DNA of 64,000 bases, from contig NC_015496.1 in the NCBI RefSeq assembly GCF_000212355.1, positions 1,612,001 to 1,676,000 on the forward strand, read 5' to 3'. The notes under the pieces were generated by a model. That model was not told the origin of the DNA and searched no databases. It saw only the letters and a list, made by a program, of their open reading frames with translations. Below, piece by piece: positions 1 to 64,000 of this stretch; position 1 is the first letter of the stretch, and every line of letters begins with the position of its first letter. The translations under genes and the position numbers were made by a program. Origin of the DNA: Dokdonia sp. 4H-3-7-5 (GTDB lineage: Bacteria > Bacteroidota > Bacteroidia > Flavobacteriales > Flavobacteriaceae).

Positions 1-4
1 CTTT

Positions 5-26
5 TTACGCTTTCGCGAAAGCGTAA
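5..26. repeat. Dispersed palindrome, extended intergenic copy
   Basis: A 22-nt perfect inverted repeat centred on the core TTTCGCGAAA (11-20), with arms that extend to TTACG...CGTAA. It lies outside any visible gene and is the first of 21 exact core copies in the window. There is no T-run after it, so it does not look like a simple terminator. Confidence 0.9.
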
Positions 27-105
27 TTACCCTCGTTCATATTAGTAAGGGATGGGCTTCTGTCTATTGTCTGGCTTCGTTTTTTTGAAATATACTGGAA
101 TAAAT

Positions 106-142
106 AAAGGGTAGTGCTTAAAGTTATTAAACACTACCCTTT
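106..142 (-). terminator. Rho-independent terminator of the exported-protein gene
   Basis: An 11-bp perfect stem (AAAGGGTAGTG with CACTACCCTTT) around a 15-nt loop. On the minus strand it is followed by a T-rich tract. It sits just after the stop codon of the leftward gene that ends at 163. Confidence 0.75.
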
Positions 143-162
143 GTTTTTGTTTGTTATTAGAA

Positions 163-843
163 TTACAGACTATTTGAGAAATCTATAATAGCTTTGATTT
201 CACTCGCGTTGCGAACCTTATTTTTATTTTCTTTTAAAAATACTTTAAGCTGTTGATTATGTGCTTTAGGAAACAAATCAAAAATTGATTTTTTATTGAC
301 TTTAATTAGTTTTATGGAGTTTTCATCTTTTAGCATATAATACTCCTTTATAGTTATTTTTCCTTTTCTATTTTTTTCTAAAGTAGTTTTTGCCTTTTGT
401 GGAAGCCTTAAGTCGGCTTCGTACCTCGCATACAAAGTACCCTCTAGAATCGATCCTAAAGACTCTATATATCCTAGTTTTCTAGAGCTATCTTCGGTTA
501 GATAGGAAGCGTAAGTAAACTCAGAATTATTAATCTTTACCGAGGTAGCAGAGGCCTTTTTCAAAAATGTTGTAGCAGATTGTGATAATGATTCTTTTAT
601 TTCGAATACATCGTTTAGAATATCATATCTTACGTAAGCTTGGAATGTTTTTTTGCTGAGGTTATCACTAATTACTCCTAGTTGAAAATCATTGTCGAGA
701 TATTTTGACCCATTAAAATCTTCAAGGTTAATATTGAGCTCTTTTTTTTTATAAAACTCTGTATTTGTAGGGAGTGTCTGAGCAAGGGTTACTTGCTGCA
801 CTGCGAAGACCATAAAAAGTATAGAGAGTGTCACCTTGTACAT
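163..843 (-). CDS. Exported protein of unknown function
   Basis: I do not recognise a family for this 226-residue protein. The first ~21 residues form a signal peptide (basic MYK, hydrophobic core, VTLAQ before the likely cleavage site), so it should be exported to the periplasm or beyond. The rest is Lys- and Ser-rich, polar and without membrane segments, and the C-terminal half is strongly basic. It stands alone: the neighbouring dipeptidase gene is on the same strand but is separated by its own terminator, and another terminator follows this gene. The ATG at 843 gives a good signal peptide and is the obvious start. Confidence 0.6.
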   Translation of the reverse strand: MYKVTLSILFMVFAVQQVTLAQTLPTNTEFYKKKELNINLEDFNGSKYLDNDFQLGVISDNLSKKTFQAYVRYDILNDVFEIKESLSQSATTFLKKASATSVKINNSEFTYASYLTEDSSRKLGYIESLGSILEGTLYARYEADLRLPQKAKTTLEKNRKGKITIKEYYMLKDENSIKLIKVNKKSIFDLFPKAHNQQLKVFLKENKNKVRNASEIKAIIDFSNSL

Positions 844-891
844 AGAAAATTTTTTGGAATTAGAATCAAATATTATGCCGGTTAATATAAA

Positions 892-922
892 ACGCCCTGG
901 TATTTAGAATTTTACAGGGCGC
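892..922 (-). terminator. Terminator of the M20 dipeptidase gene
   Basis: The stem CGCCCTG/CAGGGCG encloses an AT-rich loop and is followed on the minus strand by TTTTAT. It lies 25 bp past the dipeptidase stop codon at 947. Confidence 0.7.
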
Positions 923-946
923 TGTGTGCAATGCGTAATTACGAGT

Positions 947-2335
947 CTACCCATGCATCTCTGTAAAATACTGGTAGAAATAAGGGATGGTTTCTATTCC
1001 TTTTAAGTAATTCCATACACCAAAATGCTCGTTTGGTGAGTGTATCGCATCACTGTCGAGACCAAAGCCCATAAGGATAGTTTTACTTTTAAGCTCTTTC
1101 TCAAAAAGCGCCACAATAGGAATACTACCTCCACTACGTTGCGGGATAGGTGTTTTTCCAAAGGTTTGCTCATACGCCTTTTCGGCGGCTTGGTAAGCCA
1201 CATTATCTATAGGTGTTACATAACCTTGACCTCCGTGATGCGGTGTTACCTTAACATTTACTCCTGCTGGAGCAATACCTTCAAAATGCGTTTTAAATAG
1301 TTCTGTAATTTCTTGCCAGTCTTGGTTAGGAACTAAACGCATAGATATTTTTGCATAGGCTTTACTGGCGATTACTGTTTTTGCTCCCTCACCAGTATAA
1401 CCACCCCAAATGCCATTAACATCAAGGGTAGGGCGTATAGAGTTACGTTCATTTGTAGTGTATCCTTTTTCTCCATAAACAGCATCTATATCTAGCGCTT
1501 TTTTATAATTTTCAAGAGAGAATGGAGCCTCCGCCATTTTATCTCGTTCTAGTTGACTAAGTTCTTCCACCTTGTCGTAAAAACCTTTTACAGTGATGTG
1601 ATTATTCTCATCATGTAGTGAAGCAATCATTTTTGATAAGACATTAATAGGGTTTGCTACAGCACCACCATAAAGACCAGAGTGAAGGTCACGATTAGGT
1701 CCTGTAACTTCTACTTCTACATAGCTTAAACCGCGAAGTCCTGTAGTTATAGATGGAATATCATTTGCAATCATTCCTGTATCTGAGATAAGAATGACAT
1801 CATTTGCAAGTTTTTCTTGGTTACGCTCTACGTACCAAGCGAGATTTGCGCTTCCTACTTCTTCTTCACCTTCTATCATAAACTTCACATTACAAGGAAG
1901 TCTATCATTTGCAACCATATACTCAAGCGCTTTTACGTGCATATACATTTGTCCCTTGTCATCACAAGCCCCACGTGCAAAGATGGCACCGTCTGGATGT
2001 TTATCTGTTTTTTTAATCGCAGGCTCAAATGGTGGTGAGTCCCATAGTTCTATAGGATCTGCAGGTTGTACATCATAGTGACCATATACAAGCACTGTAG
2101 GTAAGTTTTTATCTATAATCTTATCTGCATACACAATTGGATATCCAGGAGTCTCACATATCTCTACAGTATCACATCCTGCATCTCGTAAACTCTGAGC
2201 TACAGTTTCGGCAGTTTCATTTGTAGCCTTTGCAAAAGCAGGGTCTGCGCTTACACTTGGTAATTTTAATAACTCAATAAGTTCATTTAAAAATCGATCC
2301 TTATGTTCTGTTATGTAATCCTTAGCATTTTTCAT
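947..2335 (-). CDS. M20 family metallo-dipeptidase
   Basis: A 462-residue cytosolic zinc peptidase of the M20/ArgE-DapE-CNDP dipeptidase group, which cleaves dipeptides or short peptides. The metal-binding signature is visible: YGHYDVQP (His86, Asp88), RGACDDKGQ (Asp125/126), IEGEEEVG (general-base and metal Glu near 157-158) and a late HSPNE motif. The dimerisation lid starts near residue 190 (TGLRGL). Length is normal for the family and there is no signal peptide. The peptide AFAKA at residues 33-37 resembles the palindrome-encoded peptide found elsewhere in the window, but here it is written with different codons, so the DNA palindrome is absent. The exact substrate cannot be read from the sequence. 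Confidence 0.92.
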   Translation of the reverse strand: MKNAKDYITEHKDRFLNELIELLKLPSVSADPAFAKATNETAETVAQSLRDAGCDTVEICETPGYPIVYADKIIDKNLPTVLVYGHYDVQPADPIELWDSPPFEPAIKKTDKHPDGAIFARGACDDKGQMYMHVKALEYMVANDRLPCNVKFMIEGEEEVGSANLAWYVERNQEKLANDVILISDTGMIANDIPSITTGLRGLSYVEVEVTGPNRDLHSGLYGGAVANPINVLSKMIASLHDENNHITVKGFYDKVEELSQLERDKMAEAPFSLENYKKALDIDAVYGEKGYTTNERNSIRPTLDVNGIWGGYTGEGAKTVIASKAYAKISMRLVPNQDWQEITELFKTHFEGIAPAGVNVKVTPHHGGQGYVTPIDNVAYQAAEKAYEQTFGKTPIPQRSGGSIPIVALFEKELKSKTILMGFGLDSDAIHSPNEHFGVWNYLKGIETIPYFYQYFTEMHG

Positions 2336-2556
2336 TTGATAGTAATTTTTTTCAAAAGTACAAATAAGAGAAGTTCTGTAATAATTAGTAAAATTTTAAA
2401 TCAGAGTTTCCTCTTTTTTTAACCTTCATTTTGTGCGGATTATTACAAGTAACAAATCGATTAAAAAATGCATTTAAAAATAAAACATTAAAATATTGTG
2501 CATTTGGTCGATTATAATGTTAATTACAACGTTAATTTATGTGTTAAAATTTATTT

Positions 2557-4011
2557 TTGAAAAAAAACATCATGAGATATATAATTACAATTTTGTCTTT
2601 GCTGGGCTGTTTTTTAACATTGAATATGACAGCGCAAGTTGGAATCAATACCACTAGTCCTGATCCATCAGCGGTTCTTGATATACAATCTGAAGTAGGT
2701 GGAGTATTGACACCAAGAATGACTTCTACACAGAGATTAGCCATATCAACTCCAGCACAAGGATTGTTAGTTTACGATATTACTTTGGAATCTTTTTATT
2801 ATTATGAAAGCGGATGGCAGAGAATAAGTATTAATAATTCTAGAGTAAATTATAAATTAGTTAAGGATGCATCAGATCTGGCAGAAGAGCTTGCTGCTGG
2901 TGGTGGTTCTACTTATTTATTAAATTCAAATTTTCTTTACGAAATTAATGGAACAATTGTTTTGGGTGCTCCTATAAATATGAATGGTGCCTATATTGAA
3001 GGAGTAGATTCTTCTCAGGATATATTGGTTAATGGTTCAGGGGCAGCACTTTTTCAAGGAGAAGCTGGTAGGATAAGAAATTTAACTATCTCTGGAGGAG
3101 GAGCTCCTATTTTTGATATTACAGGGTCGGGGTCTGATCTTTTGGTAGTGAATAACTCAGTCTTTACTGGTGCAAGCAGCATGGGTACACTTAGTTCATT
3201 AGGCACAGTGTTTTTTAGTATAATACAATACGTGAATAATAATAATGGATTTAATGTTTCTGATATAGACTCTTTCTTTATGAGCAATGTATTTTGGACG
3301 ACTTCAAATACGGGAACATTTGCGACTGTTTCAGGAACCTTTAATAATTTTCAAATTGCAAGTGGTAGGATAGAGGCAGACGCGGGTGAGGTAGGAGTAG
3401 ATGTTAGTGCTAACCCAATTATTGTTAATGAAGCTAGCTTGAATGGATTGAGTTTTGTAGGTGCCGGAACGTTGGTGTCAAGATACACTGCTGGGAGTTA
3501 CACAGATTTTAGTTTTACTACAGATTGGAACGTAAACTGTTCTGGTATTCCCACAGAGACTGATGATCAATCTACAGCCAATTTTTATAGTACTTCGGCA
3601 ATAACTACAGGGTTTACACAAACTATAAACACTAGTTCAGCGGTTCCAATTGTGGGTAATGGAGCTTTCGATAATACAGAATTATTTCGTTTTAGATCAA
3701 ACCCGGCAAATAATAGATTAATTTACGAAGGGAAGAAAGTCAGGAATTTTCAAGTGAATGCATCTCTATCTATTCGTGTAACAAACGCTGGTAATGACTT
3801 CTATAGTTTTATTATTGCAAAAAATGGGGTGGTAGTTGATGACTCTGATGCATTGGTACTTATTGAAAATGATACACAAATACAATCTGTGTCAATAAAC
3901 ACGGTTGTTACTATGAACAGCGGAGACTTTATAGAAATATATGCTCAACGATTAACAGGAACTGGTTCAGATACGCTTGTTGTTTTTTCGGAGAATTTGA
4001 CAATTCGATAA
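2557..4011 (+). CDS. Secreted surface protein with flavobacterial tail-fibre-like N-terminus
   Basis: A 484-residue protein of unknown function. The first ATG of the most natural signal peptide is at 2572 (MRYIITILSLLGC ... MTAQ). The TTG at 2557 adds five residues (MKKNI) and gives a better basic N-region, so I keep it while regarding the choice as open. After cleavage comes QVGINTTSPDPSAVLDIQS ... LTPRMT, a region very common at the start of flavobacterial exported or adhesin-like proteins, ending at YYYESGWQRI. The remainder (residues ~100-484) is rich in Gly, Ser, Thr and Asn, as in beta-helix or beta-sandwich surface proteins. It has no Por-type C-terminal sorting signal that I can identify. 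Single-gene unit. Confidence 0.6.
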   Translation: MKKNIMRYIITILSLLGCFLTLNMTAQVGINTTSPDPSAVLDIQSEVGGVLTPRMTSTQRLAISTPAQGLLVYDITLESFYYYESGWQRISINNSRVNYKLVKDASDLAEELAAGGGSTYLLNSNFLYEINGTIVLGAPINMNGAYIEGVDSSQDILVNGSGAALFQGEAGRIRNLTISGGGAPIFDITGSGSDLLVVNNSVFTGASSMGTLSSLGTVFFSIIQYVNNNNGFNVSDIDSFFMSNVFWTTSNTGTFATVSGTFNNFQIASGRIEADAGEVGVDVSANPIIVNEASLNGLSFVGAGTLVSRYTAGSYTDFSFTTDWNVNCSGIPTETDDQSTANFYSTSAITTGFTQTINTSSAVPIVGNGAFDNTELFRFRSNPANNRLIYEGKKVRNFQVNASLSIRVTNAGNDFYSFIIAKNGVVVDDSDALVLIENDTQIQSVSINTVVTMNSGDFIEIYAQRLTGTGSDTLVVFSENLTIR

Positions 4012-4120
4012 GGTTGGTTTATAACGCTTCACAGTTTTCATAATCAAGATGTTAATTTTAAAAACTCCTAATTTATTTATAGAGTGAGAGAATAAAATTT
4101 ATTTTTTTCAATTATTTATT

Positions 4121-4149
4121 TTGAGATTGAAAAAAAAGTATTATATTTG
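4121..4149 (+). promoter_or_regulatory. Bacteroidetes promoter for tRNA-Leu
   Basis: A -33 element TTG (4121-4123) and a -7 element TATATTTG (4142-4149) match the Bacteroidetes sigma-ABfr consensus with an 18-nt spacer. The 21 nt at 4139-4159 recur exactly in front of tRNA-Pro near 63288. Confidence 0.75.
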
Positions 4150-4189
4150 CACCCCGTTACGAAGTTATTACGTGACGATATATTGAAAT

Positions 4190-4271
4190 GCGGGCGTGGT
4201 GGAATTGGTAGACACGCCAGACTTAGGATCTGGTGCCTCACGGTGTGGAAGTTCGAGTCTTCTCGCCCGTA
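4190..4271 (+). tRNA. tRNA-Leu (anticodon UAG)
   Basis: An 82-nt class II tRNA. The acceptor stem GCGGGCG pairs with CGCCCGT (one G-U pair), the discriminator is A, and the D arm contains GGAATTGGTAGACAC. The anticodon stem CCAGA/TCTGG frames the loop CTTAGGA (anticodon TAG). A long variable arm (TGCCTCACGGTG) and the T loop GTTCGAGTC follow. CCA is not encoded. A promoter lies just upstream and a hairpin just downstream. Confidence 0.97.
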
Positions 4272-4275
4272 CAAA

Positions 4276-4305
4276 AACCTCTCAAGAAATTGGGAGGTTT
4301 TCTTT
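4276..4305 (+). terminator. Terminator after tRNA-Leu
   Basis: The stem AAAACCTC/GAGGTTTT is followed by CTTTT a few bases past the tRNA 3' end. Confidence 0.7.
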
Positions 4306-4325
4306 TGCAATAAACTTTCAGACAC

Positions 4326-4368
4326 AAAACAACAAAGCCGACCTTTGAAAAGTCGGCTTTGTTGTTTT
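4326..4368. terminator. Bidirectional terminator
   Basis: A 17-bp perfect stem (AAAACAACAAAGCCGAC and its complement) with a 9-nt loop, with A- and T-runs at the two ends. It lies between the rightward tRNA-Leu and the end of the leftward fructokinase operon and can stop transcription from both sides. Confidence 0.85.
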
Positions 4369-4398
4369 GTATACTTACGAAATATATTGAATTTAAAT

Positions 4399-4408
4399 TT
4401 TCGCGAAA
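4399..4408. repeat. Dispersed palindrome TTTCGCGAAA, intergenic
   Basis: An exact core copy downstream of the fructokinase stop codon. The right arm extends to GCGTGATTAC while the left arm is decayed. Confidence 0.9.
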
Positions 4409-4417
4409 GCGTGATTA

Positions 4418-5362
4418 CTAAATATCATCAAGTAGATCATTTACTTCATCATTATGCACTGTTGGATTTGCACCAGGTTTACCAGCTACTAAGCTGCCCA
4501 TAGCACAAGCTACCTCAAGTGCATCATCTGCCGTTTCTCCAGATAATAAACCAAAGACTAAGGTTGCTAGAAAACTATCTCCAGCGCCTACGGTGTCTGC
4601 CACTTTAGTTTTAAAACCTATTTGAGTGTGAATGCCACCTTTATGTAATAACATCGCTCCCTCTGCACCTAACGTAACGCAAACGGTAGGAGTCTCTGTC
4701 ATTGCACTAAGCATTTTAAGCTCATCCTCGAGCGTCTCGGCTTCTATACCCATTGCTAGCACAACAAGCTCTAGCTCTTCATCGTTGAGCTTTATCATAT
4801 CTGCCGCTTCCATTAGCCCTACTACCACTTCAAGATCGTAATGGGGAGCACGAAGATTTAAGTCAAAAACCGTAAACTTAGATCGTTCTATAAGTACTTC
4901 TATTGCTTCAAGATTTACAGGAGGTGTAATTTCTTCTTCTGCGTCAAGTAGCAGAGTGTCAAGATTTACGCTTTCGCGAAAAACGAGACTCCCTATAATC
5001 AAGGCGTCTGCATTTGTAACTGCTGCTACATTATCTTCTGTCCATGCAATGTTATCCCAAGCAGCATTGTCTCCTATTTCGTAAGAAGCAACACCTTTCT
5101 TATCAAGAGTAACGGTTACTTGACCCGTAGGCTTATCATTGCGTTGAATATATTTGGTTTTTAGCCCAAGCTCTTTAATTTCGGCAAGTGCTTCTTTGCC
5201 TAAAGCATCATTACCTAGGGTGGAAATCATAGCTACATCTACTCCAAAAGAGTGTAAGCGCAACGCCACATTGAGTGGAGCGCCACCTAGATGTTTTTTG
5301 TCTGGAAATGTATCCCAGAGGATTTCGCCATAACAGGCAATTTTAAGTGGATTATTTGGCAT
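4418..5362 (-). CDS. Fructokinase-like PfkB family sugar kinase
   Basis: A 314-residue cytosolic kinase, most likely phosphorylating fructose released by the nearby GH32 enzyme. PfkB signatures are clear: GEILWD and the GGAPLNVA substrate loop (residues 26-33), and the C-terminal DTVGAGDSF ATP/anion-hole motif whose Asp is the catalytic base. The start overlaps the end of the sugar-porter gene by 11 bp, so the two are co-transcribed. An exact palindrome copy at 4972-4981 encodes FRE in the segment VFRESVNL. Specificity for fructose rests on the operon context. Other PfkB substrates are possible. Confidence 0.88.
   Translation of the reverse strand: MPNNPLKIACYGEILWDTFPDKKHLGGAPLNVALRLHSFGVDVAMISTLGNDALGKEALAEIKELGLKTKYIQRNDKPTGQVTVTLDKKGVASYEIGDNAAWDNIAWTEDNVAAVTNADALIIGSLVFRESVNLDTLLLDAEEEITPPVNLEAIEVLIERSKFTVFDLNLRAPHYDLEVVVGLMEAADMIKLNDEELELVVLAMGIEAETLEDELKMLSAMTETPTVCVTLGAEGAMLLHKGGIHTQIGFKTKVADTVGAGDSFLATLVFGLLSGETADDALEVACAMGSLVAGKPGANPTVHNDEVNDLLDDI
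4972..4981. repeat. Dispersed palindrome inside the fructokinase gene
   Basis: An exact core copy, read on the minus strand in the frame that gives FRE. Confidence 0.9.
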
Positions 5363-6701
5363 GGTCTACAAGGTCTTTTTCTAGTTCTTCAAGGGTGCGT
5401 CCTTTTGTTTCTGGCATATATGTAATTGCCCATATCAATTGGAGTACCATCATCCCTGCAAAGAAATAATAAATATTCCAAAGATGGTCCCTCATGATCC
5501 CTTCTTTATCATCTATAAAATATGGTGTCACGAGTGTGATGATAGCAGCAAATACCCAATGGGTACTTGTTCCCCATGATTGTCCATAGGCTCGCACGCG
5601 ATTTGGGTATATTTCTGAGAGAAATACCCATATTACAGCTCCTTGACCTATGGCGTGTGATGCAACAAATGTGCAGATAAATATAAGTAACAATGTAGCG
5701 CTTAGCTCCATCTGGAAACATATACCTACCATAACTAGGCTTATAATGTAGCCTATGGAACCTATAATAATAAGTTGTTTTCTTCCTAATTTATCCAGTA
5801 AACGCACTCCTATAAAAGTGAATATAAGATTTACAATTCCTATAGAGATGGAATTGAAGAGTGACTCGGCTCCTCCTAGCCCCGCTTGTTCTAGAATTTG
5901 AGGTGCGTAGTATAGCACAAAGTTGATTCCAGATAACTGATTAAAAAATGCAATGAGAAATCCTAACCATAAAATACGTGAGTACTTTTTTTGAAATAGA
6001 TTTTCTGAACTTGTTTTTTGTTGTAAGTCTAGCTTAATTTCCTCAAGTCGTTGTTGTGCAGAAGCGGCTCCATTATATATTTTTTGCAGCACGAGCATCG
6101 CTGCTGCATCGTCTTTCTTTTGTAAAACTAACCATCGCGGACTGTTAGGAACTTTCATTACCATAAGCGTATAAATAAGCGCAGGTATTGCTTCTACGCC
6201 TAGCATCCATCTCCAGTCGTTTGCACCATCTACACCTTTGAGTAACCAGTTTGATACAAAGGCTATGAGAATACCAAAAACTAACCAAAATTGGTATAAT
6301 CCTCCCAGCTTACCACGGTTAGACTCCGAGCTTATTTCTGTAATATAAATAGGAGCCGCTACAGAGGATACTCCTACACCTATGCCTCCTATAAATCGAA
6401 AGGCAGAAAAGGTATAAGGGTCTTGAGTAAGTGCACACCCTAAGGCAGAGACAAAAAATAAAATACCAATCCAGAATAGCGTTTTTTTACGTCCTAATAT
6501 TTTGGTGGGAAAACCACCTAGTAAAGAACCTACTACCGTTCCCCATAAAGCCATGCTCATGATAAAAGTACCATGCATAAATGGAGATAGGTTCCACAGT
6601 TCTTTAATAGGGGAGTTTGCACCACTTATAACAACGGTATCAAAGCCAAATAAAAAGCCGGCAAGGGCTACGGTAATACTCCATTTTGTAATCTCTTTCA
6701 T
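5352..6701 (-). CDS. MFS sugar porter (sugar:H+ symporter)
   Basis: A 449-residue inner-membrane transporter with about 12 membrane segments. Sugar-porter signatures are present: GFDTVVISG in TM1, GRKKT in the loop after TM2, RFIGGIGVGVSSVAAPIYITE (TM4), LGRKQ in the central repeat, and PETKGRTLEELE at the C-terminus. It sits between GH32 and fructokinase, so import of fructose or a fructose-containing sugar is the best guess. The start is the ATG at 6701, 41 bp after the GH32 stop codon. Its end overlaps the kinase start. Confidence 0.9.
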   Translation of the reverse strand: MKEITKWSITVALAGFLFGFDTVVISGANSPIKELWNLSPFMHGTFIMSMALWGTVVGSLLGGFPTKILGRKKTLFWIGILFFVSALGCALTQDPYTFSAFRFIGGIGVGVSSVAAPIYITEISSESNRGKLGGLYQFWLVFGILIAFVSNWLLKGVDGANDWRWMLGVEAIPALIYTLMVMKVPNSPRWLVLQKKDDAAAMLVLQKIYNGAASAQQRLEEIKLDLQQKTSSENLFQKKYSRILWLGFLIAFFNQLSGINFVLYYAPQILEQAGLGGAESLFNSISIGIVNLIFTFIGVRLLDKLGRKQLIIIGSIGYIISLVMVGICFQMELSATLLLIFICTFVASHAIGQGAVIWVFLSEIYPNRVRAYGQSWGTSTHWVFAAIITLVTPYFIDDKEGIMRDHLWNIYYFFAGMMVLQLIWAITYMPETKGRTLEELEKDLVDHAK

Positions 6702-6742
6702 ATGCTTTTTTTTATGGTCGTGAGAGGTGATGTTCTAGTACA

Positions 6743-8287
6743 CTACTTCCAGATTCGTTTTATTTTACTCACTTTTAAATTTGCGATTGTAGCATCCTCA
6801 CTTGTAAATGTGAGTGCAGTAAATGGCGTGGTAGGAAAAATTTGATCTGTAAACACAGTACTTCCACCATCTATAAATATTTCTATAGAGGAGGCATCCA
6901 TAATTATTGTGAAATCTACATCTTCCTTATTGTCAATTATAGCTGGTGCTATGTGTGGCTTTTCTCCAAAAGAAGTCTCAAAGTCTGTAATGCCAGAATC
7001 AGTGCGATCTAATATAAATTGAGACTTACTGCTATCATAACTTAGCTTAAGAGATTCCTTGTTAACATTTGAAAAGTTGAGTTCAAAGTCATCTAGATTA
7101 CCTGGTATTTTAAAATATAGTCGTTGCTCATTATAATTTTTACTAGATAGAGACATTCCATTTTTCATAGTGTCGTGTTCTACCGTGTCATAACTATATT
7201 CATCTATTGAAGCTACAGGATAGTTTTTCAAATAAAACCCATTAGAGCTGTTTTTATGCAGCGTAAGCTTTCGCGAAAGCGTCATTGCACTGCGCCACGC
7301 TTCTGTAGGAGTGTCACGGGCATAGTTCCAGTTACTCATCCAGCCTATAAACGTACGATCTGTATCTGGCAGGCCATTAAAGGTGACGCCTGCATAGTTA
7401 TCTGTACCGTAGTCTAGCCATTTTATTTCTTTTTGGTTGGTAGTAAATGTGGTGCCATCAAAATCACCTATAAAATACTGTGTTCCAGAACCTCCGTTAG
7501 GAGCACCAGGATTAATACTTATAATTAAAACCCACTTAGTCTCATCGCTTCCCTCAACCTCAAGCGGAAACAAATCTGGACACTCCCAGACGCCGCCGTG
7601 AGCTCCTATGTTTTTTCCAAACTCACTCATAAGCGTCCAGTCCTTAAGATTTGGGCTACTATAAAATTTTGCGTGATCGCCAGCGACAAGTGACATTACC
7701 CACTTCTGAGTGTCATCGTGCCACATTACCTTAGGATCTCTAAAGTCTTTGATGTTTCCTTCATTACCTATAACGGGATTGCCACTATATTTTTTCCAGG
7801 TCTCACCTTCATCTAGACTATAAGCAATACCCTGAGTTTGAAAATCTTTGCGTCCTGCTTTTTCACCCTCCATAAGGTGATAGGTAAAAATAGCAACCAT
7901 AGGAGGATTATCTTTTGTACCTAAGCCAGAGGTGTTATGTATATCCATCACAGCGCTACCAGAAAAGATAAGACCTAGCTCGTCTGGATACAAGGCAATG
8001 GGTTTGTGCTCCCAAGAGATAAGATCTTTTGAGGTGGCGTGACCCCAGTGCATAGGTCCCCAGACAATGTCTTCTGGGTAATGCTGATAAAATAAGTGAT
8101 AAGTGCCGTTGTGGTATAAAAGCCCGTTGGGGTCATTCATCCACATTGTGGGTGGAGTAAAGTGATATTGAGGGCGATAATTTTCGCGAAAGCGGTCTTC
8201 TACCACTGCCACTTCATCTACAGGTATTGTTTTTTCTTTACAACCTATAAGAGTAAAAAGTGCAAGAATGATAAGAAGCTGCTTCAT
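6743..8287 (-). CDS. GH32 glycoside hydrolase lipoprotein (levanase/invertase type)
   Basis: A beta-fructosidase anchored to the membrane. I chose the ATG at 8287 because it places a clean lipoprotein signal (MKQLLIILALFTLIGC) at the N-terminus. The reading frame is open a further 11 codons upstream. The three catalytic GH32 motifs are visible: WMNDPNG (nucleophile Asp), FRDPKV (transition-state stabiliser) and WECPDLF (acid/base Glu). A C-terminal beta-sandwich follows (SSIEIFIDGGSTVFT). The substrate is levan, inulin or sucrose. Two palindrome copies lie in the gene: one just after the lipobox linker (DRFREN, 8182) and one between domains (LSRKL, 7269). Confidence 0.93.
   Translation of the reverse strand: MKQLLIILALFTLIGCKEKTIPVDEVAVVEDRFRENYRPQYHFTPPTMWMNDPNGLLYHNGTYHLFYQHYPEDIVWGPMHWGHATSKDLISWEHKPIALYPDELGLIFSGSAVMDIHNTSGLGTKDNPPMVAIFTYHLMEGEKAGRKDFQTQGIAYSLDEGETWKKYSGNPVIGNEGNIKDFRDPKVMWHDDTQKWVMSLVAGDHAKFYSSPNLKDWTLMSEFGKNIGAHGGVWECPDLFPLEVEGSDETKWVLIISINPGAPNGGSGTQYFIGDFDGTTFTTNQKEIKWLDYGTDNYAGVTFNGLPDTDRTFIGWMSNWNYARDTPTEAWRSAMTLSRKLTLHKNSSNGFYLKNYPVASIDEYSYDTVEHDTMKNGMSLSSKNYNEQRLYFKIPGNLDDFELNFSNVNKESLKLSYDSSKSQFILDRTDSGITDFETSFGEKPHIAPAIIDNKEDVDFTIIMDASSIEIFIDGGSTVFTDQIFPTTPFTALTFTSEDATIANLKVSKIKRIWK
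7269..7278. repeat. Dispersed palindrome inside GH32 gene (copy 1)
   Basis: An exact core within GCTTTCGCGAAAGCGT, read on the minus strand as LSRK. Confidence 0.9.
8182..8191. repeat. Dispersed palindrome inside GH32 gene (copy 2)
   Basis: An exact core, read on the minus strand as FRE in the linker behind the lipid-anchor signal. Confidence 0.9.
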
Positions 8288-8419
8288 TTTTTGACTAGTT
8301 TTTAGACATAAATTGAACAAGTAGATTAATTTAAAATGATCTAAATGCTATTTAAACCATCCTAAAATAGGGCAAAAATTTACATTTTGATAATAAATAT
8401 AATAACTTATTAAGAATAC

Positions 8420-8431
8420 ATCGTTTTCGTA
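8420..8431. promoter_or_regulatory. Candidate LacI-family operator (half-site plus CG centre)
   Basis: The minus strand reads TACGAAAACGAT, identical over 12 nt to the sequence at 31218-31229, which lies in a more complete inverted repeat with the CG centre typical of LacI-family operators. It lies in the divergent GH32/lacI intergenic region and could serve both promoters. The second half-site is weak here. Confidence 0.5.
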
Positions 8432-8493
8432 CCCAAAAGGATTTGTTTAAATTGTACTATAGCTTTTAGTAAGCCTATTTTTACGATACCATT

Positions 8494-9534
8494 ATGAAAA
8501 GAAAACTCACCTTAAAATTAATTGCCAAAGAACTTGATGTTTCTATCTCTACTGTCTCAAAAGCACTGCGTGATAGTGCAGAGATAAGTGAAGACACACG
8601 CCAGAAGATTAAAGCCTTTGCAAAGCTGTATAATTATAAGCCTAATAATATCGCGTTAAGTCTTAAAAACAGGAAGACACGCACTATCGGGATTATTATA
8701 CCGCAAATAGTACATCACTTTTTTACCACTGTAATACGTGGAGTTGAGCAAATGGCGAGAGAGCACAATTACAATGTGATTATTACCCTTTCTAATAATG
8801 ATTTTGATAAAGAGGTCCTTAATATGGAGCTACTCGCAAATGGTAGTACAGATGGATTTATCCTATCCTTATCTAAGGAAACAATGCAAAAGGATGATTT
8901 TAGACATCTTACAGAAGCAATAGATCAAGGAATGCCTGTAGTGATGTTTGACCGTATAGTAGATGAAATACCATGTGATAAGGTACTCATAGACGACAGG
9001 GAAGGGGCAAAATTAGGTGTGAATCATCTTATTAGAACAGGATGTAAAAAGATTGCAATCATCACTACAGATGACTATATAACAGTAGGAAAACTAAGAA
9101 CCAAAGGCTATATAGAAGCGCTTGAGTCTGCTGGAATAAAAATAGATACAGACCTTATTTTAAAATTAGACGCAATAGATGATCTTAATGATAAGACTAT
9201 GGCGCGCATCAAGCATTTCTTAAAAGGAAAAGATATAGATGGCGTGTTTACCATAAACGAGATATTTGCAGTAACTGCTGCCAAATATATCATGGAGGCA
9301 GGTAAATCAATACCTAATGACGTTGGTATTGTGAGCTTCTCAGATGGTGAGTTGTCTAAGCACTTTGTACCTAGCTTGACTACGGTAAGTCAGCATGGAG
9401 AGCAAATGGGACGCAAGGCAGCAGAGCTTCTTATCAATAAATTAGAACGTCCAGAAGAGGAAATAGAGGAATACACAACGGCTTATATAGAAACGAGTCT
9501 TGTAGAACGAGAAAGTACGAAGCGAATTAAATAG
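8494..9534 (+). CDS. LacI/GalR family transcription regulator
   Basis: A 346-residue DNA-binding regulator. The N-terminal helix-turn-helix (LKLIAKELDVSISTVSKALRDS, residues ~6-27) and hinge helix (NNIALSLKNR) precede a periplasmic-binding-protein-like sugar-sensor domain (TRTIGIIIPQ onward). It is divergent from GH32 and precedes beta-phosphoglucomutase and the GH65 phosphorylase, so it probably responds to a sugar or sugar phosphate and controls both arms of the locus. A likely binding sequence is marked at 8420 and 31219. Confidence 0.93.
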   Translation: MKRKLTLKLIAKELDVSISTVSKALRDSAEISEDTRQKIKAFAKLYNYKPNNIALSLKNRKTRTIGIIIPQIVHHFFTTVIRGVEQMAREHNYNVIITLSNNDFDKEVLNMELLANGSTDGFILSLSKETMQKDDFRHLTEAIDQGMPVVMFDRIVDEIPCDKVLIDDREGAKLGVNHLIRTGCKKIAIITTDDYITVGKLRTKGYIEALESAGIKIDTDLILKLDAIDDLNDKTMARIKHFLKGKDIDGVFTINEIFAVTAAKYIMEAGKSIPNDVGIVSFSDGELSKHFVPSLTTVSQHGEQMGRKAAELLINKLERPEEEIEEYTTAYIETSLVERESTKRIK

Positions 9535-9540
9535 TATCGC

Positions 9541-9550
9541 TTTCGCGAAA
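9541..9550. repeat. Dispersed palindrome, intergenic
   Basis: An exact core 6 bp past the LacI gene stop codon, within CGCTTTCGCGAAAA. It lies between lacI and the mutase gene. Confidence 0.9.
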
Positions 9551-9607
9551 AATTAAAATCAACAAAAGCGATTGGTTTATCCATAAACCAATAGGCATGA
9601 AACTAAC

Positions 9608-10270
9608 TTGACATTGAAAAAAAAAGCATTTTTATTTGACCTAGATGGCGTAATAGTAGATACAGCAAAATTTCATTACCTGGCATGGCGCAATCTCGCT
9701 AAGGAAATGAACTTTGATTTTACAGAAGAACAGAACGAACTTTTTAAAGGAGTTAGCCGTGTACAATCGCTTGAAATTCTGCTAGATCTGGCATCTTATG
9801 AAGCTACGCAAGAACAAAAAGAACGCTGGCTTATACAGAAGAATGAAGAATACCTCAAATATATAGAGGCAATGGATGATAGTGAGATTCTTCCAGATGT
9901 AGTACGTGTACTAAACTTTTTACACGAAAAGAATCAAGGTGTCGCTCTTGGTAGTGCTAGTAAAAACGCTAGGCCCATTTTAACAAAGCTTAATCTCATA
10001 CAGAAATTTGAAGCTATAGTAGATGGTAATGATGTGACGGCTGCAAAGCCAGATCCAGAAGTATTTTTAAAAGGAGGAGAAGCTTTAAAAATAGAACGTA
10101 CAGATTGTATTGTTTTTGAAGATTCTATTGCGGGAGTACAGGCGGCAAATGCTGCTGGAATGGTAAGTATAGGTATAGGAGAAAAAGATGTATTACATGA
10201 AGCAGATTATGTATTTGCAGACTTTAAAGAAATGAGTGAAGCATTTTTAGCTTCACTTATTGAAGCATAA
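9608..10270 (+). CDS. pgmB: Beta-phosphoglucomutase (HAD family)
   Basis: A 220-residue cytosolic enzyme converting beta-glucose 1-phosphate to glucose 6-phosphate. HAD motifs: FDLDGVIVDT (nucleophile Asp and acid/base Asp), GSASKNA (motif II), KPDPEVF (motif III Lys) and VFEDSIAGVQAA (motif IV). VDTAKFHYLAW is the cap-domain entry typical of beta-PGM. No ATG fits. TTG at 9608 or TTG at 9614 (MKKKAFLFDLDG) are the candidates, and the second matches usual family N-termini better. It is immediately upstream of the GH65 phosphorylase that would supply its substrate. Confidence 0.92.
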   Translation: MTLKKKAFLFDLDGVIVDTAKFHYLAWRNLAKEMNFDFTEEQNELFKGVSRVQSLEILLDLASYEATQEQKERWLIQKNEEYLKYIEAMDDSEILPDVVRVLNFLHEKNQGVALGSASKNARPILTKLNLIQKFEAIVDGNDVTAAKPDPEVFLKGGEALKIERTDCIVFEDSIAGVQAANAAGMVSIGIGEKDVLHEADYVFADFKEMSEAFLASLIEA

Positions 10271-10360
10271 GACTACTAGAAAAACAACAATTTATTTAAT
10301 AAACGTTCTGCCGCACTAATTTGTAGGGTGAGGACTATTATTTAAAATTTTATTGAGAGT

Positions 10361-12652
10361 ATGCATATAGATTATATCACACCAAATAGTTGGTCCATTA
10401 TAGAAGAGGGATGGAACCCAGATAACGTAAAATCTTCAGAGAGTTTAATGGCACTGGGTAATGGAGCCATGGGACAACGCGCAAATTTTGAAGAAAATTA
10501 TAGTGGAGCCACTTTTCAAGGAAGTTATATAGGAGGTGTATATTATCCAGATAAAACTCGTGTAGGCTGGTGGAAAAATGGATATCCAGAGTACTTTGCA
10601 AAGGTGCTCAATGCTCCTAGCTGGATAGGCATAAAAGTGACAGTAAATGGTGAGAGCCTAGATTTACATACGTGTAAAGAGGTGAAAGATTTCCGTCGCG
10701 AACTTGATATGAAAAGCGGTGTATTGTACAGAAGCTTTAAGGCGACCTTACAAAATGATGTAGAGATTACAGTAAAGTCTACTCGCTTTTTGAGCATGAA
10801 AATGGATGAAATAGGTGCTATTAACTACGAGGTAACACCTATTAATGGAGATGCCACAATAAGTTATGAGCCTTACTTGGATAGTGGTATCACTAATGAA
10901 GATTCTAATTGGGATGATAAGTTTTGGAACACGCTAGAGGTTTCAGAAGATGGTGATATGGCTTTTATTACGGCACATACCATGAAAACAGAGTTTCATG
11001 TGTGCACTATGATGCATAATAGATTTAATATAGATGGCAGGGAGGTTACGCTTTCGCGAAAGCGTACTAACACTACCGAAACATATATCGGTCATGTTTA
11101 TGAGACGGAAATCTCTCAAGGAGAAACTTTTAGTATTCATAAATTAGGAGGATATGTAAGTAGCCTTAATCATGAACAAGATAATCTTGTAAACGCTGCT
11201 ACGACCGTATTTAATGAGGCCACTACAGTTGGTTTTGATACTTTACAACAACTTCAAAAGGAGTCATGGGCACAAACTTGGGAAATGTCTGATATCACCA
11301 TAGATGGTGATGTAAAGGCGCAACAAGGTATACGCTTTAATATCTTTCATCTCAATCAGACATACACGGGACAAGATAGCCGTCTTAATATAGGTCCTAA
11401 AGGATTTACTGGAGAGAAGTATGGAGGATCAACCTATTGGGATACGGAAGCGTATTGTATTCCATTTTACATGGCGACTAAGGATCAACAAGTGGCTAGG
11501 CAATTGCTTACCTATCGTTATAAGCAGCTGGATAAAGCTATTGAGAATGCAGAAAAGTTAGGCTTCTCGGGAGGTGCTGCATTATACCCTATGGTCACAA
11601 TGAATGGGGAAGAGTGCCATAACGAGTGGGAGATTACCTTTGAGGAGATACACCGTAACGGCTCTATGGTATATGCTATTTATAACTATGAACGCTACAC
11701 AGGCGATACTACTTATATTCCAGAAATGGGGCTAGAAGTGATCATAGCTGTAGCACGTTTCTGGAGACAGCGAGCTACTTTTTCTAAAGCTAAGAATGCC
11801 TATGTGATACTAGGAGTTACAGGGCCTAATGAATATGAAAATAACGTAAACAATAACTGGTTTACAAATTATATTGCAAAGTGGTGTATGGAGTTCGCTT
11901 TCGCGAAAGCTGAATTGATAAGAGATACTCAAAAGCAAGACTGGTCACGTATATCTGGTAAAACTCATCTGTCTTACGACGAGATGCTCTCTTGGAAATC
12001 TACAGCAGAACAGATGTATTTCCCATATTCTGAAGAGCATGACGTATTCTTACAACAAGATGGTTTCTTAGATAAAGAGTTAATCACCGTAGCAGATTTA
12101 CCAAAATCCAACCGACCTATTAATCAAAAATGGTCTTGGGATCGCATCTTGCGTTCGCCTTACATTAAACAAGCAGATACACTACAAGGTTTTTACTTTT
12201 TTGAAGATCATTTTACTCAGGAAAATCTAGAAAAGCACTTTGATTTCTATGAGCCATTTACGTTACATGAAAGTTCGCTGTCGCCATGTGTACACGCTAT
12301 ACAGGCTGCTAAGCTAGGTAGGATGAATCAGGCATATGAATTCTACTTACGCACGTCAAGGCTTGATCTAGATGACTATAATAAAGAAGTAGAAGAAGGT
12401 TTACATATCACGAGTATGGCTGGAACCTGGCAGAGTGTGGTAGAAGGTTTTGGGGGAATGCGTGTGAAAAATGACACACTATCTTTTGAAACTAAAATTC
12501 CAGATGCATGGGAAGCTTATTCTTTCAAAGTAAACTTTAGAGGACAGATTCTCAAAGTTGAGGTAAACAAGAGTGAGACAACATTTACTCTTATGAGTGG
12601 AGAAGCACTAGATATTATTGTAAATGGTAATAAGGAAACAATAAGCGCATAA
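10361..12652 (+). CDS. GH65 family disaccharide phosphorylase (maltose phosphorylase type)
   Basis: A 763-residue cytosolic inverting phosphorylase that splits an alpha-glucoside such as maltose, kojibiose or trehalose with phosphate to give beta-glucose 1-phosphate and glucose. Regions in order: an N-terminal beta-sandwich (to ~residue 270), an alpha/alpha barrel with YGGSTYWDTEAYCIPF, the general-acid loop TGPNEYENNVNNNWFTNY (Glu), the phosphate-binding HESSLSPCVHA and ITSMAGTWQ, and a C-terminal beta domain. The adjacent mutase and the GH13 amylase at 31.4 kb favour maltose, but specificity is not fixed by the motifs I can read. Two palindrome copies lie inside (LSRKR at 11052, AFAKAE at 11899). 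Confidence 0.92.
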   Translation: MHIDYITPNSWSIIEEGWNPDNVKSSESLMALGNGAMGQRANFEENYSGATFQGSYIGGVYYPDKTRVGWWKNGYPEYFAKVLNAPSWIGIKVTVNGESLDLHTCKEVKDFRRELDMKSGVLYRSFKATLQNDVEITVKSTRFLSMKMDEIGAINYEVTPINGDATISYEPYLDSGITNEDSNWDDKFWNTLEVSEDGDMAFITAHTMKTEFHVCTMMHNRFNIDGREVTLSRKRTNTTETYIGHVYETEISQGETFSIHKLGGYVSSLNHEQDNLVNAATTVFNEATTVGFDTLQQLQKESWAQTWEMSDITIDGDVKAQQGIRFNIFHLNQTYTGQDSRLNIGPKGFTGEKYGGSTYWDTEAYCIPFYMATKDQQVARQLLTYRYKQLDKAIENAEKLGFSGGAALYPMVTMNGEECHNEWEITFEEIHRNGSMVYAIYNYERYTGDTTYIPEMGLEVIIAVARFWRQRATFSKAKNAYVILGVTGPNEYENNVNNNWFTNYIAKWCMEFAFAKAELIRDTQKQDWSRISGKTHLSYDEMLSWKSTAEQMYFPYSEEHDVFLQQDGFLDKELITVADLPKSNRPINQKWSWDRILRSPYIKQADTLQGFYFFEDHFTQENLEKHFDFYEPFTLHESSLSPCVHAIQAAKLGRMNQAYEFYLRTSRLDLDDYNKEVEEGLHITSMAGTWQSVVEGFGGMRVKNDTLSFETKIPDAWEAYSFKVNFRGQILKVEVNKSETTFTLMSGEALDIIVNGNKETISA
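11052..11061. repeat. Dispersed palindrome inside GH65 gene (copy 1)
   Basis: An exact core within ACGCTTTCGCGAAAGCGTA, read as LSRKR. Confidence 0.9.
11899..11908. repeat. Dispersed palindrome inside GH65 gene (copy 2)
   Basis: An exact core within GCTTTCGCGAAAGC, read as AFAKA. Confidence 0.9.
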
Positions 12653-12670
12653 GTTATTTTATAGATACTC

Positions 12671-12710
12671 AAAAACGCATCATAGAGATTCACTTTATGA
12701 TGCGTTTTTT
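12671..12710. terminator. Bidirectional terminator after GH65
   Basis: The stem AAAACGCATCATA/TATGATGCGTTTT is followed by a T-run. It separates the rightward GH65 operon from the leftward DUF4230 gene. Confidence 0.85.
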
Positions 12711-12729
12711 ATTTTATGGAACAAGTTTA

Positions 12730-13335
12730 TTATGGTTTAATAGGATGTGCGTCATCTATAATATTGCCATTATATTCTAACGTCCATTCTAGTGAGCTAG
12801 TAAGAAGATAAATTTTAGATAGCTCAGATATGAGTCTGTTTTGTGCATTTGTGTACAGGGTGGAATTTTTAATTTCCTTCTCAAGTCCTTTTTGAACGCG
12901 TGATTTTATGATATTATAATCTCGAGCATTAAACTGGTTGAGGTAGTCCTGCTGCACATCATAATATTCTATATTAGGATTAATTTTCAACTCAGGTTCT
13001 GGGATATAGGTAATGCTTACGGTTTTTGTGACCTCATCAATTTCTGTAGTAACTTTAGAAAGATCGTAGGCAATGGTTGCTTCGGCATTTACTACCACTA
13101 ATGCTTTTTTTGTGGCAGATAGCACATCTACATAGAATTTTTTTGAATCTTCATAGGTAAAAACTTGGGCATAGTTACCTTCTGTAACGATGAGCTTACC
13201 TACATTTTTGATTTGTTTTTCTATAAGAGCGGTATTTGCTCGTAGCTGTTCTTTCTCACTTTGAGAATGCTCGCAATACCGTAAGCCAAAAACAATAAGT
13301 AAGGTGAGTATTGCACCAAAAAGTATGTTACGCAT
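12730..13335 (-). CDS. DUF4230 family membrane-anchored protein
   Basis: A 201-residue protein with one N-terminal membrane segment (ILFGAILTLLIVFGLRY) followed by a soluble domain that matches DUF4230 in layout: an early GKLIVTEGNYAQVFTY, the segment ALVVVNAEATIAYDLSKV, and a conserved YYDVQQDYLNQF-like stretch. The function of the family is not known. It is likely held at the inner membrane with the bulk of the protein outside the cytoplasm. It is transcribed alone, between the GH65 terminator and a hairpin that ends the neighbouring leftward operon. Confidence 0.8.
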   Translation of the reverse strand: MRNILFGAILTLLIVFGLRYCEHSQSEKEQLRANTALIEKQIKNVGKLIVTEGNYAQVFTYEDSKKFYVDVLSATKKALVVVNAEATIAYDLSKVTTEIDEVTKTVSITYIPEPELKINPNIEYYDVQQDYLNQFNARDYNIIKSRVQKGLEKEIKNSTLYTNAQNRLISELSKIYLLTSSLEWTLEYNGNIIDDAHPIKP

Positions 13336-13373
13336 AGTTGTGTTTTTCCATAACTAAGGTACATAAAATAAAA

Positions 13374-13393
13374 AGCCACACGTTAGTGTGGCT
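13374..13393 (-). terminator. Terminator of the SusCD/FG-GAP operon
   Basis: The minus strand reads AGCCACAC-taac-GTGTGGCTTTTTATTTT, a short stem with a T-tract. It is placed downstream of the pentapeptide gene, the last gene of the leftward operon. Confidence 0.75.
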
Positions 13394-13505
13394 ATATGAG
13401 TTTATAAATCCCCCAATTTAATCCCTCATTGATTATTGATGTAAATATAGTTTGAGGAATAGCTTTTCAGTAGGGGCATTTACCCTATTTTCTGTATTAC
13501 AAATC

Positions 13506-14075
13506 TCACTTAAGATTGAGCTGTAAGTGTGCTACGAGTCCTTCTAAGTTATCCTTAGAAAACATAGCGCCTTTCATATTGTTATTCGTAGTGTCAATAG
13601 TAAAATCGAGCGCTTCTATAAAATCTGCTTTAGTAAGATCTGTATTGTCAAAAATAGTTTTACTCAATGTTGACCCAGTAAATGTGGCCTGTGATAAATC
13701 TGCACCAGTAAAATCTACTTCTGTAACTTGGCAAGAAGTAAAAGATGTTCCTTTTAAAGGTAATTGTGTGAAGTTTGCTAGCTGTAGTATGCTTTCGCGA
13801 AAGCGTATATCTAACATAAACGGCTGGCAAACACTGAAATCTGCGCCTAATAACTTGCACGAATCGAATATAACTTGATTGAGAGTGGTGCCGCCAAATT
13901 TTACATTAGTAAGGTTACAATCTATGAATGTACATTCTAGAAAGCTTGTATTTGAGACATGAAGATTTTCAAAGTTACAGTCTGTAAATGTGCAATTGTC
14001 ATACTCACTTTTTTTAAAGGATTGTAAGGTGAAGTCGATGGATTCAAAATCTTGGTCATCATAGAAGTCCGACAT
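13506..14075 (-). CDS. Pentapeptide repeat protein
   Basis: A ~189-residue protein made largely of A(D/N)Lxx-type pentapeptides (for example CTFTDCNFENLHVSNTSF and VDFTGADLSQATFTGS), which fold as a right-handed quadrilateral beta-helix. The ATG at 14075 (MSDFYDD) is preferred to a TTG three codons upstream that would overlap the previous gene. It is the last gene of the long leftward operon. Some members bind DNA gyrase, but nothing here shows that function. A palindrome copy at 13793 encodes FRES within a coil (DIRFRESILQL) and interrupts the regular repeat. Confidence 0.88.
   Translation of the reverse strand: MSDFYDDQDFESIDFTLQSFKKSEYDNCTFTDCNFENLHVSNTSFLECTFIDCNLTNVKFGGTTLNQVIFDSCKLLGADFSVCQPFMLDIRFRESILQLANFTQLPLKGTSFTSCQVTEVDFTGADLSQATFTGSTLSKTIFDNTDLTKADFIEALDFTIDTTNNNMKGAMFSKDNLEGLVAHLQLNLK
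13793..13802. repeat. Dispersed palindrome inside pentapeptide gene
   Basis: An exact core within GCTTTCGCGAAAGCGTA, read on the minus strand as FRES. Confidence 0.9.
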
Positions 14076-14076
14076 A

Positions 14077-14970
14077 TTAATCAATTATGGGAATGAAGAT
14101 TTCTGCTTTCCAATTACTAGCATCGCCACCCATGTTAGGATTGTTATAGAAAATTTCTGTAGGCCTTGGATCTATTTTTATATTGTTAGTTTTTGCATAA
14201 TCTATAAGCGCATACCAAGCTCTATCTGATGTGAGATAATTGCCATTGTAGGTAGCTTTAAGAGCTTGTTGACCCTTAGTGTTTCCATATTTTATGTCTG
14301 CTACTTGAGGAAGTGAGTCCGAAGGTATTATTGGAAAACCAAACTGATATTTAATGCTATCTGTTTCTCGATTCCAATGGGTGATTTTTATAAATGGCGG
14401 GCCATCTAATGTAGCGTTTGACCCAGCCATTGTATTTTGTAGATAGGTGATGTCTCTCATCATGCCTGTTACTTTAAAAGCTTGCAGCCCCTCATATTCT
14501 GTATAGGCATAGTGCTTTGCAGGTAATGTAGCCTCGCCATTTATAGTGATAGTTATATCTTTGAGATGTTGCTGTAATGATTCATTATAATCGAGAATGG
14601 TCTGTCTAGTGTTTTTTTCAAAGCTAGTTTGTTGCCATAGTCCTTGAAGCCTATTCTGGAAGCTATGAGCACTGTCTTTTACATGTACTTTTATCTCTGA
14701 AACAGTATCATTTAATCTTTCTATATTCCACATATATAGATGTACCGAATCGTGTATGATATATTTTTGATCAATCTGAGTACGATTGTTCTTTTCTAAA
14801 ACGAATGCAGTTGTTACCGCATTGTCATTCCAATTCTTTGTAAACTGCTCGATGGTTCCTAGGTTTCCTTTGGCTTTTATTTTTGCAGTAAAGTCTCCTG
14901 GTTTCAGAAATAAATACCACCCAGAGACTGCAATGAAACCAATAAGTAATACAGCTATGATTTTTTTCAT
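14077..14970 (-). CDS. Membrane-anchored SRPBCC/GyrI-like effector-binding protein
   Basis: A 297-residue protein with an N-terminal signal anchor (IIAVLLIGFIAVSGWYLFL). The middle part (to ~residue 160) resembles a polyketide-cyclase/SRPBCC-type domain. The C-terminal part (~residues 165-297) looks like a GyrI/AraC-type effector-binding domain ending in WKAEIFIPI. Such domains bind small hydrophobic or amphipathic ligands, but the ligand here is unknown. It starts 12 bp after the haloperoxidase-like gene and is clearly co-transcribed with it. Confidence 0.7.
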   Translation of the reverse strand: MKKIIAVLLIGFIAVSGWYLFLKPGDFTAKIKAKGNLGTIEQFTKNWNDNAVTTAFVLEKNNRTQIDQKYIIHDSVHLYMWNIERLNDTVSEIKVHVKDSAHSFQNRLQGLWQQTSFEKNTRQTILDYNESLQQHLKDITITINGEATLPAKHYAYTEYEGLQAFKVTGMMRDITYLQNTMAGSNATLDGPPFIKITHWNRETDSIKYQFGFPIIPSDSLPQVADIKYGNTKGQQALKATYNGNYLTSDRAWYALIDYAKTNNIKIDPRPTEIFYNNPNMGGDASNWKAEIFIPIID

Positions 14971-14981
14971 TATTTCAAAAC

Positions 14982-16337
14982 TTAGTTAGTTGCAACCATT
15001 GTTTCATTTTTCATCTCAAGTGTTGAGACAATAAATTTGCCTAGTTTTTGACCTTGGTCTAGCCCTACTGCTACTGCAGCACGATAATGAATACCACCAT
15101 ACATTCTACTTATAGCAGCCTCTTCAGCTGCGGCTTTAAAGGAAGTAAAACTACGCACTGGAAGTCCGTATGCTATTTCTGTATCATCATCAAAAGAAAA
15201 GTCATCGCCAAAAATGCTAGTCAATGTCTCAGATGCTGCACCAGATACTACAGAGTGCCCACTCACATACTCAGGAAACGGAGGCGTTTGTAATATAGGT
15301 TTCCACGAGTCGTCTATGTGATTGTTGATTAGTGTTTCTGGACGTATCAGATTAGATCGATATTTTTCATCCCAGCAAGAAATAAACGCATCGTTCATAG
15401 CGATAGATGTTTTTGCATAAGCATGTAATGTATTCATTACATCAAAACCTGCCTTCTTTGAAGCAATCTTTGTGATACCTATCCAGTGACCTCCAGGAGT
15501 AATCTTCTTGGTAGCAAACATTAAGTGACCACGAGTTACAGATACATATGGATTACAATCCCAAAACTGAGCAATCGCAATCTCATCTGAGGTGTCACCA
15601 TCTTTTGTGATTTGCGTGCTTATATCATAAACCTCTTTAAGCTCCTTATAAAAATCTGAATCTTCTTCTAGTGAGAAAGCAGGTGGCGGTACAGGCTTAA
15701 ATTGATCTGCAGATGTAAGTGTAAATGGTCTTATTTTATTCCAGTGTGGTTCTATACCGTCCATGTATGCTGGAGGCGTAGGTTGCCAGCGAGAAGGCTC
15801 ATCTGCATACACAGAAAATTTAGACATTGTACGCGTCTGTTTATAATTATCTCCATCCATCCATTGTGCTATATGGCTTGCTACTTCTAGCCCATAATCT
15901 CGAGACTGTATAAAAACATCTTCATTGCTCTCTTTCCATGTTGTGTAGAGGCTATCTCTATAAGTCTCAATTTCTTGCTCAGAAAATATGAGGCGCTTGC
16001 TCATTTCCATGTGAGCAACTAGTGCTGCAAGTTCAAAGTTTATAGTCGCGTCCTTTAATGGAGTTGGAATACTTTTAAGGCCTGCTAGTTGTCCAGATAG
16101 AGAGTTAAATTCAGTATCATTTACGGCTAGTATTTCATAAGCTGCAATATTAGGATACGCATAAATACGACTCGCAACAGGTGGTGAGAAAATGTCGTGT
16201 ATAATAACCTCGGTAACCTTATCTATTGCATTATGAAAGTGCTCTGGAGTAATGACAATAGGCTCATCTTTTGACGCACAAGAAGTGATGCATGTAGTAA
16301 TAAGGACAACTATAAGAAAGTGGTATGCTGTTTTCAT
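14982..16337 (-). CDS. Vanadium-dependent haloperoxidase/PAP2-type lipoprotein
   Basis: A 451-residue lipoprotein (lipobox TSCAS near residues 18-22) of the vanadium chloroperoxidase/PAP2 superfamily. The signature is visible late in the protein: PEYVSGHSVVSGAASETL and SRMYGGIHYRAAVAVG, which carry the His and Arg ligands of the vanadate/phosphate pocket. Genuine haloperoxidation versus phosphatase activity cannot be decided here. Its start overlaps the stop codon of the upstream FG-GAP gene (TAATG). It belongs to the operon led by SusC/SusD, suggesting a substrate processed at the cell surface. Confidence 0.88.
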   Translation of the reverse strand: MKTAYHFLIVVLITTCITSCASKDEPIVITPEHFHNAIDKVTEVIIHDIFSPPVASRIYAYPNIAAYEILAVNDTEFNSLSGQLAGLKSIPTPLKDATINFELAALVAHMEMSKRLIFSEQEIETYRDSLYTTWKESNEDVFIQSRDYGLEVASHIAQWMDGDNYKQTRTMSKFSVYADEPSRWQPTPPAYMDGIEPHWNKIRPFTLTSADQFKPVPPPAFSLEEDSDFYKELKEVYDISTQITKDGDTSDEIAIAQFWDCNPYVSVTRGHLMFATKKITPGGHWIGITKIASKKAGFDVMNTLHAYAKTSIAMNDAFISCWDEKYRSNLIRPETLINNHIDDSWKPILQTPPFPEYVSGHSVVSGAASETLTSIFGDDFSFDDDTEIAYGLPVRSFTSFKAAAEEAAISRMYGGIHYRAAVAVGLDQGQKLGKFIVSTLEMKNETMVATN

Positions 16338-19300
16338 TAATCAGGGATTTGTATGTTATAAACCTGTGCGGCTTCGTTATTGAAAGTTACGAGCAAGTAT
16401 GAGATATTGTTAACGGTTATAATGTTTAAATGTCTTATCGATTTTTGTGCAAAATCTAGACCTAGTTCATATCCTAAAGTTACTTTATTTTCGGATGCTA
16501 TGAGTGCCCCCGAAAATGAATCTAGCCTGCCGTGATATGGTTTTGTGCCAAAATAATTTCCTCCAGCCAGTACTTCCTCGCGGCCATCGCCATTAAAGTC
16601 GTAAACTACGAAATCCATAATAGGCGCTACTTGCAATACACCAGTGAAAGGTACAAAAGTAAAAATTCCTTTTTCATTTTTTAAATATCCGGAGGCTAAG
16701 GTGTTTACTTCAAATCGCTGAGCGGTATTAAGTGCTCTATCTCCAAAAATTTGGGACACGGTATCTCCAGCAAAGTCATTATTATTTGCATATTTCTTTT
16801 TGAGAAATACAAGTTGAGCTCCTAGCTCTTGAAGATTTTTAATAGGGTAGTAGTTTCCGTCTTTTGCCGTAGTAACAACAGTTTCTGTTTGCCCATTATT
16901 ATCAAAATCTGAATAATACATTGTCATGGGAAACGCTGTAGATGTTGTAAACTTACTGTTTGTTCCCCAGTTGCCAAGAAGGTAATCCATATCACCATCA
17001 TGATCCATATCAAACGGTTGTATGCTTTGCCATAAACCATTGAGCGTAGCGTCTAGTACTTCTTTTTTGTTAAGAATGCCATCTTCATTTTTGTAAAAAA
17101 GTGGCTGCATCCATTCTCCTATGACAATTAAATCTTCGGCGCCATCGTTATTAAAATCTGTCCATACGGCATCTGTAACCATGCCTATCTTGCCTAGAGG
17201 GTTGTCTTGATCTTTGACAAACTTACCTTCATCATTCTTTAAAAGAAACGATGTAGGAACTTTTCCAAAGTCACCTGTAACGGCATAATTACCTACAAAG
17301 AGATCCTCATCTCCATCATTATCATAATCACTTGCAATGATGATTGAGGTGTTAGCTCGTATGCCTGACATCTCCATGGTTAAGGTGTCTGATACTTTTA
17401 AATAATAGTTTTCTAAAGCCTCGTTCACTTCAGAAAAATCACCTCCTGCCGTACCCACGATAATTTCCTTGTTAAGGATAGTAGCTGTCACATCCTCTGT
17501 TTTTGAAAGCGATTTTAATGGGGCTGAGTACGCTTTCGCGAAAGCGTTATTTCCTCCAGCATAAACCTCCGAAGGTGTAAACTTAGAACTTCCAAAGTAG
17601 ACGTCTTCAATACCATCACCATTTATATCACCAATTGCCGTTGCAGGACCACGGTCAGATATCTGATAAGGTATTAATTGCTGCCTGTTAAAATCTATAT
17701 AAGCATCTTCCTTGTGTACATAGTCTATACCTAGATTTCCTGCTTCTTTAGTAAATAGTGGCTTGCTTTTTATTTGAAGTAAACTATAGTCAAAAGTGGT
17801 TGTGTTTTGCGGTGATAAGGACAATGTTTGGTTTGTAGGAATATCGTAGAATACTTGCTGCTTGTTATCTGGCCAAATAATACGAAGCGAGTCTACTGTA
17901 GTATTCTTTTTAAAACCAAAGTGAACAATGGGCTCAGAGGATGCCTGAAAACCTCGTGCAGTATACAGCTCTTTATACTGTAACGTTCCATTTTGATATG
18001 CAAAAACCTTAGTGCCTATACCTAGCGGATTATCATTTGAATACTCAAATTTTAATTTTAAGTAAGTTGCTGTAGTATCAGTTTGGTTCACGTAGATAGT
18101 TGCCTCTTGATTAATGTTATTAACAACGATATCAAGGTCTCCATCATTATCAAAATCTGCAAGCGCAGATGCACCAGACACCGTAGGTTTTTTGTCAATC
18201 CATACTCCAGATTGGTCTGTAAATACGAGGTCTTTACTTCCTTGGTAGACATAATTATGTGAAGCACCGTTAGGCATAAGATTAAGAGCTTCGTTATCTA
18301 AAAGCCTAGTCTCGTTTAGCCTGTTCTGAATCTTACCGCTAGAAATGAAATTAATAAAATCAAGATTATTAGGGCGTTTTGGGATGCCATTTGAAATAAA
18401 TAAGTCTTGATTCCCATCTTGATTAAAATCTGCAAAGAGAGCACTCCAGCTCCAGTCTGTCACCGCAACTCCTGAGGAAAGTGCACGTTCTTGAAATTGA
18501 TACCCTGGCTGATTTATAAATAGCATATTGCGGGTAAACTGGTAGTGATAACTAAAACGTTCTGTACGCAGTTTTTGTGTCTGGATGTTATCATCACCTT
18601 CGGATGCCTTTAGGACGTTCTCATCTTCTGGCAACATATCTAGCGACATGAGATCAGGAAAACCATCATGATTAATGTCGGCTACGTCATTACCCATTGA
18701 AAATCTTGAGGTATGTGGGAATTGCTCTTTTAAGCTTTCGCGAAAGCGTAATCCTCCTTCATTGATATAGTAATAGTCGTCCTCATGAAAGTCATTACCT
18801 ACGTATATATCTGGATAACCATCCTGATTAAAATCTGCAATAGAAATACCTAGGCCATACCCATTAATACCGCCATAAATGCCCATTTCTTCACTGACAT
18901 CTGTAAAGGTATTTCCGTCATTTCTAAGAAGCTTGTCTCCCGTAAATTCGTTGCGTTCTAGGCGTAAATCGGCATGACCAAATGAGGATTCTGTATGTAC
19001 CGCATGGTTGAGTATATACAAGTCCAGATCACCATCTTTATCATAATCAAGAACGGCAGCTGTGGTGCCATAATTTTGAAAATCAAGGCCAAACTCTGCA
19101 GCACGCTCTGTAAAGGTCTCATCGCCATTATTTATAAAGAGCTCGTCGTGTCCTTGGAAATCATTTATGCCTACTACGGCACGCACATAGATATCTAATA
19201 GTCCATCTGAGTTTGCGTCAAACATTATTGCACCAGTACTCCAAGAGCTTTTGCCTTCTACGCCAGCACTAGCCGAGATATCATTAAATGTAAGGTCGCC

Positions 19301-19576
19301 ATTATTGAGGTAGAGCTTATTTTTTACTTGGTTTCCAGAGAGGTAGATATCGGGTAATCCATCATTGTTAATATCTCCTACAGCAGTGCCACCACCATTA
19401 TAGAAGTACAAGTAGTCGAGTATATTGAGACTGTCTGTTTCTGTGAGATTGTTTGAAAAAGTGATTCCAGTACTCGTGCTTGTGGGGTTTAAGAATAGCG
19501 CAGGTGCTTTTTGTATTGATTGATTAGTACAAGCAATAAGCAGATAACACAGACCCAATAAAACTCCCCACTTCAT
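16337..19576 (-). CDS. FG-GAP/VCBS repeat and ASPIC/UnbV domain lipoprotein 3
   Basis: A 1079-residue lipoprotein (LLIACTNQ lipobox). It contains many FG-GAP/VCBS blades with the calcium-binding pattern D-x-N/D-x-D-G (DINNDGLPDIY, DFNQDGYPDIY, DFDNDGDLDIV and others), which form a beta-propeller. A central ASPIC/UnbV segment follows (YTARGFQASSEPIVHFGF ... DSLRIIWPD), then more FG-GAP blades. It is paralogous to the next two genes upstream and spaced 3 bp from its neighbour. The role is unknown. Location in a SusC/D operon suggests binding of a surface ligand. Palindrome copies at 17534 (AFAKA) and 18736 (FRES). Confidence 0.9.
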   Translation of the reverse strand: MKWGVLLGLCYLLIACTNQSIQKAPALFLNPTSTSTGITFSNNLTETDSLNILDYLYFYNGGGTAVGDINNDGLPDIYLSGNQVKNKLYLNNGDLTFNDISASAGVEGKSSWSTGAIMFDANSDGLLDIYVRAVVGINDFQGHDELFINNGDETFTERAAEFGLDFQNYGTTAAVLDYDKDGDLDLYILNHAVHTESSFGHADLRLERNEFTGDKLLRNDGNTFTDVSEEMGIYGGINGYGLGISIADFNQDGYPDIYVGNDFHEDDYYYINEGGLRFRESLKEQFPHTSRFSMGNDVADINHDGFPDLMSLDMLPEDENVLKASEGDDNIQTQKLRTERFSYHYQFTRNMLFINQPGYQFQERALSSGVAVTDWSWSALFADFNQDGNQDLFISNGIPKRPNNLDFINFISSGKIQNRLNETRLLDNEALNLMPNGASHNYVYQGSKDLVFTDQSGVWIDKKPTVSGASALADFDNDGDLDIVVNNINQEATIYVNQTDTTATYLKLKFEYSNDNPLGIGTKVFAYQNGTLQYKELYTARGFQASSEPIVHFGFKKNTTVDSLRIIWPDNKQQVFYDIPTNQTLSLSPQNTTTFDYSLLQIKSKPLFTKEAGNLGIDYVHKEDAYIDFNRQQLIPYQISDRGPATAIGDINGDGIEDVYFGSSKFTPSEVYAGGNNAFAKAYSAPLKSLSKTEDVTATILNKEIIVGTAGGDFSEVNEALENYYLKVSDTLTMEMSGIRANTSIIIASDYDNDGDEDLFVGNYAVTGDFGKVPTSFLLKNDEGKFVKDQDNPLGKIGMVTDAVWTDFNNDGAEDLIVIGEWMQPLFYKNEDGILNKKEVLDATLNGLWQSIQPFDMDHDGDMDYLLGNWGTNSKFTTSTAFPMTMYYSDFDNNGQTETVVTTAKDGNYYPIKNLQELGAQLVFLKKKYANNNDFAGDTVSQIFGDRALNTAQRFEVNTLASGYLKNEKGIFTFVPFTGVLQVAPIMDFVVYDFNGDGREEVLAGGNYFGTKPYHGRLDSFSGALIASENKVTLGYELGLDFAQKSIRHLNIITVNNISYLLVTFNNEAAQVYNIQIPD
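17534..17543. repeat. Dispersed palindrome inside FG-GAP gene 3 (copy 1)
   Basis: An exact core within ACGCTTTCGCGAAAGCGT, read on the minus strand as AFAKA between two blades. Confidence 0.9.
18736..18745. repeat. Dispersed palindrome inside FG-GAP gene 3 (copy 2)
   Basis: An exact core within AGCTTTCGCGAAAGCGTA, read on the minus strand as FRES. Confidence 0.9.
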
Positions 19577-19579
19577 GGA

Positions 19580-22500
19580 TTACTTGTTTGCTGTGAAAAT
19601 TCTAGGTTTTCCATCATTGATTGCTGCTACAAGAAATACATTGCCTTGAGCATCCTTAAATGTTTCTAGATGCTTCATTTCTTCGCGCACAAAGAAGCCA
19701 GTATCCGTATAATCCTGCCATTCAAAATTTGCTTTACCGTCTCCTAGTAATACGTGAGCATATCCAGCATCAAGTTGAGAGTATTGAGGTTTGAATTCAA
19801 AATTATTACCTCCCATTAAAATATCAAGATTGCCGTCATTGTTTACATCTGTACACGTGATGCCACAAACACAAGATAGTTGTACTCGGGTAGGTAATGC
19901 TTTGATAGTAAAGTTGCCATTTCCTTCGTTTATAGCAATTATTGTTTCGGCAGTATTAACTTCTTTTACAATAGCGTTGGCTAGGATATCTTCAGAGAAA
20001 AGCTCATCAATAGATCGCTGTGCATAATCTGACGCTTTGAGATTTCTCTTTTTGAGAGAAACTATTTGTGATGTGATTTCGCTCTTTTGGTGTATTGGGA
20101 AGTCTTTGCCACCCTCTGAGAAGGTTGTGATTTGTTCTATCGTACCATTTCCATCAAAGTCTGTGATAAACATTTTAAGCGGGCCATTGCTTCCTGGTTT
20201 GTAATGCACATTTGTTCCATCATTACCGAGTATAAGGTCTAAGTCGCCATCATTGTCCAGATCTGCGCTTTGTATGGCATTCCACCATCCTGCATAAGAT
20301 GATATTCCGGTATCCATAACTTTAATGGACTCGCTTGTGATTTTAAATGCAGTAGGAGTTCCCCAGTCTGATACGGTTATTAATTCTTTGTTGTTGTCAC
20401 CATCAAGATCTAACCATAGGGCATCTGTAACCATTCCAGCAGGATTAAGCTGCTTAGAGAGTAAGTTGTCTTTAGTGAAATTACCCTTCCCATCATTGAT
20501 TAGAATTGCGTGTGGTGGGTCAATACCATAAACACCTGCGACGCTTCTACTACCAATAAATAAATCGATATCTCCATCGCCATCAATATCGTTAGATGCA
20601 ATTACAGATGCACTTTGATATACGGAAGGTAAACTACGTGCGTCTTTAAATGTTCCATTGCCGTTATTTATGTAAAGTCTAGAAATGTAGTAAGCTTCTG
20701 CATCTACTTGACCACCACCTGTTGATACGATGAGATCTAAAAAGCCATCATTATTGACATCTACAAAATTTGCTGCGGTGTCTTCAAATAGCGCAGATTT
20801 TTCAAATGTAATTTTACTCGAAGGCTCTAGATTACCGTTTCCTTTGTGAAGATAGAGCACACTAGTTTGCCCTTTTGCTCCACCTATAAAGATATCGTCA
20901 TTGCCATCATTATCTATATCTCCTATTGCCATTGCAGGACCTTCTTGAGAAAGCTTTTTTGCAATGAGTCCCTCAAAATCAAAGTCATTATAGTTATTTT
21001 CTTTGTGTGCAATGAGTTTCGGATTTGCAATTTCTTTAAGTAACGTAGGCTTTGTAGTAGTTATAGGGATATATGTTTCTGCAGCATCTGTAATTGATAA
21101 CCTAAGTGTTTGGTTTGCTTTTACATTTGTTAAGAATTGTGTTTTGTCATCAGGCCATATAACGCGAAGTGAGTCTATGGTTGTAGAGCTTCCTAGTCCT
21201 ATAGTCATATCATGATCCATAGATGATTGGAATCCGCGAGAAGGTATAAGTTCTTGCAATACAGTAAGGTTATTGTGATATAGCCTTACTGTGGTGCCTA
21301 CGGCAAATTTGTTGTTGTCAGCTCCTTTAAAAGTGAGTTTAATGTAGTTATGATCTTTATCAACCTTTGTGTTGTTGCGGTACACAAAGGAAGGCATATT
21401 TACATTGTTAACCACGATATCTAAGTCACCATCATTATCGAGATCTGCGTGGGCTGCACCATTACTCATACTCGGTGTAGCAAGCCCCCAATCCTTAGAT
21501 TTATTTATAAACGTGATGTCTTTTTGATTATGATACGCATAATTTGCCAGAGGTTTAATAGGCATCTTATTGATAATAGAATCTACAGGATTTGTTTTTC
21601 CAGTAGCTTGGCTACGCATAAGCTTGTCTGCAAAGAAGTCTACAAAGTCAAGATCTGTAAGATCGTGATTAATACCATTAGTGACATAGATGTCACGATA
21701 CCCATCATTATCCATGTCAAACACAAGTCCAGACCAGCTCCAGTCTGTCGCATTAACTCCGCTATGATATGCTGTTTCAGAAAACGTACCATTACCATTA
21801 TTTATCTGTAAGGTATTCTGTATAAATTGTTGGTAGAAATCGTTACGCTGCTTTCTCTTATAAACGTTGTATCCGTCAAATTCCATAACAGACTTAACAC
21901 GTTGCTCATTTTCGGGGAGCATATCGGTGATAAAAATATCTTGTAGGCCATCGTTATTTATATCAGAAATATCAATCCCCATCGCTGAGAGTGATAAGTG
22001 AGACGTCCATTTCTTTATCTCCTCCGTAAACGTTCCATCTTGATTATTAATATACAGGTAGTCACGTTCAAAAAAATCATTTGATATATAAATATCTGGC
22101 CATAAGTCATTATTAATATCTGTGACCATCACTCCTAGACCAAAGCCTATGAGAGATCCATAGATTCCGGACTCTTCACTTACATCTGTAAATACCCCGC
22201 CATCATTACGCATTAATAAATCACCTACGCCTCTAAACTGGCTGCCGACACTTTCCCAGTCTTGAGCACGTTTGTCACGTTGTCCTTTGTTGCCTAAACT
22301 ACTCACAGGAACGTTACTATTATTGAGAATATAGACATCTAGATCTCCATCTTTATCATAGTCAAAAAAGGAAGCTTGGGTTGAAAATCCTGAAGTTGCT
22401 AGGTTATATTCCTTTGCTTTTTCAGTAAAGGTGAGGTCGCCATTGTTTATGTATAAATCATTATCATGACTGTCTTCTTCGAGGTTTCCTGCATTACTTA

Positions 22501-22918
22501 CATAAATATCGAGTAGTCCATCTGCATTTACATCTGCCATTGTTACTCCAGTAGACCACGGCTTGTTGCCCTCAATACCTGCAGATGCTGAAATATCTTC
22601 AAATTTAAAATCTCCTTTATTTAAGAAAAGCTTATTCTTACCCATATTAGCCGTTAGGTAAATATCTGCTAGACCATCATTATTAATGTCACCTATGGCT
22701 ACACCACCGCCATTATAGAAGTTTCGGTACTTAAAAATGTTGAAATCGGTTTCATTTTTAATGCTATTTATAAAATTGATTCCCGTGCTGTCTGAGGACA
22801 TCTCTGTAAATAATGTATCACTCTCCTTCTTTTGGCTTGCACTAGACTGCTCATTACAAGAAAGTAATAATAGAGGAAGGACTATTAATAAAAGCCCATA
22901 TTTTTGTAGTGTTTCCAT
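19580..22918 (-). CDS. FG-GAP/VCBS repeat and ASPIC/UnbV domain lipoprotein 2
   Basis: A 1112-residue lipoprotein (LLLLSCNEQ lipobox). The architecture is the same as in its two neighbours: N-terminal FG-GAP blades (DINNDGLADIY, DYDKDGDLDVY), a middle ASPIC/UnbV region (IPSRGFQSSMDHDMTIGLG ... DSLRVIWPDD), and C-terminal blades (DIDNDGNDDIFIGG, DLDNDGDLDLILG). It is predicted to be surface- or periplasm-facing and calcium-stabilised. Spacing of 3 and 5 bp to its neighbours indicates one transcript. No exact palindrome copy lies in this gene, although it is over 3 kb long. Confidence 0.9.
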   Translation of the reverse strand: METLQKYGLLLIVLPLLLLSCNEQSSASQKKESDTLFTEMSSDSTGINFINSIKNETDFNIFKYRNFYNGGGVAIGDINNDGLADIYLTANMGKNKLFLNKGDFKFEDISASAGIEGNKPWSTGVTMADVNADGLLDIYVSNAGNLEEDSHDNDLYINNGDLTFTEKAKEYNLATSGFSTQASFFDYDKDGDLDVYILNNSNVPVSSLGNKGQRDKRAQDWESVGSQFRGVGDLLMRNDGGVFTDVSEESGIYGSLIGFGLGVMVTDINNDLWPDIYISNDFFERDYLYINNQDGTFTEEIKKWTSHLSLSAMGIDISDINNDGLQDIFITDMLPENEQRVKSVMEFDGYNVYKRKQRNDFYQQFIQNTLQINNGNGTFSETAYHSGVNATDWSWSGLVFDMDNDGYRDIYVTNGINHDLTDLDFVDFFADKLMRSQATGKTNPVDSIINKMPIKPLANYAYHNQKDITFINKSKDWGLATPSMSNGAAHADLDNDGDLDIVVNNVNMPSFVYRNNTKVDKDHNYIKLTFKGADNNKFAVGTTVRLYHNNLTVLQELIPSRGFQSSMDHDMTIGLGSSTTIDSLRVIWPDDKTQFLTNVKANQTLRLSITDAAETYIPITTTKPTLLKEIANPKLIAHKENNYNDFDFEGLIAKKLSQEGPAMAIGDIDNDGNDDIFIGGAKGQTSVLYLHKGNGNLEPSSKITFEKSALFEDTAANFVDVNNDGFLDLIVSTGGGQVDAEAYYISRLYINNGNGTFKDARSLPSVYQSASVIASNDIDGDGDIDLFIGSRSVAGVYGIDPPHAILINDGKGNFTKDNLLSKQLNPAGMVTDALWLDLDGDNNKELITVSDWGTPTAFKITSESIKVMDTGISSYAGWWNAIQSADLDNDGDLDLILGNDGTNVHYKPGSNGPLKMFITDFDGNGTIEQITTFSEGGKDFPIHQKSEITSQIVSLKKRNLKASDYAQRSIDELFSEDILANAIVKEVNTAETIIAINEGNGNFTIKALPTRVQLSCVCGITCTDVNNDGNLDILMGGNNFEFKPQYSQLDAGYAHVLLGDGKANFEWQDYTDTGFFVREEMKHLETFKDAQGNVFLVAAINDGKPRIFTANK

Positions 22919-22923
22919 AAAGT

Positions 22924-25900
22924 TTAGTCGTCTTTTCTTATGAATAATGGGGTGTCATTATTCCTTCCTATGAGATAATAGGTCGTTCCAGAAATGGTAA
23001 TGGTTTGTATACTTCTAGAGGCTCCTAAAATATTAAATTTTGGTTGTTTTTCTATACGGAAGAAGCCCTTTTTATCATTGATAAGTAGAACGCCCTTTGA
23101 TCCATCTAGTCTTCCTATTTGAGTACTTATTTCATAATCATTACCTACTAACAATACATCTTTGTATCCATCGTCATTTATATCATCTACTAGAATATCG
23201 TGTACAGATGAGATTTGAGAAAGTAGGGGTAGCTCATGCGCGCTAAATCTATTGTCTCCATCATTCTCAAAATACATGGAAGCAAGTGTTGTGATAGATT
23301 TTACTTGAGCTTCTTTTAATTTGTCTTCAGGTAGTATTTCTTTAAATCTCGCTTTCGCGAAAGCGTTATAAGACAAATATTTCTTATTAAGTTGAGGTAG
23401 CTGTTTTACGAGTTCATCTTTTGTTGCAATCGTAGTTTCTTCTCCTTGATAATAATATGTTACAATAGGGTCTTGAGTTCCGTTGCTGTCAAAATCTTGA
23501 ATGTATAATTGTAACGATTGATCTGCAGAAGCAGTAAGCCTTGAATTAAGTCCCCAGTTCCCAGCGATGATATCTAAATCTCCATCATTGTCAAAATCTG
23601 CTACTTTCAATGAATTGAACCAACCAGTAGTTTCTTCTAATTCGGTATTATCTTGTTTCGTAAGTTTAGTTCCATCATTAAGAAAAATTACAGGAGACAT
23701 CCAGTGTCCTATAACCACGGCATCTCTATATCCATTGTTATCTATATCTATCCATTGAATATCTCGCACGTTTCCTATATGTTGAAAAGAAGTGCTGTAT
23801 TGTGCAGTAATATCCTTAAAAATACCTTTCCCATTATTCTCAAGAATATATTGGAGGGGGGTAGTGCCAAATTGTTGAGGGATTACGTCACTAGTTATTG
23901 ATACATCGAGATCCCCATCGTTATCGATATCTATGGCTTTTACGGTAGATGCATTTACGGCTATATCTGAGAATGCAGCCTCGTCATAGGTAAAAGATGT
24001 TCCATTATTTATATATAACCGAGGTTGAAGAGGTTTGCCAGATTTTATTTCATTGCCGCCGCTTACTATAATTAAGTCGTTTAAAGAGTCACCATTTACA
24101 TCTGCAATTATAGCGTCAATATCCTCATGTATTTGATGCTCCTTGCTCTTAGGAAGTTTTAGTTCCCTAAACGTACCTAAAGATTTTTGAATATAAGTAG
24201 TGGATTGTTGCTTTTTAGAACCCAGAGCGATTATATCATCGAGTCCATCGTTATTTAAATCTCCTGTGGCAATAGCTTTACCTAGATTAGTAGATGCATA
24301 AGGCACAAGAGGATTTCTACTGAATTCTAGCGTTGCGTTATCTGCATGTTTAAATGGGATAAGGCTATCAGGTATTTGTGTATTTAATGTTTCTTTTCGG
24401 CTAGAAGGAGCCGCAAAAGATGCATTATATGTTAGTGTGATTAGTTGATCTGCTTTTATGTTTTTCAAGGTTTGTAGCTTGCCGTCCGGCCATACAACAG
24501 TGAGCGAATCGATACTCTTGTGTTCTCCCAAACCAATTGATAGTTCTGGTGCTACAGAAGACAAGTAGCCTCTTGTAGTATAGTTTTCAAAATATTGATA
24601 GTCTGTTGAGCTATACACATGAACTTTTGCTCCTATACCGAAGGTATTTTGGGGAGATCCTTTAAAACGAATTTTGAGATAATGCACGTTATCTTTTAAT
24701 TGTTGGGTTTTGTTTTCTAGCAGATATGCTTGTTCATTTACATTGTTTACGATGATGTCTAAGTCACCATCATTGTCTAAATCTGCATAACTGCTTCCAT
24801 TGCTAAAGGAAGAAATGCTCTCTGTCCAAGTTTGTGATGTGTTCTTAAATGTGCCATCACCATTATTTGAGAAGAAATAATTGGACGTTTTCTTTTGTGG
24901 AATTTCTTCTAATAGCGGAAGCTCTTTGTCAGTCATGCGACTGCCTATTCTTTTTTGAATATTTTCATTTGATATAAAATTTATAAAATCCATATCATTT
25001 GTTGCACCCACAATACCATTGGTGATATAGATGTCTTTATCACCATCGTTATCAAAATCTGCAAGTAAGGGAGACCAGCTCCATTCTGTACTTGAAATTC
25101 CACTTAGAAAAGCAGTTTCAGAAAATTCCTCTTTCCCTTGATTAATATGCAAGGTGTTTTGCATGAATTGAGGTTGATATCCTTGACGTAACTGATTTTG
25201 GAAAATAGGAAAATTAAATTCAGTTCCAGATGATTTTAAAGTTTTTAGATCTTCAGGTAGCATATCTACAGATAGAATATCGGTAAGACCATCATTATTG
25301 ACATCTGCAATATCATTACCCATAGAAAAATGGCTAGTGTGTCCTAGTTTCCCTTCTCTAGTGTTTACCTCTTTAAATGTTCTATTCGTCTGATTTATGT
25401 ATAGATAGTCATCTTCAAAAAAATCATTACCTATATAAATGTCAGGATAACCATCATTGTTTATGTCACTTATGGCAATTCCTAGTCCGTAACCTATTCT
25501 TGATGAAAATATATTCGCTTTCGCGGAAACGTCTATAAAGACCCCATCTCGATTTTCCAATAGTTTGTCGCCATTAGTGCTATCTATTTTTGTGCGCTGA
25601 CTTCCACGTCCAAAGTAAGCGTTGGGGTATAATGAATGACCCATGATATAGGCGTCGAGATCACCATCATTATCATAATCAAAAAATGCAGATTGGGTAA
25701 ATAATCCAGATAGATTCAATTGGTATTTTTTTGATTCCTCTTTAAAGGTAAGTTGGCCATTTTTGAGACCTTGATTAACATAAAGAAGATTATGTCCTTT
25801 AAGCTTTAAATGACCTGCTACTTTAGATATGTAGATGTCTAATAGTCCATCATTATTAATGTCTACCGTTGTAACGCCTGTAGTCCAACCAGTATCATTT

Positions 25901-26208
25901 GTTATCCCTGCCCGTTCTGTAATATCTTTAAAAGTAAGATTAGATTGATTATGATATAATCTATCTGGTCCTTGATTAGAAGTGAAATAAATGTCTATTA
26001 ATCCATCATTATCAAAATCTCCTGTTGCTACTCCTGCGCCGTTATTATAGTACAGGTAGCTTAAGATATTTAAATCTGAGTCAGGAGACAATTCATTTTT
26101 GAATGTGATTCCTGAATCTGTTTTAAGTGTAAATCTTACATCTGTTTTTTTGTTCTTACATGAAAATATGAAGAACATTAAAGCTATGAATGTAAAAACA
26201 TGTTTCAA
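22924..26208 (-). CDS. FG-GAP/VCBS repeat and ASPIC/UnbV domain lipoprotein 1
   Basis: A 1094-residue lipoprotein (FFIFSCKNK lipobox), first of the three tandem paralogues after SusD. It has FG-GAP blades with DFDNDGLIDIYF, DINNDGYPDIYIG and DFDNDGDKDIYI, then ASPIC/UnbV (YTTRGYLSSVAPELSIGLG ... DSLTVVWPDG) and further blades. A hairpin at 26237-26269 lies between SusD and this gene, so expression may be stepped down here. An exact palindrome copy at 23353 encodes AFAKA, and a decayed copy (TTTCGCGGAA) lies at 25519. Confidence 0.9.
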   Translation of the reverse strand: MKHVFTFIALMFFIFSCKNKKTDVRFTLKTDSGITFKNELSPDSDLNILSYLYYNNGAGVATGDFDNDGLIDIYFTSNQGPDRLYHNQSNLTFKDITERAGITNDTGWTTGVTTVDINNDGLLDIYISKVAGHLKLKGHNLLYVNQGLKNGQLTFKEESKKYQLNLSGLFTQSAFFDYDNDGDLDAYIMGHSLYPNAYFGRGSQRTKIDSTNGDKLLENRDGVFIDVSAKANIFSSRIGYGLGIAISDINNDGYPDIYIGNDFFEDDYLYINQTNRTFKEVNTREGKLGHTSHFSMGNDIADVNNDGLTDILSVDMLPEDLKTLKSSGTEFNFPIFQNQLRQGYQPQFMQNTLHINQGKEEFSETAFLSGISSTEWSWSPLLADFDNDGDKDIYITNGIVGATNDMDFINFISNENIQKRIGSRMTDKELPLLEEIPQKKTSNYFFSNNGDGTFKNTSQTWTESISSFSNGSSYADLDNDGDLDIIVNNVNEQAYLLENKTQQLKDNVHYLKIRFKGSPQNTFGIGAKVHVYSSTDYQYFENYTTRGYLSSVAPELSIGLGEHKSIDSLTVVWPDGKLQTLKNIKADQLITLTYNASFAAPSSRKETLNTQIPDSLIPFKHADNATLEFSRNPLVPYASTNLGKAIATGDLNNDGLDDIIALGSKKQQSTTYIQKSLGTFRELKLPKSKEHQIHEDIDAIIADVNGDSLNDLIIVSGGNEIKSGKPLQPRLYINNGTSFTYDEAAFSDIAVNASTVKAIDIDNDGDLDVSITSDVIPQQFGTTPLQYILENNGKGIFKDITAQYSTSFQHIGNVRDIQWIDIDNNGYRDAVVIGHWMSPVIFLNDGTKLTKQDNTELEETTGWFNSLKVADFDNDGDLDIIAGNWGLNSRLTASADQSLQLYIQDFDSNGTQDPIVTYYYQGEETTIATKDELVKQLPQLNKKYLSYNAFAKARFKEILPEDKLKEAQVKSITTLASMYFENDGDNRFSAHELPLLSQISSVHDILVDDINDDGYKDVLLVGNDYEISTQIGRLDGSKGVLLINDKKGFFRIEKQPKFNILGASRSIQTITISGTTYYLIGRNNDTPLFIRKDD
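23353..23362. repeat. Dispersed palindrome inside FG-GAP gene 1
   Basis: An exact core within CGCTTTCGCGAAAGCG, read on the minus strand as AFAKA. Confidence 0.9.
25519..25528. repeat. Decayed palindrome copy
   Basis: TTTCGCGGAA within CGCTTTCGCGGAAACG. Two changes break the symmetry, and the minus-strand peptide is VSAKA instead of AFAKA. It looks like a mutated former copy. Confidence 0.55.
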
Positions 26209-26236
26209 GATGATGGACGTCTAAGTTGTGTATATA

Positions 26237-26269
26237 AAAAGAGGGCTAGATATTATCTAACCCTCTTTT
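26237..26269 (-). terminator. Hairpin between SusD and FG-GAP gene 1 (attenuator-like)
   Basis: A 14-bp stem (AAAAGAGGGTTAGA with TCTAGCCCTCTTTT on the minus strand, one G-U pair) with a short loop and a T-rich end. It lies within an otherwise tight operon, so it probably reduces read-through instead of fully ending transcription. Confidence 0.65.
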
Positions 26270-26292
26270 AAGCTAATTAAATTACCAAGAGT

Positions 26293-27963
26293 TTAGTATC
26301 CTGGATTTTGCGTTAAGTTTGGGTTCAAAATTAACTGTGATGCAGGGATCGGAAATTTATTTCTCGTATCATCACCTACATATGCCGGATCTTTAAGTTG
26401 CCAATCTTTGGTAAATTGACCAAATCTTACAAGGTCATTACGTCTCCATAATTCAGCATATAATTCACGACCTCTTTCATCTAGAATATCTTGATCTGTA
26501 ACAGCACCTAATGGAGTGGCATTACGTATTAGACGTAACTCATTGATCATTGCTGTTGCATCTCCGCCAGATCTGTGGATTGCTTCTGCTTTCATCAAGT
26601 GAGCATCAGAATATCTGAATACTATTAAGTGATTTCTATTTCTTCCTTGATCATAAGAAATATTGTACTTAGTTACTCGAATTCCAGTTTTCTCGTTGTT
26701 GTTAATGAGGTTAATATCGCCATTACCATCTGTAAAGTCTCTTGTAAACTCCAGAGGCCCTCCACCATTACGTGCTTCAAGAGCTACGCCAGTATCACCA
26801 TATTGTTGACCTATAAGAAATCCTACTCCAACCGCTGATCCATCTGTAAATCCATCAGGACCTTGATCAGTATTTGCAGGTAAAGGGTGTGTGAGAACAT
26901 CTTCTGTTCCATCCTCACCAGTAAATGGAGTACCCATAGTAGGTACAAATCCTCTTCTTTCTTCTTGACCGCTTCCTGCAACGTTTATATTAGGATCGCC
27001 TTCAAATAGGTCGTAATATTCTGCTAGTGTAGAAAAACCATTCCATCCACCACCACGAACATTAGAGCTATTATAGTGAAGACCATTAAAAACACGAGCT
27101 TCTGTAGCGGCTGTTCCAACTAAAATACTCTCATTGTCAGATTCTGGTCGAAAGATATTAAAGTATCCAGATTCGATTCCATAGTTTTCTCCGGCAATCT
27201 GATCTACTAAGCTTACAACTTGTTGCATGTCTGCATTATCAGGTGAAGTTTCTAAATAGATATGTTTATTCAATAAAACTTTTGCGAGTAAAAATCTCGC
27301 AGCAGCTTTAGTTGGGCGAATGTGAGCAGAAAATTCTCCACTCCCAGCACCCGGTCCTCCAGCAGGAAGAACGTCAATCGCTTCATTCAAGTCAGAAACA
27401 ATTTGGTCTACGGCTTCTTGACCTCTCAAAACTACTACGTCATCAAAAAGTGGAGCAGCAGGATCTCTTACAGGTATTTGAGCAAAATTATCAAGTATTA
27501 CCCACATTCCCATCGCTCTTAAGAATAGTGCATTCCCACGGTCTTCTGCAGTAGCTGCGGTCGTTAGTTCTGATAAAACCTGCGCGGCTTTGAAATGAAT
27601 AGAGTTGAACTCTTGAAAAGTAGCCTCGATATCTCTTTGGTTAACTGGCCAGTTGTGTTGGTGTAATTGTCTCCAAGCACCATTATCCCCCCAGTCAGCT
27701 CCACGTGTAGGTATCAATGCTGCATCAGTAGTAACTTCACTTAAAGCGAAAATATTACTTTGAGTTCCTATTTGACCATAAAGTTGGCCAAACACACCAT
27801 CCAAAAATGAAGCAGGCTCTGTTACTCCGGCAAAACTTGCGTCAGAAATGACAGAGTCGGTTTCTTCTAGTTCGAGATCAGTACATGATGTAATCGTAGC
27901 AGCAATCATGAATGCACCTACCATAAATCGTGTAGTGCGCAATAAATTAATGTTTCGTTTCAT
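26293..27963 (-). CDS. RagB/SusD family nutrient-binding outer-membrane lipoprotein
   Basis: A 556-residue lipoprotein (TSCTDLEL lipobox near residue 27) that forms the lid of a SusC-type channel and captures its ligand at the cell surface. Tetratricopeptide-like helices follow (ALFLRAMGMWVILDNFAQIPVRD, typical SusD region), and the C-terminal part ends with the family pattern HLMKAEAIHRSGGDATAMINELR...ERGRELYAELWRRNDLVRFGQF. It lies 17 bp after susC. The ligand cannot be read from the sequence. An oligosaccharide is likely given the neighbouring GH13, GH65 and LacI genes. Confidence 0.95.
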   Translation of the reverse strand: MKRNINLLRTTRFMVGAFMIAATITSCTDLELEETDSVISDASFAGVTEPASFLDGVFGQLYGQIGTQSNIFALSEVTTDAALIPTRGADWGDNGAWRQLHQHNWPVNQRDIEATFQEFNSIHFKAAQVLSELTTAATAEDRGNALFLRAMGMWVILDNFAQIPVRDPAAPLFDDVVVLRGQEAVDQIVSDLNEAIDVLPAGGPGAGSGEFSAHIRPTKAAARFLLAKVLLNKHIYLETSPDNADMQQVVSLVDQIAGENYGIESGYFNIFRPESDNESILVGTAATEARVFNGLHYNSSNVRGGGWNGFSTLAEYYDLFEGDPNINVAGSGQEERRGFVPTMGTPFTGEDGTEDVLTHPLPANTDQGPDGFTDGSAVGVGFLIGQQYGDTGVALEARNGGGPLEFTRDFTDGNGDINLINNNEKTGIRVTKYNISYDQGRNRNHLIVFRYSDAHLMKAEAIHRSGGDATAMINELRLIRNATPLGAVTDQDILDERGRELYAELWRRNDLVRFGQFTKDWQLKDPAYVGDDTRNKFPIPASQLILNPNLTQNPGY

Positions 27964-27979
27964 AATTCTTTTTTTTTAA

Positions 27980-30900
27980 TTAAAATCTTGCATTCACACC
28001 AAGTGTGAAAGTGCGAGGTCTTGGATATGATGAGTAATCAATACCAGCAGATGGTATGTTAGACGCATTTAAAGATCCAGTATTTGCTGAAATCTCAGGA
28101 TCTAACCCACTATAACTAGTAATTAAGAAAAGGTTTTGACCTGTTAGAGAAAATCTTAAAGAGTCAAAAAATCCTTCTCCACTTAATGGAAAGTTATAAC
28201 CTAATGACGCAGACTGAAGTCTTACGAAATCTCCTTTTTCTAAAAATCTTGTCGATACTGCAACAGTTGATGCTCCATCTTCCGGACTGTTAGCAACATC
28301 TTGAATAACATTCTTTCCAATAGATAGTGCACTAGCGTTAAAGAAGGCATTTGCTGATGCGTTGTATACAGAGAAGCCAAACTGACCATTGAAATAAGTA
28401 GATAAGTCAAAATTCTTGTAGCGAGCACTTAATGAAAGACCACTGCTTATCGCTGGAATTGCGTTTTCGCCTACGAAGAATTTATCAGAATCTGGATCAC
28501 CTACACCATCACCATTAATATCACGATACGTAGGGAAGCCTTCGCCGTCAAATCCTGTAAACTCAGCCATAAAGTAGGAGAATAATGGTTGTCCTGCTTG
28601 TAACTGCTGAGCAAAAGCGTTCGTAAGTCCATTACCACGTACGGCACCTGTTGGTATCGTAAAGACAGTTTCTTTTACCTCATTTTTATTGTATCCAATG
28701 TTGAAATTAGCATTAAAACCAAAATCTTCTGTGTCCACGAAAGCATAGCTAAGGGCGAGTTCCACACCTTGGTTTACAACTACACCATCATTTAAGTTTC
28801 TGAATACTGTTCCTCCATTTGATGGAGCAGCAAGTTCAGTTGCTAGTAGCAAATCATTTGTTTCTTTTCTGTATAAGTTAAATGACCCATTTAGGCGATC
28901 GTCATTAAAACCAAAATCAAGACCTACGTTAAAATCTGTAGTTTCTTCCCATTTTAAGAAAGGGTTTGCATCTCCTAAGATTTGAGTACCTGGAGCACCG
29001 TTTGCAAGTACTCTTAAATCAAACCCTATTCCTCCGCCTAACACACCTTCTCTTTGTGTGAATAATCCGTAACCAAGTCCTTCTTGAGATCCAACGATAC
29101 CAGCTCCCACTCTAAGCTTAAGCGTAGAAATATTATCACCAACAAAGTCTTCTTGATCTAGCTTCCATGCAAATGCACCAGAAGGGAAGTAACCATAGCG
29201 TTCTTCTTCTCCAAAAGTAGAAGAACCGTCTGCTCTAAAAGTTCCAGTAAATAAATATTTGTCTGAAATTGATATGTTAGCTCTTACAAAGTAAGACTGT
29301 AACTCATCTGTGTTGTCAAAAATTCCAGCCGTGTAAGCTGGGATTAAGCGTTGAAAAGTATCTGGTAATGTAAGACCAGTTTCTAATTCTGGAAAAACTC
29401 TACTAAGAAAAGTTCCATCTACACCGTAACCAAAAGCTTGGTATCCTCCTTCAATACTATTTGCTGTAAGACCAAATTGATCTTCTAGTTGTCCATGAAT
29501 TGTATCTAGGTTATCAGAAGAAAATCCTGCACCTTGAGCAAATATTCCATTACGTGCAAATTCTTGATAAGAAAAACCCCCTAATACATCTACTTCAATA
29601 TTTCCATATGTTTTCTTGTAATTAAGAGTAGCTTCAAGAAGTGAGTTTTGCTGTTCTAGTGTATTGTAAGCGCCTCTACCTATTCCACTAACATCATTTA
29701 GTCCTGCCACGTTAGAAGAGAAAGCACTTATTGTTTGAGAACTTACGTCATCATAACCTACCGTCACTTTTGCACTGAATTCATCTGTAAAGGCATAATC
29801 GGCAGAAAGATTTATTAGGGCACGATCACTTTGAGACTCTGCTAAGTAATTTGCAAGTAAGTTTGCAGGGTTCAATAAATTCCCTTCAAATGCAAAATTT
29901 GGATCTATAGGGAAGGTAGGGTTTGTAGTTAACGCTGCACCAATAAGGTCACCTGTTGACCCTGCACTTTGATCTAGAGGAGCAAGTTGTCTGTTTACGC
30001 GCGAGATACTTCCTGTACCAGTAACTGTTAATTTATCATCAAAAAATCGCTGGCTAAAGTTTAATCTACCAGAAAGACGTTCTTGATCTGAATTTTCAAC
30101 AATTCCAAAAGTATTACCATAACCTATAGAAGCACGGACATTACCTCCTGTGTAGCTTTTTGAATAACTTATATCTGTATTTCTTGAGTAAGAAGTACGT
30201 GTATAAAAGTCTTGCCAGTCAGAATCTGCACCAAGATCTAGAGGTTGTCCTCCAAGTGCAGTTGCACCAGCAAGAAACTCTTCTCGTCCAAGAAGATCAT
30301 ACTGATTAAGGGCTTTAGATTGACTTACAGAAGAGTTAATCTCCCATACACCATCAGAAGATCCACGTCCACCTTTAGTTTGTATTATGATTACACCATT
30401 TGCACCACGAGACCCGTAAATTGCAGTAGCTGAAGCATCTTTAAGAATAGAAATACTTTCAATATCGTTAGGGTTTAAGAAACTTAATGGATTACCTCCA
30501 CTAGCAGAACCTACACCACCTACACCATTTGAAGGTGCTCCACCTCCAGCTAGAGGTATACCATCTACTACAAATAGTGGGTTGTTACCTGAACGGATAG
30601 AGTTGTTACCACGTATGTTTATAGAAATCCCTGCTCCTGGTTCTCCAGAAGATTGAGATATCTGTACACCTGCAGTTTTACCTTGAATAAGTTCTTCTGG
30701 TGATTGGATAACACCTTGGTTGAACTCCTCAGAAGTTACAGCGGCAACAGATCCCGTAGCATCTTTTATAGTTGTTGATCCGTAACCGATAAGTACTACT
30801 TCATCAAGTGCATTATCTGAAGCAAGAGCAATATTAATTGTGCTTCTTCCACCTACAGCTACTTCTTGAGTAGCATAACCTACGTAACTAAAAACGAGTG

Positions 30901-31105
30901 TTGCATCGTTTGGTACGTTGTTAAGACTGTAGTTTCCATCAAAATCGGTAGTTGCACCGTTTGATGTACCCTTTACAATAACATTTGCTCCCGGTAGTGG
31001 GCCATTCTCCTCAGTAACTGTTCCAGTCACCGTCTGAGCTTGGGCAATTCCTACAAAGAGAATTGCAACAAACAAGAGCATACTTTTAAGTATTACTTTC
31101 TTCAT
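27980..31105 (-). CDS. SusC/RagA family TonB-dependent outer-membrane transporter
   Basis: A protein of about 1040 residues. I set the start at the ATG at 31105, which gives a clean signal peptide (MKKVILKSMLLFVAILFVGIAQAQ). The frame is open 17 codons further upstream. Domain order: a carboxypeptidase-regulatory-like beta-sandwich (TGTVTEENGPLPGANVIVKGT), the TonB box region/plug (DEVVLIGYGSTTIKDATGSVAAV, then the SusC signature NPLFVVDGIP and SILKDASATAIYGSRGANGVIIIQTK), and a C-terminal 22-strand barrel ending in NARF. It is the first gene of the leftward operon, paired with SusD. Confidence 0.96.
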   Translation of the reverse strand: MKKVILKSMLLFVAILFVGIAQAQTVTGTVTEENGPLPGANVIVKGTSNGATTDFDGNYSLNNVPNDATLVFSYVGYATQEVAVGGRSTINIALASDNALDEVVLIGYGSTTIKDATGSVAAVTSEEFNQGVIQSPEELIQGKTAGVQISQSSGEPGAGISINIRGNNSIRSGNNPLFVVDGIPLAGGGAPSNGVGGVGSASGGNPLSFLNPNDIESISILKDASATAIYGSRGANGVIIIQTKGGRGSSDGVWEINSSVSQSKALNQYDLLGREEFLAGATALGGQPLDLGADSDWQDFYTRTSYSRNTDISYSKSYTGGNVRASIGYGNTFGIVENSDQERLSGRLNFSQRFFDDKLTVTGTGSISRVNRQLAPLDQSAGSTGDLIGAALTTNPTFPIDPNFAFEGNLLNPANLLANYLAESQSDRALINLSADYAFTDEFSAKVTVGYDDVSSQTISAFSSNVAGLNDVSGIGRGAYNTLEQQNSLLEATLNYKKTYGNIEVDVLGGFSYQEFARNGIFAQGAGFSSDNLDTIHGQLEDQFGLTANSIEGGYQAFGYGVDGTFLSRVFPELETGLTLPDTFQRLIPAYTAGIFDNTDELQSYFVRANISISDKYLFTGTFRADGSSTFGEEERYGYFPSGAFAWKLDQEDFVGDNISTLKLRVGAGIVGSQEGLGYGLFTQREGVLGGGIGFDLRVLANGAPGTQILGDANPFLKWEETTDFNVGLDFGFNDDRLNGSFNLYRKETNDLLLATELAAPSNGGTVFRNLNDGVVVNQGVELALSYAFVDTEDFGFNANFNIGYNKNEVKETVFTIPTGAVRGNGLTNAFAQQLQAGQPLFSYFMAEFTGFDGEGFPTYRDINGDGVGDPDSDKFFVGENAIPAISSGLSLSARYKNFDLSTYFNGQFGFSVYNASANAFFNASALSIGKNVIQDVANSPEDGASTVAVSTRFLEKGDFVRLQSASLGYNFPLSGEGFFDSLRFSLTGQNLFLITSYSGLDPEISANTGSLNASNIPSAGIDYSSYPRPRTFTLGVNARF

Positions 31106-31217
31106 AAGAATCTTGTTTAAAATTAGTTTGCTTAGTTTATTTGAGTGTTTGTACACGTTCTAAGGGTTAAAAATATGCAAATTTTATGTTAAGATAGTGT
31201 GTGACCCCCCATAAAGT

Positions 31218-31234
31218 TACGAAAACGATTTCGT
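31218..31234. promoter_or_regulatory. Candidate LacI-family operator
   Basis: ACGAAAACGATTTCGT (31219-31234) is an inverted repeat with arms ACGAAA/TTTCGT around a CG centre, as for LacI-family operators. The 12-mer TACGAAAACGAT recurs exactly in the GH32/lacI region. It lies between the divergent susC operon and amylase gene and could control both. Confidence 0.6.
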
Positions 31235-31377
31235 GTGAACAAACTGTTTTTAGTAAGAATACCTTAATATTTGAGCAATTTGATTACTGTATTGTGATTT
31301 ATATAGGTCTAGAATTTTTATATAATTATTCTATTTTGGATTTGCTAGCGTTTTAGAATGCATGGTTGACAATTTCT

Positions 31378-31385
31378 TAACTTTG
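31378..31385 (+). promoter_or_regulatory. -7 element of the amylase promoter
   Basis: TAACTTTG matches the Bacteroidetes -7 consensus TAnnTTTG and lies 45 bp before the likely amylase start. A clear -33 element is not visible, which suits an activated or regulated promoter. Confidence 0.5.
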
Positions 31386-31399
31386 GTTAGATTCCACAA

Positions 31400-32872
31400 T
31401 TGTACTATCTCTGCCTAAAATATATAATCATGAAAAAGCACCTTTTGCGTGTATTTGTTATTGTAACAATGCTATGTTCTTGTGAATTCAATACTCCAGA
31501 TGAAACTCCCGCTTTCGCGAAAGCGTTATCAAACACCTCTTTCCAGTTTGATGAAACTATGGAAGAGTCTGGGGTTATTTATGAAGTGAATATAAGGCAG
31601 TATTCCCCCGAAGGAACTTTTACATCTTTTACAAAAGATATACCTGTATTAAAGGATCTTGGGATCAATGTACTCTGGGTGATGCCTATTTTTCCTATTT
31701 CTGAAACTAATAGAAAGGGAAGCTTGGGGAGCTATTATGCAGTTTCAGATTTTAGAGAAGTGAATCCTGAGTTTGGGACTTTGCAAGATGTGGATAATAT
31801 GATTAAGGTTGCTCATGAACATGGAATAGCGGTTGTGCTTGACTGGGTGCCTAATCATACGGGATGGAATCACACGTGGATTACAAAGCACCCAGAATGG
31901 TATACTCAAAATGATAAAGGAGAAATTGTTGATCCTATAGATCCAGCAACCGGGAAATCGTGGGGATGGACTGATGTGGCAGATCTTAATTATGATAATC
32001 AAGCGATGCGCGATGAGATGATTGCAGATTTATCTTACTGGGTACAAGAACATGACGTAGATGGTTTTAGAATGGATGTTGCTCATAAAGTGCCAGTACC
32101 ATTTTTCAAGAGAGCAATAGATTCTCTTGAGCAAATAAAGTCACCGCTCTTTATGCTGGCAGAAGCAGAGCAAGAGGATCTTATGGCAAATGGTTTTGAT
32201 ATACACTACGCCTGGCAGATGCATCATTTACTTAATGAAATAGCCAAAGAAGAAAAAAGTGTAGAGGACTTCTGGACACTACTCGCGCAGTATGATCAAA
32301 CGCTAGCTCAAGATGATATGAATATGTACTTTGTTACAAATCATGACGAAAATAGCTGGGCAGGAACGTTAGGTAAGCGCATGCCAGACAATAAAGAGAT
32401 CTTTACCACACTTACCTATATGTTGCCTGGCATGCCTCTCATATATAGTGGGCAAGAATATGATCTGGATAAAAGATTACAGTTTTTTGAAAAGGACAGT
32501 ATTCCAAAGGAGAAAGGAAGTTACTTTGAATTGCTTAAAAAATTAGGAGAGTTAAAGAATAATCGTAAATCTCTACACGGCGGAAAAACTAAAGCCTCTC
32601 TTATTAAATTAGAAGCTAGCAATCCTGAGATACTTACCTTTGGCAGAGAGAAAGAAGGCGATCAGCTTTTGTTTATAGGTAACTTTTCTAGTACATCAAT
32701 AAACACTAAAATGCCGCTGTCTGGAGTTTTTGTCAATGTGCTCACTGGTGAAGATGTAGCTATAAGCGAGACACAAGAAATTCCATTAAAGGCTTGGGAG
32801 TTTTATATTCTGAGCCCTAAAACTCATCTTAATTTTGATACTCGTGTCATACCAAATACTGTAAATGAATAA
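31400..32872 (+). CDS. GH13 alpha-amylase family lipoprotein
   Basis: The ATG at 31430 (MKKHLLRVFVIVTMLCSCEF) gives the lipoprotein signal. The frame is open ten codons upstream. The protein is membrane-anchored and hydrolyses alpha-1,4-glucans or oligosaccharides. The GH13 motifs are intact: DWVPNHTG (region I), GFRMDVAH (nucleophile Asp), MLAEAEQ (acid/base Glu) and VTNHDENSW (region IV). A C-terminal beta domain follows. Just after the lipobox, the palindrome at 31513 encodes AFAKA in the linker. It is divergent from susC, so it probably supplies short malto-oligosaccharides to that system. Its stop codon overlaps the flavoprotein start. Confidence 0.93.
   Translation: MYYLCLKYIIMKKHLLRVFVIVTMLCSCEFNTPDETPAFAKALSNTSFQFDETMEESGVIYEVNIRQYSPEGTFTSFTKDIPVLKDLGINVLWVMPIFPISETNRKGSLGSYYAVSDFREVNPEFGTLQDVDNMIKVAHEHGIAVVLDWVPNHTGWNHTWITKHPEWYTQNDKGEIVDPIDPATGKSWGWTDVADLNYDNQAMRDEMIADLSYWVQEHDVDGFRMDVAHKVPVPFFKRAIDSLEQIKSPLFMLAEAEQEDLMANGFDIHYAWQMHHLLNEIAKEEKSVEDFWTLLAQYDQTLAQDDMNMYFVTNHDENSWAGTLGKRMPDNKEIFTTLTYMLPGMPLIYSGQEYDLDKRLQFFEKDSIPKEKGSYFELLKKLGELKNNRKSLHGGKTKASLIKLEASNPEILTFGREKEGDQLLFIGNFSSTSINTKMPLSGVFVNVLTGEDVAISETQEIPLKAWEFYILSPKTHLNFDTRVIPNTVNE
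31513..31522. repeat. Dispersed palindrome inside amylase gene
   Basis: An exact core within CGCTTTCGCGAAAGCG, read as AFAKA in the post-lipobox linker. Confidence 0.9.
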
Positions 32873-34106
32873 ATTTGACGTCCTTATTGTAGGTGGTGGT
32901 GCCGCTGGGTTTTTTACTGCAATTAACATAGCAGAAAAAAAGCCGACACTCAAAATTGCTATTCTAGAGAGAGGAAAAGAGGTGCTTACTAAAGTGAGAA
33001 TTTCTGGTGGTGGGAGATGTAACGTCACGCATGCAGAGTTTATACCAAAAGAACTTTCGAAAAAATACCCTAGAGGACAGAAAGAATTATTAGGGCCTTT
33101 CCACACTTTTATGACTGGTGATACTATCGCTTGGTTTGAAGAGCGAGGTGTCGAATTTAAAATTGAGGAAGATGGGAGAATGTTTCCAGTAACTGACTCT
33201 TCATCTACCATTGTAGATTGTTTTATAAAGGAAGCTCATAAGTACAAAATTGAAGTGCTTACTAATCATTCTGTGCAAGATGTTGGTTTTGATTCCGCTT
33301 TCGCGAAAGCGAGAATTTCAAATGAAAATCCGTTTTATGTAAAGACTAATAAAGGGGATTTTACATGCAATCACCTAGTGATGACTACTGGAAGTAATCC
33401 TAAAATGTGGTCATTATTGCAAAAGCTAGGTCACTCTATCACAGATGCAGTACCATCACTTTTTACATTTAATATTAAAGATGAAAAGATAGAGGGTCTT
33501 ATGGGGCTGGCAACTAATGTCACTGTAAAGGTGCTAGGAACCAAACAAAAATCTGAAGGGGCTTTACTCATTACCCACTGGGGAATGAGCGGTCCAGCCA
33601 TTTTAAAACTCTCTGCTTGGGGAGCAAGAGAACTTGCCGATTTAAAATATCAGTTTGAGATTCAAGTAAACTGGCTACAGTTTCTTACACAAGAAGATGC
33701 TTTAGATGAGCTTTTAGAGCTCAAGCTGCAACACGCAAAACAGTCTCCATTTACCTATGCACAACTTGAGTTGCCTAAGCGTTTATGGCATAATTTATTA
33801 ATTGCCTCAGGGATTCAGCAAGCTATTAAGTGGGCAGAACTCACGAAGGCGCAATTACAGTCTTTAAGCCGAGAGCTCACGCAATCTCGTTTTCGCGTAA
33901 GCGGGAAAAGTACTTTTAAAGAAGAGTTTGTAACTGCGGGAGGTGTCAACTTAAAAGAGGTGAATTTTAAAACCTTTGAAAGCAAAAAAGTACCAAATCT
34001 TTATCTAGCAGGTGAGGTGCTCAATATAGATGCAATTACAGGTGGTTTTAATTTTCAAAATGCATGGACGGGAGGCTATCTTGCTGCTCAGGCAATTGTA
34101 GAATAA
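32865..34106 (+). CDS. HI0933/BaiN-like FAD-dependent flavoprotein
   Basis: A 413-residue cytosolic flavoprotein of the HI0933 (YhiN/BaiN) family. FAD-binding features: the GGGAAGFF dinucleotide loop at residues 9-16, LERGKEVLTKVRISGGGRCNVTH (family signature) and C-terminal GEVLNIDAITGGFNFQNAWTGG. The physiological substrate is unclear for most members. The start overlaps the amylase stop codon by 8 bp, so the two are co-transcribed, though a functional link is doubtful. Palindrome copy at 33299 (AFAKAR), and a one-base variant at 33891 (FRVSGK). Confidence 0.9.
   Translation: MNKFDVLIVGGGAAGFFTAINIAEKKPTLKIAILERGKEVLTKVRISGGGRCNVTHAEFIPKELSKKYPRGQKELLGPFHTFMTGDTIAWFEERGVEFKIEEDGRMFPVTDSSSTIVDCFIKEAHKYKIEVLTNHSVQDVGFDSAFAKARISNENPFYVKTNKGDFTCNHLVMTTGSNPKMWSLLQKLGHSITDAVPSLFTFNIKDEKIEGLMGLATNVTVKVLGTKQKSEGALLITHWGMSGPAILKLSAWGARELADLKYQFEIQVNWLQFLTQEDALDELLELKLQHAKQSPFTYAQLELPKRLWHNLLIASGIQQAIKWAELTKAQLQSLSRELTQSRFRVSGKSTFKEEFVTAGGVNLKEVNFKTFESKKVPNLYLAGEVLNIDAITGGFNFQNAWTGGYLAAQAIVE
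33299..33308. repeat. Dispersed palindrome inside flavoprotein gene
   Basis: An exact core within CGCTTTCGCGAAAGCG, read as AFAKA. Confidence 0.9.
33891..33900. repeat. Near-copy of the dispersed palindrome
   Basis: TTTCGCGTAA followed by GCG: one change from the core. It is read as FRVS, where exact copies in this frame give FRES. Confidence 0.5.
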
Positions 34107-34108
34107 AA

Positions 34109-34585
34109 CTAGTTAAGACGCCAGATTTCAAAATTAAGAGCCGTTGCAAAGGCAAGCCATAATATATAAGGAATAAGTAATGCTGCGCTCCATCTGTCTA
34201 CAACTTTAAACCATTTTATCGTTAATATGACTAAGATAAAAAGGCCGCAAATGGTGAGTAGTGCAAAGAAGGGTTGTTCTAGTCCAAAGAATATGATGCT
34301 CCACAATCCATTAAGTATAAGCTGAAAACCAAAATGGTATAAAGCTACTTTTACCCACTTATGATAAAAACCTCTATTCCATACAATACCGGCGGCTATA
34401 CCCATCATGATATAAAGTATAATCCATACGGGTGCAAAAATCCAGTTAGGCGGACTCCAGCTAGGTTTCATAAGACCTACATACCACGTATCTATACTGC
34501 TTTGGGTTGCTAGAGCACCTATAGTGCCTACAAGAAGGCAAATGATTATACTCAGAACAATGCGAATTAATAAATCTTTGTCCAT
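34109..34585 (-). CDS. TspO/MBR family membrane protein
   Basis: A 158-residue inner-membrane protein with five membrane segments. Family signatures: the WYVGLMKPSWSPPNWIFAPVWIILYIMMGIAAG region and a Trp-rich C-terminal bundle ending ALNFEIWRLN. TspO binds tetrapyrroles and helps porphyrin breakdown and stress signalling in other bacteria. It converges on the flavoprotein gene with only 2 bp between the stop codons. Confidence 0.92.
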   Translation of the reverse strand: MDKDLLIRIVLSIIICLLVGTIGALATQSSIDTWYVGLMKPSWSPPNWIFAPVWIILYIMMGIAAGIVWNRGFYHKWVKVALYHFGFQLILNGLWSIIFFGLEQPFFALLTICGLFILVILTIKWFKVVDRWSAALLIPYILWLAFATALNFEIWRLN

Positions 34586-34680
34586 AAAATAAATTGGTTA
34601 AGATTTAAAGGTAGTGAATAATCTTAGACGTCTCTAAGCGTTGATATTGCTATCTTTGTATAAATTTCTACTCAAACTCA

Positions 34681-35763
34681 ATGACCGAAAGCGATTTTAT
34701 ACCCTCTGGTGATTACAATGTTTTACCTGCAGGATCTGTAAGTTATCAATCTCCTAGTAATATAGCCCTTGTTAAATATTGGGGTAAATATGGTGAGCAG
34801 TTACCTCAAAATCCAAGCATAAGTTTTACCTTATCTAACTGCCATACAACAACTACGCTGTCTTACAAAAAGAATAGTAATTTTTCTGGCGAGATTCCTT
34901 TTGAAATCTTTTTAGATGGAGAAGCAGCGCCAGACTTCAAGCCGAAAATCACCAAATTCTTCAAGCGTATAGCTATTTATATGCCTTTTGTAAAGGAGTA
35001 TGAATATAAAATTGAGACGTCTAACTCTTTTCCTCATAGCTCTGGTATTGCGAGTTCTGCATCTGGTATGAGTGCGCTTGCTCTCTGTCTTATGGAAATG
35101 GAGCGAGGTATGGAGGGGGCAATGACAGATGCTTTCTTTAATGAGAAGGCAAGTTTTCTTGCTAGATTAGGTTCTGGAAGCGCATGTAGAAGTATTGAGG
35201 GGCCTCTCGTGGTTTGGGGTAAGCATGCAGAGATAGAAGGGAGTACAAACTTTTATGGAACATCTTATGAAGGAGAAATTCATGAGAAATTCCACAATTA
35301 TCAAGATACCATATTGCTAGTAGATAAAGGTGAGAAGCAAGTGAGTAGTACTGTAGGGCATGATTTAATGCATGGTCACGCTTTCGCGAAAGCGAGATTT
35401 ACCCAAGCACATGAAAACTTATCAAGCTTGATGCAAGTTTTTAAGCAAGGTGATGTAGATCAGTTCATAAAAATCGTGGAAAGTGAGGCACTCACACTGC
35501 ATGCTATGATGATGACGAGTCATCCATACTTTATCTTGATGAAGCCTAAAACACTCGAGATAATAAATGAAATCTGGGCTTACCGTAATGAAACAGGTTC
35601 AAAAATTTGCTTTACACTTGATGCTGGAGCAAATGTTCATGTGTTATATCCGGAAAATGAAAAGGAGTCTGTTCAGAAATTTATAGCTAGCGAACTTTCA
35701 AAATTTTGCCAAAACAACCACTATATTGATGATTGTGTGGGTAATGGAGCAAAAAAACTGTAA
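34681..35763 (+). CDS. mvaD: Diphosphomevalonate decarboxylase
   Basis: A 360-residue cytosolic GHMP-superfamily enzyme that makes isopentenyl diphosphate from mevalonate diphosphate. Key features: the N-terminal SPSNIALVKYWGKYGEQLPQNPSIS motif, the ATP-binding PHSSGIASSASGMSAL loop, the conserved SGSACRSIEG (catalytic Arg region) and a late TLDAGANVHVLY with the catalytic Asp. A -7 element TATCTTTG (34651-34658) precedes the gene. First gene of an isoprenoid operon with mevalonate kinase and a UbiA prenyltransferase. Palindrome at 35382 gives AFAKAR. Confidence 0.95.
   Translation: MTESDFIPSGDYNVLPAGSVSYQSPSNIALVKYWGKYGEQLPQNPSISFTLSNCHTTTTLSYKKNSNFSGEIPFEIFLDGEAAPDFKPKITKFFKRIAIYMPFVKEYEYKIETSNSFPHSSGIASSASGMSALALCLMEMERGMEGAMTDAFFNEKASFLARLGSGSACRSIEGPLVVWGKHAEIEGSTNFYGTSYEGEIHEKFHNYQDTILLVDKGEKQVSSTVGHDLMHGHAFAKARFTQAHENLSSLMQVFKQGDVDQFIKIVESEALTLHAMMMTSHPYFILMKPKTLEIINEIWAYRNETGSKICFTLDAGANVHVLYPENEKESVQKFIASELSKFCQNNHYIDDCVGNGAKKL
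35382..35391. repeat. Dispersed palindrome inside mvaD
   Basis: An exact core within ACGCTTTCGCGAAAGCG, read as AFAKA. Confidence 0.9.
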
Positions 35764-35793
35764 ATTTGTGTAACTCATTAGGAGATTCCCATT

Positions 35794-36732
35794 ATGAAAG
35801 GTCCACTTTTTTATTCAAAAATTTTATTGTTCGGCGAGTATGGAATCATAAAAGATTCCAAAGGTCTTGCTATTCCTTATAACTTCTATAATGGAGCCCT
35901 TAAAATAGAAGAGAACCCTAGTGATGAAGCGATTGCATCAAACGGGCATCTTGCACGTTTTGTTATTTACTTAAAGAACTTACAAACTGAGCAGCCGGAG
36001 CTTGTTTCATTTGATATTGATCAAATGCAAGAAGATGTAGATGCAGGAATGTACTTTGACTCTAGTATACCTCAAGGTTACGGAGTGGGAAGTAGTGGTG
36101 CGCTAGTAGCTGCTATTTATGATAAATATGCAGTAGATAAAATTACAGTGTTAGAAAATCTTACACGCGAGAAGTTGCTTAATTTGAAGCAAATCTTTGG
36201 AGGTATGGAGTCTTTCTTTCATGGTAAATCTTCTGGCTTAGATCCTCTTAATAGTTATTTAAGCCTTCCTATTCTTATCAATAGTAAAGATCATATTGAA
36301 GCAGCTGGGATTCCTTCTCAAGCACAAACAGGTACAGGTGCTGTATTCTTATTAGATAGTGGTATTGTAGGTGAGACTGCTCCTATGGTAAACATTTTTA
36401 TGGAGAGTATGAAGCAAGATGGTTTTAGAGCGATGCTTAAAGATCAGTTTGTGAAACATACAGATGCTTGTGTAGATGATTTTTTAAAGGGAGACGTAAA
36501 GTCACTCTTTGGCAATGTGAAGCAATTATCTAAAGTGGTGCTTAGCAATTTTAAACCTATGATTCCTGCAAAATTTCATGAGCTATGGAAGCAAGGAATA
36601 GATACTAATGATTACTACTTGAAGCTTTGTGGTTCAGGAGGTGGTGGTTACATGCTTGGCTTTACCGAAGACTTAGAAAAGGCACAACAAGCTCTTAAAG
36701 GACACAAGCTAGAAGTGGTTTACACCTTCTAA
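35794..36732 (+). CDS. Mevalonate kinase (GHMP family)
   Basis: A 312-residue cytosolic kinase. It starts with the GHMP pattern SKILLFGEYGIIKDSKGLAIP, then the phosphate-binding loop PQGYGVGSSGALVAA (residues ~91-105), SGLDPLNSYL and the C-terminal LCGSGGGGYMLGF. It lies 30 bp after mvaD and 31 bp before the prenyltransferase gene. Together with mvaD it covers the mevalonate branch. No phosphomevalonate kinase gene is visible in this window. Confidence 0.88.
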   Translation: MKGPLFYSKILLFGEYGIIKDSKGLAIPYNFYNGALKIEENPSDEAIASNGHLARFVIYLKNLQTEQPELVSFDIDQMQEDVDAGMYFDSSIPQGYGVGSSGALVAAIYDKYAVDKITVLENLTREKLLNLKQIFGGMESFFHGKSSGLDPLNSYLSLPILINSKDHIEAAGIPSQAQTGTGAVFLLDSGIVGETAPMVNIFMESMKQDGFRAMLKDQFVKHTDACVDDFLKGDVKSLFGNVKQLSKVVLSNFKPMIPAKFHELWKQGIDTNDYYLKLCGSGGGGYMLGFTEDLEKAQQALKGHKLEVVYTF

Positions 36733-36763
36733 TAATTCATATTATTTACTTAAAAGGCAACTA

Positions 36764-37669
36764 ATGCTTTCGAGAAAAAACAAACGTTTTATCCTTAAGT
36801 TAATTAGCCTCTTTTCTGTGGTGCGCGGTTACAATATTCTAGTAATCGTCATCGCACAGTACCTTACATCTATATTTATATTAGCACCAGATTTGCGCCT
36901 ACGCGAAATCATATTTGATCTCAATCTCTTATTCCTAGTGCTTGCTGGAGTTTTTACTATTGCAGCTGGTTATATCATCAACAGTTTTTACGATTCTGAA
37001 AAAGACTTGATTAACAGGCCTAAAAAAACTATGTTAGACAGGCTCGTGAGTCAAAACACAAAGTTGTCTATATATTTTGTGCTTAACTTTCTAGCCGCTA
37101 TAGCAGCTAGTTATGTGTCTTTTAAAGCAGTGATATTTTATGCGCTTTATATTTTTGGGATCTGGATTTATTCCCATAAGCTCAAAAAATATCCTTTTGT
37201 AGGGAATCTAGTAGCGGCAACGCTGGCTATCACTCCATTCTTTGCTGTTTTTATTTATTACGGAAATCTAGCACCTGTCATTTTTGTACACGGTTCATTT
37301 CTGTTTCTAGTTATTGCCATGCGCGAGATGGTAAAAGATCTAGAGAATTTAAAAGGCGATCTCGTTCAGAACTATAGAACAATACCTGTTATTTATGGCA
37401 CTACCACGTCAAAGTGGTTGCTCACTATTCTAGGAGGTCTTACAATAGTCCCTATCTTTTTCTTAATAAACCACTTTAAGTTGGGGTATATGAGCTATTA
37501 CTTTTACGGGAGTGTGGCTTTATTGTTGTTATTTCTAGCCATCTTATGGAGATCTGTAGCGAGACCTCACTATGTGCTGCTACATAATATTTTGAAGTTT
37601 GTTATCGTAGCTGGAGTATTTTGCATCGTGTTACTGGATGCAAGTGTGGTGCTCAATAGGATTTTTTAA
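36764..37669 (+). CDS. UbiA-family prenyltransferase (geranylgeranylglycerol-phosphate geranylgeranyltransferase-like)
   Basis: A 301-residue inner-membrane enzyme with about eight membrane helices. The first Asp-rich motif is N-SFYDSEKD (residues ~87-94) and the second region is REMVKDLENLKGD. These bind the prenyl diphosphate through magnesium. Flavobacterial homologues are commonly named after the archaeal-type enzyme, but the acceptor is unproven. The operon with mevalonate enzymes fits use of a prenyl diphosphate. The operon ends in a strong bidirectional hairpin. Confidence 0.85.
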   Translation: MLSRKNKRFILKLISLFSVVRGYNILVIVIAQYLTSIFILAPDLRLREIIFDLNLLFLVLAGVFTIAAGYIINSFYDSEKDLINRPKKTMLDRLVSQNTKLSIYFVLNFLAAIAASYVSFKAVIFYALYIFGIWIYSHKLKKYPFVGNLVAATLAITPFFAVFIYYGNLAPVIFVHGSFLFLVIAMREMVKDLENLKGDLVQNYRTIPVIYGTTTSKWLLTILGGLTIVPIFFLINHFKLGYMSYYFYGSVALLLLFLAILWRSVARPHYVLLHNILKFVIVAGVFCIVLLDASVVLNRIF

Positions 37670-37703
37670 ATTCTAACTTTATCGTAGCATAGTTATAAAC
37701 GAA

Positions 37704-37728
37704 AAAAGCTCGCCATAGGCGAGCTTTT
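37704..37728. terminator. Bidirectional terminator between prenyltransferase and cold-shock gene
   Basis: AAAAGCTCGCC-ata-GGCGAGCTTTT: an 11-bp perfect stem with a 3-nt loop, with A- and T-runs on both sides. Confidence 0.88.
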
Positions 37729-37762
37729 GTAATCGTAAAAAAGTATCTATCTATCTTGATAA

Positions 37763-37954
37763 CTACAGTACACGTACTTGTGCAGCAGTTAATCCTTTTC
37801 TTCCTTCTTCTTCTACGTACTCAACTTTGTCTCCTTCGTTGATAGTTTCCCCGTTAAGACCTGTAACGTGTACAAAGATGTCTTTACCGGTGTCGTCGTT
37901 AGTTATAAAACCATAACCTTTTGACTCATTGAAAAATTTTACTGTTCCTTCCAT
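37763..37954 (-). CDS. Cold-shock domain protein
   Basis: A 63-residue RNA-binding protein of the CspA family. I chose the ATG at 37954 (MEGTVKFFNESKGYGFIT). Upstream in-frame codons would add nine residues not seen in the family. RNP1 (KGYGFI) and RNP2 (DIFVHVTGL) are intact. It probably acts as an RNA chaperone. A consensus promoter lies just upstream with a short leader. Confidence 0.95.
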   Translation of the reverse strand: MEGTVKFFNESKGYGFITNDDTGKDIFVHVTGLNGETINEGDKVEYVEEEGRKGLTAAQVRVL

Positions 37955-37978
37955 TATAAAATATGTATTAATAAAGTG

Positions 37979-38008
37979 CAAACTTACACTTTTATTTGGT
38001 AACCCAAA
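37979..38008 (-). promoter_or_regulatory. Promoter of the cold-shock gene
   Basis: On the minus strand, TTTG (38005-38008), an 18-nt spacer and TAAGTTTG (37979-37986) match the Bacteroidetes -33/-7 consensus very well. It lies ~25 bp before the start codon. Confidence 0.75.
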
Positions 38009-38045
38009 CTTTTGCCAATATTATATTAATGTAAACTCTTTAAAT

Positions 38046-38312
38046 TCAGCGCTTTTTATCTTTGGAGTTGTTAAATTCTTTCATTCTCTTAAAAGCATCA
38101 TCGGTGAGCATATAATCTGCGACTTTGCGATCTTTCCAGCGATGATAAATAAAAGTGGGCATTAAGATAAAGAAACCACCAGCAATAGAAAGGCCAATAA
38201 ACTTATGACCCAAGGCAACATCTACATTGTCTTTGCAGTAAAATCCATATGCGAGCATTGCTGCTAGAATAAAGAAAAGAACAATGATAAAAATACGTCT
38301 AGCTTTGTTCAT
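38046..38312 (-). CDS. Small two-helix membrane protein
   Basis: An 88-residue protein with two hydrophobic helices (IFIIVLFFILAAMLAYGFY and FIGLSIAGGFFILMPTFIYH) and a charged C-terminal tail (DAFKRMKEFNNSKDKKR). I recognise no named family. It begins with an ATG placed directly against the stop codon of a small upstream reading frame (TAAATG), which suggests translational coupling, and both lie downstream of aspS on the same strand. Confidence 0.65.
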   Translation of the reverse strand: MNKARRIFIIVLFFILAAMLAYGFYCKDNVDVALGHKFIGLSIAGGFFILMPTFIYHRWKDRKVADYMLTDDAFKRMKEFNNSKDKKR

Positions 38313-38444
38313 TTATTCAAAGAATGTGATGGTTATAAAAAAAGCAATGATCGCTAGTACCAAGATGCTTACCATCGTGATTGCTATCGTTTTTAAAACA
38401 GCTTTAAATACTTTAGAATTGCTTTGTTCTTCTTCTGTTTCCAA
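38313..38444 (-). CDS. Possible 43-residue single-pass membrane protein
   Basis: A short reading frame between aspS and the 88-residue protein. A TTG start at 38444 gives METEEEQSNSKVFKAVLKTI followed by one long hydrophobic helix (AITMVSILVLAIIAFFITITFF) and a stop codon that abuts the ATG of the next gene. An acidic head followed by one membrane helix is a plausible small-protein layout. An in-frame stop lies five codons upstream of the TTG and there is no ATG before the helix, so the start is uncertain. Support is the tight coupling and the clean membrane helix. Confidence 0.45.
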   Translation of the reverse strand: METEEEQSNSKVFKAVLKTIAITMVSILVLAIIAFFITITFFE

Positions 38445-38477
38445 GATTTGGCTTTGTTAAGTATTAGTTTGTTGGTG

Positions 38478-40235
38478 TTATGATTTTTGATCGCGTAGCT
38501 TCAAATTCAATTCCTTCATTTGCACATCATCAAGAAAAGCAGGTGCGTCTATCATAACGTCACGACCACTATTGTTTTTTGGGAAGGCAATAAAGTCACG
38601 TATGGTCTCTTGACCACCTAGTATTGCTACAAGTCTATCTAGCCCAAAAGCAAGACCACCGTGTGGTGGTGCTCCATATTCAAAGGCATCCATAAGGAAG
38701 CCAAATTGCGCTTTAGCCTCTTCTTCAGAGAAGCCTAAGTGGCGTAGCATGATAGCTTGCGTTTCTTTATCGTGTATACGTATGGATCCTCCTCCTATTT
38801 CGTTACCGTTAAGTACAAGGTCATATGCATTTGCTTTTACCTCTCCTGGTTTTGTGTCTAGTAGTTCTATCTGTCCTGGCTTAGGAGACGTAAATGGGTG
38901 GTGCATTGCGTGATAATGTCCAGTCTCTTCATCTAGTTCAAGTAAAGGGAAATCTATTACCCATAATGGAGCAAATACCTTAGGGTCCCTTAATCCTAAA
39001 CGTGTTGCTAGCTCCATACGTAATGCACTCATTTGAGCGCGAACTTTTGAAGTCTCTCCAGAAAGGATGCAGATAAGATCTCCTTTTTGAGCTCTAGTAA
39101 CCGCTGCCCATTTTGCTAGATCTTCTTGATCATAAAATTTATCTACAGAAGACTTGAATGATCCATCGTCATTGCAACGAGAATACACCATTCCTAGTGC
39201 GCCTACTTGTGGACGCTTTACCCAGTCTATAAGTTTATCTATTTCTTTGCGAGTATAGCTATTTCCTCCTGGGACAGCAATACCCACTACAAGCTCTGCA
39301 TTATTAAAAACGCCAAAATCTTTATGTTGTGCTACTTCATTGAGCTCTCCAAATTCCATCCCAAAACGGATATCCGGTTTATCATTACCATATAAACGCA
39401 TGGCATCATCATATAGCATACGTGGGAATTTCTCAATCTCAACACCGTTTACTTCTTTAAGTAAGTGTCTTGTAAGTCCTTCAAAAATGTTTAAGATATC
39501 TTCCTGCTCTACAAAAGCCATCTCACAGTCTATTTGCGTAAACTCTGGCTGTCTATCTGCACGCAAATCCTCATCACGGAAACACTTTACAATCTGGAAG
39601 TATTTGTCCATTCCTCCCACCATAAGCAATTGCTTGAAGGTTTGTGGAGATTGTGGTAATGCATAAAATTGTCCTTCGTTCATGCGAGAAGGAACCACAA
39701 AATCTCGTGCTCCCTCAGGAGTAGACTTGATTAAGTATGGTGTCTCTACCTCAATAAAATCTTGATCAGAAAGATATTTACGTACTTCTAGTGCTACTTT
39801 ATGTCTAAAAATTAAGCTGTCACGCACTGGCTTACGACGTATGTCTAGGTAACGGTATTTCATACGCACATCCTCACCACCATCAGTTTCATCTTCTATG
39901 GTAAAAGGAGGAGTAAGTGAAGCGTTAAGCACTTCTAGTTTTGATACTAAAATCTCGATATCTCCTGTTGCGATATTTGGATTTTTTGAATCACGCTCTA
40001 TAACGGTTCCAGTAGCTTGAATTACAAACTCACGTCCTAGTTTACGTGCTTGCTCCATGATTGATGCATCGGTACGCTCCTCATCAAAAACAAGTTGCGT
40101 CATTCCGTAACGATCACGTAGATCTACCCAAATAATAAATCCTTTATCTCTAGATTTTTGAACCCATCCTGCGAGGGTAACTTCCTTATTTACATCGGCA
40201 GCTCTTAGGCTTCCATTATTGTGCGTTCTGTACAT
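38478..40235 (-). CDS. aspS: Aspartyl-tRNA synthetase
   Basis: A 585-residue class II synthetase of the bacterial type. It has an N-terminal OB-fold ([32 protein letters not shown]), class II motif 1 around [25 protein letters not shown], motif 2 [20 protein letters not shown], the bacterial GAD insertion, and motif 3 [14 protein letters not shown]. Full length, with an ATG start. It charges tRNA-Asp. The rightward DUF3050 gene is divergent, and an extended palindrome sits in the shared intergenic region. Confidence 0.97.
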
Positions 40236-40338
40236 TTCTTGCTCTGTTTGAGATGTGCAAAAATAAATATATCAAAGGGGATTTAAACAGTAACTGTCTA
40301 TAAATGTTAAGGAAGTGTTTTTTATGGTTTATTTACGC

Positions 40339-40348
40339 TTTCGCGAAA
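40339..40348. repeat. Dispersed palindrome, extended intergenic copy
   Basis: An exact core whose symmetry extends to 24 nt (40332-40355, arms TTTACGC/GCGTAAA). It lies between the divergent aspS and DUF3050 genes. Confidence 0.9.
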
Positions 40349-40380
40349 GCGTAAAAATTCAATTTACTTTCTTAAAAACG

Positions 40381-40388
40381 TAAATTTG
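40381..40388 (+). promoter_or_regulatory. -7 element for the DUF3050 gene
   Basis: TAAATTTG fits the TAnnTTTG consensus 65 bp before the start codon. The -33 element is not clear. Confidence 0.45.
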
Positions 40389-40452
40389 TCGTCTGTTTAC
40401 AAGAACCACAGTGCGATTATATACGTATTATATATATTAAAAAAGATTACAA

Positions 40453-41226
40453 ATGATTTCACACGTCACACAAGAAATACAACCGATTCAAGAACAGTTG
40501 CTTAGCCATCCTTTGTATAAAGACATAAAAACACCTGATGATCTTTTAGTGTTTATGGAACATCATGTGTATGCTGTTTGGGATTTTATGTCACTACTGA
40601 AGGCGTTGCAAAATGGATTAACATGTACACAAACTCCATGGAAACCAGTAGGAAGTGCCGAAACTCGATATTTAATTAACGAGATTGTTCTTGCCGAAGA
40701 AACAGATATAAATGCAAAAGGACAGCGACAGAGTCATTATGAGATGTACATTGACGCTATGCGAAAGGCAGGGGCTAGTACCGCAGCAATAGAAAGGCTT
40801 GTTGCTACAGATTTTGATAAGGTTGCAATACGCGAGGCTATCATTGATGTGCCAGCCAGTGTGAGTAAATTTTTGAAATTTACATTTGACACTATAGAAA
40901 GAGGCAAATTACATGAAATTGCCGCTGCATTTACCTTTGGACGAGAAAACCTGATTCCAGCAATGTTTACTGCAATTATAGGGGAGATAGAAGAGAACTT
41001 CCCGGCTAGAGACTTATCTGATTTTAAGTATTATTTTGATCGTCATATTGAACTTGATGAGGATGAGCATGGACCTATGGCTTTGAAAATGATTGAACAC
41101 CTATGTGGTGATGATAACAATAAATGGGATGAAGTAGTTGCTGTGTCTAAGGAAGCATTAAAAGTGCGATTAAATCTTTGGGATGGTATATTAAGTGAGA
41201 TAAAACGCGAGGAGGTTTACGCTTAG
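40453..41226 (+). CDS. DUF3050 family protein (haem-oxygenase-like fold)
   Basis: A 257-residue cytosolic protein. The N-terminal pattern QEQLLSHPLYKDIKTPDDLLVFMEHHVYAVWDFMSLLKALQ and the later FTFGRENLIPAMFTAI and YYFDRHIELDEDEHGPMAL, rich in His and Glu, fit the DUF3050 family. Its fold is like haem oxygenases and ferritin-like diiron oxidases. Candidate metal ligands are visible (EHH, DRHIELDEDEHG). The reaction is not known. Single gene, ended by a strong hairpin. Confidence 0.85.
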   Translation: MISHVTQEIQPIQEQLLSHPLYKDIKTPDDLLVFMEHHVYAVWDFMSLLKALQNGLTCTQTPWKPVGSAETRYLINEIVLAEETDINAKGQRQSHYEMYIDAMRKAGASTAAIERLVATDFDKVAIREAIIDVPASVSKFLKFTFDTIERGKLHEIAAAFTFGRENLIPAMFTAIIGEIEENFPARDLSDFKYYFDRHIELDEDEHGPMALKMIEHLCGDDNNKWDEVVAVSKEALKVRLNLWDGILSEIKREEVYA

Positions 41227-41254
41227 CTAGGTGGTACATTTCATTAAAAGGCAT

Positions 41255-41285
41255 AAAAAAACCTGCTCATCGAGCAGGTTTTTTT
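41255..41285. terminator. Bidirectional terminator between DUF3050 and hemD
   Basis: AAAAAACCTGCTC-atc-GAGCAGGTTTTTTT: a perfect stem with A/T tails, between converging genes. Confidence 0.88.
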
Positions 41286-41303
41286 ATATATAATAGAAGA
41301 ATA

Positions 41304-42050
41304 TTACTTCTTATTTACGTCTTTAATGTACTTTTCTAAAGCCATTGTCATAGAAGGAGTCTCCGGTGTAGGTGCTTGAATATCTACTTTAAGTCCTGCT
41401 TCTTCGGCAGCTTTTACTGTAGTGTTCCCAAAAGCGGCAATACGTGTGTCGTTTTGCTTAAAGTTAGGGAAGTTTTCAAATAATGATTGAATACCACTTG
41501 GGCTAAAAAATACTAATATGTCGTAAAACACATTTTCATATTCAGAAAGATCACTTACTACTGTTTTGTAAAAAGTAGATTGCATCCATTTCACTCCTAA
41601 AGCATCTAGAAGTTCTGGTACGTTAGGTTTGAACTTATCTGATGACGGCAATAAGAATGTCTCATTCTTATGCTTTTTAATTAATGGAATAAGCTCTGGA
41701 AATGTGCGTTTACCTACATATATTTTACGCTTACGGTAAACCACGTATTTCTGTAAGTAATAAGCAACAGCTTCACTCTGACAAAAATATTTTAAGGTAT
41801 CGGGCACTTTAAAACGCATTTCTTCTGCAATTCTAAAGAAGTGGTCAACAGCATTACGACTTGTAAGTATGATTGCAGTGTAGTCTTTAAGATCTACTTT
41901 TTGTAATCTAACTTCTTTGCCAGATACACCCTCTACGTGGATGAAGGGGATGAAATCTATTTTAACGCGTTGTCTTTGTTCTAGCTCAAAATAAGGTGAG
42001 TTTTCAACCTTAGGCTTTGGTTGCGAAACGAGGATAGTTTTCACTTTCAT
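41304..42050 (-). CDS. hemD: Uroporphyrinogen-III synthase
   Basis: A ~248-residue cytosolic enzyme that cyclises hydroxymethylbilane in haem biosynthesis. I prefer the ATG at 42050 (MKVKTILVSQPKPK) over a GTG two codons upstream. The two-lobed HemD layout is seen through ILTSRNAVDHFFRIAEE (lobe 1) and DILVFFSPSGIQSLFENF...IAAFGNTTVKAAEEAGL (lobe 2). It follows the DUF4271 gene by about 20 bp, an arrangement typical of this family of bacteria. Confidence 0.9.
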   Translation of the reverse strand: MKVKTILVSQPKPKVENSPYFELEQRQRVKIDFIPFIHVEGVSGKEVRLQKVDLKDYTAIILTSRNAVDHFFRIAEEMRFKVPDTLKYFCQSEAVAYYLQKYVVYRKRKIYVGKRTFPELIPLIKKHKNETFLLPSSDKFKPNVPELLDALGVKWMQSTFYKTVVSDLSEYENVFYDILVFFSPSGIQSLFENFPNFKQNDTRIAAFGNTTVKAAEEAGLKVDIQAPTPETPSMTMALEKYIKDVNKK

Positions 42051-42072
42051 AAACACTCATTTTTTAATTGGG

Positions 42073-42732
42073 CTACTGTTTTGTAATGAATGAGTACAAA
42101 ATAAAGTAGGGTCCAATTTCGAGAGTGCAAAAATACAAAATAAAATAAAAAGGAAACCTAAAAAAGTCACTCTTGTATTTACGGATAAGCCAAAATTGCG
42201 AAATAGTGTAAATAGTGATGATTATACCTAGGATGCTGTAAATGAAATAAAAAGGAATTTGTAGTTGGTAAACTATAAAGGCACTGCCTAAAAGAGCAAA
42301 CAGGCCCAAAAGGTGTTTTACATTAAGTCGCTTATAAAAAAAGGACTGCATTTTTTTGTCAAAATTTAAAACATATGCTATAAATCTTTCTAGTAGAAAT
42401 TTTACAATCTCAAAGACGGAGTACCCCAAAAAGATGTACTTGAAAATGTCGAAGTTCTTTGAAAAAGGAATATTTAGTATGGAGCAATATGCTAAGTAAA
42501 TCAAAAGAGAGATACCTATAAATTGTATTACGAGTAACACGACTTGTAAGGGGTGTAAAATAAAAACACCCTTAGATCTTGTGCTGAAAAAGCGATCAGC
42601 ACCTAGGATATTTAAAAAGTCTGAAAATCTTGCTTGATAAAAAAACTTAATAGCACCTAGTAATATCAAACAACTTATAATAATTATTGTTATCCAGTTT
42701 TGATAAGTAATAAGGCGTAGGCTGCTTTCCAA
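42073..42732 (-). CDS. DUF4271 family integral membrane protein
   Basis: A 219-residue protein with six or so hydrophobic helices (ITIIIISCLILLGAIKFFY and others) and the FSDFLNILGADRFFSTRSK segment typical of DUF4271. The only suitable start is a TTG at 42732. Function is unknown. The conserved pairing with hemD suggests a role near haem synthesis or simply a shared transcript. Confidence 0.8.
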   Translation of the reverse strand: MESSLRLITYQNWITIIIISCLILLGAIKFFYQARFSDFLNILGADRFFSTRSKGVFILHPLQVVLLVIQFIGISLLIYLAYCSILNIPFSKNFDIFKYIFLGYSVFEIVKFLLERFIAYVLNFDKKMQSFFYKRLNVKHLLGLFALLGSAFIVYQLQIPFYFIYSILGIIITIYTISQFWLIRKYKSDFFRFPFYFILYFCTLEIGPYFILYSFITKQ

Positions 42733-42794
42733 ATTGAGGAGTTTTTTTTAGAGCGTTAAAAATACTACAAATTATACCAAAAGGTGCCCCTGAG

Positions 42795-42826
42795 TTGTAA
42801 TGACCTTTTTAAAATAAGTACATTTG
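42795..42826 (+). promoter_or_regulatory. Promoter of the GT2/dihydroorotase operon
   Basis: TTG (42795-42797), a 21-nt spacer, and TACATTTG (42819-42826), 16 bp before the start codon. Confidence 0.6.
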
Positions 42827-42842
42827 CTTTAAACAAGATTGC

Positions 42843-43565
42843 ATGGCAAACGCTGTAGTTATCATACCCACCTACAACGAAATCGAAAATATAGAAAGGC
42901 TGTTGCGCAATATATTTGCACTACAACGAGCTTTCCATATTTTAGTGGTTGATGATAACTCTCCAGATGGAACAGCAGCCAAAGTAAAAGAACTCCAAGG
43001 ACCATATAAAGAGAGATTGTTTCTTTTAAATAGACCCAAAAAAAATGGTCTAGGTACTGCATATATAGCGGGTTTTAAATGGGCACTTGATCAAGAATAT
43101 GAATATGTTTTTGAGATGGATGCAGATTTTTCCCATAATCCAAACGATTTAATTAGGCTTTATAATGCTTGTGTTAAAGATGGTGCAGATCTCGCTATTG
43201 GGTCTAGATATGTAACTGGAGTAAATGTGGTAAACTGGCCTATGGGGAGAGTTTTACTTTCTTGGGGAGCCTCACGTTATGTTAGATTTGTTACAAGAAT
43301 GAATATTTATGATACGACTGCAGGTTTTATTTGCTATCACCATAATGTTTTAAGGGGGATAGATCTAGAGAACATTAAATTTGTAGGTTATGCGTTTCAA
43401 ATAGAAATGAAATATAAAGCATATCTCAAAAAATTTAAAATAGTAGAGGTTCCTGTAGTTTTTACAGATAGAACTAAAGGAGAAAGTAAAATGAGCTCAG
43501 GTATTATTTCTGAAGCCATTTTTGGTGTTGTAAAAATGCGACTACAACATCTTTTTAAAAGATAA
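42843..43565 (+). CDS. Polyprenol monophosphomannose synthase-like glycosyltransferase (GT2)
   Basis: A 240-residue glycosyltransferase of the DPM1 type, which moves mannose or glucose from a nucleotide sugar to polyprenyl phosphate at the inner face of the membrane. Motifs: IIPTYNEIENIERLL at the N-terminus, VVDDNSPDGTA (nucleotide site), EMDADFSHNPND (DxD-like metal site) and IGSRYVTG. Soluble, with no membrane helices. It precedes dihydroorotase by 2 bp, an operon without an obvious metabolic link. Confidence 0.9.
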   Translation: MANAVVIIPTYNEIENIERLLRNIFALQRAFHILVVDDNSPDGTAAKVKELQGPYKERLFLLNRPKKNGLGTAYIAGFKWALDQEYEYVFEMDADFSHNPNDLIRLYNACVKDGADLAIGSRYVTGVNVVNWPMGRVLLSWGASRYVRFVTRMNIYDTTAGFICYHHNVLRGIDLENIKFVGYAFQIEMKYKAYLKKFKIVEVPVVFTDRTKGESKMSSGIISEAIFGVVKMRLQHLFKR

Positions 43566-43567
43566 CT

Positions 43568-44908
43568 ATGGAAAAGATTTTAATAAAAGATGCTCATATT
43601 GTTAATGAAGGAACCATTTTAAGAGGTGACGTATTAATACATAATGGCATCATAGAGGAAATAGCAGAAAGTATAAGCGCAAAGTCTGGTGACGTACATA
43701 TTTTTGACGCAGAAGGAACTTATCTTATGCCTGGAGTTATAGATGACCAAGTTCACTTTAGAGAGCCTGGACTTACGCATAAAGCAAATATTGCAACAGA
43801 ATCTAGAGCTGCCGTAGCCGGAGGCATAACATCATTTATTGAAATGCCGAACACAGTGCCTCAAACCACTACTATTGAGAAGCTCGAAGAGAAGTTTGAG
43901 ATTGCAGCAAACTCGTCTGCAGCAAACTATTCTTTTATGTTTGGGGGAACCAATGATAACTTAGAAGAAATTCTAAAGGTTGACAAGAAGAATGTTGCAG
44001 GTCTCAAATTATTTTTAGGGAGCTCTACTGGAGATATGCTGGTTGATAATGAGGCAGTGCTTGAAAAGATATTCAAATCTACAGATATGATTATCTCAAC
44101 ACATTGTGAAGATGAAGAAACCATAAGGAAAAACCTTGCAATATATAAAGAGCGCTACGGTGATGATATCCCAATGAATCTTCATCCTATAATTAGGAGT
44201 GAAGATGCTTGCTATATTTCGTCCTCAAGGGCTATAGAGTTAGCAAAGAAAACAGGAGCGAGACTTCACGTCTTTCACTTATCTACCGGAAAAGAAACAG
44301 CACTATTTGACAATACGATACCTCTTGCTGAAAAGAAAATAACATCAGAGGTTTGTATCCACCATCTATGGTTTTCTGATGAAGATTATGATGAGAAAGG
44401 ATCTAAAATTAAATGGAATCCAGCAGTAAAAACACCAAAGGATAGGGATGAGTTATTCCAAGCGTTACTAGATGATAAGATTGATGTAATAGCAACAGAT
44501 CACGCTCCCCATACCTTAGGGGAAAAAAACAACGTATATACAAAAGCTCCTAGTGGTGGTCCACTAGTACAGCATGCACTACCTGCTATGCTAGAGTTTT
44601 ATCATCAAGGAAAAATCTCTCTCGAGAAGATTGTAGAGAAGATGTGTCATAACCCAGCAATACTTTTTCAAGTAGAAAAAAGAGGATATATACGTAAAGG
44701 TTATAAAGCAGATATTGTACTTGTGGATCTTAATGCACCTTGGACCGTACAAAAAGATAATATTCTTTATAAGTGTGGATGGTCTCCTTTTGAAGGCACA
44801 ACGTTCAAGTCTAGAATAACGCACACTTTTGTGAATGGCCGCCTAGCGCATAAAAACTTTAAGGTATACGATGAACTTTTTGGAGAACGTCTTACGTTTG
44901 ATAGATAA
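43568..44908 (+). CDS. pyrC: Dihydroorotase (Bacteroidetes type)
   Basis: A 446-residue cytosolic amidohydrolase for the third step of pyrimidine synthesis. The usual first HxH metal motif reads DDQVHFREPG, so Gln takes the place of the first His. As I recall, other Bacteroidetes dihydroorotases share this, so it is probably not a defect. The carboxylated-Lys region (GLKLFLGSSTGDM), ISTHCEDE, HVFHLST and IATDHAPHT are present. The start is 2 bp after the glycosyltransferase stop codon, and the stop codon overlaps the next start by one base. Confidence 0.9.
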   Translation: MEKILIKDAHIVNEGTILRGDVLIHNGIIEEIAESISAKSGDVHIFDAEGTYLMPGVIDDQVHFREPGLTHKANIATESRAAVAGGITSFIEMPNTVPQTTTIEKLEEKFEIAANSSAANYSFMFGGTNDNLEEILKVDKKNVAGLKLFLGSSTGDMLVDNEAVLEKIFKSTDMIISTHCEDEETIRKNLAIYKERYGDDIPMNLHPIIRSEDACYISSSRAIELAKKTGARLHVFHLSTGKETALFDNTIPLAEKKITSEVCIHHLWFSDEDYDEKGSKIKWNPAVKTPKDRDELFQALLDDKIDVIATDHAPHTLGEKNNVYTKAPSGGPLVQHALPAMLEFYHQGKISLEKIVEKMCHNPAILFQVEKRGYIRKGYKADIVLVDLNAPWTVQKDNILYKCGWSPFEGTTFKSRITHTFVNGRLAHKNFKVYDELFGERLTFDR

Positions 44909-45423
44909 TGAGAAGATTATATGCTTTATTATTAGGTTTTTTATCCTTGATTAGTTGTCAAGATATTCCGTCTGTAGAAAAGCCAGATAATTTTATTGAT
45001 GAGAACACTATGGAGAGCATATTGTATGAATCTGTAATAATATCTAGTGCTCGAGGTTACAATATTGCGCAAATCAAGCAATTGGGTATTCAGCCAGAAA
45101 CTTATATATATGATAAGTTTGATATCGATAGCCTTACATATGCTCAGAATCTATCGTATTACACAGCAGATGTAGATGCTTATAAAAGCTTAAATGCCAA
45201 AGTATTGAATAGAGTTAAAGGAGAATTAAAAGTAAATGACTCTATAGAGTCTTTGCAGAAGAAAGAACAAGATTCTTTACGAACTTTGAAAGCAAGAGAA
45301 GTAAAAGCAAGATTTAAACAAAAAGATTCAACTAAGTTTAAAGAAATTCCAAGGCGTTTAATTACTGATACTTTTAGTAGAAAAAATATACGAGTTGAGG
45401 AAGATACTAGCGAACTTGATTAA
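44908..45423 (+). CDS. DUF4296 family lipoprotein
   Basis: A 171-residue lipoprotein (LLGFLSLISCQD lipobox). The conserved N-terminal part (KPDNFIDENTMESILYESVIISSARGYN ... YIYDKFDIDSLTYAQNLSYYTAD) fits DUF4296. The tail is a charged coiled region rich in Lys, Glu and Arg. It is translationally coupled to dihydroorotase (start inside its stop codon). The last 17 bp overlap the end of the convergent epimerase gene. Function unknown. Confidence 0.82.
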   Translation: MRRLYALLLGFLSLISCQDIPSVEKPDNFIDENTMESILYESVIISSARGYNIAQIKQLGIQPETYIYDKFDIDSLTYAQNLSYYTADVDAYKSLNAKVLNRVKGELKVNDSIESLQKKEQDSLRTLKAREVKARFKQKDSTKFKEIPRRLITDTFSRKNIRVEEDTSELD

Positions 45424-46402
45424 TGTGTAGTGCTATACGTGACAAAGTCACATCTAGCGGAGTGGGAATGTAATCAAACGCTTCTATTATTTTGTCATTA
45501 CTGTACAATGTCTGTCTTTGCAATGACTTGTAGCCTATTTTAGTTATTTGTCTTTTGCGAGTAAATATGCCTCTCATAGAGTCTAAGAAGTTTAAAAATT
45601 GGAGTAAGCCGTTGTTTAGAGCTCCACTAGGTGCTTTCTTGCCTAAGGTCTTTGCTATTTCTTCTAGTAAATCACGATAAGTGACATTGTAAGCAGTCGC
45701 AATATACCTTTCTTGTGCTAGGGTGCTATTCATAGCTTTCTCCATTAATGCTACTAAGTCTTTTACATCTATCACTGCGCTACCTCCAGTGGGATATAAA
45801 GCTTTTCCTTCAAGAATATGATTAAAGAACTTTCCGCTACCTGTCTGGTAGTTTCCTTCACCTATTACGATTCCGGGATTTAAAATAATTGCGTTTAATC
45901 CTTCTTGTGTTCCTCTCCATACTTCCATTTCTGCGCCATTTTTTGTGAGTGCATATACTGAGTTTGGAGCATCTGGATCCCAGAAATTATCTTCTGTAAT
46001 TGGATTGTTTGGTGTGCTTGCCAGTGTAGCAATAGAGCTTACATGTACTAATTTTTTGATATTATTTTCTAGGCATAGATTGACAACATTTGCAGTGCCT
46101 TCAATATTTATTTTAGTAAGCTCCTTAAATTGGTATGGGTCAAATGAAATAAGAGCCGCGCAATGGTATACATAAGTTACATCTTTAAAGACGGCAGTGA
46201 GGCTGGGTACTTCTGTAATATCGCCTCTAACCCAATCTATACGGTGTAATTGAGATTCCGCTTTCGCGAAAGCAAAAAAAGAAACAACCTCCGCCTTCTT
46301 AGATTCGCTTCGGTACAAAGCTCTAACGCTTTGATCTTTTTGTGTGAGGCTCAACAGTAAATGTTTACCTACAAGTCCAGTACTCCCAGTAACTAAAATC
46401 AT
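45407..46402 (-). CDS. NAD(P)-dependent epimerase/dehydratase (extended SDR)
   Basis: A 331-residue oxidoreductase of the extended short-chain dehydrogenase family. It has an N-terminal Rossmann motif TGSTGLVGKHLL, VYHCAALISF, and an active-site YALTK (Tyr-x-x-x-Lys). The C-terminal substrate domain resembles dihydroflavonol-reductase/NAD-dependent epimerases. The exact substrate cannot be predicted. It converges with the DUF4296 gene with a 17-bp overlap. The palindrome at 46262 encodes AFAKAES within an early loop. Confidence 0.88.
   Translation of the reverse strand: MILVTGSTGLVGKHLLLSLTQKDQSVRALYRSESKKAEVVSFFAFAKAESQLHRIDWVRGDITEVPSLTAVFKDVTYVYHCAALISFDPYQFKELTKINIEGTANVVNLCLENNIKKLVHVSSIATLASTPNNPITEDNFWDPDAPNSVYALTKNGAEMEVWRGTQEGLNAIILNPGIVIGEGNYQTGSGKFFNHILEGKALYPTGGSAVIDVKDLVALMEKAMNSTLAQERYIATAYNVTYRDLLEEIAKTLGKKAPSGALNNGLLQFLNFLDSMRGIFTRKRQITKIGYKSLQRQTLYSNDKIIEAFDYIPTPLDVTLSRIALHINQVR
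46262..46271. repeat. Dispersed palindrome inside epimerase gene
   Basis: An exact core within GCTTTCGCGAAAGC, read on the minus strand as AFAKA. Confidence 0.9.
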
Positions 46403-46503
46403 ATGGTAAAGATACGCCTCATGAATTAATTCTTAATTATATGAAGTGTATACGTGTTTTATCTTTTTAATAGAAACAATAGCCGCGGTCACACGCTTCT
46501 TTT

Positions 46504-46511
46504 TATATTTG
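46504..46511 (+). promoter_or_regulatory. -7 element of tyrS
   Basis: TATATTTG, followed by GCCATTGCC, matches the -7 consensus 22 bp before tyrS. No obvious TTG occurs at the right distance. Confidence 0.5.
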
Positions 46512-46533
46512 CCATTGCCTAAATACAATAGCA

Positions 46534-47829
46534 ATGATTAAGAATTTTGTAGAAGAATTACAGTGGCGTGGAATGATACACGATGTGATGCCACAAACCG
46601 AGGAACATTTAATGGAAGCGATGCGCTCTGCATATGTAGGTTTTGACCCAACGGCAGACTCATTACACATTGGAAATTTAGTTCCTATTATGTTATTGGC
46701 ACATTATCAAAGATCTGGTCATAGGCCTGTTGCGTTAGTAGGTGGAGCTACAGGTATGATAGGAGATCCATCAGGAAAATCATCAGAGCGTAATCTTCTT
46801 GATGAGAAGACATTACGTCATAACCAAGAATGTGTAAAATCACAACTATCACAGTTTCTCGATTTTACTTCGGGTGCAGAAAATCAGGCACTTTTAGTGA
46901 ATAACTATGACTGGATGAAGGAGTTTTCTTTTCTTGACTTTATTCGTGATGTAGGTAAGCATATTACGGTTAATTATATGATGGCAAAAGATTCTGTAAA
47001 AAATAGACTTACTGGTGAAGATGCAGATGGTATGTCATTTACAGAGTTTACATACCAGATGGTACAAGGATATGACTTTTTACATTTATATAAAAACGAA
47101 GGAATCACGCTCCAAATGGGGGGAAGTGACCAGTGGGGTAATATTACTACGGGTACAGAATTAGTTCGTCGTATAGGAGGCGGAAAAGGATATGCACTTA
47201 CGTGCCCGCTTATCACTAAGTCTGATGGAAGTAAATTTGGAAAAAGTGAAGGTGGAAACGTATGGCTAAATGCAAAAAGAACATCTCCGTATAAATTTTA
47301 CCAGTACTGGTTAAATACAACAGATGAGGATGCAGAGAAGTATATTAAGATCTTTACTTTTTTAGATAGAGAAGAGATTGAAGCACTTGTTGCAGCTCAT
47401 AAAGAGGCACCACATCAGAGAGCTTTACAAAAGAGACTAGCAGAGGAGGTAACCACTACGGTTCATGATGCAGAGGCGCTAGAAAAAGCAATCGCAGCTT
47501 CAAATATTTTATTTGGTAAAAGTACAAGTGATGATCTAAAGTCTCTTGATGAGGCAACATTTTTAGATGTCTTTGAAGGTGTACCACAAGCAGAGATAGA
47601 AAAATCTGAAATAGAAGCTGGATTAGATATTATCGCAGCACTTGCAGAAAAGACAGGATTTTTAAAATCTAATGGAGAAGCGAGACGTGCACTTAAAGAA
47701 AACTCAATCTCGATAAATAAAGAAAAAGTAGGAGAGGATTATACCATCCAGACTACAGATTTGATAAATGGAACCTTTGTACTGCTTCAAAGAGGTAAGA
47801 AGAATTACTTTGTTATTAGAGCATCCTAG
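46534..47829 (+). CDS. tyrS: Tyrosyl-tRNA synthetase
   Basis: A 431-residue class I synthetase of the bacterial TyrRS-1 type. [19 protein letters not shown] includes the HIGH-like HIGN motif, and [17 protein letters not shown] contains the KFGKS equivalent of KMSKS. A C-terminal S4-like RNA-binding domain follows ([23 protein letters not shown]). Normal length. It charges tRNA-Tyr. A terminator hairpin follows. Confidence 0.97.
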
Positions 47830-47859
47830 TTGAGATACAAACTATACTAATAGAAATAT

Positions 47860-47896
47860 GAAAGCCCCAGTGTTCAAGTGAACATCTGGGGCTTTC
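47860..47896. terminator. Bidirectional terminator after tyrS
   Basis: GAAAGCCCCAG ... CTGGGGCTTTC with an inner TGTTC/GAACA stem. It separates converging tyrS and the YHS protein gene. Confidence 0.85.
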
Positions 47897-47929
47897 TAAC
47901 TAACTAACCAATCTATTATAAAGTCGTTC

Positions 47930-48379
47930 TTAATGTTTATTCCTTACAGTTTTCCATTCAATATCTGCTTTTTTCTTTAAAGTGGCTGCTCCTTCTTCAT
48001 TCCACTTTTCTAAGGTATTTACTCCCCAAGAGTTGTAAAAGAGATATAATTTACCATCTCTTATTTCAAAAGTTTCTGGATCTATCGATACTTTTTTCCC
48101 TTTATCCGCAATAGCATATGCGCAATACCCTCCGTATTGAGGAACAAACTTTTCTGGAGTCTTAATAAAAGCTTGTAGGTTTGTCTCGCTCGCAAATTTA
48201 AATTTCGCCCCATCATATGTTGTGGTGAATTCTTTATTTCCTTCTATAGCTTTATTGTTAAAATATTCTGTCACGTCAAATCCTTCGGCTACATATCCTT
48301 TTTTGAGGTTGTAATCTGTTTTTTGAGCGGTAATGGAAATTGTAAATAATGCCAGAAGAATGAATGATAGTAATCTCAT
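47930..48379 (-). CDS. YHS-domain exported protein
   Basis: A 149-residue protein with a signal peptide (MRLLSFILLALFTISITAQ). The mature part has the YHS pattern: VAEGFDVTEYF, ATTYDGAKFKFASETNLQAF-like segment, and YGGYCAYAIADKGKKV with the conserved Cys. YHS domains are associated with metal handling and oxidoreductases. Periplasmic. No partner gene is adjacent. Confidence 0.82.
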   Translation of the reverse strand: MRLLSFILLALFTISITAQKTDYNLKKGYVAEGFDVTEYFNNKAIEGNKEFTTTYDGAKFKFASETNLQAFIKTPEKFVPQYGGYCAYAIADKGKKVSIDPETFEIRDGKLYLFYNSWGVNTLEKWNEEGAATLKKKADIEWKTVRNKH

Positions 48380-48442
48380 AAACTTGCTATTTTAGTAATA
48401 CATACGTAAAGTAAGTCGTATTAGTTTTAGCAAGATTACATT

Positions 48443-49420
48443 TTATAGAGACATCAGGTTACAGCCGCGTATATCTGAGTTGTCAAAACGGCCTATTACG
48501 GTAAAGCTCCCATCCTTGGATACTCGTCCAAGATCTTGAGTGGCTATAAATGGGCAGGAAAATCTATTTGCTAGGTCAATTACATTGAGACCGCCGGTTT
48601 TTGTGCTTTCTAGTAAGCTTAGGGCATCTTCTGTATCTCGAGTGTATACTTTCATCCATGGAGGTGTGGTAAATATCCCTTTTCCATGAGAATAGCCTTG
48701 ACTCAATAACTCAGTCATCCCATATTCACTATGTATTGAAGACACGCCAAAACCGTTGCAAAGTATTTCATGCAGCTCATCACGGACCAGTTCTTTGCGA
48801 CGTCCTTTCATTCCGCCAGTTTCCATTATAATGGTGTTCTTAAGATTAAAGCGATGGGATTCTACTAAGTCTAAAAGTGCAAATGATACACCTATAAGTA
48901 ATACTTTTTGCCCTGCCTTGTCTAGTGATTCTAATTTATTTGCAAGTTCGTTGAGGTTGTTTAAATAAAATCCACTGTCAGGGTGATCACTCATTTTTAT
49001 TAGGTCATCTACCATATATATGAGGGAAGATCCAGATCTTTCTAGATAGGAGGGTAGTAGTGCTAGTATTACATAATCTTTTGGGTTTCCGTACGCTTTC
49101 GCGAAAGCGTGCTTAAAACTATCTTCATACAAGCTCAAGTCCGCAACATGGTGCTTGCTAGTGCTACTACCTGTAGTCCCACTACTACTAAAGATAACCG
49201 AAGCCTCTGAACCAGAAGTAAGAATAGTATGCGACTTAAAAAATTGAATAGGTAAAAAAGGAATATCTCTACTTCTTTTTATCTCACTAGGGTGTTTGTA
49301 TAGTAAGTCACAAAAAGATCTGTAGGTGGGATTATTCTCAAATTGAAAACGAAATGCCTCCAGAGCAGCTTCTTCAAATTGTGCATCTGTAGTGATATCA
49401 AAAATAGACTGTTGGGGCAT
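48443..49420 (-). CDS. LuxE/PaaK-like acyl-adenylate ligase family protein
   Basis: A protein of about 325 residues. I choose the ATG at 49420 (MPQQSIFDITTDAQFEEAALEAF) because 11 upstream codons look non-coding. IFSSSGTTGSSTSKHHV is the phosphate-binding loop of ANL/LuxE enzymes. ETGGMKGRRKE and SEYGMTELLSQGYS are the further LuxE/PaaK motifs, with TxE. It probably activates a fatty or other carboxylic acid. LuxA/B/C/D partners are absent, so bioluminescence is not suggested. The palindrome at 49097 encodes AFAKA. Confidence 0.85.
   Translation of the reverse strand: MPQQSIFDITTDAQFEEAALEAFRFQFENNPTYRSFCDLLYKHPSEIKRSRDIPFLPIQFFKSHTILTSGSEASVIFSSSGTTGSSTSKHHVADLSLYEDSFKHAFAKAYGNPKDYVILALLPSYLERSGSSLIYMVDDLIKMSDHPDSGFYLNNLNELANKLESLDKAGQKVLLIGVSFALLDLVESHRFNLKNTIIMETGGMKGRRKELVRDELHEILCNGFGVSSIHSEYGMTELLSQGYSHGKGIFTTPPWMKVYTRDTEDALSLLESTKTGGLNVIDLANRFSCPFIATQDLGRVSKDGSFTVIGRFDNSDIRGCNLMSL
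49097..49106. repeat. Dispersed palindrome inside LuxE-like gene
   Basis: An exact core within ACGCTTTCGCGAAAGCGT, read on the minus strand as AFAKA. Confidence 0.9.
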
Positions 49421-49733
49421 TGGGAATAATGTTTGTGCAAAGATATAAAACATATCTACCCGTACTCACGCTAGTTTTTTAAGAAGTATAATGACAAGTG
49501 AATATTTTTAAGATGATTTTCTGCTTTTGGAAAAGATCTTTTTACAAGTGAGGCGTTGTTAATCATGTAGTTAAACGATTTAATTTTACCTTGCCAATAA
49601 TTATAGTTGTAGGAAAGCTTAACGAAATCTTAATGCTCTTAACATGAGAAAGGGCAATTTTGCTAATACATTGCAGGATATATCAAAAGACTAAAACAAC
49701 GTATCTTTACACTAGGCGTATAATATTTAGAGC
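49421..49733. promoter_or_regulatory. Divergent intergenic region before the two-component operon
   Basis: A 313-bp AT-rich region without a gene. Near the response-regulator side are three direct repeats of CTTAA(C/T) at 49618, 49629 and 49638, then a -7-like TATCTTTA around 49700, 34 bp before the start codon. The direct repeats could be a binding site for a PhoB/PhoP-type regulator, including autoregulation. This is an inference from resemblance. Confidence 0.35.
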
Positions 49734-50417
49734 ATGAAAAAAAAAGACCTAAAAATACTTCTTGTAGATGATGAACCAGATATTCTTGAAATAGTAGGTT
49801 ATAATCTATCTAATGAAGGTTACCAAGTGATAACTGGGTCAAACGGAGTAGAGGCTGTAAAGCTTGCAAAAAAACACTCACCTCATTTAATTATTCTTGA
49901 TGTGATGATGCCAGAGATGGATGGTATAGAAGCTTGTGAAGTAATACGGGCAAATAGCGATCTGGACCAAACTATCATCACATTCTTTACCGCTAGGGGA
50001 GAGGATTATTCTCAAGTAGCAGGTTTTGATGCTGGAGCAGATGATTATATCACAAAGCCTATCAAACCTAAGGTGTTAGTAAGCAAAGTAAAAGCATTGT
50101 TGCGAAGATTTAAGGAAGAGGGAGTGTCTTCTCAAATTACAAAAGTAGGTAAGCTAGTAATCAATAGAGAGGAATATAAAGTTTACAAGGGTAAAGAAGA
50201 ACTATCCTTGCCACGTAAAGAGTTTGAATTGTTATCACTATTAACTTCAAAACCAGGTAAAGTCTTTACTCGTGAAGATATCCTAGATAAAGTCTGGGGT
50301 CTGGAAGTTGTAGTAGGTGGTCGAACCATAGATGTTCACATACGTAAGCTTAGAGAAAAAATAGGTGACGAGTCATTTAAGACCGTAAAAGGTGTAGGCT
50401 ATAAATTTGTTATGTAA
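49734..50417 (+). CDS. OmpR/PhoB family response regulator
   Basis: A 227-residue transcription regulator. The receiver domain has the acidic pair (LLVDDEPD), the phosphoacceptor Asp in LIILDVMMPEMDG (near residue 55), Thr in FFTARG and Lys in ITKPIKP. The C-terminal winged helix ends in RTIDVHIRKLREKIGDESFKTVKGVGYKF. It is translationally coupled to the sensor kinase (stop and start overlap by one base). By similarity it could be PhoP/PhoB-like, but the stimulus is unknown. Confidence 0.95.
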   Translation: MKKKDLKILLVDDEPDILEIVGYNLSNEGYQVITGSNGVEAVKLAKKHSPHLIILDVMMPEMDGIEACEVIRANSDLDQTIITFFTARGEDYSQVAGFDAGADDYITKPIKPKVLVSKVKALLRRFKEEGVSSQITKVGKLVINREEYKVYKGKEELSLPRKEFELLSLLTSKPGKVFTREDILDKVWGLEVVVGGRTIDVHIRKLREKIGDESFKTVKGVGYKFVM

Positions 50418-51472
50418 TGGCCGCAGGAGTTAAGCAGTCTTACTCATTTTCTCTCATTACAGCGAGTTATATATCTATCGTATTTGCGGCACTAATTATA
50501 ACGCTTGAGCTCCTGCGTGATGGTAATCCATCTTGGACTACTTCCATTATCGGGATTGGCCTGTGTTATGTGATTTCTTTCTTGATTATACATTACAGAA
50601 CGCAGTTTTTTATAATCAGAGGTGTAAAGGAGATTTATGATAATATAAAACTTCTTGAGGATGTAAGCTTCGTTCCAGATAACATCACAACGGATATGGC
50701 TTCTTTATCTGAAGAAGTAGAGCGTTATGCAAAACGTAAAAAAATCGAAATATCCTCTTTACGTATTCAAGATGAATATAGACGTGATTTTCTTGGTAAT
50801 GTAGCTCATGAATTAAAAACCCCGCTGTTTACGGTACAGGGTTATATTCTTACATTATTAGATGGGGCTATTAATGATAAAGCCGTACGTAAAAAATACC
50901 TACAACGCGCCGAAAAAGGTGTGGAGCGTCTCATATATCTAGTTAATGATCTAGATATGATTACAAAGCTTGAAGTAGGCGATCTTAATATTAACTACGA
51001 GTATTTTGATATTATTGAGCTAGTAGATAGCACTTTTGAAATGCTAGAAATGAAGGCTGCAAAGAGAAATATCACACTTGCTTTTGACGCGCCTTATGAT
51101 GAAGGTGTGATGGTCAATGCAGATAAGGAGCGCATACAGCAGTTACTTACTAATCTTATAGAGAACTCCATTAAGTACGGTAAAGAAAACGGAACGACAG
51201 AAGTAAGTGTACAAGACTTAATCCAAAATAAAGTGCTTGTGCGTATTACCGATAATGGAGAAGGAGTAGAAAGTGTACATATACCTAGGCTTTTTGAGCG
51301 TTTTTATCGTGTAGATAAATCAGGTAACCGTAAGGTGGGTGGATCAGGACTAGGCCTCTCTATTGTCAAGCACATCATTGAAGCGCATGAAGAAAGAGTG
51401 TATGTTGAAAGCGAATTTGGAGTGGGTTCTGAGTTCTCCTTCACCATTGAAAAGGCCGAAGAATTGAGTTAA
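50417..51472 (+). CDS. Sensor histidine kinase
   Basis: A 351-residue inner-membrane kinase, partner of the preceding regulator. Two N-terminal membrane helices with almost no periplasmic loop are followed by a linker coil, then the DHp box FLGNVAHELKTPLFTVQGY (phosphorylated His), and the catalytic domain with N box (LLTNLIENSIKYG), G1 (ITDNGEGV), F (LFERFYRVD) and G2 (GGSGLGLSIVKHI). The absence of a sensory periplasmic domain resembles PhoR-type kinases, which sense through partners. The last 123 bp overlap the convergent glycosyltransferase gene. Confidence 0.95.
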   Translation: MAAGVKQSYSFSLITASYISIVFAALIITLELLRDGNPSWTTSIIGIGLCYVISFLIIHYRTQFFIIRGVKEIYDNIKLLEDVSFVPDNITTDMASLSEEVERYAKRKKIEISSLRIQDEYRRDFLGNVAHELKTPLFTVQGYILTLLDGAINDKAVRKKYLQRAEKGVERLIYLVNDLDMITKLEVGDLNINYEYFDIIELVDSTFEMLEMKAAKRNITLAFDAPYDEGVMVNADKERIQQLLTNLIENSIKYGKENGTTEVSVQDLIQNKVLVRITDNGEGVESVHIPRLFERFYRVDKSGNRKVGGSGLGLSIVKHIIEAHEERVYVESEFGVGSEFSFTIEKAEELS

Positions 51473-52504
51473 ATCATAAGCAGGTATTCCTTGCTCAAAG
51501 CCAGGATACACTTTTAATCTCGGTAACTCTTTACTCTTAAAGCTGTCTTGCGTACAGTAGGGAGCAATCTTTTTTGATTTTAATAATTCGGCGAGATATT
51601 CTTGTTCAGTTTGACCAGGCGTAGGTATAAAAAACACCTTTTTTCTCATTATAGCAAGGTCCATGATTGTGGTATATCCAGATCGAGCAATCACGTACTT
51701 ACTTTGATTAATCGCCTTTTCTAATGCAGCGGTTGTTAGAAAGTTTACGACCTTAATATTAGCGCCTATTTTATCAGCCTCCTCTTCGGTGGAGACCTTT
51801 CCTTGCACAATAAGTAGCTTTACACTGGCTTTCTTAAAAAGCGCGATAATAATATCCTCTAGCATAGTGCGCTGTGGTTCTGGTCCAGACAGTACAGCGA
51901 TATAGTCATATATAATTTCTTCTTCAGAAGATTTCATTCTGCTCAAAGGGCCTATATATTTAGTGGGGATAGATAGTTTTTTTTGTGGATGCCCTAAGAC
52001 GCCACTTAAATTTATATCACCAGCTACATCAGGAACCCAGCATTCATTAAATCTTTGGAGATACATTCTATGTGCAGCAGATGATAACCAAGTGGTTTTA
52101 CCACTCAAGACCTGCAGCTGGTGGCTTATAATCACACAGGGCACCTTCTTAGTATATAACCCAAGTCTATTGTCAGAAATCACCCCATCTATGCCTAACT
52201 TATAGATAAGTTCCTCAAGGTCTCTATGCTCCTCTTTTATGGTTCTTCTTATGGAAGGCAGATCTGCAATTAGTTTTCTTTTAAAATGCGATCCTTTCTC
52301 AGAATACGCAATGTTATATGAAGGTAAAGTGACGGTAGCAAGCTCTGGAAATTCCTTTGTAAGCAGTTTCAACGCTTGGCCATCACTAGCGATCGTTACT
52401 TTATAATTATGAAAAGTTAAGGTGCGAATTATAGGGATGCATCGCGTAGCGTGACCCAGTCCCCAGTTGAGGGGTGCAACTAATATGTGTTTTTTATAAT
52501 TCAC
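51350..52504 (-). CDS. MurG-like glycosyltransferase (GT-B fold)
   Basis: A 384-residue protein. The N-terminal LVAPLNWGLGHATRCIPIIRTL and the C-terminal GYTTIMDLAIMRKKVFFIPTPGQTEQEYLAELL match the GT28/MurG-like donor-site layout (conserved Gly-rich loop and PxxxQxE). The acceptor is unknown. The last ~40 residues (after PAYDLTQFF) are encoded antisense to the end of the histidine kinase gene. Their composition is unlike the rest, so they may be an extension gained by loss of an earlier stop codon. Confidence 0.82.
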   Translation of the reverse strand: MNYKKHILVAPLNWGLGHATRCIPIIRTLTFHNYKVTIASDGQALKLLTKEFPELATVTLPSYNIAYSEKGSHFKRKLIADLPSIRRTIKEEHRDLEELIYKLGIDGVISDNRLGLYTKKVPCVIISHQLQVLSGKTTWLSSAAHRMYLQRFNECWVPDVAGDINLSGVLGHPQKKLSIPTKYIGPLSRMKSSEEEIIYDYIAVLSGPEPQRTMLEDIIIALFKKASVKLLIVQGKVSTEEEADKIGANIKVVNFLTTAALEKAINQSKYVIARSGYTTIMDLAIMRKKVFFIPTPGQTEQEYLAELLKSKKIAPYCTQDSFKSKELPRLKVYPGFEQGIPAYDLTQFFGLFNGEGELRTHSKFAFNIHSFFMRFNDVLDNREA

Positions 52505-52572
52505 AATGCAAATATCTAACTCTTCTAACTACTAAAAGTTTCCTTAATTTTACCAAAACATTAAATATACCT

Positions 52573-53247
52573 GTGGGAAGTAAAAATAAGCTTAAGCGTT
52601 TTAGAGAAAATGAGACATTTTCAAATGTAGTACAACCTACAAGAGAAGAACTCGTAGATGGTACATTCCCATTAAAGGGTAAATGGAATAAAGATTTTTT
52701 TAAGAATGACAACCCTATTGTGGTCGAGCTAGGCTGTGGTAAGGGGGAATATTCTGTGGGTCTTGCACAATCATATCCAGATAAAAACTTTGTAGGTATT
52801 GACATCAAAGGTGCCCGTTTTTGGAGAGGAGCAAAAACCGCTATCGAAGATAACTTGACTAACGTAGGTTTTATGCGTACGCAAATTGAGTTGATAGAGC
52901 ACGCTTTCGCGAAAGCGGAAATAGATGAAATATGGATTACTTTTCCAGATCCTCAAATTAAGTACAAGCGTACAAAACACAGAATGACTAATACGGAGTT
53001 TCTCCAAAAGTATAAGCGTGTGCTTAAACCAGATGGGTGTGTAAACTTAAAAACCGACTCTGAGTTTATGCATGGTTATACCTTAGGACTACTTCACGGT
53101 GAAGGTCACGAGATTTTAGAGGCAAATCATAATGTATACAAGAATGAATATTCTCCAAAGGAAGTGGTAGGTATTCAAACTTTTTACGAAAAACAATATC
53201 TAGAACAAGGAAAACCAATTACTTATATTAAATTTAGAGTTAAGTAA
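52573..53247 (+). CDS. trmB: tRNA (guanine-N7-)-methyltransferase
   Basis: A ~224-residue enzyme that methylates G46 of tRNAs with S-adenosylmethionine. I choose the GTG at 52573 (VGSKNKLKRFRENETF), which matches the usual N-terminus. An in-frame ATG 33 codons upstream would run into the divergent gene's promoter. Motifs: VVELGCGKGEYSVGLA (SAM loop), NFVGIDIKGARFWRGA, and DEIWITFPDPQIKYKRTKHRMTN (catalytic Asp region). The palindrome at 52905 encodes AFAKA directly before that motif. Confidence 0.93.
   Translation: MGSKNKLKRFRENETFSNVVQPTREELVDGTFPLKGKWNKDFFKNDNPIVVELGCGKGEYSVGLAQSYPDKNFVGIDIKGARFWRGAKTAIEDNLTNVGFMRTQIELIEHAFAKAEIDEIWITFPDPQIKYKRTKHRMTNTEFLQKYKRVLKPDGCVNLKTDSEFMHGYTLGLLHGEGHEILEANHNVYKNEYSPKEVVGIQTFYEKQYLEQGKPITYIKFRVK
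52905..52914. repeat. Dispersed palindrome inside trmB
   Basis: An exact core within ACGCTTTCGCGAAAGCG, read as AFAKA. Confidence 0.9.
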
Positions 53248-53256
53248 ACGCTAGCC

Positions 53257-53886
53257 TTGGAGATAACAAAACTCTTCTTAATCACATTCTTTGCTGCTTT
53301 AGCAGGAGTTATACCTCCTGGTCTAATCAATATGTCGGTTGCAAAAACTTGCGTAGAGCGTGGTCGTAATAATGGATTGCTAGTCGCTATAGGTGCTTCG
53401 TTTATTGTTATTATACAAGCACTTATTGCGGTATTACTAGCTAAATATATTTTTGGCAATCCATTTGTACAGAATATGTTATTAAGAACAGGACTTGTAA
53501 TCTTCTTGATTATGGCAGTGTTCTTCTTTATGAAGGCAAAGCGTGGTAAGGTTCCTAAAGTCAAGCTTTCTAAAAATAGAGGAATCAAGAGTCTTGGTAA
53601 AGGGATGATGATTTCGGCGCTTAATATTTTACCTATACCTTATTTCTGTGCATTAGGAGCTGCATTAAATGTGAGTGGTAAGGTAGAATATGATATTGTT
53701 GCTATTGCCTTTTTTGTGCTAGCAGCGGCACTTGGTACTTTTACAGCATTATATTTTTATGTGATATTTTTTGCGAGAATTCAAAATAGGGCAACCACGT
53801 TTACAAAGTATTCTAATTACTTTATGGCGTGTCTCATGGTGATACTCATGATCATCACACTGATAAGAACCATTTACTTCGAATGA
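53257..53886 (+). CDS. LysE/RhtB family translocator
   Basis: A 209-residue inner-membrane exporter with about six helices. The family opening FFAALAGVIPPGLINMSVAKTCVERGRNNGLLVAIGAS is clear. It likely exports an amino acid or related small solute. It starts with TTG at 53257, nine bases after trmB. Its stop codon overlaps the next start (ATGA). Confidence 0.85.
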   Translation: MEITKLFLITFFAALAGVIPPGLINMSVAKTCVERGRNNGLLVAIGASFIVIIQALIAVLLAKYIFGNPFVQNMLLRTGLVIFLIMAVFFFMKAKRGKVPKVKLSKNRGIKSLGKGMMISALNILPIPYFCALGAALNVSGKVEYDIVAIAFFVLAAALGTFTALYFYVIFFARIQNRATTFTKYSNYFMACLMVILMIITLIRTIYFE

Positions 53887-54233
53887 ATTACGCTCCAAAA
53901 ACCGAAAACTTTTTTACAAAAGTCTATGCTGTCGCAGCCCAAATACCTTATGGTCGTGTAACCAGTTATGGGGCTATTGCAAAGTACCTAGGAGCTGCTA
54001 GAAGCAGCCGTATGGTAGGTTGGGCAATGAATGGTTCACATATACATAGTGAAGTACCTGCTCATAGAGTTGTAAATCGTGTGGGACTACTTACCGGTAA
54101 GCATCATTTTCCGCAAACTAACCTCATGCAGCAGCTGCTGGAAAATGAAGGAGTAGAAGTGGTAGATGATAAAATTGTGGCTTTTAAAAAACACTTTTGG
54201 GATCCTAGTACGGAGTTGTCTCAAGACTTATGA
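53883..54233 (+). CDS. Alkyltransferase-like (ATL) DNA-repair protein, MGMT family
   Basis: A 116-residue protein with the DNA-binding fold of O6-alkylguanine-DNA alkyltransferases. Residues FFTKVYAVAAQIPYGRVTSYGAIAKYLGAARSSRMVGWAM match the family, but the active-site motif PCHRV reads PAHRV, so the alkyl-accepting Cys is Ala. That is the hallmark of ATL proteins, which flag alkylated guanines for excision repair. The ATG at 53883 is used. It overlaps the LysE stop codon, while the frame upstream has no family similarity. Confidence 0.9.
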   Translation: MNYAPKTENFFTKVYAVAAQIPYGRVTSYGAIAKYLGAARSSRMVGWAMNGSHIHSEVPAHRVVNRVGLLTGKHHFPQTNLMQQLLENEGVEVVDDKIVAFKKHFWDPSTELSQDL

Positions 54234-54318
54234 AACTTGAGAGAGAACCTTTAAAATTCAATGTATTATTTAAGGATTAATTAAACTTGAAATGTCAAAT
54301 TATTTGAAATTTCAAAGG

Positions 54319-54350
54319 TTGGAATATACCTCCTTGCGGTTGTATCTTTG
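54319..54350 (+). promoter_or_regulatory. Promoter of the Mrp/NifU operon
   Basis: TTG (54319-54321), a 21-nt spacer and TATCTTTG (54343-54350) match the Bacteroidetes consensus, 51 bp before the start codon. Confidence 0.7.
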
Positions 54351-54401
54351 CATTTAGAATCAATCTAATTAGAGATTATTCAGAATTGCTTAAACACGAC
54401 A

Positions 54402-55538
54402 ATGAAACTACAAAAAAACGATATTCTTGAGGCTTTAAAAACCATAACAGCTCCAGGTGCTGGAGAAAATATGGTAGATAGTGGTGCTGTTACAAATGTA
54501 CTTACATTTGGTGATGAGGTGATAGTAGATATTACTATCAATAACCCAACACTACAAGCACGTAAAAAAGCAGAGGTTGATATTATGAAAACCATACAGG
54601 ATAAAGTGTTTGCAAAAGCACAAGTGAAGGTTAATGTAAAAGTCAATGCACCAGCCAAAGATGAAAGTAACGAGATAAAAGGAAAGGATATTCCTGGTAT
54701 TAAAAATATTGTAGCTATTGCTTCTGGAAAAGGAGGTGTAGGTAAATCTACAGTAACATCAAATATCGCAGTAACACTTGCAAAGATGGGATTCAAAGTA
54801 GGAATTCTAGATGCAGATATTTACGGTCCTTCTGTCCCTATTATGTTTGACGTAGCAAACGAGAGACCACTTTCTGTTACTGTAGATGGGAAGTCAAAAA
54901 TGAAGCCTGTAGAGAGCTACGGAGTAAAAGTACTTTCAATCGGATTTTTTACTAAGCCAGATCAAGCAGTAATCTGGAGAGGACCTATGGCGGCAAAAGC
55001 TTTAAATCAAATGATTTTTGATGCTGCTTGGGGAGAACTAGATTTCTTACTGCTAGACCTTCCTCCAGGAACTGGAGATATACACTTGAGTATTATGCAA
55101 TCACTACCTATCACAGGTGCTGTAGTTGTAAGTACACCACAAAATGTGGCACTTGCAGATGCAAAGAAAGGTGTAGCAATGTTTCAACAAGAGAGTATCA
55201 ATGTACCAGTCCTTGGTATCGTAGAGAACATGGCTTATTTCACACCAGATGAGTTACCAGACAATAAATACTACATCTTTGGAAAAGAAGGAGCAAAACA
55301 CCTTGCCGAGGATTTAGGAGTGCGCTTGCTAGGGGAGATACCACTGGTACAAAGCATACGAGAAGCTGGAGATGTAGGGCGTCCAGCAGCATTACAAGCG
55401 AATACGCCTACAATGCTAGCTTTTGATGAGCTTACTAAAAATGTAGTCGAAGAAACAGTAAGACGTAATAAGAACTTACCTGCAACAGAGGCTATAAAGA
55501 TTACTACCATGGCAGGTTGTTCTGCTGTAAAGAATTAA
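54402..55538 (+). CDS. Mrp/ApbC iron-sulfur carrier ATPase
   Basis: A 378-residue cytosolic protein of the Mrp/Nbp35 group. The N-terminal DUF59/MIP18-like domain (residues ~1-85) is followed by a deviant Walker A P-loop (ASGKGGVGKSTVTSNIAV), DADIYGPSVP, and LLLDLPPGTGDIHLSI. It carries 4Fe-4S clusters to target proteins. The C-terminal TMAGCSAVKN has a Cys; the usual CxxC is not obvious. The NifU-like gene begins just after its stop codon, a strong functional match. Confidence 0.93.
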   Translation: MKLQKNDILEALKTITAPGAGENMVDSGAVTNVLTFGDEVIVDITINNPTLQARKKAEVDIMKTIQDKVFAKAQVKVNVKVNAPAKDESNEIKGKDIPGIKNIVAIASGKGGVGKSTVTSNIAVTLAKMGFKVGILDADIYGPSVPIMFDVANERPLSVTVDGKSKMKPVESYGVKVLSIGFFTKPDQAVIWRGPMAAKALNQMIFDAAWGELDFLLLDLPPGTGDIHLSIMQSLPITGAVVVSTPQNVALADAKKGVAMFQQESINVPVLGIVENMAYFTPDELPDNKYYIFGKEGAKHLAEDLGVRLLGEIPLVQSIREAGDVGRPAALQANTPTMLAFDELTKNVVEETVRRNKNLPATEAIKITTMAGCSAVKN

Positions 55539-55540
55539 TT

Positions 55541-55783
55541 ATGACCGGAGCAGAGTTAACCCAGAAAGTAGAAGATGCACTAGAAGAAATTCGCCCTTTT
55601 TTACAAAGTGATGGAGGAGATATTACCCTTTTAGGTATAGAAAACGATACTATTGTACGTGTTCAATTACAAGGAGCTTGCGTAGGATGCTCTGTAAATC
55701 AAATGACACTTAAAAGTGGCGTGGAGATGACTATAAAAAAGCATGCTCCGCAGATAGAAGAAGTTATTAATGTTAAGGCGTAA
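55541..55783 (+). CDS. NifU-like iron-sulfur scaffold protein (NifU C-terminal domain)
   Basis: An 80-residue scaffold. I use the ATG at 55541 (MTGAELTQKVEDALEEIRPFLQ). The frame is open into the previous gene but lacks similarity there. The conserved GGDITLL and the cluster-binding GACVGCS (CxxC) are present. Together with Mrp it forms a small Fe-S assembly operon. The gene ends 76 bp before the ferredoxin reductase gene. Confidence 0.93.
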   Translation: MTGAELTQKVEDALEEIRPFLQSDGGDITLLGIENDTIVRVQLQGACVGCSVNQMTLKSGVEMTIKKHAPQIEEVINVKA

Positions 55784-55830
55784 GACAGATAAAGGTCATC
55801 TTCTTAGATGGAGGATGTATATATTTTTGC

Positions 55831-55840
55831 TTTCGCGAAA
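55831..55840. repeat. Dispersed palindrome, intergenic
   Basis: An exact core within TGCTTTCGCGAAAGCGTA, between the NifU-like and ferredoxin-reductase genes, 19 bp before a start codon. Confidence 0.9.
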
Positions 55841-55858
55841 GCGTATTAATAAGAATCA

Positions 55859-56911
55859 ATGATTAAAACAGATATACTCATTATAGGTGCTGGTCCTACA
55901 GGGCTTTTTACCGTTTTTGAAGCAGGATTATTAAAGTTAAAATGTCATCTTATTGACGCACTTCCTCAACCAGGAGGGCAGTGTTCTGAGATTTATCCTA
56001 AGAAGCCTATTTATGATATTCCTGCATTTCCAGAAGTGCTTGCAGGTGATCTTGTAGATAACTTAATGAAACAAATAGAGCCTTTCCAGCCTGGATTTAC
56101 ACTAGGTGAGCGTGCTCAAACTATAGATAAACAAGAAGACGGCACGTTTATAGTAACCACAAATAAAGGAACAAAACACCACGCGCCTGTAGTTGCAATT
56201 GCAGGAGGTCTAGGGAGTTTTGAGCCTCGTAAACCGCCTATTCCTAATATTGCGAGTTACGAAGATATCGGGGTAGAGTATATTATACGAGATCCTGAGT
56301 TGTACCGTGACAAGAAAGTGATTGTTGCTGGTGGTGGAGATAGCGCTTTAGACTGGAGTATTTTTCTAGCAGATGTTGCTAGTGAAGTGACGCTAGTGCA
56401 CCGTCGTAATGAATTCCGTGGTGCTCTTGATAGTGTAGAGAAAGTTCAGGAACTCAAAAATCAAGGACGCATTAAATTAGTCACCCCAGCAGAGGTGGTT
56501 GATGTACTAGGGGATGGGCATGTAAACGGAGTGACTATTAAACAAGGTGAAGATACTTTTAATGAGCCTTGTGATCACTTTATACCGCTTTTTGGACTTG
56601 CACCAAAACTAGGTCCTATAGGAGACTGGGGACTAGAGATTGAGAAAAATGCTATTAAAGTGGATAACAGTTTAGACTACCAAACGAACATTCCAGGTAT
56701 TTATGCAATAGGAGATGTAAATACATATCCGGGTAAATTGAAGTTAATCCTTTGTGGTTTTCACGAAGCAACGTTAATGTGTCAGAGTGCTTACCAGCGT
56801 ATTTTTCCAGATAAACGTTATGTAATGAAGTATACGACCGTAGGTGGAGTAACAGGGTTTGACGGAACAAAGAAAGAAGCTCCTAAAGCTGTAGTTAAAG
56901 CAATAGACTAG
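55859..56911 (+). CDS. Ferredoxin-NADP+ reductase, thioredoxin-reductase-like type
   Basis: A 350-residue flavoprotein. It has FAD loop IIGAGPTGLFTVFEAG, PGGQCSEIYPKKPIYDIPAFPEVLAGDLV typical of the YumC-type reductases, and the NADPH loop VAGGGDSALDWSIFL followed by VTLVHRRNEFRGA. The redox-active CxxC of true thioredoxin reductases is absent at its usual place, which supports ferredoxin as partner. The 2Fe-2S ferredoxin gene follows 43 bp downstream. Confidence 0.9.
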   Translation: MIKTDILIIGAGPTGLFTVFEAGLLKLKCHLIDALPQPGGQCSEIYPKKPIYDIPAFPEVLAGDLVDNLMKQIEPFQPGFTLGERAQTIDKQEDGTFIVTTNKGTKHHAPVVAIAGGLGSFEPRKPPIPNIASYEDIGVEYIIRDPELYRDKKVIVAGGGDSALDWSIFLADVASEVTLVHRRNEFRGALDSVEKVQELKNQGRIKLVTPAEVVDVLGDGHVNGVTIKQGEDTFNEPCDHFIPLFGLAPKLGPIGDWGLEIEKNAIKVDNSLDYQTNIPGIYAIGDVNTYPGKLKLILCGFHEATLMCQSAYQRIFPDKRYVMKYTTVGGVTGFDGTKKEAPKAVVKAID

Positions 56912-56954
56912 CAATAGGTGAATCTTATAAGTATTACAGTATAAATCGCTATCC

Positions 56955-57284
56955 ATGACAGATATTAAAATTACAATCACAGATCGCGATGGCGTTGCTC
57001 ACGAGATTGATGCCCCTACAGATATGAATATGAACTTAATGGAGGTTGTGCGCTCTTATGAGCTCGCTCCAGAAGGTACCATAGGTATTTGTGGAGGTAT
57101 GGCGATGTGTGCTTCTTGCCAGTGTTATGTTGAGAGTGATCACGTGTTGCCAGAGATGAGTGATGATGAGGAAGCAATGCTTGCAGAAGCCTTTCATGTA
57201 GAGGATAATAGCCGTTTAGGTTGCCAGCTTCATATACATCGAGATATGGATGGATTACGAGTAACACTTGCGCCAGAGGAGTAG
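56955..57284 (+). CDS. 2Fe-2S ferredoxin (adrenodoxin type)
   Basis: A 109-residue electron carrier. Cluster ligands: GICGGMAMCASC (Cys-x5-Cys-x2-Cys) and a distal LGCQLH Cys. The pattern AEAFHVEDNSRLGCQLHI is typical of adrenodoxin-like ferredoxins. It is probably reduced by the reductase encoded just upstream, and may supply electrons to Fe-S assembly or hydroxylation. Confidence 0.93.
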   Translation: MTDIKITITDRDGVAHEIDAPTDMNMNLMEVVRSYELAPEGTIGICGGMAMCASCQCYVESDHVLPEMSDDEEAMLAEAFHVEDNSRLGCQLHIHRDMDGLRVTLAPEE

Positions 57285-57314
57285 AACTAAATTATTTTAT
57301 TAAAAACTATATTG

Positions 57315-57348
57315 AGGGATTATAAAACTAGCTAGTTTTATAATCCCT
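57315..57348. terminator. Bidirectional terminator, overlapping the end of the phosphoesterase gene
   Basis: A nearly loopless 17-bp perfect palindrome (AGGGATTATAAAACTAG and its complement), followed by TTATTTTTT. It lies between converging genes, and its right half contains the last codons and stop codon of the metallophosphoesterase gene. Confidence 0.82.
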
Positions 57349-58224
57349 TATTTTTTGAGGTCCTTCCAGTAGCACGCGATTTACATGCAGGTGGCCTTCT
57401 TCTGTGGTAGTAATATGCCATTTTATAAGAGAGATAGCGCCATTTTCTATTTCTAAGCCTGTGATACTACGCGGATGAACACAACTACCATCATTAAAAA
57501 AAGCAATATCTCCCGGTTCTGGAAATCGAGGTCTATGTGTATGCCCTACTATGGTGAGTAGATTATTGTTTTCTGTAATCCACTTTTTAATACGTCGCTC
57601 TACTTTTATGAGCTCTTTGTAATTTTTTGCAGGACTCGTAGGATCAGAGATGCCAAATATTTGAAGTGGTTTCCATAAGATTCTAACGAGAAACCTATTA
57701 AAGCGCCACCCATGATAATTGAACCAGTCGGCTTGATGACCATGGCATAAAAAGAGTTCTTGAGCACTTTCCTGATGTTTTAATATCAATGCCTCATGAT
57801 ACTCTAGATTTTTAAACAAAATCTCTTCTCTGCCATCCTTAGGATCAAAATAAGTGCTCAAATGTTTTTGAACGTAGTTCTTATCGCGATATACCATATC
57901 GTGATTTCCCCAGATGAGGTGAAGTCGTTTTTCAAAGTGAAACTTCTGCAGTAATGTATAGACATTTTTATGGGCACGTAAGATGCTTTCAAAGGAGCTG
58001 TTTTCCCATAGCTCATCTCCATCCCCTAGCTCGCAATAAGTAAATCCTTCTTTATAATAATGTTTTAACGCGTGGTAATAGATATTCTCATTTCGCGCAA
58101 AATCATCGGCAAAGCTTTTGTCTCCGCGGTGACAGTCGGAAAAGAAAACTAGTTTATCGGCATCAGAAAATGGTATTTCCTTTGCTGCTTTGTAAGCTCT
58201 GTCTAAACGCTGTCTTGTATTCAC
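57328..58224 (-). CDS. Calcineurin-like metallophosphoesterase
   Basis: A 298-residue cytosolic phosphoesterase with the five metal motifs: FFSDCHRGD, GDGDELWE, WGNHD, CHGHQAD and VGHTHRPRF. The substrate is unknown; UDP-diacylglucosamine hydrolases (LpxH-like) and nucleotidases share this layout. The final codons lie within the terminator hairpin. This is the last core gene before the island boundary. Confidence 0.9.
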   Translation of the reverse strand: MNTRQRLDRAYKAAKEIPFSDADKLVFFSDCHRGDKSFADDFARNENIYYHALKHYYKEGFTYCELGDGDELWENSSFESILRAHKNVYTLLQKFHFEKRLHLIWGNHDMVYRDKNYVQKHLSTYFDPKDGREEILFKNLEYHEALILKHQESAQELFLCHGHQADWFNYHGWRFNRFLVRILWKPLQIFGISDPTSPAKNYKELIKVERRIKKWITENNNLLTIVGHTHRPRFPEPGDIAFFNDGSCVHPRSITGLEIENGAISLIKWHITTTEEGHLHVNRVLLEGPQKIRDYKTS

Positions 58225-58276
58225 AGGTTAAATATCTTAAAAAAGACTGAGATTAATAGGGTTGAGAGGAGTACGC

Positions 58277-58286
58277 TTTCGCGAAA
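58277..58286. repeat. Dispersed palindrome, intergenic, last copy in the window
   Basis: An exact core within ACGCTTTCGCGAAAGCGT, 26 bp left of the island's left repeat. No exact copy is found from here to the right end. Confidence 0.9.
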
Positions 58287-58311
58287 GCGTAAAATAAATA
58301 CGTCCTATCTA

Positions 58312-58329
58312 TTTTATGTCGGGTAGAGA
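58312..58329. repeat. Left attachment-type repeat (displaced tRNA-Pro 3' end)
   Basis: TTTTATGTCGGGTAGAGA, an 18-bp exact direct repeat of 62575-62592, where it forms the last 11 bases of tRNA-Pro(GGG) plus 7 bases of flank. The stray tRNA end far from any tRNA marks the outer edge of an inserted element. Confidence 0.82.
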
Positions 58330-58374
58330 TGGGTATCTCACTTTAAACAAATTGAGACACGTCAATTTACTTGT

Positions 58375-58411
58375 AAAAAAACTCGACAAACTATGAAGCT
58401 TACCGAGTTTT
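58375..58411 (-). terminator. Terminator of the ubiquitin-like operon
   Basis: The minus strand reads AAAACTCG ... CGAGTTTTTTT with an 18-nt loop. It lies 15 bp past the DUF6527 gene stop codon. Confidence 0.65.
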
Positions 58412-58425
58412 ATTTGTAATCTATT

Positions 58426-58785
58426 CTATTCAGCCCAAACAATCAGGCCACTCCTCAACCAAAAATGACTTTCACAATTCTTAGTCCTCCAAATCGAAGG
58501 GTAAATCGAAGGTTCTTCTTCATTTGTTGTCAATTTCCAACAAGGGTTGACATCATCCATTAGATTTAATGTAATTACATCTTCACATCCACAAGGGCAC
58601 TGTAATTTTGCATACCAGTAATCTTTTGACTTAACATTACATTCCACATAAATGATATTTTTATCAATAAACTCTGGAAACTCACTCGTATAATGCACAT
58701 TAAATCCTCTTTTTGAAGTGACTGTAGCCTCTTTACTTAAAAGTTTCGATAGCCATGATATGAATTTCTTAAATAATTGCCTCAT
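58426..58785 (-). CDS. DUF6527 family protein of the ubiquitin-like operon
   Basis: A 119-residue protein. A basic, hydrophobic N-terminus (MRQLFKKFISWLSKLLSK) may be a membrane-associating helix. The DUF6527 core follows: KLQCPCGCEDVITLNL (Cys-rich, possible metal site), a central DDVNPCWKL, and the conserved SIYPSIWRTKNCESHFWLRSGLIVW. Families of this kind accompany bacterial E1/E2/Ubl operons. As I recall, one such member (BubE) is proposed to be a peptidase for Ubl maturation or removal; that name is not assigned here. The start overlaps the E1 gene by 17 bp. Confidence 0.8.
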   Translation of the reverse strand: MRQLFKKFISWLSKLLSKEATVTSKRGFNVHYTSEFPEFIDKNIIYVECNVKSKDYWYAKLQCPCGCEDVITLNLMDDVNPCWKLTTNEEEPSIYPSIWRTKNCESHFWLRSGLIVWAE

Positions 58786-60142
58786 TCGTTTTGTTTTGAG
58801 AATTACCTAAACCTATATTGCTTAAATGCCAATCATCTTTAGTAGCGCATATAGGATACGAGCTTAAATCCCAATCGGTAAGATTGACAACAGTATGTCT
58901 GTAACGAGAGTTATCATTATAACGAAACATATGGATTCTACCTAACATTTCATTTACCGCAAGGGAAGAGTAAACACTATTTACACTAATCACAGCTGGA
59001 CTACTCACTTCAATATTTTCAAAATATACTCGCCTATTCTCATATTCATCTCTAGCTATTCTCTTCATAACCTCTGCACTAAGCATATCCCAAGAATACA
59101 CACCTCTCTCTTCGAGGGTTTGATAGCCAGGAGTCAAGTAATGTATATTCCCAATTATAGAGTCAACATTTCCTTTACCGTCCGCAACAAGTTTGACACC
59201 AACATCGATAACAGGTACAAGATATGCAGTTGAAATAAGGTTCAGATAATGCCTTCCTTCAATAGAATCAACACAGCCAAATATGACATCACAAGTACTT
59301 AACTCTTCAAGTGCTTTTTCACTTTCTTGAAAAACACAAGGGTATGTAATAACGTGAGTTCCTATATTTACTTCAGTTATATGCCTTTGTAAGACATCTA
59401 CTTTTAATTTCTCATCTACTGCATCTGTCTTGCGAGAAGATATTATTCTATTTAAGTTCTCTTGTCCTACAGTGTCAGGGTCAGCGAGTACTATTGTACC
59501 AGCTCCCAATCTCATTAGCATCTCCGCAATAGGACTACCAGTTCCAGAGACTCCTATTATTCCGATCTTCATATCCCTAAGAATACGTGTCGTATGATTT
59601 CCAAATGTTTGAGAATTCCTTTCAAATGCTAGAGGAGTTTTACTGTTTTGAGTTTCCCAGTAAAACTTTATGTCATTACCAACAATTGTAAAGCGTTTTA
59701 CAGAAGAAAAATCTAAGTCACTAGATATAATTCGTCCTTTTAATGACCCGTCAGGGTACATAATTACGCTAGCTTGAGGCGTATCAGAATCTAACCACCC
59801 AAAAACTGATTCAAAAAAATCTCTATCTGATATATCATCAAAGGATGAAAAATTAGAATCTTGAATGAAATGTGAGTGAATTTTAATTATACTTAAGTTC
59901 TTGGAAAGGGCTTTTTCTAATACACCTTCTACATCAATTGTTTTCCAATTAACTCTATCTTGTGTTCGCACACAATTATCATAAGGCAGTAAGCAGGTTT
60001 CGTGAGCAAGCAAATAATTAATTCCTGATTGATCCGACTTTCCACAAAGCACAAATGCAACAGCTTCCAAACCATCTCCGTTGTGAAGATGGTTCTTTAG
60101 CTCTTGATGCATTTTTTGTGTCATTTTTATATGCATCTCCAT
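58769..60142 (-). CDS. JAMM peptidase-E1 (ThiF) fusion of a ubiquitin-like system
   Basis: A 457-residue two-domain protein. Residues ~5-140 are a JAB/MPN domain with a complete JAMM zinc motif: Glu26, His89-x-His91, Ser99 and Asp102, fitting HxH-x7-S-xx-D, so it should be an active deconjugating or processing peptidase. Residues ~180-420 are a ThiF/E1 adenylation domain: GVSGTGS (197-203), DPDTVGQENLNR with the ATP-binding Asp and Arg, and CDVIFGCVDS. The usual C-x-x-C zinc pairs are missing, and where related E1 proteins have cysteine after a PG motif this one reads TPGYQTLEE. It therefore adenylates a Ubl but may transfer it without a normal cysteine thioester. Confidence 0.88.
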   Translation of the reverse strand: MEMHIKMTQKMHQELKNHLHNGDGLEAVAFVLCGKSDQSGINYLLAHETCLLPYDNCVRTQDRVNWKTIDVEGVLEKALSKNLSIIKIHSHFIQDSNFSSFDDISDRDFFESVFGWLDSDTPQASVIMYPDGSLKGRIISSDLDFSSVKRFTIVGNDIKFYWETQNSKTPLAFERNSQTFGNHTTRILRDMKIGIIGVSGTGSPIAEMLMRLGAGTIVLADPDTVGQENLNRIISSRKTDAVDEKLKVDVLQRHITEVNIGTHVITYPCVFQESEKALEELSTCDVIFGCVDSIEGRHYLNLISTAYLVPVIDVGVKLVADGKGNVDSIIGNIHYLTPGYQTLEERGVYSWDMLSAEVMKRIARDEYENRRVYFENIEVSSPAVISVNSVYSSLAVNEMLGRIHMFRYNDNSRYRHTVVNLTDWDLSSYPICATKDDWHLSNIGLGNSQNKTNEAII

Positions 60143-60148
60143 AATGGC

Positions 60149-61114
60149 TTAACGTTTTTTGAATTCTGCCTTAAGGCAGCTAATCATTAAATCAATATGT
60201 GATTCCACATCGTCGTTTTGGGGATCCCACTTATTATTTGCGGTTCTATGTCGTGACCATTGCTGATATGTTTTACCGTCAATAATACGATTACTCAATG
60301 CTCCAATGTGCTTGCCATCGGCACGCGCCAATGGCGGATTAAAATAAATCATATCTAGCTGGGCTTTTGGGTAATGTGGGGGTATCATTATTATCGCTTC
60401 AGCCTCTTTAACGTTATAACCTTCAGGTATATCAAAATTTGTGACCCTTAACCAGTTTAAGTTCTGGTAATTTAAAAGAGCGACCTCAAATTTAAATCCT
60501 TTTAAAAAAGAAATATCCGATTCAGTCAAAACCCCATTAGTAGTTGTTCCAGTTAGGTATCCTTCAGTACAATCAAGAGCTTCAACAACAAACCTCTCTA
60601 CACCACATTTTGTAAGGTCGATAATTTGACCATCCTTAAGAATAGGCTTACCGTTTTTAGTAAACATTCTCACTCTATGAGTTTTAGGGTCTTTATCTAC
60701 AAGAGCTAAAATCTCCTCTCGGGATATTTCTTCCTGACGAACAGAATACTTTTCTCTGTTAATCTTTAGAACATACTCGTAAGTAATGAAGGGTTCGGTG
60801 CCAGCGCAATAGCATTCTTGTATATCTATACTAGCTTGCTCATAAGGACGTATTATGAATCTCTCTATACCACATTCAGTTAGGTCTATTTTTACATTTG
60901 GACCAATCAAATCTCGACCCTTAGAAGTTACCATTCTTATGAAATGAGTATCCTTATTGGTTCCAAAAAGTTCGTGTAAGTCGTCACCTTCTATTATAGG
61001 CTCCTTGGTCTTAAATTCGTCATTGTTTATTTCGAAAGCATATTCGAAAGCTATTGCTGGTTTTATGCCTTTACGAAAGCAGTCTTTTAAATTAGTTATG
61101 TTAATCTTCTTCAT
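60149..61114 (-). CDS. Tandem ubiquitin-like domains fused to an E2-like domain
   Basis: A 321-residue polyprotein, first gene of the operon. Two related ~85-residue multi-ubiquitin-type repeats (residues ~10-91 and ~100-181) share the pattern (F/Y)EYxxxIN ... THxxRM(V/F)T(S/K)G ... IDLTxCG(I/V)ERF. Residues ~198-321 match bacterial E2 family E: IPEGY, IIMIPPHYPKAQLDMIYF, WSRHR (286-290) and NDDVESHIDLMI. The only Cys in the E2 part is Cys313 near the end, so there is no canonical E2 cysteine. Neither Ubl ends in Gly-Gly. Fusion in one chain suggests cleavage, conjugation in cis, or use of the whole chain as the modifier. Confidence 0.85.
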   Translation of the reverse strand: MKKINITNLKDCFRKGIKPAIAFEYAFEINNDEFKTKEPIIEGDDLHELFGTNKDTHFIRMVTSKGRDLIGPNVKIDLTECGIERFIIRPYEQASIDIQECYCAGTEPFITYEYVLKINREKYSVRQEEISREEILALVDKDPKTHRVRMFTKNGKPILKDGQIIDLTKCGVERFVVEALDCTEGYLTGTTTNGVLTESDISFLKGFKFEVALLNYQNLNWLRVTNFDIPEGYNVKEAEAIIMIPPHYPKAQLDMIYFNPPLARADGKHIGALSNRIIDGKTYQQWSRHRTANNKWDPQNDDVESHIDLMISCLKAEFKKR

Positions 61115-61328
61115 AATGTAATATTTATTTGTGTTGCACTCCTTTTAAGTTTAAAAGAGTGGTATTCTTAAAAAATTCACTTTAGAACTCACTCTATCGC
61201 GATCGCTTCTTTGGAGTTCTTGGCCTACAATAAGGCAGTAGCTTATAAGCTACGATGGAAGCAGTTGGTTAAATAAGGCGGACTAATTCATAGTTAATTG
61301 GTTATAAAACCAACTAGAAAGACAACAC

Positions 61329-61359
61329 TTGTGCAATTAAAGAAGAATATGTACTTTTG
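61329..61359 (+). promoter_or_regulatory. Promoter of the candidate small RNA
   Basis: TTG (61329-61331), a 20-nt spacer and TACTTTTG (61352-61359) match the Bacteroidetes -33/-7 consensus. No start codon occurs between here and the terminator at 61423. Confidence 0.6.
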
Positions 61360-61365
61360 TAGAAC

Positions 61366-61452
61366 GATAAAACAAAAGAATTCTTTTGGGATCCGACCCC
61401 CTAGAATTCATCAACATTGAACAAATCAGGTAGTCTTTCTATCTGATTTTTT
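61366..61452 (+). ncRNA. Candidate ~87-nt small RNA inside the island
   Basis: It is bounded by a consensus promoter and a Rho-independent terminator, with no ATG or GTG start between. Internal structure: a perfect 16-bp palindrome CAAAAGAATTCTTTTG (61373-61388), a GGGATCCGACCCC hairpin-like segment just after it, and the terminator stem AAATCAGGTAG/CTATCTGATTT. It matches no RNA family I know. The 5' end is estimated from the promoter. Confidence 0.42.
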
Positions 61453-61453
61453 C
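61423..61453 (+). terminator. Terminator of the candidate small RNA
   Basis: An 11-bp stem (one G-U pair) with a 5-nt loop, followed by TTTTTTC. It lies upstream of the XRE gene and so cannot belong to it. Confidence 0.72.
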
Positions 61454-61546
61454 TATTTATAAAAGATTGATTTTCTTTAAACCAATCATTACTACAAATA
61501 TACGAAAAAATATTGGATATAAACAAATTGATAAATTTTTTTAAAA

Positions 61547-61563
61547 TGTTTACGACATAAACA
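61547..61563. promoter_or_regulatory. Candidate XRE repressor operator
   Basis: TGTTTA-cgaca-TAAACA: 6-bp inverted arms with a 5-nt spacer. It lies about ten bases before the -7-like TATATTTA of the XRE/ImmA operon, the usual place for an autoregulatory operator. Confidence 0.5.
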
Positions 61564-61604
61564 TAATATATATTATATTTACTTGCTTAGTTTAAAGTAT
61601 ACCA

Positions 61605-61952
61605 ATGGATAACGATACTTTCTTATATGAGTATTTAGGCGGCAACATCAAGAATTTAAGAAAATCGAGAAAATTAAGTCAGGAAGAATTGGCTTCTTTT
61701 ATATCATTAAGTAGATCCTCTGTTGCTAATATTGAATCTGGATATCACCAGCCCTCAATTCACGTAATTTACCAAATAGCTGTTGTTCTTGAATGTAAAA
61801 TAACTGAATTACTACCTTCTATAGATAGTTATAAAAAATCTAAAGTTGAAATCGATGAAAAGTTTTCAGAAATCTTAGATTCCTTACCAAACAAAATGAG
61901 TAAAAAAAACTTAACGTTTCTCAAATCTATAATTACAGATGACGAAGAATAA
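61605..61952 (+). CDS. XRE-family helix-turn-helix repressor
   Basis: A 115-residue DNA-binding protein. The helix-turn-helix spans residues ~12-65 (KNLRKSRKLSQEELASFISLSRSSVANIESG ... ITELLP). The C-terminal tail is charged and may dimerise. Its last 14 bp overlap the ImmA-like gene, so the two are co-translated. In phages and integrative elements such pairs act as a repressor and its inactivating peptidase. Here it is divergent from the ubiquitin-like operon and is the best candidate for its regulator. Confidence 0.92.
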   Translation: MDNDTFLYEYLGGNIKNLRKSRKLSQEELASFISLSRSSVANIESGYHQPSIHVIYQIAVVLECKITELLPSIDSYKKSKVEIDEKFSEILDSLPNKMSKKNLTFLKSIITDDEE

Positions 61953-62475
61953 TTGGTTTACGGATAGTCAAAATAAAGCTTTTCAAATTCTTAAAGAATT
62001 AAATTTGCTTAAGACACCTATTGATGTATTTGAAGTAGCGAGTCGTCTTGGAATATCTATTGTTGAACAAGATTTAGATGATGATGTTTCTGGCTTTCTA
62101 GTAAGGAAAGACAATAAAAATATTATCGGGCTAAATAGAAATCAACACGTTGTTAGACAGAGGTTTACGGTTTCTCACGAAATCGGGCATTTTAGCCTCC
62201 ACGTCGAAAAGCCACTTTTTGTAGACTTTTTTAAGGGCTCAAAATTATATAGGAGCACCACTCAGCCTAGTGATAGACAAATGGAAAAAGAGGCAAATGC
62301 TTTTGCGGCTTCTCTATTAATGCCGAAACCTCTTCTTAAAAAAGAGTTAGGTAAACTTTCTGAGGATATATCTTATGAAAAGAAATTAAAGACTCTAAGC
62401 GATCTTTTTAGAGTAAGTCAACAAGCTATGGATTATAGATTGAAATCTCTGGGATATTACGATTATGGTTTTTAA
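61939..62475 (+). CDS. ImmA/IrrE family metallopeptidase
   Basis: A 178-residue zinc peptidase. The catalytic motif HEIGHF (HExxH, residues ~75-80) is intact, preceded by VVRQRFTVS and followed by the family's KEANAFAASLLMPKPLL. The C-terminus resembles ImmA (LSDLFRVSQQAMDYRLKSLGY). It likely cleaves or relieves the partner XRE repressor in response to stress or infection. It starts inside the XRE gene and ends before a strong terminator next to the island's right repeat. Confidence 0.92.
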   Translation: MTKNNWFTDSQNKAFQILKELNLLKTPIDVFEVASRLGISIVEQDLDDDVSGFLVRKDNKNIIGLNRNQHVVRQRFTVSHEIGHFSLHVEKPLFVDFFKGSKLYRSTTQPSDRQMEKEANAFAASLLMPKPLLKKELGKLSEDISYEKKLKTLSDLFRVSQQAMDYRLKSLGYYDYGF

Positions 62476-62539
62476 ACCAGTAGCAGTTTGTAATTGTAAA
62501 ATTTCACCTTACAGAAATCTTACATATTTTTTATTCAAG

Positions 62540-62573
62540 AATCTCAACTAATTAAAAAAAATTAGTTGAGATT
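62540..62573 (+). terminator. Terminator of the XRE/ImmA operon
   Basis: AATCTCAACTAATT ... AATTAGTTGAGATT: a 14-bp perfect stem with a 6-nt A-loop, followed by a T-run that runs into the right repeat. Confidence 0.88.
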
Positions 62574-62574
62574 T

Positions 62575-62592
62575 TTTTATGTCGGGTAGAGA
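62575..62592. repeat. Right attachment-type repeat (tRNA-Pro 3' end)
   Basis: An 18-bp exact repeat of 58312-58329. Bases 62582-62592 are the 3' end of tRNA-Pro(GGG), so the tRNA is intact after insertion. Confidence 0.82.
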
Positions 62593-62656
62593 GGATTCGA
62601 ACCTCCGATCTCTGGTCCCCCAGACCAGCACTTTAACCGGACTAAGCTACTACCCG
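62582..62656 (-). tRNA. tRNA-Pro (anticodon GGG), island insertion site
   Basis: A 75-nt tRNA. The acceptor stem CGGGTAG pairs with CTACCCG, the discriminator is A, the D arm contains GCTTAGTCCGGTTAAAGTGC, the anticodon stem CTGGT/ACCAG frames the loop CTGGGGG (anticodon GGG), and the T arm contains GGTTCGAATCC. CCA is not encoded. The island begins directly at its 3' end. Confidence 0.97.
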
Positions 62657-62793
62657 TTTTTATGCGCGTAAATATAATAAAGCGTAATCATTAGGGAAAT
62701 AGCTAGGTTCAAAAAAGATCTCAATGCATATCTTATTAATTTTTTTGTACCTTAAAGTGTTGAAAAATAAATTATTAACTAAACCCAAATATT

Positions 62794-63240
62794 ATGAAAA
62801 CACTAATGATGCTTTGCTTTTATGTGATGGGTGCTACACTTTTAACAAGTGATGGATTGAATACTGATGAACCTGCTATGATCTTAGAAGGCGTGTGGGA
62901 ATTAGAAAACCAGCAGATGTATGAAAACGGGATGCTCTCAGAAATGTTGCCCAATGAGAATGGCTATAGGCAGGTGAAGATGTATAGTAAAGGAAAAGTA
63001 ATGTGGACTCGCAACGATCCTTCAGATAGTAATGAATGGTTTGGCTATGGTACATATAGTGTGTCAGACGGTTTTCTCGAGGAGCGACTAGAGTATGCTT
63101 CTGGGCCTATGATGAATATAGTAGATACGACTCAAATTTTTAGATTTGAGCTAGTGATGGGGGCAAATAGTTACCAGCAAATACAGCTAGACGAAGATGG
63201 AAATAGAACAGAAGGCGAGAGTTATATAAGAATAGAGTAA
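62794..63240 (+). CDS. Exported protein, possibly lipocalin-like
   Basis: A 148-residue protein with a short hydrophobic N-terminus (MLCFYVMGATLLTS) that looks like a signal peptide. The mature part starts ILEGVWELENQQM, with further alternating strands (FGYGTYSVSDGFLEERLEY) and a C-terminal GESYIRIE. The opening Gly-x-Trp pattern is reminiscent of lipocalin-like domains, but I cannot assign the family firmly. Function unknown. Single gene between two tRNA genes. Confidence 0.6.
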   Translation: MKTLMMLCFYVMGATLLTSDGLNTDEPAMILEGVWELENQQMYENGMLSEMLPNENGYRQVKMYSKGKVMWTRNDPSDSNEWFGYGTYSVSDGFLEERLEYASGPMMNIVDTTQIFRFELVMGANSYQQIQLDEDGNRTEGESYIRIE

Positions 63241-63265
63241 AATTTAAAATTATTGATTAATAAAG

Positions 63266-63298
63266 TTTGTGATTATATATTAGATTTTATTATATTTG
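63266..63298 (+). promoter_or_regulatory. Promoter of tRNA-Pro(UGG)
   Basis: TTTG (63266-63269), a 21-nt spacer and TATATTTG (63291-63298). The 21 nt at 63288-63308 are identical to the region in front of tRNA-Leu. Confidence 0.75.
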
Positions 63299-63314
63299 CA
63301 CCCCGTTAAATACT

Positions 63315-63389
63315 CGGGGTATAGCGTAGCCCGGTTATCGCGCCTCGTTTGGGACGAGGAGGTCGCAAGTTCGAATCTTGCTACCCCGA
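63315..63389 (+). tRNA. tRNA-Pro (anticodon UGG)
   Basis: A 75-nt tRNA with acceptor CGGGGTA/TACCCCG and discriminator A. The D arm contains AGCGTAGCCCGGTTATCGCG, the anticodon stem CCTCG/CGAGG frames the loop TTTGGGA (anticodon TGG), and the T arm contains AGTTCGAATCT. CCA is not encoded. Confidence 0.97.
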
Positions 63390-63390
63390 C

Positions 63391-63418
63391 AAAAACCAGC
63401 CTTTTTAGGCTGGTTTTT
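63391..63418 (+). terminator. Terminator after tRNA-Pro(UGG)
   Basis: AAAACCAGCC-tttttа-type loop-GGCTGGTTTTTT: a 10-bp stem with a T-run, directly after the tRNA. Confidence 0.8.
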
Positions 63419-63476
63419 TCATTTTAAAAGGTTTTGGGTATTTATAATCTTTTATATTATGAAGTTGCTACAAAGC

Positions 63477-63508
63477 AAAAATGCGAGCCTGTAAGGGCTC
63501 GCATTTTT
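63477..63508 (-). terminator. Terminator of the DUF3078-like gene
   Basis: A 13-bp perfect stem AAAAATGCGAGCC/GGCTCGCATTTTT with a 6-nt loop and T/A tails. It lies 42 bp past the stop codon at 63551. Confidence 0.85.
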
Positions 63509-63550
63509 ATTATGTATCATTAGCCTTTAAGCTAGTAGTATTGCAATTAT

Positions 63551-64000
63551 TTAGAATGCATACGTAAGTCCAAGAAGGTAGTATGATTGTATTTGAGAAT
63601 CTATGCTGTCAAATGTAGGTCTCACTTCTGTAGGTGCAACCTGTGCATCAAATAGTCCTTGTTGGAAAGCAAGGTTTTCTTGTTTGTTTCCTCTTAAACC
63701 AAATTCAAAACCAATACCGATTTGGTTCCATAGCTTATAGCTAAAAGAGTTAATCCAAGTAAAGTTTGAGAAGTCGCTAGACTTATAGCTTTGGAAAGCA
63801 GATAAGTTAGACTTGAATGCAATTTTACCAATCTGACGAGTATAATCTGCAACAATTTTTGCTCCTAAAGAAGATTCAAAAACAGAATCACCACTACTAA
63901 ATACAAAATTATAGTTAAGTGGGTGTACCACAACAATAAGATTAGGAATAGGAGTCCATGTAGCACCAACACCTAGATCTAAGTAACCTGGATCGTTAAA
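63551..64000 (-). CDS. DUF3078-like outer-membrane protein, 3' part only
   Basis: The reading frame is open to the window edge (150 codons seen), so the start lies outside. The visible part has alternating amphipathic strands (YLDLGVGATWTPIPNLIVVVHPLNYNF, WNQIGIGFEFGLRGNK) and ends YYLLGLTYAF, a beta-barrel C-terminus with terminal Phe. The pattern VHPLNYNFVF and SSLGAKIVADYTRQIGKIAFKSNLSAFQSYK fits flavobacterial DUF3078 proteins. Probably an outer-membrane barrel of unknown function. Confidence 0.75.
   Translation of the reverse strand, partial: FNDPGYLDLGVGATWTPIPNLIVVVHPLNYNFVFSSGDSVFESSLGAKIVADYTRQIGKIAFKSNLSAFQSYKSSDFSNFTWINSFSYKLWNQIGIGFEFGLRGNKQENLAFQQGLFDAQVAPTEVRPTFDSIDSQIQSYYLLGLTYAF

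Follow-up and report, generated by a model that had tools for sequence, protein, structure and literature searches.

Introduction

Bil systems are defined by an E2 with a catalytic cysteine, and conjugation in Bub (bacterial ubiquitination-like) systems reportedly proceeds via oxyester intermediates; the protein named BubE is presumably the DUF6527 protein. Iyer, Burroughs and Aravind (2006; PMC1779556) described such operons earlier: row 6e of their Table 1 gives ubiquitin-like proteins (polyUbls), fused in some species to a cysteine-less E2-like domain, together with a metal-binding protein and a fusion of JAB and E1. Bub operons have solved structures, yet protection against phage has not been shown according to the passage on this point in EMBO J (2026), a paper whose relevant passages also report 219 of 544 Bub operons as associated with CapW or with CapH and CapP. 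Here we describe a Bub operon in a 64,000-nucleotide stretch of the Dokdonia sp. 4H-3-7-5 genome (hereafter the window). The CapH-CapP-like pair beside it, the exact integrated element that carries it, the matching empty site and a candidate small RNA go beyond the first-pass annotation of the same DNA.

Results

Judged by sequence, the minus-strand genes at 58426-61114 are a complete Bub operon of an already described kind. The products of its three ORFs are a Ubl-Ubl-E2 fusion, a JAMM-E1 fusion and a DUF6527 protein (Table 1), with 6 bases between bubAB and bubCD and an overlap of 17 bases between bubCD and the bubE-like gene. The first-pass annotation had described three overlapping or abutting genes forming a complete ubiquitin-like conjugation operon; we found the ORFs where it placed them, with their motifs intact, and matches to Citrobacter BubCD (E = 1e-61) and BubB (TM 0.88) identify the type as Bub. 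The Pfam searches that had been proposed as a check matched Multi_ubiq (PF14452; two stretches, 1e-13) and Prok-E2_E (1.4e-26) in BubAB, ThiF (9e-28) in BubCD and DUF6527 (3.3e-22) in the BubE-like protein, with Prok-JAB below the cut-off (E 0.04, 14.2 of 25 bits). This weak match is made good by the similarity to the solved Citrobacter BubCD, which extends over residues 6-422. The full JAMM motif and the E1 nucleotide loop read earlier from the letters are both present: among 22 aligned sequences (the window's own included), Glu26, His89, His91, Ser99 and Asp102 are kept in 22, 22, 22, 21 and 21, and G197, G200, G202, D221, N229, R232, K247 and D292 of the E1 half in 21 or 22.

Table 1. Features of the bub locus and the element that carries it (positions in the window)
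Feature	Position	Strand	Basis
Integrated element: 4,263 bp inserted (repeat to repeat) plus second repeat copy	58312..62592		repeats, empty sites
Left copy of 18-bp direct repeat TTTTATGTCGGGTAGAGA, attachment-site-like	58312..58329	+	repeat search
bubE-like DUF6527 protein, 119 aa	58426..58785	-	ORF, Pfam, alignment
bubCD, JAMM-E1 fusion, 457 aa, JAMM and E1 residues intact	58769..60142	-	ORF, Pfam, Citrobacter BubCD similarity
bubAB, Ubl1-Ubl2-E2 fusion, 321 aa	60149..61114	-	ORF, Pfam, alignment, model
Candidate small-RNA gene	61330..61452	+	promoter-like TTG-N20-TACTTTTG, covarying hairpin, terminator
Inverted repeat ATGTTTACGACATAAACAT upstream of capH, possible operator	61546..61564		sequence
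capH-like HTH repressor, 115 aa	61605..61952	+	PADLOC capH 5.4e-10
capP-like M78 metallopeptidase, 178 aa, HEIGH motif at residue 80	61939..62475	+	PADLOC capP 6.6e-35
Right copy of 18-bp repeat, overlapping the tRNA-Pro(GGG) 3' end	62575..62592	+	repeat search
tRNA-Pro(GGG), insertion target, intact	62581..62656	-	tRNA prediction

The predicted structure of BubAB (mean pLDDT 85) has Ubl-like domains at residues ~25-90 (Ubl1) and ~113-185 (Ubl2) and an E2-like domain at 197-314, in agreement with the two Ubl repeats and the WSRHR-type E2 noted previously. The E2 domain compares with 9eae_C at a TM of 0.88 of the target (rmsd 1.1), and the sequence similarity to the solved Citrobacter BubB chain stands at 3.4e-17. 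W286-S287-R288-H289, the start of the WSRHR stretch (residues 286-290), is identical in 24/24 aligned fusions; the E2 domain has no cysteine that is invariant across these 24, and in carrying an invariant W-S-R-H instead it differs from the E2 of Bil systems. A FAIM1 match of BubAB (3.9e-4, below cut-off) was seen in 1 of 24 members and taken as chance.

The boundary between Ubl2 and the E2 domain is marked by a TEG motif whose Gly185 is invariant in the 24 fusions and coincides with the end point of stand-alone Ubls. It lies in residues 182-193, the sole segment of at least three residues with pLDDT below 50. Where Ubl and E2 are encoded apart, 18 of the 35 Ubl ORFs terminate exactly at TEG, 25 have TEG within their last 8 residues and 24 have a C-terminal glycine; since 11 of the 35 lack that glycine, the Ubl end is not always exact. 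The solved Citrobacter BubA chains 9ea8_B and 9d59_A stop at a glycine that corresponds in the alignment to G230 of the C. koseri fusion; for BubB chain 9eav_D the alignment begins at its residue 229. Because the invariant Gly185 sits where stand-alone Ubls end, the Ubl-Ubl-E2 fusion is probably a precursor.

In the BubE-like protein, C63, C65, C67, S97, C104 and H107 are invariant in 24 aligned sequences. A protease fold is unsupported here, as neither the search of the model against PDB folds (nothing at E <= 0.001; best 1.5) nor sequence searches for related proteins gave a convincing match.

The fused arrangement, which the first-pass annotation thought might be undescribed, is not new: it is already listed by Iyer et al. 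(2006), and Ubl and E2 share one ORF in 59 of 101 related loci (they are encoded apart in 35). The fusion, BubCD and DUF6527 occur together in 52 of the 101, a Pontibacter plasmid providing another Bacteroidota record among them. A single-sequence BubAB scan of genome contigs gave no relative; the alignment-based BubCD scan recovered relatives. Our locus resembles the 6e operon in its polyUbl, fused in some species to a cysteine-less E2-like domain, its JAB-E1 protein and its third protein, but the signature of the latter is C-x3-C-x36-C-x2-H here and C-x3-C-x35-38-H-x2-C there, and the table row itself names no Bacteroidota. With Citrobacter Bub (9ea4, 9ea8, 9eae, 9eav) it shares the same coding parts, the E2 fold, the WSRH motif and the glycine at the Ubl/E2 boundary; it differs in its candidate small RNA and its insertion at a tRNA gene. 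The fusion here contains two Ubls, against three in that of the C. koseri plasmid, and on the plasmid the upstream place of the CapH-CapP-like pair is taken by an ATP-binding and a DNA-binding gene.

This repressor/protease pair adjoins the bub operon in divergent orientation, an arrangement of adjacent HTH and M78 genes that is like the CapH-CapP control module, except that a candidate RNA gene lies between pair and operon here. The capP-like protein is a CapP-type M78 peptidase with HExxH. The capH-like protein scores better with HTH_VI (2.4e-12) and PDC-M69A (2.2e-10) than with PADLOC capH, and its position fits capH. No palindrome common to all bub-capH gaps, as a shared CapH operator might be, was seen.

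Operon, pair and candidate RNA form the cargo of an integrated element bounded by 18-bp repeats, the only two copies in the genome. Three congeners have the precise empty site with a single repeat copy, so the tRNA island of the first-pass annotation can now be stated exactly. Among the ORFs of the element there is no integrase gene, and no transfer gene was seen. CIMEs (cis-mobilizable elements) are defined by attachment-site-like repeats without integrase or transfer genes; the element resembles them in these respects and differs in being very small.

The gap that separates capH from bub holds a candidate RNA of ~90 nt (~61360-61452), preceded by a promoter-like element whose TACTTTTG part occupies 61352-61359, and comprising an imperfect hairpin and an intrinsic terminator (stem 61423-61449). 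Nine related loci have it in the corresponding position and orientation (one of them weakly), and its hairpin covariation exceeds that of 500/500 shuffles. Of 31 loci, 11 have promoter-terminator pairs directed away from bub and none has a pair directed towards it. When 80 loci were searched with RNA model R1, all eight matches at E <= 0.27 lay upstream of bub on the strand leading away from it, and two further matches up to E 1 (0.67, 0.88) lacked that placement; the Bub-bearing family genomes G083, G217, G207 and G131 gave no R1 match. Rfam at gathering score gave nothing at the candidate, in the window or in 11 loci scanned (L029 excluded), and a weak BTnc049 match on the opposite strand (E 0.011; 27.7 of 81.9 bits) was rejected. 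Pairing in cis with the operon's own mRNA was also rejected (mean -32.8 vs -32.4, sd 3.7, when swapped; nine loci). The plus strand of the gap holds one 23-codon ORF, which starts inside the promoter of the candidate. By these sequence comparisons, the candidate small RNA is conserved, accompanies related Bub operons and is apparently undescribed.

Discussion

The locus is probably best explained as a small integrated element carrying a Bub operon that CapH keeps silent until DNA damage activates CapP. In CapHP systems elsewhere the activating signal is single-stranded DNA. CapH would repress its own promoter and bub, and CapP, once activated, would cut CapH and release transcription. The Ubl-Ubl-E2 precursor would then be cut after Gly185, by BubE or the JAMM domain, which would separate the E2 from a di-Ubl ending in TEG. 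BubCD, through its E1 half, would adenylate the Ubl C-terminus and hand the Ubl to the E2, whose conserved putative site has an invariant Ser287-Arg-His289 and no cysteine, and thence to target proteins, from which JAMM or BubE may remove it. The RNA, made divergently from bub, would be a regular part of this Bub group and most likely regulatory. The element presumably inserted site-specifically at the tRNA-Pro(GGG) 3' end with an integrase from elsewhere or one since lost.

Filaments of multi-ubiquitin proteins among solved relatives (9d59, 9d5b) suggest another use of the fusion, in which tandem Ubls stay tethered to the E2 as an oligomer or scaffold; we consider this improbable, as the TEG junction is conserved and of low confidence in the model, and Ubls encoded apart end at TEG in 18 of 35 cases. 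As to its role, the operon may act in anti-phage defence. The first-pass annotation offered this as conjecture, and it keeps that standing in view of the EMBO J (2026) passage on phage protection. That tagging instead belongs to a general response to DNA damage or stress is a serious contender, to which we give somewhat less than an even chance: the part of the EMBO J (2026) discussion that treats function allows for Bub either an immune role or one in more global stress responses, and phage collections hold few BubCD relatives (1 partial match among 50,697 phage records; 1 locus in viral contigs). The sporadic distribution (Bub in 1 of 18 genomes of the genus, its own included), carriage on plasmids (87 records), insertion at a tRNA gene and the presence of Abi genes next to one of the plasmid copies look, however, like defence cargo.

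For the candidate RNA, premature termination of a capH leader would leave no separate RNA at all. It lies on the capH strand, in ten loci its terminator ends ~120-260 nt before capH or the corresponding gene, and 6 of the 10, the window included, have no further TAnnTTTG site between terminator and capH. Such a site is present in the other four (L029, L068, L082, L086), however, and the 5' hairpin covaries on its own, which makes an attenuated leader rather unlikely. We give little credence to a generic Bacteroidota promoter-terminator pattern picked up by the models, even though outside Bub loci R2 matched two tRNA genes (G644, G616) and a terminator-like place without tRNA (G965), and R1 another such place (G025); the uniform placement of the eight best R1 matches, the one-sided orientation of promoter-terminator pairs and the covariation all argue against it.

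The conserved glycine junction allows a direct test of the precursor model. The natural cassette is compact (4.3 kb) and should be easy to transfer and study, since it includes its own switch and the RNA candidate and has congeners with precise empty sites. We tentatively propose, without regarding it as the likelier outcome, that some Bacteroidota Bub operons carry a dedicated, co-inherited and divergently expressed small RNA of ~90-100 nt that works with or controls the ubiquitin-like machinery. If this is true, a ubiquitin-type pathway of bacteria would have an RNA component, and the small RNA, if transcribed, would be an unexpected regulatory or working part of it.

The bub Operon and Its Relatives

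ORF calling found the three minus-strand genes where the first-pass annotation had placed them, and they are a Bub operon. By Pfam, the first product, BubAB, carries Multi_ubiq over two stretches and Prok-E2_E, in agreement with the two ubiquitin-like (Ubl) repeats and E2 domain read from it; the second, BubCD, carries ThiF, with Prok-JAB under the cut-off; and the third carries DUF6527, as annotated. The annotated JAMM residues Glu26, His89, His91, Ser99 and Asp102 were kept in 22, 22, 22, 21 and 21 of 22 aligned sequences, respectively. BubCD residues 6-422 aligned with Citrobacter BubCD (9ea4; phmmer, E = 1e-61), the E2 part of BubAB resembled Citrobacter BubB in sequence (3.4e-17), and its fold matched 9eae_C (Foldseek; TM 0.88 of target, rmsd 1.1). 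At BubCD residue 92 the JAMM motif reads HSHF, not the usual HSHP; Pro occupies this position in 19 of 22 sequences, and HSHF is also found in L029, the locus of the closest relative.

The suggestion that this fused arrangement may be undescribed did not survive: it was already listed in 2006, in a passage of PMC1779556 on polyUbl proteins fused in some species to a Cys-less E2-like domain, also with a JAB fused to E1 and a C-x3-C-x35-38-H-x2-C protein. A passage of a later review (PMC11354881) restates it. Compared with that signature, the DUF6527 protein of the window reads C63-x3-C67-x36-C104-x2-H107. We scanned 101 further loci (9 plasmid regions, 12 genome stretches and 80 others, these being 79 from the best 80 BubCD matches listed plus one viral-contig locus) with profile models made in this analysis. 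Ubl and E2 shared one ORF in 59 loci and lay in separate ORFs in 35, with the pair incomplete in another 7, and fusion, BubCD and BubE occurred together in 52; since the loci were chosen by similarity, these counts are not population frequencies. Even so, the Ubl-E2 fusion is clearly common, and the operon is a further member of an already known kind. BubAB relatives occurred in 87 of 72,556 plasmid records, and Prok-E2_E exceeded the Pfam cut-off in 6/299 family and 9/395 phylum genomes, own genome counted. A 44-kb predicted viral contig (L147, IMGVR_UViG_2684623039_000002) also carries a complete Bub operon, together with an M78 gene.

The Fusion Junction, the E2 Site and BubE

Between Ubl2 and E2, BubAB of the window carries a TEG whose Gly185 is invariant in 24/24 aligned fusions. 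It falls within residues 182-193, the sole BubAB segment of at least three residues with pLDDT <50 in the predicted model. Where Ubl and E2 are encoded separately (35 loci), the Ubl ORF ended exactly at TEG in 18, its final residue was Gly in 24, and TEG lay at most eight residues from the end in 25; some had a short tail past TEG, and a few had QQG-type or other ends. Citrobacter BubA chains 9ea8_B and 9d59_A stop at a Gly aligned to G230 of the C. koseri fusion; for BubB chain 9eav_D, the alignment begins at residue 229 of that fusion. Given the TEG ends of separate Ubls, the invariance of Gly185, the low-pLDDT segment and the Citrobacter chain ends, the best reading is processing of a precursor, in which the BubAB fusion would be cleaved at Gly185. 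No TEG follows Ubl1 in the BubAB sequence, and a di-Ubl would therefore be expected.

The WSRHR-type E2 assignment was borne out by W-S-R-H being invariant in two alignments, of 20 and 24 sequences. Its Ser may be the Ubl carrier, which would fit the oxyester intermediates through which Bub conjugation reportedly proceeds. BubE residues C63, C65, C67, S97, C104, S106 and H107 were invariant across 24 sequences, with slight variation in a smaller alignment of 18 (C65 16/18, S106 16/18, H107 17/18). The predicted BubE model (pLDDT 87) had no PDB match at E <= 0.001.

Adjacent CapH- and CapP-Like Genes

Divergent to the bub operon, ORF calling and Pfam placed two genes, one for an HTH protein and one for an M78 peptidase, best read from their sequences as CapH and CapP. 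The M78 gene matched PADLOC capP at 6.6e-35 and the HTH gene capH at 5.4e-10, with HTH_VI and PDC-M69A scoring better for the latter. A CapP-like M78 gene flanked 43/101 Bub loci (phmmer). Passages of PMC13373217 associate CapW or CapH plus CapP with 219 of 544 Bub operons, describe both as responding to DNA damage, and state that no protection against phage has been demonstrated for Bub. The closest relative has its HTH and M78 domains in a single 378-aa protein (L029:7486-8622), not in separate CapH and CapP.

An Insert at tRNA-Pro(GGG)

The compact tRNA island of the first-pass annotation was confirmed as a repeat-bounded insert at the 3' end of tRNA-Pro(GGG), with empty sites in congeners.

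Features of the insert and its boundaries (window positions)
Feature	Position	Strand	Detail
Left repeat copy	58312-58329		18-mer TTTTATGTCGGGTAGAGA; sequence search
bubE-like (DUF6527)	58426-58785	minus	
bubCD	58769-60142	minus	JAMM-E1 fusion
bubAB	60149-61114	minus	Ubl1-Ubl2-E2 fusion
RNA candidate	~61360-61452	plus	
capH-like	61605-61952	plus	
capP-like	61939-62475	plus	
Inverted repeat	62537-62576		17 nt, 94% complementary; AAGAATCTCAACTAATT / AATTAGTTGAGATTTTT; abuts right repeat copy at tRNA 3' end
Right repeat copy	62575-62592		18-mer TTTTATGTCGGGTAGAGA; overlaps tRNA-Pro(GGG) 3' end
tRNA-Pro(GGG)	62581-62656		

A 17-base part of TTTTATGTCGGGTAGAGA has two copies in the whole genome, exactly at the two repeat sites. 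The 4,263 bp between them hold bubE, bubCD, bubAB, the RNA candidate, capH and capP, and no integrase was among the ORFs called there. Across 11 congener stretches, three (L050, L051, L052) aligned on both sides of a single site with no insert between; the full 18-mer was kept only in L052, L050 and L051 retaining its GTCGGGTAGAGA end. Two more (L053, L054) had the tRNA and no insert, and another two (L058, L060) lacked the insert and kept all or the start of the tRNA, but also differed in other ways or reached the end of a contig. The remaining stretches (L055, L056, L057, L059) had no tRNA, and are thus uninformative on the insert. BubCD was absent at E <= 1e-20 from the 17 other congener genomes searched. 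The inverted repeat may be a terminator or a recombinase-site arm. One congener (L055, genome G206) carries about 5 kb between ferredoxin and metallophosphoesterase genes, an insertion point other than the tRNA site.

A Conserved Small RNA Candidate

The sole terminator-like hairpin of 58200-62700 lies in the 490-bp bubAB-capH gap, which by itself is uninformative because shuffles averaged 2.1. It is preceded by TTG-N20-TAnnTTTG, which we take to be a Bacteroidota-type promoter, and the same layout occurs in L029, from another genus (58% BubCD identity). Both RNAs folded better than 200/200 shuffles (z -4.5 and -5.0), and z-scores of nine RNAs ranged from -1.9 to -5.4. Nine RNAs were aligned by sequence only (alignment A3), leaving out the divergent L068 and keeping both of the near-identical L099 and L131. 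Within A3, 11/20 pairs changed on both sides, every measure exceeded 500/500 shuffles, and the covariation score was 0.386 versus at most 0.147 for slid versions; the tested structure derives in part from this very alignment and in part from visual inspection of L099, an origin that works in its favour.

A model of the window and L029 RNAs (R1) gave clear matches only to those two over 31 sources. Over the 80 BubCD-fetched loci it gave eight at E <= 0.27 (L074, L131, L099, L086, L068, L076, L082, L125), each lying upstream of bub and directed away from it; a further two matches, with E no higher than 1, were not so placed. R1 did not pick up the RNA of L078, which was included after visual inspection. 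A second model (R2), over 74 sources, recovered its nine training loci, followed by L125 (0.0045) and L030 (0.011), each with the match on the away strand ahead of bub, and, weakly, by L068 (0.23). We also scanned for promoter plus terminator in 49/102 loci, 31 taken as Bacteroidota (window included; some Bacteroidota loci, e.g., L033, L034, L036 and L139, were left out) and 18 others. Units away from bub occurred in 11/31 and 0/18, respectively, and units towards bub in 0/49; with 40 shuffles per locus, one shuffle matched for the window, two for L080 and none elsewhere.

In a BubCD tree built from 41 selected rows, the ten loci that bear the RNA formed two clades, requiring 2 changes versus a shuffled mean of 9.1 (0/500 as low). 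Three loci with a similar unit or match (L083, L113, L125) were counted as RNA-less and lie elsewhere in the tree, so the RNA is not strictly tied to one lineage. The units of L083 (Runella) and L113 (Segatella), upstream of bub, directed away from it and outside the two clades, are perhaps diverged versions of the RNA.

Genome searches with R1 (149 family genomes) returned the window and one terminator-like place. In 395 phylum genomes and 385 class genomes, drawn with overlap and searched under strict filters, R2 matched two tRNA genes and one terminator-like place in addition to the window. The matches off the window were rejected as RNA copies, and these family, phylum and class genomes yielded no copy outside Bub loci and no new independent one. 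Rfam gave no match at gathering score for the candidate in the window or in 11 loci, and a literature search for CapH, CapP or Bub with small RNA, whose reach did not extend to the main two Bub papers, had no paper on such an RNA among those listed.

Our best guess is that the candidate is a regulatory RNA; the main rival is a leader of capH. Cis pairing with its own bub mRNA was no better than with swapped mRNAs. The novel side of this locus, which merits experiment, lies in its compact tRNA insert without an integrase gene and, most of all, in the conserved candidate for a small RNA.
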